Both the position numbers and the translations under genes were made by a program. From the IMG/VR virus record IMGVR_UViG_3300031774_000131, positions 1 through 26,002 of that record: a stretch of 26,002 nucleotides of DNA, one strand, 5' to 3'. This document shows positions 1 to 26,002 of this stretch, in pieces. Each line of letters starts with the position of its first letter. The first letter of the stretch is position 1. A model generated the notes under the pieces. That model did not search any database and was not told the DNA's origin. It saw only the letters and a program-made list of their open reading frames with translations. Source of the DNA: a virus.

Positions 1-108
1 CGTGACATAGTTATTGACAGTATCATGTTGAGTCTTGTTAGTCCTGTGTGACTCCGTCCTTGCTTCGATGAGTCTCACGAGAATTTCGAGTCCAAATGAG
101 ATTCTCAT
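1..108 (-). CDS. possible partial small protein, runs off left edge
   Basis: A reading frame opens with ATG at 108 and stays open for 36 codons to the window edge, beginning MRISFGLEILVRLIEARTES. It lies on the same strand as all other genes, downstream of the post-terminase hairpin and of a candidate promoter. I see no Shine-Dalgarno sequence ahead of the ATG and do not recognise the protein. In T7-like phages the region after the terminase leads to the genome end and then, in permuted or terminally repeated assemblies, to small early genes, so a short early gene is reasonable here. It could equally be chance, because 36 open codons is short. Confidence 0.35.
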   Translation of the reverse strand, partial: MRISFGLEILVRLIEARTESHRTNKTQHDTVNNYVT

Positions 109-131
109 AACTATTTTACTGGGTGCGTCAA
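104..131 (-). promoter_or_regulatory. second candidate sigma70-like promoter (TTGACG-16-TATGAG)
   Basis: On the minus strand TTGACG (131-126) is followed after 16 bases by TATGAG (109-104). The -35 box matches at 5 of 6 positions. The -10 overlaps the ATG at 108, so this promoter could not serve that ORF and would have to serve genes beyond the window. It is weaker evidence than the neighbouring TTAACA/TATATA pair. Confidence 0.2.
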
Positions 132-158
132 GGGGGGATTTGCGACCTGCCTACCTCG

Positions 159-186
159 TATATATGGCTTCTCAAATTTATGTTAA
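159..186 (-). promoter_or_regulatory. candidate sigma70-like promoter (TTAACA-16-TATATA)
   Basis: On the minus strand TTAACA (186-181) is followed after 16 bases by TATATA (164-159). The -35 box matches the consensus at 5 of 6 positions and the -10 box at 4 of 6. It lies after the terminator behind the terminase gene and would start a transcript about 45 bases ahead of the ATG at 108. The region is AT-rich, so a chance match is possible. Confidence 0.3.
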
Positions 187-290
187 AATTTAACGGGTTA
201 CCGTCTGTATAGTTCGGTATAATACGGTAATACACTGTTAAAGGGGGTGTAGAGTAAGTGTTTTAAAGAATATCAAATGATGATATTAAG

Positions 291-333
291 TAAAAGAGGG
301 AGATGTTGTCGATTAAGACAACGATTTCCCTCT
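291..333 (-). terminator. intrinsic terminator after the terminase gene
   Basis: On the minus strand AGAGGGA (333-327) pairs with TCCCTCT (301-295), and inside it GTTGTC (322-317) pairs with GACAAC (310-305) around a six-base loop. There are short unpaired bases between the two helices. The 3' side runs directly into TTTTAC, a short U tract. It sits about 50 bases beyond the terminase stop codon, in the right orientation to end the late transcript. A second, T-less hairpin (360-378) lies between it and the gene. Confidence 0.6.
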
Positions 334-359
334 GGAGGGGTTGAGTCCACCCTTCTCGC

Positions 360-378
360 TCCCTCTATACGTGAGGGA
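360..378. repeat. small inverted repeat next to the terminase stop
   Basis: TCCCTC (360-365) and GAGGGA (373-378) are inverted repeats around a seven-base spacer, starting five bases after the terminase stop codon. No U tract follows on the minus strand, so by itself it is a poor terminator. The same CCCTC/GAGGG words recur in the hairpin at 295-333, so these arms could form alternative pairings in the RNA. Confidence 0.4.
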
Positions 379-383
379 TCGAC

Positions 384-2144
384 TTATGTCCACGTTGGAA
401 CCTCATTTCCTGATTCACGTCTCATAGCCTCTTTACGCTGCTCTAAAGACATTCCAAGTACTAAATGGTTAGCACTAGCTTTAGGGCTGTCTAGGAAGTC
501 TTCTAGGATGGTCTGGAACTCTTCCTGCTTGCGTCTCTTTATCTCTTCTGATGCACTTATATGTAAAGCGTCTGTGAAGTACTTTACACCCTGTGCTAGG
601 CAGTCTAATCTGTCATCATGTTTGACTGCTCCTTTCTGTCTACACATTCTAGACATCTGGTAGAAGAGCATGTATAGGAGTCGTTCTTCTGGAGCTGCTT
701 CTCTATTGCTTCTGTAGTCCCAATCAATAACACCCCTATCAACAACAAGGCGATGCTGGTTAAGGATAGGCTCAAGGCTATCAATAATCCTATCTTCTTT
801 TCGTACGTTAGCCCGTACCTCTTCGATATGGACATTCTGTTTTGTCTGAATAAGATGTTTCTTAAATAATTCACTTACTATACCATCTCCAAAGTTTGTC
901 TCGATAACAAGCGACGTAACACCGAACTTTTTACATCCTCTAAGGATGTCGAGCAAGGTATTATCACTGTACCCGTCTCGGTACGCTCGCATTTCATGCA
1001 AGTAGATGATTCCGTTCTTTTGGGATAGATAACAAGCCGCTGTTTCGTCTGTACCCCTACCGGATGGATCCACGCTACAAATGGTTTCTGTATATTCACT
1101 CCAATCTCCTTGCATTTGCATAGGTGAATAGAAATAGTCCCCGGGTAATCCAACTGTTGGGGCGTCTTTGATGACGTTAGCGGGATCTGAGCACCATATG
1201 ATGTTCTGGGGTGCAGTATCAGGGTTAATAGAAGTGATAATAAGATCAGCCATCTTAAGTGGGAATTTCTCTGCATCTGATAGGCTTGTGTCTAGTTGAA
1301 ATTGCAACATGTAGTTGCTACGACCCATAGAAGCTTCACGTTCTAGTAGGTCGTTATGGTCGAATCTGTCTGGATCTGTGGGAGACCACTCCTCAGCTCC
1401 TTCGTCTATATCTGCTTGTATTTCTGGTGCTAAGAGTCCTTCGTATTGGCTGATGTTGTTACCTCTTGGGTATCTTGCGGGCCAAACAAATGGTCTGTAA
1501 TTCCGCTCTGCCAACTTACGATAAACAGTAAAAGTAGTCTGAGGAGTCCCGAGATACATAATACGGCTATCGTCTTTCGGCGTAAGGATTGCTTCGGCTT
1601 CTGTACAGAGTTGAAGTAACTTCTCACGCATTAACTCCGTCATACTGTTGCCCGGCACCTCTATGTCGTCTAAAATCATGAGATCTGCTCGGCTTCCTGT
1701 TAGCTGCCCAGTGATTCCCACCGATTTTACGCTTGGTGCTTGGTGTGGAGAACAGTTTACGTCGAAGCTGATGCGACTCCAGCGAGAATCGTCCGACTTC
1801 GGTTGTAGTTGACTTAGCCATGGTGTTTCAATAATAAGTTTTTGTAAAAAGATAGACATATTATCTGCACGTTCTTTTGATGCAGATATAATCATTATTT
1901 TCTTTTCAGCGTCGTTAAATAGAGTCCAAAGAACAAAAGCACCAGTAATCCAGCTCTTACCAACTCCCCGAAACGCCTGTATTTGTAGTCGCTTGGGACC
2001 ATATTGAATGTAATCAGCAATTGCATATTGTGCTCTTGTAGGACTAGGGAGATCAAGCTGTCCCCACAATGCCTGTAGGAATAGCTTGAAATCTTGTTGT
2101 AATAGTGCTAAAGTATTATTCACGTATAGGGTATCCAAATTCAT
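384..2144 (-). CDS. terminase large subunit, T7 gp19-like (DNA maturase B)
   Basis: The ATP-driven packaging motor and headful/concatemer nuclease that fills procapsids through the portal. The 586-residue length equals that of T7 gp19. The ATPase shows a Walker A motif FRGVGKS at 58-64, Walker B LMILDD at 155-160 and a coupling motif LGTPQT near 198-203. The RNase H-like nuclease shows an SVDPSGRG motif with Asp359, IETNFGDG with Glu415 and HDDRLD with Asp510/511. The start overlaps the end of the upstream 631-residue gene by 29 bases; a GTG at residue 8, overlapping that gene's stop, is an alternative. It is the last gene before the terminator-like hairpins. The identification is firm from the motifs, length and position. 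Confidence 0.96.
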   Translation of the reverse strand: MNLDTLYVNNTLALLQQDFKLFLQALWGQLDLPSPTRAQYAIADYIQYGPKRLQIQAFRGVGKSWITGAFVLWTLFNDAEKKIMIISASKERADNMSIFLQKLIIETPWLSQLQPKSDDSRWSRISFDVNCSPHQAPSVKSVGITGQLTGSRADLMILDDIEVPGNSMTELMREKLLQLCTEAEAILTPKDDSRIMYLGTPQTTFTVYRKLAERNYRPFVWPARYPRGNNISQYEGLLAPEIQADIDEGAEEWSPTDPDRFDHNDLLEREASMGRSNYMLQFQLDTSLSDAEKFPLKMADLIITSINPDTAPQNIIWCSDPANVIKDAPTVGLPGDYFYSPMQMQGDWSEYTETICSVDPSGRGTDETAACYLSQKNGIIYLHEMRAYRDGYSDNTLLDILRGCKKFGVTSLVIETNFGDGIVSELFKKHLIQTKQNVHIEEVRANVRKEDRIIDSLEPILNQHRLVVDRGVIDWDYRSNREAAPEERLLYMLFYQMSRMCRQKGAVKHDDRLDCLAQGVKYFTDALHISASEEIKRRKQEEFQTILEDFLDSPKASANHLVLGMSLEQRKEAMRRESGNEVPTWT

Positions 2145-4011
2145 CTAATTTACCAGTATCAATACCTTCTTCGCTTCTTGGTTTGACGCTTTCAAAGTAT
2201 TCATCTGTTTGATATTTTCTTATATTTTTTCTTTGTAATGTTTTCTTTAATGATCCTCTTCGTTTACGTATAGTTCCCATCCAGCCTTCAATTACTGTTC
2301 TAATCTTTTCGTCAGATGTAGACCCAAATAATTCTAACTGTCCTTCTCCTCTAAGTTGTTTAAACAGTTTATTCATTACATTAGCCGGTGGTGTTAAATC
2401 ACTTGTAGAGTATCTTTGTAACATCCTAAGAGTCTTAAGCAGTTTATCGTCTTTCCCTATTGCTCTTACTAAATCAATTCCGGGTATAGCATACTCAATA
2501 TCTTGTAGCTTAATGATGTCTTCGATCATTTGAGGTAATCTTGCTATTTGAAATTTCTCATCAATTTTAGTACCTTTTAAATAACCTCTATCGTTTAATC
2601 TATCTAACAAATCAATTAAAACATTTGGTTCTATAGCATCACCTTGAGCATACATAGTATCTATAACTCCCTGAGCTTCTCTAGCTATTAATTCTGATTC
2701 TAATAAGATATCACCTAATTCATCAGCTTTATCAAGTCTAAACTTATCAGACTTCGCCATTTGATCTAGTACAGTATCTGTAAAGAACTCTTCTCCAGCT
2801 TTCCCTTTACCTGTACGTGCTTGTAAGAATATATGAGCTAAATAATGGGGAGTATCTTTTGTTTGTGCAGAGCCAATGACTCCTAAAAGATTCTCTTCCA
2901 TATTACCTATGCCGTTAAGCTTTTGTAATAATCGTTTATTTATTGCTCTGTGTAATTGACTTTCAAAACCAACTCCATCATAAATACCCATAACAGTTTT
3001 TAAAGCTGCTATATGATGTACTTCAAATTTAATTGGTTTACTTAAGCCCATAGCTTTCATCACAGGCTCATAGGCAGTCATCATTTTACCTTTATATGTT
3101 TTTTTAAACGCTTCATATACGTTTCTATCACCAGTAGTTAAATTAGGATATTGTTCACTCATTGGAGTCTGGAATAGCTCTAAGAAGTAACGTCCTTCTG
3201 CTCCTAATTTTCCAGCTTTCGTATCTGTTCTAATTGATTCTCTAAACGGTCTGTACCTAAATACTAACGACTCACCTACATCCTCCACATATCCGGGAAG
3301 ATTTTTTTTACTTGTTGCTGTTTTAAATTTAGACAATACGTCTTTAGGTAAGTTAGCTCTAGGTGTAGGATCTAATAAGTCCTCCGCCTCTAGATTTAGG
3401 TTAAGTTGCTCAAAGTCAGGGTCATCTGGTCGCAAAGGATTTCTAGCTGCTCCAATAGTACCAGCACCAAAACCGGGACCATCATACCGGATTAAATCTC
3501 CTCCCTGTACTCTCCTTTTTAATTGCTGAAGGAAAAATCCTGTATCACCAGCAATCTCAGAGACTTCGCTACCAAGTTTACCAGTTACTGCTGCTGGAGC
3601 TAGGTCAAACATACCTCCAAACGCTCCACCAAGACCAACTCCTCCTGCAAATTCACCAAATGAAGGCAATTCTCCTTCATCAAGAAGAGACATACTGGTA
3701 GTAGTAATACCACCAGAAAGACCTCCTTTAGCTACACTTGTTGCAAAGCGTCCGCCTCTAGTTAAAGCTCTAGCTTGTGCTCCGCCGGGGATTAAGCTAG
3801 TTAGTCCGGCTGCAGCTAGTTCTCCTTTACTAATTTCTCCACCACGTATTTTCTGTGATAAGTAGTTTATAAAAGTTCCACCAGCAACTTGAGATGTGGG
3901 TTCAAAGGAAAAGACGTCTAGTAATGTATTAGCTCCTACTTCAAAACCTAGGCCGAGGCCGGTTCTTAGCCCACTTCGGGCATCCCATAAATTCTTTTCT
4001 TCTTCTTCCAT
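2116..4011 (-). CDS. 631-residue protein with glycine-rich hydrophobic N-terminus and HNH-like motif
   Basis: I do not recognise a named family. Residues 60-145 are rich in Gly, Ala and short hydrophobic runs (for example GGVGLGGAFGG near 123-133), as in membrane-active virion or toxin carrier segments. The middle is charged. At 328-334 the sequence KFEVHHI supplies a His-His pair, followed by GNMEENLL with Asn370 and Asn374 and then HYLAH with His389 and His393. This HH...N...H spacing resembles the beta-beta-alpha metal fold of HNH/WHH-type nucleases. The C-terminus (590-615) is Lys/Arg-rich. It starts on a TAATG overlap with the HNH gene upstream and overlaps the terminase downstream. It could be an injected or packaging-linked nuclease, or a structural protein with a fortuitous motif. 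Confidence 0.6.
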   Translation of the reverse strand: MEEEEKNLWDARSGLRTGLGLGFEVGANTLLDVFSFEPTSQVAGGTFINYLSQKIRGGEISKGELAAAGLTSLIPGGAQARALTRGGRFATSVAKGGLSGGITTTSMSLLDEGELPSFGEFAGGVGLGGAFGGMFDLAPAAVTGKLGSEVSEIAGDTGFFLQQLKRRVQGGDLIRYDGPGFGAGTIGAARNPLRPDDPDFEQLNLNLEAEDLLDPTPRANLPKDVLSKFKTATSKKNLPGYVEDVGESLVFRYRPFRESIRTDTKAGKLGAEGRYFLELFQTPMSEQYPNLTTGDRNVYEAFKKTYKGKMMTAYEPVMKAMGLSKPIKFEVHHIAALKTVMGIYDGVGFESQLHRAINKRLLQKLNGIGNMEENLLGVIGSAQTKDTPHYLAHIFLQARTGKGKAGEEFFTDTVLDQMAKSDKFRLDKADELGDILLESELIAREAQGVIDTMYAQGDAIEPNVLIDLLDRLNDRGYLKGTKIDEKFQIARLPQMIEDIIKLQDIEYAIPGIDLVRAIGKDDKLLKTLRMLQRYSTSDLTPPANVMNKLFKQLRGEGQLELFGSTSDEKIRTVIEGWMGTIRKRRGSLKKTLQRKNIRKYQTDEYFESVKPRSEEGIDTGKLDEFGYPIRE

Positions 4012-4337
4012 TAATTAATGTGTGATAAGATTATATGCTCTCGATCTGTCATTCCAAATCGTCTTCTCATCCACTCGAGCCAATGGTTGCTACCTTTCTC
4101 CTGATTACATCTTCGACACGATGGTACAACATTCGTTGATACATCTTCTCCTCCCTTACATTTGGGACGAACGTGGTCGATGGTGAGTTTTTGTAATTCA
4201 TAAATTTCTCCGCAATAAACACATGTACAATTGAAGTGCTCTTTAATAGCTCTTCTCCAGAGCCGTTTAGATTCTGAACTTGTCATGGTTATTAAATTGT
4301 GTAAATAGTAATCAGGTTTAGGTAGTAATGGGGTCAT
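4011..4337 (-). CDS. HNH endonuclease
   Basis: A 108-residue protein with the complete small HNH layout: CVYCG at about 39-43, LTIDHVRP at about 51-58 as the catalytic HNH His region, and SCRRCN at about 73-78, the two Cys pairs forming the zinc knuckle. Such proteins nick or cut DNA; in phages they act either as homing endonucleases or as partners of terminase. Its ATG overlaps the stop of the upstream basic-protein gene as ATGA, which favours this start over the internal Met18. It ends on a TAATG junction with the 631-residue gene. Position inside the packaging module leaves both a homing and a packaging role open. Confidence 0.9.
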   Translation of the reverse strand: MTPLLPKPDYYLHNLITMTSSESKRLWRRAIKEHFNCTCVYCGEIYELQKLTIDHVRPKCKGGEDVSTNVVPSCRRCNQEKGSNHWLEWMRRRFGMTDREHIILSHIN

Positions 4338-4585
4338 CTTTTAACTTTAAGTCTGCTTCTTCTGTTGATAGATGGGCTTTGAAGTCTTCCTTCGGTCTTA
4401 CTCCCCTTATAGTGAGCAGCGTCTTTCCCATCTCCATTTCCATAGGTACCAAGTTTCCTATTAAGTTTGTTTGCATTACTTCTAATTTCACGACCCTTAG
4501 ATGTCTTATTATATTTAGATTGTTGTGTGCGGCGTTTTGCAGCAGCTTTTGGATTCTTTTTGTAATAATCAGCTGTTTTTGCCAT
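4334..4585 (-). CDS. small basic protein of cyanophage type
   Basis: An 83-residue, strongly basic protein beginning MAKTADYYKKNPKAAAKRR and ending RRSRLKVKR, with a central KLGTYGNGDGKDAAHYKG stretch. I recall close relatives as uncharacterised proteins in marine cyanophages. The frame is open a little further upstream, but I place the start at the ATG at 4585 because a perfect AGGAGG (4595-4590) sits five bases before it, the best ribosome binding site in the window. The charge suggests nucleic-acid binding, which is only an inference. It lies between small terminase and HNH endonuclease. Confidence 0.8.
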   Translation of the reverse strand: MAKTADYYKKNPKAAAKRRTQQSKYNKTSKGREIRSNANKLNRKLGTYGNGDGKDAAHYKGSKTEGRLQSPSINRRSRLKVKR

Positions 4586-4832
4586 ATAACCTCCTTTGTA
4601 CAAGATTTGAGTCTACAGTAGGCAAAAGCTGGGTTAGTTTATCAAGAGGGCTTCCATCAAAAGCTACACCTGTTATATCATTAGTCTTTAACCAATCACA
4701 TGCTGCTTTTAAATCTTGTGTAGTCGCCTCTCCGCTCTTAATTCTACGTAGAAAGTCTTCTGTAACAAGATAGTGTAACTCGTTAAAACTTTCTTCGGTT
4801 GCTTTTTTGGGTAGTTTCTTGATTGTTTCCAT
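4569..4832 (-). CDS. terminase small subunit, T7 gp18-like (DNA maturase A)
   Basis: An 87-residue protein close to the 89 residues of T7 gp18. The segment LVTEDFLRRIKSGEATTQDL followed by an AACDWLK-type helix and NDITGV is typical of small terminases in T7-like marine phages, and it ends VQRRLYGKNS. Small terminase recognises the packaging site and feeds DNA to the large subunit. It is translated on a TAATG overlap with the oxygenase upstream and overlaps the basic-protein gene by 17 bases. It is unusual that three genes separate it from the large subunit, which normally follows closely. The call rests on length, pattern and position. Confidence 0.68.
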   Translation of the reverse strand: METIKKLPKKATEESFNELHYLVTEDFLRRIKSGEATTQDLKAACDWLKTNDITGVAFDGSPLDKLTQLLPTVDSNLVQRRLYGKNS

Positions 4833-5569
4833 TAATTTCTTTTTACAATAAACCCTTGCTCAGTTCTAGCTGGTTGGTCCATAGATCCATAGTCATCTTC
4901 TATGTGTTTATGTAACCAGCCAGTTATTATATATTTTGTGTCTAAAGGTGGATATCCTTGATGATAATAAGTAGCAGTTGCTGGAAATAACATTACTCTT
5001 CCTTTTCGTGGTTGTACTTGATCTCCATTATAAAACTGAGTCCAACCTTCTCTAACAGTATTTATATAGAAGATAAAAGTTAATATTCTTATACCATTCC
5101 TATTTGAAGCCCAAAAATCGGTATGCCACCCATATCCATGATGAGGTTTCGTTTTTTGCATCTGGAATCCAGTATCAGTAACATCTCCGTCATTGCCGAC
5201 ATGCCTTATCATGTTAACGTGTGCAGGAGGAGTATCTACAAAACCTATAGGTGTATGAGGAAGTGGAATCGCCTGTTGTGAGTACTCTTGATATTGAGCA
5301 AGCATTTGAGTAAGAGTCGAATGTAAATGATGGTCTTCCTCTTCCCACCCTTTAGCATCACTTATCTGTAAATCCAGACTTTGTTTTGGAGAACTTGTCA
5401 GCGGATTACTGTCTCCCCGTTCAAGGTCACTTATTGTTTTTCCGGGAGAAGTATGACCTAATGCGTCTTCTTTTTCAAACTTATCTATAAGATGGTCACA
5501 GAAATCATCAGACAGAGCATTATTCCAAACCCAAATCCAAGGATCAGTAAGAATGGTAGAATCTGGCAT
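4832..5569 (-). CDS. 2-oxoglutarate/Fe(II)-dependent oxygenase
   Basis: A 245-residue protein with the double-stranded beta-helix iron site of the 2OG-Fe(II) superfamily: YGWHTDFW with His149 and Asp151, distal His203 in YYHQGYPP, and Lys212 in TKYIITGW where the 2-oxoglutarate carboxylate is normally bound by Arg or Lys. Residues 162-170 (ILTFIFYIN) and RVMLFPATATYYH give the flanking strands. Enzymes of this type hydroxylate proteins, nucleotides or small metabolites; the substrate cannot be read from the sequence. Many marine cyanophages carry several. It sits between two short charged genes and the small terminase, with a TAATG junction to the latter. Confidence 0.88.
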   Translation of the reverse strand: MPDSTILTDPWIWVWNNALSDDFCDHLIDKFEKEDALGHTSPGKTISDLERGDSNPLTSSPKQSLDLQISDAKGWEEEDHHLHSTLTQMLAQYQEYSQQAIPLPHTPIGFVDTPPAHVNMIRHVGNDGDVTDTGFQMQKTKPHHGYGWHTDFWASNRNGIRILTFIFYINTVREGWTQFYNGDQVQPRKGRVMLFPATATYYHQGYPPLDTKYIITGWLHKHIEDDYGSMDQPARTEQGFIVKRN

Positions 5570-5573
5570 TTTA

Positions 5574-5732
5574 TTACTCTATATCTAATCCTTTTTTAAC
5601 TATAGCTAGTGCTTTATCGTCTAGCTCATTATCAGTTTGTTCTACTAGCTTTTCTAGTAATTCTACTACAAATCTTTTGAACTTTTCGCTCTTGAGGCTA
5701 GTTAATACGAGAGGTTTTAATAGTGCTAACAT
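5574..5732 (-). CDS. 52-residue charged helical protein
   Basis: A short frame encoding MLALLKPLVLTSLKSEKFKR followed by VVELLEKLVEQTDNELDD and ending KKGLDIE. The hydrophobic/charged spacing predicts one or two amphipathic helices. Its ATG overlaps the stop codon of the preceding 33-residue gene as TAATG, and it ends four bases before the oxygenase start, so it fits the tight packing of this block. I recall similar small proteins in cyanophages but know no function. Confidence 0.65.
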   Translation of the reverse strand: MLALLKPLVLTSLKSEKFKRFVVELLEKLVEQTDNELDDKALAIVKKGLDIE

Positions 5733-5833
5733 TATTTAGTCTCCTCTTTCTTAGCTTTTTTAGGTGCTTGTTTCTTTGCAGCTTCAGTTTTTGCTTTAGC
5801 TTCTCTTTCCCATTGTAATGTGAGTGAACTCAT
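5732..5833 (-). CDS. 33-residue Lys/Ala/Glu-rich protein
   Basis: Encodes MSSLTLQWEREAKAKTEAAK and then a Lys-rich tail ending KKEETK. The ATG abuts the stop codon of the exported-protein gene upstream with no gap, and its own stop overlaps the next ATG as TAATG. Composition resembles a single charged helix. The compact junctions on both sides support translation. No family is recognised. Confidence 0.55.
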   Translation of the reverse strand: MSSLTLQWEREAKAKTEAAKKQAPKKAKKEETK

Positions 5834-6388
5834 TTAAAATAATCCGAATAATTTCTTTTTAGGTTTAGGTGGTAGTAGTGCTGAGATAGGTACAACGTCT
5901 TGACATAATACTTTCATCTTTGAGTTAGGATGAAAGGTAAATCCCTTCTGTTGCAGCTCTGCACACTTTAATGCTCGAACTAATTCATAGTCGAGTCTCA
6001 TTTTTTCTTCTTGTCTCTTAGCCATATCCTTACACTGTCTTATAGATTCTCGATCTAACGGAACCATAAAGTTAAGCTGGAATCCCCAGTTCTCTCCTTT
6101 AGTGTAGCTCTCTTGTCTAAGACTTTGAATATCATCATTCCATGTTCTAGGTTCTGTATGATTACCCATATAGAATGGTGAAAAGGTCATCGTACTCCCG
6201 TTACAGCTTATATTAGGACCATAGTATTGTCTACTTTGAGCTCCATTGTTCTGAAATTGCACAGCTTGATTTGTGACATTTCCAGTAGCAGCTGCCACGG
6301 GGTTAGATGTATTGTTCGTTTCGCCTTCGGCGTAAACAGGACTTCCTATTGAGAGAAGACCGATAAGGAAGTAGTAGTAGCGTTTGTT
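5834..6388 (-). CDS. exported protein lacking a visible start codon (approx. 184 aa)
   Basis: The frame is clearly coding: a signal-peptide-like segment KRYYYFLIGLLSIGSPVYA precedes a mature domain beginning EGETNN, with conserved-looking blocks such as ISCNGSTMTFSPFYMGNH and MRLDYELVRALKCAELQQKG, four Cys and a C-terminal PPKPKKKLFGLF. I recall related exported proteins in marine cyanophages next to the gene upstream. No ATG, GTG or TTG lies in frame near the signal peptide; the next upstream ATG is at 6706, and starting there would add about 100 residues of sequence with shadow-frame character. I place the 5' end at the AAC codon (6388), where relatives would be expected to have Met before Lys-Arg. 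Start and expression are uncertain; see the finding. Confidence 0.7.
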   Translation of the reverse strand, partial: NKRYYYFLIGLLSIGSPVYAEGETNNTSNPVAAATGNVTNQAVQFQNNGAQSRQYYGPNISCNGSTMTFSPFYMGNHTEPRTWNDDIQSLRQESYTKGENWGFQLNFMVPLDRESIRQCKDMAKRQEEKMRLDYELVRALKCAELQQKGFTFHPNSKMKVLCQDVVPISALLPPKPKKKLFGLF

Positions 6389-6714
6389 GTAATGTTTCTT
6401 GTCACGTCTATTTGCTCTATTACTCCTGCAGCTCTGGTCACGGTTTCTAACTGGAATGCGTTCCCAGCTGTTTGAATATCGAATACCGTATCTGTTGCTG
6501 CTATTCCTCCAGATGTTGCGGAGGTTGCTGTAACATTGCTTCCAGTCCAGCTGTCTAATTTGCCACCAAACACCTGAGTCTGGATAGTTTCTGTTACAGT
6601 TTGTGTAGTCGTCGTTGTACTGTTCATCGACCCCTGAGTAAACTGAGGTGTAACAGTATTTGCTCTCGCTACTGCGGGTGACAACAGAGCTAAGAGTATT
6701 AACCATTTCTTCAT
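6346..6714 (-). CDS. exported Thr/Ser-rich protein, 122 aa
   Basis: Starts with a textbook signal peptide: MKKWLILLALLSPAVARA, likely cut after ARA. The mature part is Thr/Asn-rich (TTTTTQTVTETIQTQ, then NITTNATTTSLSVFSQ at the end) with no Cys and no membrane segment after the signal. The ATG overlaps the stop of the two-helix membrane protein upstream as ATGA. Its end overlaps the following exported protein, which is read in the -1 frame relative to it. I recall this pair together in marine cyanophages, function unknown. A role in the cell envelope or on the virion surface is only a guess from export. Confidence 0.78.
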   Translation of the reverse strand: MKKWLILLALLSPAVARANTVTPQFTQGSMNSTTTTTQTVTETIQTQVFGGKLDSWTGSNVTATSATSGGIAATDTVFDIQTAGNAFQLETVTRAAGVIEQIDVTRNITTNATTTSLSVFSQ

Positions 6715-7019
6715 TCTTCCTTTTTCTTAGCCATTGGACAGTTTACTGTACCTTTATCTTTATTATTACTGCCAGTAGACAAGCCAAAAGTGGCTAGTGC
6801 TCCTGTAAAGACGCTGGCGACAAAGGTTATATCTGAGTTACCAGCTTTCTTAATCATTGGTAATTCAACATAATTCATGGTTATTATAAAGCCAGACCAA
6901 ACTACTACGCCAAGCCTGACGAATGTACCAAGGATCTGGATTTGATGTTCTTGATCCTCTGCAGCATCTTTAAGTTTACCTATTAGCCCTTTCTTTTTAT
7001 TTGGTGGGTTTCCTTCCAT
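6711..7019 (-). CDS. two-span membrane protein, holin-like
   Basis: A 102-residue protein with a charged N-terminus (NKKKGLIGKLKDAAEDQEHQ), a first hydrophobic span at about 30-50 (LGTFVRLGVVVWSGFIITMN), a second at about 64-82 (ITFVASVFTGALATFGLSTG) and a Lys/Glu-rich tail KKKEE. Size, two spans and charged tail suit a class II holin, and T7 also places its holin after the fibre gene. No endolysin is next to it, so the lysis role is an inference. It overlaps the Pro-rich membrane protein upstream by 37 bases and the signal-peptide protein downstream by four. Confidence 0.6.
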   Translation of the reverse strand: MEGNPPNKKKGLIGKLKDAAEDQEHQIQILGTFVRLGVVVWSGFIITMNYVELPMIKKAGNSDITFVASVFTGALATFGLSTGSNNKDKGTVNCPMAKKKEE

Positions 7020-7363
7020 TTATTAACTTTACCTTGAATGAATTTTTGTAGTTTCTTCTTTATCTGATCGAAGAAAGGTGTAGCTAGGGTGGTTGTCGCT
7101 ACTGCTGCCACAGCTGCATATGTTGCAGTTGCTACTACATCAGCCGTTGGCAGAGGTAACTGTATATCTAATACAGGTATATCCAGCTTAGGTGGGTCTG
7201 GAGTTTCAGTTTCTGTCTTTATTTCTTCCGTACCCTCTGGACGTTCAAGATCGCTAGGTGGAACGAATATCATTTTATATGATGGAACGTCAGCTGTAGG
7301 TAAAGGGATGGATATTGTTTCAACCGTATAGGCATCAGGTACTACTATGGTGGGTAGTTCCAC
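6983..7363 (-). CDS. Pro-rich protein with one membrane segment
   Basis: A 126-residue protein starting at GTG, which overlaps the preceding TAG as TAGTG. Residues 1-75 are rich in Pro, Val, Ile and Thr with the phrase PLPTADV occurring twice (about 21-27 and 71-77). A hydrophobic Ala/Thr/Val segment lies at about 77-96, followed by a basic tail (KKKLQKFIQGKVNKWKE). This is a long Pro-rich head joined to a C-terminal membrane anchor and a basic end. It precedes the holin-like gene and may belong to the lysis cassette, but I do not recognise its function. Confidence 0.65.
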   Translation of the reverse strand: MELPTIVVPDAYTVETISIPLPTADVPSYKMIFVPPSDLERPEGTEEIKTETETPDPPKLDIPVLDIQLPLPTADVVATATYAAVAAVATTTLATPFFDQIKKKLQKFIQGKVNKWKETHQIKRKG

Positions 7364-7824
7364 TAGCTAGGTTTAGTTGGAAAAGCTGGTGGTTTGTCCA
7401 CGTCACTAACTGTGCTTGGATAATTTCTTAGATCTTGTCTATATTTTTTCCAAGCATCTGACATAGTAACGTCAGAGCCAGCCATCCAATCAGTTTCTTG
7501 CAATAATCCGTTTCTTTCTGCTCTTATAGTATCTAACTTTTGTGCATCTGTTGGCTCGGTTGTGTTTCCCGGACCTGCTTTCCATCTTGTTTCCCAATCA
7601 GTTAGTGATTGTTTATATATACCAAGGTCTGTGATTTCTTCAACAGAATAATCTGTTTTTTCTACATGACCTTTATTAGTAGAAGTATTCCACTGTACAG
7701 CATGAACGTCTGCTGCTATATATGACAAATCTATGTCGCTGAAACCCCATGCACTTACTTGTCCGTCATAGGTAGCTTCCTTTATAACTGTTTTATCAGG
7801 AACCACTATCGTAAATTGACTCAT
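7363..7824 (-). CDS. phage tail-assembly chaperone-like protein
   Basis: A 153-residue protein. The C-terminal half holds the pattern of the phage tail assembly chaperone family often found beside fibre genes: LDTIRAERNGLLQETDWMAG, then DAWKKYRQDLRNYP and KPPAFPTKP. The N-terminal half (MSQFTIVVPDKTVIKEATYD) is a beta-rich module with several Trp. Such proteins are thought to help fibre or tail assembly rather than being virion components. It overlaps the Cys protein upstream by 29 bases and the next gene by one base. Confidence 0.75.
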   Translation of the reverse strand: MSQFTIVVPDKTVIKEATYDGQVSAWGFSDIDLSYIAADVHAVQWNTSTNKGHVEKTDYSVEEITDLGIYKQSLTDWETRWKAGPGNTTEPTDAQKLDTIRAERNGLLQETDWMAGSDVTMSDAWKKYRQDLRNYPSTVSDVDKPPAFPTKPS

Positions 7825-8110
7825 CGTCTATTATTGGTAAAGGTTTATTTTGTTGTTTAACAGGAATAATTGGTGAAAATAAATTTACAGTCTCGTTTCT
7901 AAATGATTCGATAGCTGCACCCTGTTGATTTATATGCTTAGTATTATCCATTTGTAAAAAAGGAATCCACGATACCGCACATCCCCATTCACTAACAGGG
8001 TCTCCGGTCTGTGGGTTGGAACCTCTTATTTCGGTGTACCAAGCACATTCAAGTGCTCGGCAGTTTTCACCTATAAGAGGACATAGTTTACCCTGTTCTA
8101 GTTTTGCCAT
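7796..8110 (-). CDS. 104-residue Cys/Trp-rich protein of cyanophage type
   Basis: Carries four spaced Cys in CPLIGENCRALECAWYTE and later WGCAVSWIPFL, then a helix with SFRNETVN and an acidic C-terminus. The Cys spacing suggests a metal site or disulfides; I recall the family as a conserved uncharacterised protein in marine cyanophages. It starts on a TAATG overlap with the second fibre gene, placing it among the fibre accessory genes. Confidence 0.75.
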   Translation of the reverse strand: MAKLEQGKLCPLIGENCRALECAWYTEIRGSNPQTGDPVSEWGCAVSWIPFLQMDNTKHINQQGAAIESFRNETVNLFSPIIPVKQQNKPLPIIDDESIYDSGS

Positions 8111-9453
8111 TAATCTTTGCTTGCAACTATTACGTCTATATATTGAACAGCCAGATCTAAGTTGCTGACACTAACATTGTGGTTGTGTGCACTACCAGAA
8201 AAACTAGCGTTGTGGTTGTGGGCTGTTCCACTTAATGAACCATTGTGGTCGTGTGAACTTCCACTAAATCCGTGAGAGTGCCCTCCACCACCACCTTCTT
8301 GGAGAGGGAAATACTGAACTGTTTTACTATAGTATGGACCCCATGCGTTACCACCATTATTAGTGTTAACCCTATTAACACCAGCAGTGTTTCCTTGGTT
8401 CACTGGGTTTACGTTATTATCTGGTCCAAAATAAGTACGGTGAGCGTGTGCAGGCATTTCGTTTGTAGACAGTGTATGACTGTTTACATTACCACTCGTA
8501 GAAACACTAGAAATAGATACGTTACCGCCCGCAGTTGTATTAGCAACTGAGATGTTACCTCCAGCTGTTGTATTACCGGCATTAGCTGTGATAGATCTAT
8601 CAGCCAAAGTATTACTAAACGCATTAGTACCACCAGAACCGGCAGTTCCAGACACAACTCTAAGAGCTCTGTTATCTACGTTACTTGTTACCTTTGTCCA
8701 ACCTGTAGGAGCTGATGTCTGTTGAAACAACATCTTTGTTCCAGACGCAAATGGTTGTACACCTGTTAAGTTAGCTCCACTAATAGCTGGTAAAGTAGCA
8801 GGGAATCTAGCATCAGGAAGAGTTCCCGAAGTTAAATTACTTGCACTAAGGGTTGTTAAGTCAACAGTTGCCCAAGTTAAACCACCTGTATTACCAGATT
8901 GTTTTTGTAAATACTGTCCATTAGATCCAGCATTAGATATATGTAGATTATCTTCATCAACGGATTGAGAAGACATATGTTCTAAATCTACTGCTCCAGC
9001 TGCTATATGTTCTGAGTTTATAACATCGTCTTGGATGTTGTCCCCGTCTATACAGTCGCCAGATAAGTGAGCATGATCAATAGAACCATCTACATAGTGT
9101 TCAGAATCTATCTGATCATCAGCTATGAGAGCATTTGTTATTTGATCTCCACCTATATCAGCTGTTGCTATTGTTCCGTCGACTAGGTTTGCACTAGCTA
9201 CGGTTACATCAGATGGTAAAGCTCCTGCTGCAAGTTTAGATGTTGCAAGGGAGTCGTTAGCTAGTCTGCCTGCAATAGATGCGGAAGATACGTTTGCCAT
9301 ATCTTCTGCTGCTACTGGATGACCTCCAGCTGTTGAGCCATCATGTACGACAAGTGTTTCCTTATCTGTATCTACTGTAACTTCGCCTTCGGCTCCGGTA
9401 AAGCTACCATGTTGCGAGGTTGTGCCTCGTCTTAATTTTAATAATTTTGCCAT
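8110..9453 (-). CDS. second tail fibre / adhesin with Mtd-like N-terminus and His-rich tip
   Basis: A 447-residue fibre protein. Residues 1-55 (LKLRRGTTSQHGSFTGAEGE, then TVDTDKETLVVHDGSTAGG) match the N-terminal domain of the major tropism determinant type, which docks fibres to the virion. Residues 60-180 repeat short INSEHIAAGAVD-like blocks as in triple-stranded fibres. From about 235 a tail-collar-like module begins (FQQTSAPTGWTKV), with HTLSTNEMPAHAHR, and the C-terminus is Gly/His-rich with several HxH motifs. Receptor binding is the likely role. A block at about 70-100 closely matches the upstream fibre. TAATG overlaps join it to both neighbours. Confidence 0.85.
   Translation of the reverse strand: MAKLLKLRRGTTSQHGSFTGAEGEVTVDTDKETLVVHDGSTAGGHPVAAEDMANVSSASIAGRLANDSLATSKLAAGALPSDVTVASANLVDGTIATADIGGDQITNALIADDQIDSEHYVDGSIDHAHLSGDCIDGDNIQDDVINSEHIAAGAVDLEHMSSQSVDEDNLHISNAGSNGQYLQKQSGNTGGLTWATVDLTTLSASNLTSGTLPDARFPATLPAISGANLTGVQPFASGTKMLFQQTSAPTGWTKVTSNVDNRALRVVSGTAGSGGTNAFSNTLADRSITANAGNTTAGGNISVANTTAGGNVSISSVSTSGNVNSHTLSTNEMPAHAHRTYFGPDNNVNPVNQGNTAGVNRVNTNNGGNAWGPYYSKTVQYFPLQEGGGGGHSHGFSGSSHDHNGSLSGTAHNHNASFSGSAHNHNVSVSNLDLAVQYIDVIVASKD
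8170..8280. repeat. 33-bp repeats coding the HxH tip of the second fibre
   Basis: About three degenerate 33-bp units encode the 11-residue phrases FSGSSHDHNGS, LSGTAHNHNAS and FSGSAHNHNVS. GHSHG precedes them and a PAHAHR motif lies further upstream in the protein. HxH motifs of this kind coordinate metal ions in the needle-like tip of the T4 long tail fibre, so a metal-stabilised receptor-binding tip is plausible. Confidence 0.7.
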
Positions 9454-11780
9454 TATGAGAGAGTTCCGAAGTCGAGTTGTAAATTATTTCCGCTGACTGT
9501 TCCTACCTCGGTTAGGTTTTTATCGTTACAGTCTAAATGGTTTGCTAATGCAGGGTTTGCATCATTAATCACTCCGGCTATACCGGGAGATATAGCTACC
9601 CACGAACTACTGTTGTAGTAATTAAGTGCGTTAGCTGTGGTATTGTACCAGAGATCTCCTTCCGAGGGTGATGATGGAGTTCCACTCTGTATTACATATT
9701 CGTCTGCATATCTATTTACATTTGCTATTGCACCACCAACTGTATTTACATTGGAAATTGCACCGGCTACTGTATTAATATTTGAGGCATTAGAGACTGC
9801 ACTGTTAATATTAGAAGCGTTGGAAACAGCAGAGTTAATATTGGAAGAGTTTCCGGCTACTGCTGTAATGTTTGAGTTGTTACCGGCTACAGTTGTAACA
9901 TTTGAATTATTTCCTGCTACTGTATTTACGTTCGATATATTTGACGCAACTGTATTTACATTAGTTATATTTGATCCAACAGTATTAACTGAGTTATTTC
10001 CAGATCCAGTATTTACCGCATCTGTAATGTTTCCTAAATCTTCGCTATAAGTAATCTGCCCTGCAACAATATTAATGTTAGTTAGGTCAGACTGGTTAGG
10101 TGTAATGGGACTATATCCGTCTCCAGAAGTACCATCATAGACCATCATAACTTTGTTAGATGAACTATCAAACCATAAGTCACCATTAGTTAAAGAACTA
10201 CTGTTAGCTCTAGCTGTTGGTGCAGAAGCATTGACTTGGTATCTATTAGCAAAAGTATCTATATTTGTTACGTTAGCTCCAGCAGCAGAAATATTAACTG
10301 CGTTTGCAGCTACAGTTGTAACCTCAGTAGCTTTAGGTGTAAGTCTATGGAATGTGTATGTATGTAATGTAGTTGTAGTCTCTACAATAGCACCAAAGCC
10401 TGCTGCAAGGACTGTTGAACCGCAACCAGTAATAGTTACAGTATTTCCACTCCCAGCTCCATTAGCGATAGTTACAGTTCCACCGCTTGGTGTACGTGCA
10501 CTTCCGATAGCCTTAATAGATACAAGAGTACCGGCACCATTATTTACATCAGGGTTAGCTGTAGGAAAAGCTGTCTCACTTGCTATAGGTACAAAACCAC
10601 CAACATCATCAACAAGATCAATAATACGAGCGTCAATAGCAGCAGTAGTAGCCACTTTTGAATCAACACTAGACCATGTAACTCCACTAGCTATAGTTTC
10701 AGTAGAGTCTTGTCTAAGGAATGCAGCGTCCGCTTCTGTTTCTGTGTAATATCTACTATCTAAAGATGTAGTATTCATCTCAGATAACTCAAGTTTATCA
10801 GATTGAAGTAGAGTTTTTATTTCACCAGAAGTTTGGTCGGCGGTAGCCGCTGTCTCTATATTAGCTAATTTAGTTTGCTCTGCATCACTAAACTCGTTAG
10901 TATCAGCATTTGCTTCATAGGCAGTTTTGATTTCTGCATTAGTCTGATCCGCAGTAGCTGAAGCTTCTATTGCGTTTAATTTACTGTGGTCTGCATCTGT
11001 AAAGACATTACTATCAGTAGCAGCTTCAACAGCAGCTCTAATTTCAGCATTACTTTGATCTGCGGTAGCTCCACTTTCTATTCCGTCTAGTTTAGTACCA
11101 TCAGCAGCTACGTCACGACCATCAACTGTTCCTGATACAGCAATGTTACCTGTAACAGTCTGAGCACCACTAGCCAATGTACCGCTAGTTGATACGTTTT
11201 GAGATCCAAAAGCCGGGGTAACTTTAGTACCTGTTATAGCAGCTGAAGAATTAATATCAGCATCAACTATAGTACCATTTACTAAGTTAGCACTTGCTAC
11301 AGTGATATCTGTAGGCAATGCACCACTACCTAGTTTTGCCATGGTTACATTGTCATCAGCTATTTTAGCTGTAGTGACATTAGCGTCCCTTATCTTAGCT
11401 GTCTGTACAGCCGCATCTTTTATATCAGATGTTAATATTGTTTGATTCTGTTCTTCTTGTGCAGCATATAATATCTGCGTCATGTTGTTGTTAAGGTCTC
11501 CTGCCTTAACTGCCGATCCTGCTGTATAAGTTGCTTTAGCGGTGTCTACATCCGTGTCACGATAAATACGTATGGCGGCAGGACTGGATGGTATATTCCC
11601 TGACGTAAATACTACATTACCGCCACCTGTTGTAGTGTAGCTAGTAATGTTATAATGATTACCTGATGTTTTAATGACTCCATCAACATCTACTTTAATA
11701 TCGGCTTCCTTGTAAGAAGGGAATGAAAATGCTTTTGTTGCATTTCCATCACCTGTAAAATCTACGAATGTTGTTGCCAT
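9453..11780 (-). CDS. tail fibre protein, T7 gp17 type N-terminus
   Basis: A 775-residue fibre, longer than the 553 of T7 gp17. Residues 1-115 (beginning MATTFVDFTGDGNATKAFSF and including RIYRDTDVD and AGDLNNNMTQILYAAQEEQ) form the T7 tail-fibre N-terminal domain that attaches to the tail. Next come KIADDNVT-type repeats, three 37-residue ATADQ repeats, a domain with GSGNTVTITGCG, a GDLWFDSSSNKVMMVYDG module, a nine-unit NVNTVAG repeat shaft and a second SEGDLWYNTTANAL module near the end. Adsorption to the host is the expected role. There is no strong Shine-Dalgarno ahead of the ATG. The stop overlaps the next fibre gene as TAATG. Confidence 0.92.
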   Translation of the reverse strand: MATTFVDFTGDGNATKAFSFPSYKEADIKVDVDGVIKTSGNHYNITSYTTTGGGNVVFTSGNIPSSPAAIRIYRDTDVDTAKATYTAGSAVKAGDLNNNMTQILYAAQEEQNQTILTSDIKDAAVQTAKIRDANVTTAKIADDNVTMAKLGSGALPTDITVASANLVNGTIVDADINSSAAITGTKVTPAFGSQNVSTSGTLASGAQTVTGNIAVSGTVDGRDVAADGTKLDGIESGATADQSNAEIRAAVEAATDSNVFTDADHSKLNAIEASATADQTNAEIKTAYEANADTNEFSDAEQTKLANIETAATADQTSGEIKTLLQSDKLELSEMNTTSLDSRYYTETEADAAFLRQDSTETIASGVTWSSVDSKVATTAAIDARIIDLVDDVGGFVPIASETAFPTANPDVNNGAGTLVSIKAIGSARTPSGGTVTIANGAGSGNTVTITGCGSTVLAAGFGAIVETTTTLHTYTFHRLTPKATEVTTVAANAVNISAAGANVTNIDTFANRYQVNASAPTARANSSSLTNGDLWFDSSSNKVMMVYDGTSGDGYSPITPNQSDLTNINIVAGQITYSEDLGNITDAVNTGSGNNSVNTVGSNITNVNTVASNISNVNTVAGNNSNVTTVAGNNSNITAVAGNSSNINSAVSNASNINSAVSNASNINTVAGAISNVNTVGGAIANVNRYADEYVIQSGTPSSPSEGDLWYNTTANALNYYNSSSWVAISPGIAGVINDANPALANHLDCNDKNLTEVGTVSGNNLQLDFGTLS
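9721..9990. repeat. nine tandem 30-bp units in the fibre gene
   Basis: Nine exactly 30-bp units run from 9721 to 9990 without length change, coding ten-residue units of the form NxNTVAGNxS. Units differ in sequence (TTVAG, TAVAG, NSAVS, NTVGG) but keep Asn and small hydrophobics at fixed places, the pattern of a repetitive triple-helical or beta-spiral fibre shaft. It is coding sequence, not a non-coding array. Confidence 0.9.
10780..11100. repeat. three 111-bp (37-residue) repeats in the fibre gene
   Basis: The phrase ATADQ followed by a short helix (AEIRAAVEA, AEIKTAYEA, GEIKTLLQ) and then a DxxFxDAxxxKLxxIE segment recurs with a period of exactly 111 bp (equivalent GATC/GGTC points near 10838, 10949 and 11060). 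The third unit, towards the C-terminus, is incomplete. Such repeats are common in phage fibre proteins and likely form a coiled or triple-stranded segment. Confidence 0.8.
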
Positions 11781-11793
11781 TTATTTAAAGTTG

Positions 11794-11916
11794 TTAAGAT
11801 CCGACTTTTAATTGTTTACACTTGCCCGTTTTCGGATCTCTTGCGAAACCAGAGGGACATTCTTTTTCATTTTTAGTGGTTGTTTTAGAACCATCTTCTT
11901 TGTAAGTATCTGCCAT
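11794..11916 (-). CDS. 40-residue protein with CPSGF...C motif
   Basis: Encodes MADTYKEDGSKTTTKNEKE followed by CPSGFARDPKTGKC and a basic end. The CPxGFxxDPxTGxC segment resembles short Cys loops seen in small cyanophage proteins and in EGF-like or chitin-binding peptides; with only two Cys it would form one disulfide or none. Its ATG abuts the stop of the gp16-like gene, and it lies just before the tail-fibre gene. Short, but junction and composition support it. Confidence 0.6.
   Translation of the reverse strand: MADTYKEDGSKTTTKNEKECPSGFARDPKTGKCKQLKVGS
11797..11839. repeat. 8-bp inverted repeat before the tail fibre gene
   Basis: AGATCCGA (11797-11804) and TCGGATCT (11832-11839) are perfect inverted repeats with a 27-base spacer. 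They overlap the 3' end of the 40-residue gene and end about 17 bases before the fibre ATG. The minus-strand hairpin is followed by TTAACAACTTT, not a U run, so it is not a convincing terminator. It might be an RNA processing or mRNA-protecting hairpin. Confidence 0.4.
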
Positions 11917-14900
11917 TTATTTATACATGGATAGTAATTTACCTGTGTCTATTTGTTTTTGACGTTGTGCTTGCTTGCCAAGTAGCTGTTCTTGCATGAT
12001 GTCTTGTACTATACGTGTGCCAGAGATTTTATTCCAAGCTCTTCTACGTATTTGAGCAAAGAGTCTACCAATCACTCTGTTATGATAGTAGTCTTTATTA
12101 TCATACTCGCCACGCTTTCCGCTTTTTATATCGTTATCCCTTTCTCGCATTGAAGCTATAATTCTAGGATCTCGAGCTAATTTATTAAGCTGAAGCTCAG
12201 CATTCTCTTCTCCAATAGCTTTTGCAAATAGAGATCTTATTTTAGCATCTTTCGTTAAGTTTGTACCATCTGGTGCAAAGAATATTGATTGTCTCATATC
12301 ATGACCAGATTCCCACGCTAACTGTCTACCGGGGCTTTGCTCTAGATTTAAAGGTATAGGACTAACAGCATTATAAGCACGTGTCATGAAGTCCCAATCT
12401 TTTAGAGGCTTACCGTTAAGTAGATCATACTTGATAGGTAAGTCTCGGCCACGACCGGCTATTTGTTCAGTTATTAAGTTTCTATTACGTATAGACTGTA
12501 AAACTCCTGAGTTTATTTCACGCATATGTGGAGTAAATAACTTACCAAGTTCGTTACGTATACCAGAAAGAGGTACAGTATTATTAGCAAGTCCAGCTAC
12601 AATACGTTGACCCTGTCCGGGTTTAGCTCCGAATAAGTCAACAAAGGATTGTAGTCCAGCTAAATAAGACTTACTTGTAACGGCTTGTGCAACTACAAGA
12701 GATATCTTACCTAATTGATTCTCTGTCCATTCTTCACCCATAAGTTGACTTGCATCACCTACGTCACATATTGTAGACGCAATAAGGTTAAAAGGTTCCA
12801 TCGACTCATAACCTACTAATACACCACCAACCTTACATGATCTTCCTTTCCAACCACTATCTACCCAAACTTGTCTTGTTTGTCTATCAACTGGTCCATT
12901 ACCAGTAAGATCGCCTCTCATCCAAGCCTGTGCAGCCATGAATACAACACCAGCACCTATCGCTAATCTACCTGTTTGTAGAGACTTAGCGTTCATTAAT
13001 TCCTCTACTGAGTTTATTCCATACTTAGCTAAACCACTGATATCATTAGGATTAGCAAATGCTATATCATTAAATTCCTTAACTAAGAAGTTAAAACCGG
13101 GTGTATGTTTACCTGTTAAAGCAAGTCCATTTACACCAGTTCTAGCGAATAAAAAGAAAGGTCTAGCTAAAGGAGCAGCACTGAATACATCATTAAGACC
13201 TTTAGAAAAACCTGTAAGATCTTGAGTTAGTGTTACTTCTTTTCGTGCAAACTCTGTAGCTTCGTCAATTATATTACCTTGTGCATCGAAGACTTGAGAA
13301 TAGAAATCATCCTCATAAGCCTTCATTAATTCTGGTGTAATCTCTGGTAATTCAATTCCATTACCCTGCATATCAAGAACACGACGCATAGCTTTTTCAC
13401 GCATCTTAGCTCTACCTAAAATGTAAGCAAATGAATCATCAGTAGCTGCCATCATTTTAGTTGAATATGTCAGCAAATTAGAATTATTCATTCCACGTGC
13501 TAAGTTAGCAACAGCAAATGCAGCTTGTTCGCCAGCATCAGCTCTGCCACTATCTTCTGCCCAACGGCGTAAGATCTCCCAGTTAGCATCGTTCTGTGTA
13601 AAGTCAGTATAACGTGTCTTAATATTTCTTATATCACCTTTAAAGTAAGAATTTAATCTACTTCTAAATAAATCAAACGACTCTGGTACTGCATCTAACA
13701 AAGCATTCGTAGATGCGAGGCTTGAACGTACTGTAGCAGCGTCACCAGTAAAGGGGAATCTTATCACAGCACCTAAAGCTGTTGCAAGAGGTCTCATAAA
13801 CGTTGCAGTAGATGTACCCATAATCGCCCGAATCGGTGTTTTAGGTCCAGACAAAATACTATGAGTCATTACACCTTCTAATTCTTTTATAAGAGCACCA
13901 GTTCTAGCTGGTCCCTTTCCATATGATCCACCTTTCAATACGGTTCTAGCCCATCTATCGAAGTCTTCTAAAGTGTTTAAGTCTTTCATCATAGAGAAAG
14001 CTTCAAATAGTGCATTCATTAAATCATCACTAGGATCTTCTTTAGCTATTTTAAGCATAGTCATGACTGATTCTTTCATATCTGCCATTTCTTGTGCCAT
14101 AGCATCTTCTAAGACTTTCTTAGATCCTTTACCAGCACTTAAAGCTCTGAATGAATCAGATTTTACAAACCTAGCTTTCTTAGTTTGATATAATGCAGTT
14201 AACATAGTATCAACAATTTGTTTAGCTGGTCCGTCAATATCGTCTAAGTCAACTAGGTCTGCTATTTCACGTCCAGCGATACCTGTATCACGTAATTGTC
14301 TAAGTAAAGTACCAGATATTAAATCAGCTACAACTACATTCTTAGATGTCCATACTTCAACACCATCAATAATATCAGGTTGAGCTTCTAATAACTCCTT
14401 TAAGTATTCAGTAGCAGACATATCAGCAGCATTTCTACCTAGTGTTATACGTTGATGTGCTTCTACTGATTCTTTAAATGTCTGTGCTAGTTTAACTCTA
14501 TCACCTTTTGCAGCATCTAATTGTTGAGCAAACTTTTCACTACTAATAAGTCCTTTATAGATACGTTCTACTTGAGCTGCATCTGTAGCAGCTTCCTGTG
14601 CTATACGTTCACGTTCTAAAGGTGTAGTAACTGATCCAGCAGAGCCTTCTTCAGCTCCCCACTCCTTACGAGTACGAGAGAGCTGATCCTTTGCTGCGTC
14701 TGGATCTACTTCTGTTATATGTGCACCTTGATGTGGTTGAGATATAGGTGCATTCTTATCTGCTCTAAACTGTGCTTCACCACGTCTTAATTGTGCTAAG
14801 CCGTTTGCAACAGTTTGATCTTTTAAACTTTTATTTCTCTTTATAATAGCGTCTATAGCCGGTTGAGATCCTTTCTTGACTGTCCATAATAGACCATCAA

Positions 14901-15576
14901 AGAATAGACCTATACCCATACCTTCTACGATATTCTTTATCTTCAACATAACAGGGTGGTCAGTATCCTTAGTAGCTAATGGAGTATCAGCCCAACCATA
15001 CCTTTCACGCAGAGCACCTAAAGCATTCTGCTCATCTGACTCCTTAGAAACGAGATCAGTTGCAGCACCTAATGCCATACCTCTTACGAAGTTACCTTTA
15101 GTTAAAGCTACTAAACCAGCTGGTATAGAGACAACTCCAGTAGCTGCTACTCCTTTTGCTGCGACAAGTGCGGCAGCTGACATAGATCCAAAATGAACTA
15201 AGGATCTAAGTTGCTTACCCCACCATGTCTTTGTTTCTATAGGATTATCATAAGCTCCGAAAGGACTCCACTCGGGTCTGTACTCTCCAAATTCTTCCTT
15301 TTCTTTCTGCATTTGTCCAGACAAAGCATCAGCTGTACGCTCTGGAAATGTAGCGATAGATGATGCTGTATCTTGTAGACCACCAGACAGGATGGATTGA
15401 CCTTCTTTTATTAAACCTTGAAGACCTCCGATACCTTCTTCTACGTTTCTAGGATCTTCTTGAATATCTGCATCTTGTTGCTCTAGTTCAAGTTCCTCGG
15501 ATTCTTCGAGTTGTTGGTTTTGTTGTTCAAGGCGGTATCTATCAATGTCTTGTTGACTGAATTGTGAGTTTGTCAT
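11917..15576 (-). CDS. internal virion (ejection core) protein, T7 gp16-like
   Basis: A 1219-residue protein in the gp16 position (T7 gp16: 1318). The first 45 residues are Gln/Glu-rich. A hydrophobic Ala/Gly segment at about 133-160 ([20 protein letters not shown]) is the likely membrane-inserting part. The rest is mostly helical and charged. In T7, gp16 leaves the virion and helps form the trans-envelope DNA channel. I do not see the lytic transglycosylase domain of the T7 gp16 N-terminus. The start follows immediately after the gp15-like stop codon, with no Shine-Dalgarno but an A/G-rich leader made by the Lys codons. Identity rests on size, order and composition. Confidence 0.82.
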
Positions 15577-18500
15577 TTACTTTTTCTTTTTCTTTTTCTT
15601 GAATAGTGGGTCTTTTTCTAAATTAAGCACACCAGTTTCCCAATTCATTAAAGGTTCATCCGATCGTGTAAAGTTACCACTGAAATAATCAAAGTCATCT
15701 TTATAATCAAGTTGCTTACCAATTGGAGACTTTATATACCATCCATCCCCGCCGTTATACATATTTCTTGTAGATTGTAATGCTTCTCTAATCTTCTCTG
15801 GAACTGGTTTGTTTTCTTTAATTCTATTCTCAAAGTACAATCTAGTAGTAATTAATCGTTCTTCGTGTTGTTTTCCAACGAATGTGTTCGCTTTAAGAAT
15901 CTGATTAACTATAGAATCTGTGTTACTTTCTAACTCTGCGTTTATATTTTCTTCGCTGAGACCTTTGTTTAAGAAACTAAACTCTGGATTAGCCTGTATA
16001 TATGCTCGAGTAAATAGACCTTCCTCTTTAGAAGTAATAGTCTCGCCAGCTTTAACAGTCTGTAACTTCTTCTCTACATCATTTAATATAGCTAAAGATA
16101 TATCAGCTTGCAAATCTTGAAACTGATTAAGTGACATATTGCTCTTATGGAGATTTGGAAAGAATTTAAGTACTGCTGCTTTTTCTGCTCTATTTAAGTT
16201 TATTAATCGTCTCCAATCGTAACCTTCAGTCACTGCACCTTGAATATCGGTTTGTCGATTAGCTTTAACACGTATTAAATTGATTGCTAAAAAATCTTGA
16301 GTATTCTCATCAAAGTCATCATTCATATCTACAACTCCAGAATCAACAGCTTCTATTAGTTCCTCAGAAGTAAATCCATAAATACCAAAATCATCAAACT
16401 TTCCTGACTTAGCCATCTCGTACATTCTTTCTACGGTCCGTATTTCCGTACCGGGTGTAACCCATCCAAGTAGCATTTCAGCACCCTTGAACATACCAGT
16501 TTTTTCTCCAACATGATCTACTTTTCTACCCGGGGTAGATCTACGTAAAATCCTTAATACATTTTCTTCTGATGTTCGATTTTCGTCAGTGGAATTAAGA
16601 ATTAAGTGATTCTTAGTAAAGTTAGGTCTAATAGTTAATTTCTTTAAGTCTTCATCATTTAATTTTAAACCATCTTCTGGATTTACAAAGTTTTCATCTT
16701 TCTCATTCCACATATTCATAGCTTTTAGTCTTGTCTCTAAGTATAGAATACCGGACATGCTGTTAGCTGCACCTACAATTTTAAGATAACCGGGCATAGG
16801 TCCTTGAAAATTATTATTTCTCCACTTTACGCCTTCTAACATTCCTTGTTGTTCTTCTATCGAATTAACCTCTGTGTTGTTCAGCCATTTTTCTGGATTT
16901 TTTTTGAACTTATCTGCTTCTTCTTTAATACGTTCAGCTTTAGGCAAAATAAGAATGTCATTCTCATCAGGTTTAAAGTCACCTTTTACGAGCTTAGCTA
17001 TTACTAATGGATAATTTTTGTCCATCCATCCAGCTACATTTAAAGAGGGTGTATCTGCTCTTGCAAGCTCTAGCTGAGCGTAAAGGTATTGTTTAGCTTT
17101 AAGAACTTGTATATCTCTAGTACCTTCCAGAGGTAATTCTCCGTCTTTATCTAATTCACTCTGCCAGTCAGCAATCCAAGATTGATTATTTATATCTTTA
17201 AATGTATTCGCTTTAGCTGTCAAGTCTACATTATTATCAACCGTCTCATCGCCGAAGAAGAAACCGGGAATTTCTAGTCCATCAACATCAAATCCCTTTG
17301 ACTCCATTTCTTTTATATATTCATCTACCTTTTTCATTACCTTGTTCTTACCATTAGCAGTCTTTATTAAATGAGTACCACCATTTTCTATTGTATTTTC
17401 TCGGAAAAAATTTTCAAAACCACCATCAATTCTTTCTTTGATAGCTTTTTTAGTCTGTGTAACTTCAGACTGTAATCGCTCTAACTCAACTACATTTCCT
17501 ATATTTCCTTTAAGTAAGTCATCAGCTTCGGGGCTATCGAATCCTATAATGAATCCATCCTTAGCTGCTGGATGGGCAATCTTCACGTCATGTAATAAAT
17601 ACTCTAAGCCACCTCTGGTCAGTTTATTCTTTACGCTAGGTAATGTATCAAGAAAAATTTGTATAGCTTCTTGTGCATTTACACCATCTATTTTTTGTAT
17701 TTTTAATATTGCGTTATTGAAATTTCCATCATGAACTACCCTTTTTGTACCATCCTCAAGTTCTGTTACTGTCGTGCTAGTAGCAGCATCTAAAATTATA
17801 CTCTTTTTCTTTTTTTCTGTACCAGCGTAGTACCTTCTAAGAGTAGTTTGTTTATATGTAGCTATAGCAGCTGCTTGTTCCTTTGCTAGCTCAGGTAATA
17901 GATGCCTGTTAACGTATTTCTGAGCTTCTCTTGAGTTTCTATCTATACCTTTAGCGTCTAGATCTATATAGTATTTAGTAAGGATACTTGTAACAGCTCT
18001 ATCAGAAATGCCGTTTGCTTGATCTTGAGTTGCTGCGGAGTATATAAAGTTATCTTCAATTTTAGTATTATAAGCTGAGGCGGCATGCTTGTTATAAGCA
18101 TCATTTATTCCATCAAGATCTATCTCTTCACCTGTTGGAAAATATTGGAGTTTTAAAAATTCAAGAGCCTGTTCATCTACTTCACCTGTCTCTTCATTAA
18201 ATGCTATTTTTCTAAGCTGCTCGGTTAATTCAGTATCGGTTAATTCACTAAGATCTTCTAACTCCTTTAGCTTATCTTTTGCATTTTTATCTAACTTTCT
18301 AAATTTCTTTAGAGTTTCTCGAGAGTCTTTATCAGCATCAAGAACTTTTTTAAATTTAGCACCTTCACCAAGAAAATCCTTCAACTTAGAAGCATTCTCA
18401 ATATTATCGGTAGCCATTTGCTTCTCAATTTGACCTAAACCTTGTAAGAACTCTTTTAGCTCATTTTGATTATTAGTAATACTCTCATTAGCTGCTTCTG

Positions 18501-18594
18501 ATAAATCAGCCGAGGTATCTTCCCAGTTGGTATCACTGATATCAGGTATCTGATCCCGTGGTGTACCAATTATATTTGAATATGATGATGTCAT
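15577..18594 (-). CDS. internal virion (ejection core) protein, T7 gp15-like
   Basis: A 1005-residue protein in the gp15 position (T7 gp15: 747). Residues 30-140 are strongly charged with heptad-like spacing (KLKDFLGEGAKFKKVLDADK and KNAKDKLKELEDLSELTDTE), suggesting coiled coils. No membrane segment is apparent. It ends in seven consecutive Lys. In T7 gp15 stacks with gp14 and gp16 to form the periplasmic tunnel for DNA entry. It overlaps the gp14-like gene by four bases and abuts the gp16-like gene. Identity comes mainly from size and order. Confidence 0.8.
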   Translation of the reverse strand: MTSSYSNIIGTPRDQIPDISDTNWEDTSADLSEAANESITNNQNELKEFLQGLGQIEKQMATDNIENASKLKDFLGEGAKFKKVLDADKDSRETLKKFRKLDKNAKDKLKELEDLSELTDTELTEQLRKIAFNEETGEVDEQALEFLKLQYFPTGEEIDLDGINDAYNKHAASAYNTKIEDNFIYSAATQDQANGISDRAVTSILTKYYIDLDAKGIDRNSREAQKYVNRHLLPELAKEQAAAIATYKQTTLRRYYAGTEKKKKSIILDAATSTTVTELEDGTKRVVHDGNFNNAILKIQKIDGVNAQEAIQIFLDTLPSVKNKLTRGGLEYLLHDVKIAHPAAKDGFIIGFDSPEADDLLKGNIGNVVELERLQSEVTQTKKAIKERIDGGFENFFRENTIENGGTHLIKTANGKNKVMKKVDEYIKEMESKGFDVDGLEIPGFFFGDETVDNNVDLTAKANTFKDINNQSWIADWQSELDKDGELPLEGTRDIQVLKAKQYLYAQLELARADTPSLNVAGWMDKNYPLVIAKLVKGDFKPDENDILILPKAERIKEEADKFKKNPEKWLNNTEVNSIEEQQGMLEGVKWRNNNFQGPMPGYLKIVGAANSMSGILYLETRLKAMNMWNEKDENFVNPEDGLKLNDEDLKKLTIRPNFTKNHLILNSTDENRTSEENVLRILRRSTPGRKVDHVGEKTGMFKGAEMLLGWVTPGTEIRTVERMYEMAKSGKFDDFGIYGFTSEELIEAVDSGVVDMNDDFDENTQDFLAINLIRVKANRQTDIQGAVTEGYDWRRLINLNRAEKAAVLKFFPNLHKSNMSLNQFQDLQADISLAILNDVEKKLQTVKAGETITSKEEGLFTRAYIQANPEFSFLNKGLSEENINAELESNTDSIVNQILKANTFVGKQHEERLITTRLYFENRIKENKPVPEKIREALQSTRNMYNGGDGWYIKSPIGKQLDYKDDFDYFSGNFTRSDEPLMNWETGVLNLEKDPLFKKKKKKK
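15580..15600. repeat. hexanucleotide repeat coding the poly-Lys tail
   Basis: CTTTTT is repeated three and a half times on the plus strand, giving AAG/AAA codons for the last Lys residues of the gp15-like protein. It directly precedes the stop codon and the start of the next gene, so it also forms the A/G-rich leader of the gp16-like gene. Such a tract is prone to replication or transcription slippage. Confidence 0.8.
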
Positions 18595-19427
18595 ACTAAC
18601 TCCATATCTACGTCAATTTGGTCGTAATCTACAGTTAAGAAGTTTAGGTTGTTAGTTGATGCGATACCTACAGCCATAGGGTTAACCTTAACAACATCTT
18701 GAGCCATAACTCCACGAAAGCGTCTATCAGCACCCTTGTAGCTAAACTCATATATCTTATAACCTTTAGGTGATATACCAACCTGTTTAATATTATCTTT
18801 TAATCTACGGTCAGAGGCACCTCCACCAAAGAACCAAGACATTGGACCGGCATTTAATGAATTCGCACCAGTTGCTCCTAGACCTCCCAAGCCGTATATG
18901 CTTGCTGCTGCACCTAAAGCCATCGTACCAATCTTTAAGGCACCACCAAGTCTATTAGTTGGAGTTAGCATAGTAGGTGCTCCATACATAGCTGGTAAAC
19001 CTAATCCTTCTCTTGCTGCTGCTCTTGAAGCTTGCAGCTTACGTAAGGCTCCAGTGTTTGCATAAGCCATATTTCTTCCTAATATATTATCTACAACACT
19101 ATCAACTTCGGATCTCTTCTGTAGTAAAGCTTGATACTTTTGAAGACCAAACTTAACAGAACGTCCACCTTCATTTACAGCTTTAGAAGCTAAGAAAGCT
19201 TTTGTAGCATCTTCTATGACACCTCTACCTTTACCTATATTTGTTAGAGCAGAAGCATAGAAATCACTAAGTGTTCTAGTGAATCCTAATACACTTGTAT
19301 CTAATCTTCGTCTAAAAGTGGATTCTTTATTAGCAAATATGAGGCCATTTTGCCAATGAGTGACCACCTTAGTTTCATTTTCTCGTTTGTCGGCCGCTCT
19401 TTGACCGGCATTAAGATCCATGCACAT
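18591..19427 (-). CDS. internal virion protein, T7 gp14-like, with C-terminal peptidase S74 module
   Basis: A 278-residue protein. Residues 1-200 fit the T7 gp14 position and build: a helical N-terminus, an Ala-rich hydrophobic Gly segment at about 160-190 (LKIGTMALGAAASIYGLGGL), and WFFGGG at about 198-203. From 205 the sequence SDRRLKDNI opens a compact intramolecular chaperone (peptidase S74, endosialidase type), continuing with GYKIYEFSY and FRGVMAQDVVKVNPMAV. Ser205 and Asp206 are the expected self-cleavage pair. In T7, gp14 forms the outer-membrane part of the DNA tunnel. The start overlaps the gp13-like gene by 17 bases; an ATG two codons later is possible. Confidence 0.82.
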   Translation of the reverse strand: MCMDLNAGQRAADKRENETKVVTHWQNGLIFANKESTFRRRLDTSVLGFTRTLSDFYASALTNIGKGRGVIEDATKAFLASKAVNEGGRSVKFGLQKYQALLQKRSEVDSVVDNILGRNMAYANTGALRKLQASRAAAREGLGLPAMYGAPTMLTPTNRLGGALKIGTMALGAAASIYGLGGLGATGANSLNAGPMSWFFGGGASDRRLKDNIKQVGISPKGYKIYEFSYKGADRRFRGVMAQDVVKVNPMAVGIASTNNLNFLTVDYDQIDVDMELV

Positions 19428-19851
19428 GGCAAAACTCTATAAATTGTACTTTATTTGGTCCGTATTCAAACTTACGTAAGAACTTGAAACCTAGAAATCT
19501 AAGTAATTTTAAATGTACTTTGTTTCTACTATCAACTATATTCCAAAGGAGAGGCTCATTACGGCTATCGACATACCGTTTGGCTTCTCTTGCGAATGTA
19601 ATTGGATATCGGTTAATATCAGGAGTGCAAAGCATCCATATATTACCATCTTCTCCTACTCCGGCCATGCCAGCAGTCTTGCCGTCAGGCACTGTGAAAT
19701 ACACGTAGGAAGGGTTGTGAGTCATGAGAAGGGGTAGTTCGTTATGATCTATCCCATGACCTTCTTCGACCTCTCTGAGGTCATCTGGACGGAGATTAGA
19801 GGCCACCTCCTTGGCAGCCTCCAATGTTAGTGGGTGTGTATATTTAGCCAC
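19411..19851 (-). CDS. T7 gp13-like protein (GNAT-fold internal/assembly protein)
   Basis: Matches the T7 gp13 family: an N-terminal LTLEAAKEVASNLRPDDLRE segment, a central HNPSYVYFTVPDGKTAGMAG strand pair, and the LLWNIVDSRNKVHLKLLRFL / GFKFLRKFEYG C-terminus that parallels T7 gp13. T7 gp13 is needed for proper virion assembly though it is not retained in the virion; the family has an acetyltransferase-like fold. I choose the GTG at 19851, which overlaps the tail-tube B stop by eight bases and gives 146 residues (T7 gp13: 138). A GTG at 19896 would add 15 residues lying within the preceding gene. Confidence 0.8.
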   Translation of the reverse strand: MAKYTHPLTLEAAKEVASNLRPDDLREVEEGHGIDHNELPLLMTHNPSYVYFTVPDGKTAGMAGVGEDGNIWMLCTPDINRYPITFAREAKRYVDSRNEPLLWNIVDSRNKVHLKLLRFLGFKFLRKFEYGPNKVQFIEFCHVHGS

Positions 19852-22702
19852 GTCTGTAGTATTTAGGTGTATAATTACCTTCCCAAGATACTGCACGTAA
19901 TGTAGCTGGGGCGGGATGTGATGATTTTAACGTAACATCTACGTTTGTATTCTTTTCGTATACAGGAATTGTTTTAATAAACTCTTCTAAGTATGGTGCA
20001 TCAGAAGCATTATATTCATCAAGCTCAGTTGACTCGTATACTTCCGTATAATCTGTTTTACCTACACGTTCAAGTGTGGTTTCGTAAAGCCCTATTTTTC
20101 CAAAGTGAAGTTTTACTCTATGTAAGACTAATGAAGCATTTACATCTGATCGAGTACTATTCCCTTCTTGTCTAGTGTAGTAAAATGTAGGAAATTTAAC
20201 TTCATATGGATAAATATATCCTATAGTTAATGTAGCACTTGACCAATCGCCGGGTAGTGTAAAGCTAGTTGTGCTTGTACTCGTAGGTTTTGCATATCTT
20301 CCAAGTCGTGCAGCGTTAGTATTTGTATCAACAACCACTAAGTCATGATTAGGTGTAGTTACACTAGGCAACCAACTGACACTACTAAAGGTTGTAAGAT
20401 TTGTAGATGCACTAAAACTTCCACCACTTATAGTAGTATAATTATCTACATGTAATAGAAACTCAACTTCATCTTGAGTTATACTAGGATCTGATGTAGT
20501 CTGTACAAGTTTAATAGACTGTAGAAACTTATCACTATCTAAAAAGAAGTATTCATCATTAATAATAAAATGATATAGTAATGGATTATTAAGTTTCCAT
20601 TTAAACCATGCAGCTTGTTTTCTCTCTTCAGATACTTGGAAGTATTTATAACCATAAACAATATCAGAATCAGTCTTACCCATTAAGACAACAGCGTTCT
20701 CTCTTGAGTTAGTTAATAAATCAATATCTTTAGGTAGTAAAGTAGGGACAACCTTACTTACTTCAACTATATTAGGTTCACCTTCTCTCTGAGTATTAGC
20801 CATTTCATTAAATCGACTATACTTACCAGAGTTATCTAGGTAGGCTAATGTCGTTCCTAGAGATATCGGGGGTATGGTTTCGTTGTAATTAAAAGTTGAG
20901 ACACTACGTAACTTAGCTGTATCAGGGTTTAAAACTGTATCATCTGATGATAATAAGAATTGCTGGTTTGTACTAAATATAACTAAACCTGTGTTTATTT
21001 CTATACCATCAAATAATTCAGATGGGAATATAGAAGCAGCAGATATATCTATAGGATCAGCAGCGGATACTGTAAGAGCTGATTCAGCAAAGAAATCGGG
21101 AGTACCAAATGTTCCCGGTCTAGATGTTATTACATTTTCTCCTGATAATAAAGCTAATCTATTACGAAAAAATAAAACTTTATTAATACGTTGACCTACA
21201 AATGAAGGTAGAGGGTTAGTGATATCATCACCTACTTCTCGATCAGCATATGTAAATTGTTTTACAGTAAATGTAGTAGTAGCTGTACGTTGTATAACTA
21301 AAGGCATATTAGTTAGAGATTTGGCTATACCCGGTTTAGCACATTCTGCCCATGAACCAGTACCATCTCTACTATTTTCTCCTTCAAATCTTAAATAATA
21401 ATCATCTTCCTCAGCCATTCTAGCATTAGCTATCTTGACTATATACCCATGTTTACATTGATTAGGTAAGTTTTGTACATCGTTTACAGAGCCTTGAAAA
21501 CATCGCATCAGATCCTCTTCAACAACCTCTATACTAAACGAGCTAGTACTGGAAAAATATATACCCGGTCCTATAACTTTGGCTGTAATACCACTAGGTA
21601 AGTTAGCTGTAATACCACCAAGAATAGTATCAGCAGTTACAGCTGTATCAGCATCAAAAGGTGTAGGAGCTGGTCGTATTAAACCATCCCCATTAGAAGA
21701 CACAGTAGCGTTAACTTGTGTGCTTTCTATCTCGGTTACGGTTATTTCTATATAAGATTGTCCATCAGAACTACTTGCTTCATCAGCATGCTCTGGATTA
21801 ACTCGTACAACGTCACCAACTTCCCAACCTTCACCACCATGTAGTAAGACACATTCTATATTATAGCTACATCTGTAGTTTTGTCCGTCTGGTCCGTCGC
21901 TTGAAGCACTGTAGTTAGGGCTAACACCTTGCTGACCTAAAGCTGTTATACGAAATGTTAGGTTATCTCTACCTGTAGTTAAAGTTGTACCACTGCTGTT
22001 TTTAACATGTACTATATTACTTGAACTGGTGTAACTATTAGCAGCTGTGGCAGCATAAACTTCTGTACCTATACCGGGACAATGTCCTGATCCGTCTCCT
22101 TCATCAAAGTCATTTCCAGTAACTTTTATTTTAGTAGCTCGCTTAACAGTTGTAACAGTTGTACCATTGTTTATATTAATACCATACTGCCTACCGTTTT
22201 CAGTACGCATTAATTCTACATATCCAAAATGAGCATCTGGTGTAGCATCCGTTGTTCCTGTTGTTCCGATAAGAGTATTAGCATTAGTAGCATCACGATT
22301 AGTGAGAAAAGTTGTATCATTAATCGTAAGTGTCTGTATATTCTCTGGTGTACTTGTAGCTAAGTAATTTGTTATAGCTGTCTGGCCACCAGTACCGTAA
22401 GCTGTGGTCATCTGTACACCATCATTGCAACGCCAAACACGGATTTGACCGTCAGCTGCAATCTGTCCTATGTATGATCCTTCTGTCTCATCACGAAAAT
22501 AATGAAACCACGAACCACCACCCTGTACGTTAGCTAGAGGAGCTGTGCCAACTCTTTTAGCACCCGGTCTTTTAAATAGACCTTTAGTTATGTCTGGTAT
22601 TGCGTTTGTTATCTCTTGTACCTGACCGGGAAATTTTAGCTGGTCAGGCTGTTCTGACATTCCTAGTGAGTATTGAGGGATAGTTTGTGTAATTGTTGTC
22701 AT
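19844..22702 (-). CDS. tail tubular protein B, T7 gp12-like (nozzle)
   Basis: A 952-residue protein, larger than T7 gp12 (794). The N-terminus MTTITQTIPQYSLGMSEQPD, then FPGQVQEITNAIPDITKGLF and KRPGAKRVGTAP, is the signature of this family, followed by HYFRDETEGSYIGQI. Long Thr/Ser-rich beta segments and an insert at about 190-350 explain the extra length. The C-terminus (VTLKSSHPAPATLRAVSWEG) is also typical. It forms the distal tail nozzle below the gp11 ring. Starts on a TAATG overlap with the gp11 gene, which implies coupled translation. Confidence 0.94.
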   Translation of the reverse strand: MTTITQTIPQYSLGMSEQPDQLKFPGQVQEITNAIPDITKGLFKRPGAKRVGTAPLANVQGGGSWFHYFRDETEGSYIGQIAADGQIRVWRCNDGVQMTTAYGTGGQTAITNYLATSTPENIQTLTINDTTFLTNRDATNANTLIGTTGTTDATPDAHFGYVELMRTENGRQYGININNGTTVTTVKRATKIKVTGNDFDEGDGSGHCPGIGTEVYAATAANSYTSSSNIVHVKNSSGTTLTTGRDNLTFRITALGQQGVSPNYSASSDGPDGQNYRCSYNIECVLLHGGEGWEVGDVVRVNPEHADEASSSDGQSYIEITVTEIESTQVNATVSSNGDGLIRPAPTPFDADTAVTADTILGGITANLPSGITAKVIGPGIYFSSTSSFSIEVVEEDLMRCFQGSVNDVQNLPNQCKHGYIVKIANARMAEEDDYYLRFEGENSRDGTGSWAECAKPGIAKSLTNMPLVIQRTATTTFTVKQFTYADREVGDDITNPLPSFVGQRINKVLFFRNRLALLSGENVITSRPGTFGTPDFFAESALTVSAADPIDISAASIFPSELFDGIEINTGLVIFSTNQQFLLSSDDTVLNPDTAKLRSVSTFNYNETIPPISLGTTLAYLDNSGKYSRFNEMANTQREGEPNIVEVSKVVPTLLPKDIDLLTNSRENAVVLMGKTDSDIVYGYKYFQVSEERKQAAWFKWKLNNPLLYHFIINDEYFFLDSDKFLQSIKLVQTTSDPSITQDEVEFLLHVDNYTTISGGSFSASTNLTTFSSVSWLPSVTTPNHDLVVVDTNTNAARLGRYAKPTSTSTTSFTLPGDWSSATLTIGYIYPYEVKFPTFYYTRQEGNSTRSDVNASLVLHRVKLHFGKIGLYETTLERVGKTDYTEVYESTELDEYNASDAPYLEEFIKTIPVYEKNTNVDVTLKSSHPAPATLRAVSWEGNYTPKYYRRG

Positions 22703-23322
22703 TATCTTCTAAGGTTTCTCCAAGGTTGATAAGTTTGATATGCGGTATCATCTTCAAACCCAAACATGCTGTGATCTCCTTGCTTGCATTCATACTCCAT
22801 AAGAGCTGCTCTAGCAAGTGCTTCTTGCTGGGCTAATAATTTAACAAGTTCTGGGTTAGATACTAATTTTGTAGCAGCCATTCTAGATGCTCTATAGACT
22901 ATATACCTTCTAAATATAATAGGTAGATCTTCAAAATTATATAACTTAACAACGTCAAGATCAATACTATCTACATCTTCAAATAAATTAGTATGATCTA
23001 TTTTATCATATAAAAACCCGTTACGACGTACAAAGTCATAAGTTCTGCGAGACTGATTATCATGATGATCTAAAGATAGTACATCGTTACCTATCTCGAT
23101 CTTATGAGTAGTGGAATCAGGGGTATATTTTACATGTTTTTCTGTATTAAAATGCCACCCCTCTGCTTGCGTGTCTACGTTCGCATCACGGAGTAGATTA
23201 TATATTAATGATATTTCTGGGTTATCAAAATTAAGAGTGGTTAAGGGTGATTGTCCAATAGCCCCCAGTATATTATTTACTGCGGACAGTTCGGTGTCGA
23301 TGTCAATAGTTGTGGAAGCCAT
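22702..23322 (-). CDS. tail tubular protein A, T7 gp11-like (gatekeeper)
   Basis: A 206-residue protein (T7 gp11: 196). DTELSAVNNILGAIGQSPL, then NVDTQAEGWHFNTEKHV and LYDKIDHT are typical of the T7-type adaptor that sits between portal and nozzle and serves as fibre docking site. It begins at an ATG only one base after the U9 tract of the terminator behind the capsid gene, so there is no ordinary Shine-Dalgarno in front of it. It ends on a TAATG overlap with the nozzle gene. Confidence 0.94.
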   Translation of the reverse strand: MASTTIDIDTELSAVNNILGAIGQSPLTTLNFDNPEISLIYNLLRDANVDTQAEGWHFNTEKHVKYTPDSTTHKIEIGNDVLSLDHHDNQSRRTYDFVRRNGFLYDKIDHTNLFEDVDSIDLDVVKLYNFEDLPIIFRRYIVYRASRMAATKLVSNPELVKLLAQQEALARAALMEYECKQGDHSMFGFEDDTAYQTYQPWRNLRR

Positions 23323-23323
23323 G

Positions 23324-23348
23324 AAAAAAAAAGGGAGCCGAAGCTCCC
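23324..23348 (-). terminator. intrinsic terminator between capsid and tail tube genes
   Basis: On the minus strand GGGAGC (23348-23343) pairs with GCTCCC (23338-23333) around a TTCG loop (23342-23339) and runs straight into nine T (23332-23324). This is a textbook rho-independent terminator with the extra-stable UUCG tetraloop. T7 has its own partial terminator at exactly this place, after gene 10, where it keeps capsid transcripts high relative to the downstream tail genes. The same role is likely here. Confidence 0.92.
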
Positions 23349-23364
23349 GTATAAAAAATAAAAA

Positions 23365-24507
23365 TTAACCAAATGCTGTTGGTGCAGTGCCTGTACCAGC
23401 GTACAGTTCTACAGCAGCAGCTGGGTTTAAGTAGTCTGCTCCCATAGCAAGTCTTCCGAGGATTACATCACCTTGGTAAACCACTGAGATGTCTCCACTT
23501 GTTACTTGAACTTGTGGGCCGATTGCTTCAACACAACCTGCAGCTTCTTTCTGGAAGATAAGTCCACATGAGTTGTTGAACTTAGCTTCTTGTCCGTAGT
23601 CGTTAACGGTAGCGTTATGATCGTCACCCATTGCTTCGCCTACGAAAGAGCCTGAGTTTCCGGGATCTGTTATACCGGGTGCAGTTGCAGATGCAGTTCC
23701 GTACTTAGTACCAAACTTTCCAAAGAAAGGAATGTTCATTGACTTGTAAATCTTGATTCCAGCAATTTCGATGATGCCATTACCTGATTGTAATGAGTCA
23801 CCTTGCTCGTCTCTGTTAACAAGACCATTAGAACCAACAGCTTGGATAAGCTCGTAGTACTGTCTTGGGTTAAGAACACCAACTCTGCCTTCAGTAGATA
23901 CTCCTTTCTCATCAAGAGCAGCAGCAGCATCATAGAATGCGTTAATTAGTGAAGCTGATACATATGCGTCAGCACCTGAGTTGTTTGTTCCTACTCTGAT
24001 CTGTGTACCACCGGGCTCTACAAAGTTAGCCTTTGTGATTGGACTAGCTTTTCTAGCTGCCTTAGAGATAGCTCTGAAGATCTTTCTGTCGTACTTCTCA
24101 GCAAGAGCGTATCCAATCTTCTTGGATATTTCACCACGTAAGTCGTAGTGTGCTAGTGTTTCATCTAGCTCATAAACAAATGCACTTGAGATTAATAAAT
24201 CGTCGCATGTAATTGTTTTTTCAGCTACTGGAGGTGCTCCATCGGAGTTACCTAGTATGCTGTTTCCTGGAGTATGATACTCCGCAGTTGTTCTACCTGT
24301 GTAGATGAACTGAAGACTCTTACCATTAGTAAGTGATCTCTTCATTACAAGGTCTCTAGCGATTGTATTACGCTGGAAGCCTTTGAACATCTCTCCACTG
24401 AACAACTTTAAAAATAATGCTCTTCTAGCAGTAGTTGTAGAAGCAGCACCATTATCAGCACCCGGGCTAGTTAAGCTCGTGGTTAGTGTGCTATTTTGTT
24501 GTGCCAT
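23365..24507 (-). CDS. major capsid protein, T7 gp10-like
   Basis: A 380-residue capsid protein of HK97 fold as used by T7-like cyanophages. Diagnostic stretches are RRALFLKLFSGEMFKGFQRN, FIYTGRTTAEYHTPGN, LISSAFVYELDETLAHYDLR and GVLNPRQYYELIQAVG. The C-terminus (DVILGRLAMGADYLNPAAAV) is also typical. It forms the icosahedral head. It is followed after 16 bases by a strong terminator and preceded by a riboswitch and two tiny genes. No good Shine-Dalgarno precedes the ATG, which is notable for what should be the most abundant protein. Confidence 0.96.
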   Translation of the reverse strand: MAQQNSTLTTSLTSPGADNGAASTTTARRALFLKLFSGEMFKGFQRNTIARDLVMKRSLTNGKSLQFIYTGRTTAEYHTPGNSILGNSDGAPPVAEKTITCDDLLISSAFVYELDETLAHYDLRGEISKKIGYALAEKYDRKIFRAISKAARKASPITKANFVEPGGTQIRVGTNNSGADAYVSASLINAFYDAAAALDEKGVSTEGRVGVLNPRQYYELIQAVGSNGLVNRDEQGDSLQSGNGIIEIAGIKIYKSMNIPFFGKFGTKYGTASATAPGITDPGNSGSFVGEAMGDDHNATVNDYGQEAKFNNSCGLIFQKEAAGCVEAIGPQVQVTSGDISVVYQGDVILGRLAMGADYLNPAAAVELYAGTGTAPTAFG

Positions 24508-24519
24508 TGATATGGATTG

Positions 24520-24744
24520 TTAAAAGTTTATATTGCTTTGTACAAATTTTTCTCGAGATTGTTGTGGTCTATCCCACCGTCTAGACGGCTGATGGTATCC
24601 GGCGTACCGGGCAAAAGCCAATAGAGAAGAGGTCCGACTCTGAGGTGCCTCTTGTCTCATGTGATATAGAACGTGTGTCCATTCTATAAAACAGAAAAGA
24701 GCTACAATCGAAATGATTGCAGCCCAACATGAATTTAATTTCAC
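24520..24744 (-). CDS. 74-residue membrane protein starting at GTG
   Basis: The GTG overlaps the stop codon of the 17-residue peptide (GTGA), so coupled translation from the peptide's ribosome binding site is likely. Residues 1-28 (KLNSCWAAIISIVALFCFIE, then WTHVLYH) form a hydrophobic span, and the rest is basic and Arg/Ser/Gln-rich (QSRTSSLLAFARYAGYHQPS). An in-frame stop just before the GTG rules out a longer form. It ends 12 bases before the capsid ATG. A competing frame beginning MLGCNHFDCSSF covers part of the same stretch, so reality of this gene is probable, not certain. Confidence 0.5.
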   Translation of the reverse strand: MKLNSCWAAIISIVALFCFIEWTHVLYHMRQEAPQSRTSSLLAFARYAGYHQPSRRWDRPQQSREKFVQSNINF

Positions 24745-24794
24745 TTAACAAATTTTTTGTAAGCAATGCCACGATATACGTAAGTTACTTGCAT
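24741..24794 (-). CDS. 17-residue downstream peptide (YRG type)
   Basis: Encodes MQVTYVYRGIAYKKFVK, preceded by GGAG at 24804-24801 with a six-base spacing. Short peptides with an LTYRGxxY pattern (as in cyanobacterial DUF4278 proteins) are what gave the downstream-peptide RNA motif its name, and that motif lies directly upstream here. The peptide may act only as the riboswitch-controlled leader that delivers ribosomes to the GTG gene overlapping its stop. Confidence 0.75.
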   Translation of the reverse strand: MQVTYVYRGIAYKKFVK

Positions 24795-24809
24795 TGTAAT
24801 CTCCATATA

Positions 24810-24866
24810 CCTAAGCCCCGTTCCATGCTTAGGAGTCATGCGTCCCTAGTGGGATGAACGGACGGG
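24810..24866 (-). promoter_or_regulatory. glutamine-II (downstream-peptide) riboswitch
   Basis: Read on the minus strand, CCGUUC (24861-24856) pairs with GAACGG (24823-24818), and CCUAAGC (24833-24827) pairs with GCUUAGG (24816-24810). The order a-b-a'-b' is an H-type pseudoknot. Between them UCCC-ACUA-GGGA (24854-24843) forms a hairpin followed by CGCAUGAC. These are the conserved words of the downstream-peptide motif, later shown to be a glutamine-binding riboswitch in cyanobacteria and their phages. The pseudoknot ends five bases before the GGAG of the 17-residue peptide, so ligand would act on ribosome access. The match is from memory of the motif; a covariance search would settle it. Confidence 0.85.
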
Positions 24867-24870
24867 ATTG

Positions 24871-25002
24871 CTATTCTCCTGTAAGAGCTTCCTCTAGCGA
24901 TTCATACTCTTTTTCTTCAGTTTTGTTTTCAGGTTGCTTTGCTTCTGGTTCAGGTGAATAGCTAGTAACAGAAGCTTTAGCTATTGATGATTGGTGTGAC
25001 AT
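24871..25002 (-). CDS. 43-residue acidic protein
   Basis: Encodes MSHQSSIAKASVTSYSPEPE followed by a Glu/Lys-rich stretch ending EYESLEEALTGE. Likely unstructured at the start with a short acidic helix at the end. It overlaps the end of the oxygenase gene by 26 bases and stops immediately before the riboswitch. In T7 the scaffold gene stands before the capsid gene and is also acidic, but 43 residues is far too short for a scaffold. No family recognised. Confidence 0.55.
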   Translation of the reverse strand: MSHQSSIAKASVTSYSPEPEAKQPENKTEEKEYESLEEALTGE

Positions 25003-25549
25003 TTTTTTTAATTTCAGAATCTATTTTTTTGGAAGCGGTTTCGTCTTCTCTTATCCATGTATTAATTGTGTATCGAAATCCTTTTGGTTTGTCTACATAA
25101 TGTGGATACATAAAATAAACAGGAAAGATAAGAGCTTCACCTTTTCCTAATTTTGTAGTGTATTGTTGATTAGGAAAATTAAATTCCCCATCTTCAAAAT
25201 TATCATTTAGACCTAATATGATTGAGCAATTTCTTAACTGTTTGTGTACTCCGTCAATATGAAGTCTGGTCTTATCATATATCTTTCGTAGTTGATATCC
25301 CATATCGTGACCGGCATGGAAAAAAGGGTATATTTCGCAATACTTTTGGATTACTTTTTCTATCCCTTTAAACACACGATTATCTAAATCTGAGCCTTGA
25401 GCTAAAATTAGTTCATAACACATAACATTATTAACCATGCTATAAGTTGCATTACGTGCTATATCTATATTCGCATCTAGATGGTTAATCAACAGCTCGC
25501 AAGTTTCCTTAGATAGTATGTCATTAAATTTTTCTATACCGTTTCGCAT
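24977..25549 (-). CDS. 2-oxoglutarate/Fe(II)-dependent oxygenase
   Basis: A 190-residue protein with the prolyl-4-hydroxylase-like iron site: TRLHIDGVH with His97 and Asp99, distal His150 in YPHYVDKPKG and Arg159 in FRYTINTW for 2-oxoglutarate. ILGLNDNFEDGEFNFPNQ and KLGKGEALIFPVYFMYPH are the usual strands around the site. The substrate is unknown. It overlaps the preceding oxygenase gene by 16 bases, so the two are co-translated and may act together. Overlap with the 43-residue gene downstream is 26 bases. Confidence 0.88.
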   Translation of the reverse strand: MRNGIEKFNDILSKETCELLINHLDANIDIARNATYSMVNNVMCYELILAQGSDLDNRVFKGIEKVIQKYCEIYPFFHAGHDMGYQLRKIYDKTRLHIDGVHKQLRNCSIILGLNDNFEDGEFNFPNQQYTTKLGKGEALIFPVYFMYPHYVDKPKGFRYTINTWIREDETASKKIDSEIKKNVTPIINS

Positions 25550-26002
25550 ACAAAGTCCCCATTAGTTCTAACCCAATGAAAGAAAGATTGTATGTATATC
25601 TGTCGATATTTATTTACCAGTAACTCTCTTTCATGTGCGATCTCTCTACCTAAATAACATATGGCATCGCCAGCTTTTGTATTTAATCTATGTTCTTTAC
25701 CTTGTAGATCTTGTAGGTTAAATGTCCAGTTACAATCTGATTTTAAATTTAATGACAAACTTAGTTCACAGGCATCTCTATCTTTATGTCTAGCCATATA
25801 GGAATTGTTTGTGTAAATAGTTGTGAACCAATAGGTTTCTGTTAAAGGTTCGCCGACTATTTTTTCCATCATTGGATGAAACTTAGTTGCTAAACTTTTT
25901 AAACATGCAGACTGGTGTAGCTGCCATACAAAACCCCTGTCTGGGCAGTATTGAGGAGGATAGTTTTTTACATCTGTCCAGAGTATTTTTGCTAACTCCT
26001 CA
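25534..26002 (-). CDS. 2-oxoglutarate/Fe(II) oxygenase, 5' part beyond the window
   Basis: The frame is open to the right edge; 155 residues are visible and the first Met in view is internal, because coding sequence such as GFVWQLHQSACLKSLATKFH precedes it. The iron site is MARHKDRDACELSLSLN (His-x-Asp), then NTKAGDAICYLGREIAHERE with the distal His, and KYRQIYIQSFFHWV with the Arg. This HKDRxACE pattern is a family I recall repeatedly in marine cyanophages and marine metagenomes; its substrate is not established. It overlaps the following oxygenase gene. Confidence 0.85.
   Translation of the reverse strand, partial: EELAKILWTDVKNYPPQYCPDRGFVWQLHQSACLKSLATKFHPMMEKIVGEPLTETYWFTTIYTNNSYMARHKDRDACELSLSLNLKSDCNWTFNLQDLQGKEHRLNTKAGDAICYLGREIAHERELLVNKYRQIYIQSFFHWVRTNGDFVCETV

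Follow-up and report, generated by a model that had tools for sequence, protein, structure and literature searches.

A phage-borne type 2 glutamine (Glutamine-II) riboswitch lies just upstream of a microgene for a 17-residue YRG peptide, ahead of the major capsid gene, in the DNA analysed here (26,002 nt, positions 1 to 26,002 of the IMG/VR virus record IMGVR_UViG_3300031774_000131; hereafter the window). Judged by its sequence, the element is confirmed as a genuine member of this known class. The explanation that we favour, with a probability of about 70%, is that the riboswitch turns on the YRG microgene, while the capsid gene has a leader of its own, a second structured RNA that we call E2. 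Features are mapped in Table 1.

Table 1. Features around the riboswitch and capsid start; positions are those of the window unless a locus is named
Feature	Position	Strand	Basis or remark
Glutamine-II (type 2 glutamine) riboswitch aptamer	24810..24863	-	RF01704 match and pseudoknot covariation
Aptamer helix a, CCGTTC with a' GAACGG	24861-24856 with 24823-24818	-	
Aptamer hairpin, TCCC with GGGA	24854-24851 with 24846-24843	-	
Aptamer helix b, CCTAAGC with b' GCTTAGG	24833-24827 with 24816-24810	-	
Shine-Dalgarno (SD) GGAG of YRG peptide	24801..24804	-	6 nt 5' of ATG
17-aa YRG peptide MQVTYVYRGIAYKKFVK	24741..24794, ATG at 24794, including stop 24743-24741	-	Synonymous codon variation
Overlapping 74-aa GTG ORF, hydrophobic N-terminus	24520..24744	-	ORF list; coding status uncertain
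Terminator-like hairpin between peptide and capsid, 11 pairs then TTTTCTGTTT	24699..24725	-	Consensus scan
ALT hairpin directly 5' of E2, long stem, conserved apex CACCTCAGAGTCGGA	24624..24658	-	Stem covariation
E2 structured RNA, no Rfam match	24556..24621	-	Covariance model R1, 89.4 bits (window is a model member)
E2 helix P2	24619-24616 with 24590-24587	-	
E2 helix P3, loop TACG	24610-24607 with 24602-24599	-	
E2 helix P4	24577-24574 with 24567-24564	-	
Perfect palindrome TTTGTACAAA between E2 and capsid start	24537..24546	-	
Major capsid gene (Gp10A-like), without recognisable SD	23365..24507	-	PF21703, E 4.5e-73
tRNA-Gly(TCC) or tRNA-Leu(AAG) flush with E2	L152:158-230, L162:2390-2462, L203:2803-2874, L204:210-281		

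The aptamer and its fold

A cmscan search of the whole window matched RF01704 on the minus strand at 24863-24810 with 47.6 bits (gathering cut-off 33, E 7.3e-9), aligned over the full model (1-60 of 60). No other Rfam family rose above its cut-off in the window, the glnA or type 1 family RF01739 reaching 17.3 bits against a cut-off of 35; no second RF01704 match occurs anywhere in the 26,002-base record, and a search of 14 control genomes gave no match. The covariance model thus bears out an initial annotation of the same DNA, which had proposed a Glutamine-II riboswitch; the a-b-a'-b' pseudoknot, CCC-GGG hairpin, GGAG and 17-residue YRG peptide that it described are all present on the minus strand.

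IMG/VR was scanned with a pattern drawn from the aptamer core, ignoring genomic context, and at least 120 stretches matched. The pattern fixed most of helix a and left helix b free. Standard pairs fill 95.8% of paired cells in the 81 distinct viral copies among the matches listed; shifting the partners 1-3 columns along the same alignment lowers the figure to 31-58%. All seven pairs of helix b show double compensatory changes in these copies, as do two of the four hairpin pairs. Helix a is invariant across them, which makes the a-a' half of the compensatory-change test uninformative; the expectation of compensatory change in both pseudoknot helices is therefore borne out for helix b only. The high pairing and the helix b double changes together argue that the aptamer structure is under selection. 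One locus (L089) was rejected as a riboswitch, the pattern having matched by chance where the helices are absent.

The probable switched product

A YRG ORF (motif YRG-V/I-x-Y) lies downstream of the riboswitch in the 125 loci analysed. Our ORF finder sought YRG, with loci lacking it to be reported separately; there were none among loci with enough downstream DNA. Phage ORFs are mostly 13-40 aa long, nearly all with one YRG box, and mostly start 23-30 nt after GGAACG in the homologues; some start calls are uncertain (L006 and L117, for example, were given late starts). The nine bases encoding YRG appear as 14 different synonymous nonamers over the 125 loci, and because these codons vary synonymously we regard the coding downstream of the aptamer as real. 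The riboswitch is assigned to this adjacent microgene.

Host copies of the riboswitch come almost entirely from Prochlorococcus and Synechococcus-related assemblies and stand before YRG proteins of 33-58 aa, mostly 55-57 aa. The longer phage peptides align to positions 39-57 of DUF4278 (PF14105), its C-terminal YRG box, at 14.8-22.9 bits (E 0.0001-0.04), below the gathering cut-off of 25.3. The window peptide, queried with 11 added residues, had no Pfam match; it amounts to a scaled-down version of the YRG box at the C-terminus of host DUF4278 proteins.

The initial annotation had instead named a small membrane protein as the product. The 74-aa GTG ORF that would encode it is patchy, has no PHROG match and only a Pfam match at E 0.18, and a resembling reading frame was seen in L124 by eye only. 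We rejected this unconfirmed ORF as the switched product; of the two candidates it is the YRG peptide that is conserved as a target.

Distribution among cyanophages

Of 14 complete T7-like cyanophage genomes examined, 11 have one copy of RF01704 upstream of the capsid gene (P-SSP7, P-SSP10, P-GSP1, S-TIP37, S-RIP2, NATL2A-133, P-SSP2, S-RIP1, NATL1A-7, S-CBP1 and the uncultured S28-C3). The P-SSP7 copy is at 20520-20600. Isolates with the riboswitch match the model over its full length, at 45-59 bits, and in those named genomes whose annotation was inspected the riboswitch sits between psbA and the capsid gene. A regulatory RNA at this place in a T7-like phage had been called unusual; in T7-like cyanophages it is common. 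None of the feature tables inspected for these regions annotates a riboswitch. S-SBP1 has only a partial match (19.6 bits), and S-B28 and DSL-LC07 have none; since three T7-like cyanophages are without an intact copy, the riboswitch is not essential.

Metagenomic DNA gives the same setting. Among the context-blind IMG/VR matches listed, a T7-like capsid gene lies downstream in nearly all contigs with enough flank, and psbA is usually upstream. A regular expression found the riboswitch in 33 of 56 E2-selected and 19 of 25 capsid-selected metagenomic loci whose upstream sequence extends for 1 kb or more (59-76%, lower bounds).

In the window the riboswitch does lie where described, with oxygenase-like genes on one side and the capsid gene of a T7-like cyanophage on the other. 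Two oxygenase-like genes (25549-24977 and 26001-25534), one matching 2OG-Fe(II) oxygenase, stand where psbA is found in relatives; because the record ends there, psbA may lie further upstream. The PHROGs label 'ferrochelatase' on the families best matching these genes looks like an annotation slip. Elsewhere in the window, an ORF at 4337-4011 has an HNH-endonuclease-like CxxC...H...CxxC pattern, seen by eye only. In L038 and L110 the riboswitch-YRG unit precedes psbA, so that the unit moves relative to psbA. Phage-type riboswitch loci also turn up in two bacterial assemblies (L241, a Porticoccaceae MAG, and L304, whose genome also contains E2); these are probably infecting or mis-binned cyanophage.

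A second structured RNA before the capsid gene

E2 is well supported as a real, selected RNA fold. Its helices P2 and P3 covary, with double changes in 8 of 14 pairs and a covariation score of 0.31 against 0.08 when shuffled in the model-fitted alignment, which leans towards structure; a plain MAFFT alignment run alongside gave 0.28 against 0.09. P4 is nearly invariant in the counts, GTGG/CCAC and GTAGG/CCTAC versions being seen by eye. R1 finds E2 in 75 of 79 capsid-selected loci, and in the four negatives (L138, L150, L153 and L156) hardly any sequence, or none, precedes the capsid gene.

Because many capsid-selected loci contributed to R1, loci outside the model are better tests. E2 is present in all 14 complete T7-like cyanophage genomes, 8 of which were not used to build R1; the weakest is S-RIP1 with 34.9 bits. 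When IMG/VR was scanned for an E2 pattern that took no account of capsid, 69 new loci emerged. A capsid start lies within 160 nt in 65 of them; the rest comprise two cut off, one with an incomplete capsid match and one ending 177 nt on without a match. The distance from E2 to the capsid gene is nearly fixed, mostly 50-75 nt before the start. R1 found nothing in six T4-like cyanophages or in the controls T7, HTVC019P and Pf-WMP3. The single strong match in ten host genomes is in a genome whose riboswitch locus is of the phage type, presumably an infecting phage; the other host match (21.6 bits, E 0.04) was treated as chance, as was an extra match in NATL2A-133 (17.7 bits, E 0.0095), leaving E2 single copy per genome.

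Known identities for E2 were tried and set aside. Rfam 15 holds nothing relevant, with E up to 5 for the window and up to 10 for L030, so a known RNA family was rejected. A repeated phage promoter is unlikely given the single good match per genome and the RNA-type covariation. E2 is not itself a tRNA or tmRNA: ARAGORN places tRNAs only beside it, in a minority of loci.

Pairing to the anti-SD of -4 kcal/mol or stronger occurs at 0 of 128 capsid starts, compared with 45% for tail tube B and 2% for tail tube A. Perfect palindromes of at least 10 nt lie between E2 and the ATG in 104 of 117 loci; mononucleotide shuffles give them about 10% of the time. They are 10-16 nt long, and their sequence differs among phages while self-complementarity is maintained; a hairpin, an RNA-RNA dimer and a DNA site are candidate roles. 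A 6-nt palindrome (CTCGAG, TGATCA, TGGCCA) often stands ahead of the longer one.

Modules adjoining E2

Three interchangeable modules abut the 5' side of E2: a tRNA, a tRNA-like T-arm fold or the ALT hairpin. Across all scanned loci there are 11 tRNAs, and nine of them, Gly-TCC or Leu-AAG, end 0-1 nt before E2. The tRNA-Gly of NATL1A-7 enters this count twice (two loci, one genome), and L203 and L204 share one tRNA type. In NATL1A-7 (NC_016658) the annotated tRNA-Gly occupies 3479-3549 and E2 3413-3478. In the T-arm module a hairpin bears a canonical T-loop, and an acceptor-like stem often closes it (4.8 bp against 4.0 expected, difference 0.82, s.e. 0.12, from related sequences that are not independent). 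Stem pairs 1-6 of ALT are 91-100% paired with up to five pair types (85 loci, 55 unique flanks), against 58-68% in slid controls; where phages have the small overlapping ORF, the ALT apex may be coding sequence as well. An abiF RNA (RF03085, 47.8 bits) lies just 5' of tRNA-Leu and E2 on one contig (L203:2761-2797, L351:3937-3901).

The flush arrangement suggests RNA processing at the E2 junction. We tentatively propose, as possible rather than probable, that E2 and its 5' module form an undescribed RNA system. Cleavage of the tRNA-maturation type, by RNase P or RNase Z, or by RNase III/E at the ALT hairpin, would release the capsid mRNA from the psbA-YRG transcript ahead of it; E2 would then protect that mRNA or drive its SD-independent translation while host RNase E rises. 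Host RNase E goes up when P-SSP7 infects (review PMC10989914), so a capsid mRNA that is protected or processed would be plausible. These processing and translation roles are hypotheses.

Proposed mechanism and alternatives

Host type 2 switches belong to DUF4278 genes and activate expression on glutamine (PMC6316151), and we infer glutamine sensing by the phage aptamer from its class. With the pseudoknot strands masked, simple folding predicted a rise in SD accessibility above 0.2 in only 14 of 95 loci; the SD of the YRG ORF mostly pairs with its own downstream region, and simple folding found no general SD-sequestering alternative fold. SD sequestration through simple alternative folds is thus unsupported, and since no general SD-masking platform emerged, we take the ON direction from the riboswitch class. 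Plentiful glutamine would stabilise the H-type pseudoknot and so raise translation of the 13-40 aa YRG peptide. Functions for the peptide and for E2 are ones we infer: since the peptide copies the C-terminal YRG box of DUF4278, a family resembling the N-terminus of the glutamine synthetase (GS)-inactivating factor IF17 (PMC6316151), it probably adjusts nitrogen assimilation in the infected host or acts there as a mimic of a DUF4278 partner. The capsid gene, with E2 as its separate structured leader, would not be a direct target of the riboswitch.

The initial annotation had allowed that the riboswitch possibly acts on capsid as well. In its full form this alternative has the riboswitch control the capsid gene and late operon, through attenuation or translational coupling, and so time virion production to nitrogen. 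The conserved position in the psbA-capsid interval suits it, as does the terminator-like hairpin between peptide and capsid in the window; such sites are missing from most loci, however (33 of 125 have one), so they are not general, and the consensus scan found one against 0.6 expected by chance. The distance from aptamer to capsid start ranges over 227-1,441 nt (median 307), with annotated genes intervening in P-SSP10 and NATL2A-133, and S-B28, DSL-LC07 and S-SBP1 keep capsid and E2 without an intact riboswitch. Variable spacing and losses make direct capsid control unlikely, and we have demoted it.

Those same losses would suit a selfish or vestigial host-derived cassette of aptamer and YRG box that recombination maintains and that regulates nothing in the phage, as would the presence of the same aptamer class on host DUF4278-type genes. 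Pairing of helix b kept by double changes in 81 divergent copies, the synonymous change of YRG codons and the constant copy number of one per genome argue against such a cassette, which we consider quite improbable. It is very improbable indeed that the phage aptamer binds another ligand. The junction between helices does differ consistently (CGCATGA in phages, CGCAGTTCGAG in most host copies), but the isolates having the riboswitch match Rfam over the full length at 45-59 bits, and the core CGTTCA/CGCA/ATGGAACG is common to the host copies, a core that the scan pattern itself required. Activation of the YRG microgene by a glutamine-responsive switch, with E2 serving capsid, thus stays our preferred explanation.

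Relation to known systems

What appears new here is the T7-like cyanophage placement of a known class and, as the more novel outcome, E2; in a literature search limited outside open-access papers neither was found described, an earlier mention of the placement being possible. The riboswitch occurs across much of a major marine phage group that includes the model phage P-SSP7, which makes it possible to test directly whether cyanophages sense host nitrogen status while infecting, and very small YRG/DUF4278-like peptides gain a viral setting.

ORFs associated with the Downstream-peptide RNA are typically 17-100 aa (Weinberg 2010, PMC2864571). The phage copies share with RF01704 of marine picocyanobacteria the aptamer architecture, the invariant core and a short YRG ORF directly downstream. 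They differ in the junction, in ORF length (13-40 aa against host proteins of 55-57 aa) and in their site within the structural-gene cluster before the capsid gene. A glnA-like riboswitch is reported to accompany the tmRNA gene in methylophage Melnitz (PMC9004378); it too is a related, phage-borne glutamine aptamer, but the associated gene and the phage group are others and the window scores only 17.3 bits against 35 for RF01739. Glutamine riboswitches have also been noted in T4-like cyanophages (PMC9964418, PMC9602691), which share the host group. RF01704 is sub-threshold there, however, at 24-30 bits in three of six genomes and without a match in the other three; the one match inspected, that in S-SM2, falls after nrdC and before a hypothetical ORF.

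The major capsid gene of T7, gene 10, likewise has a dedicated leader (with the phi10 promoter annotated), which provides a strong ribosome-binding site. Cyanophage capsid starts, unlike that of T7, lack a recognisable SD and carry E2, for which R1 is blank in T7. The presence of E2 before the capsid gene in all complete T7-like cyanophage genomes examined suggests control of the most abundant protein by an RNA leader, standing in place of the T7-style ribosome-binding site.
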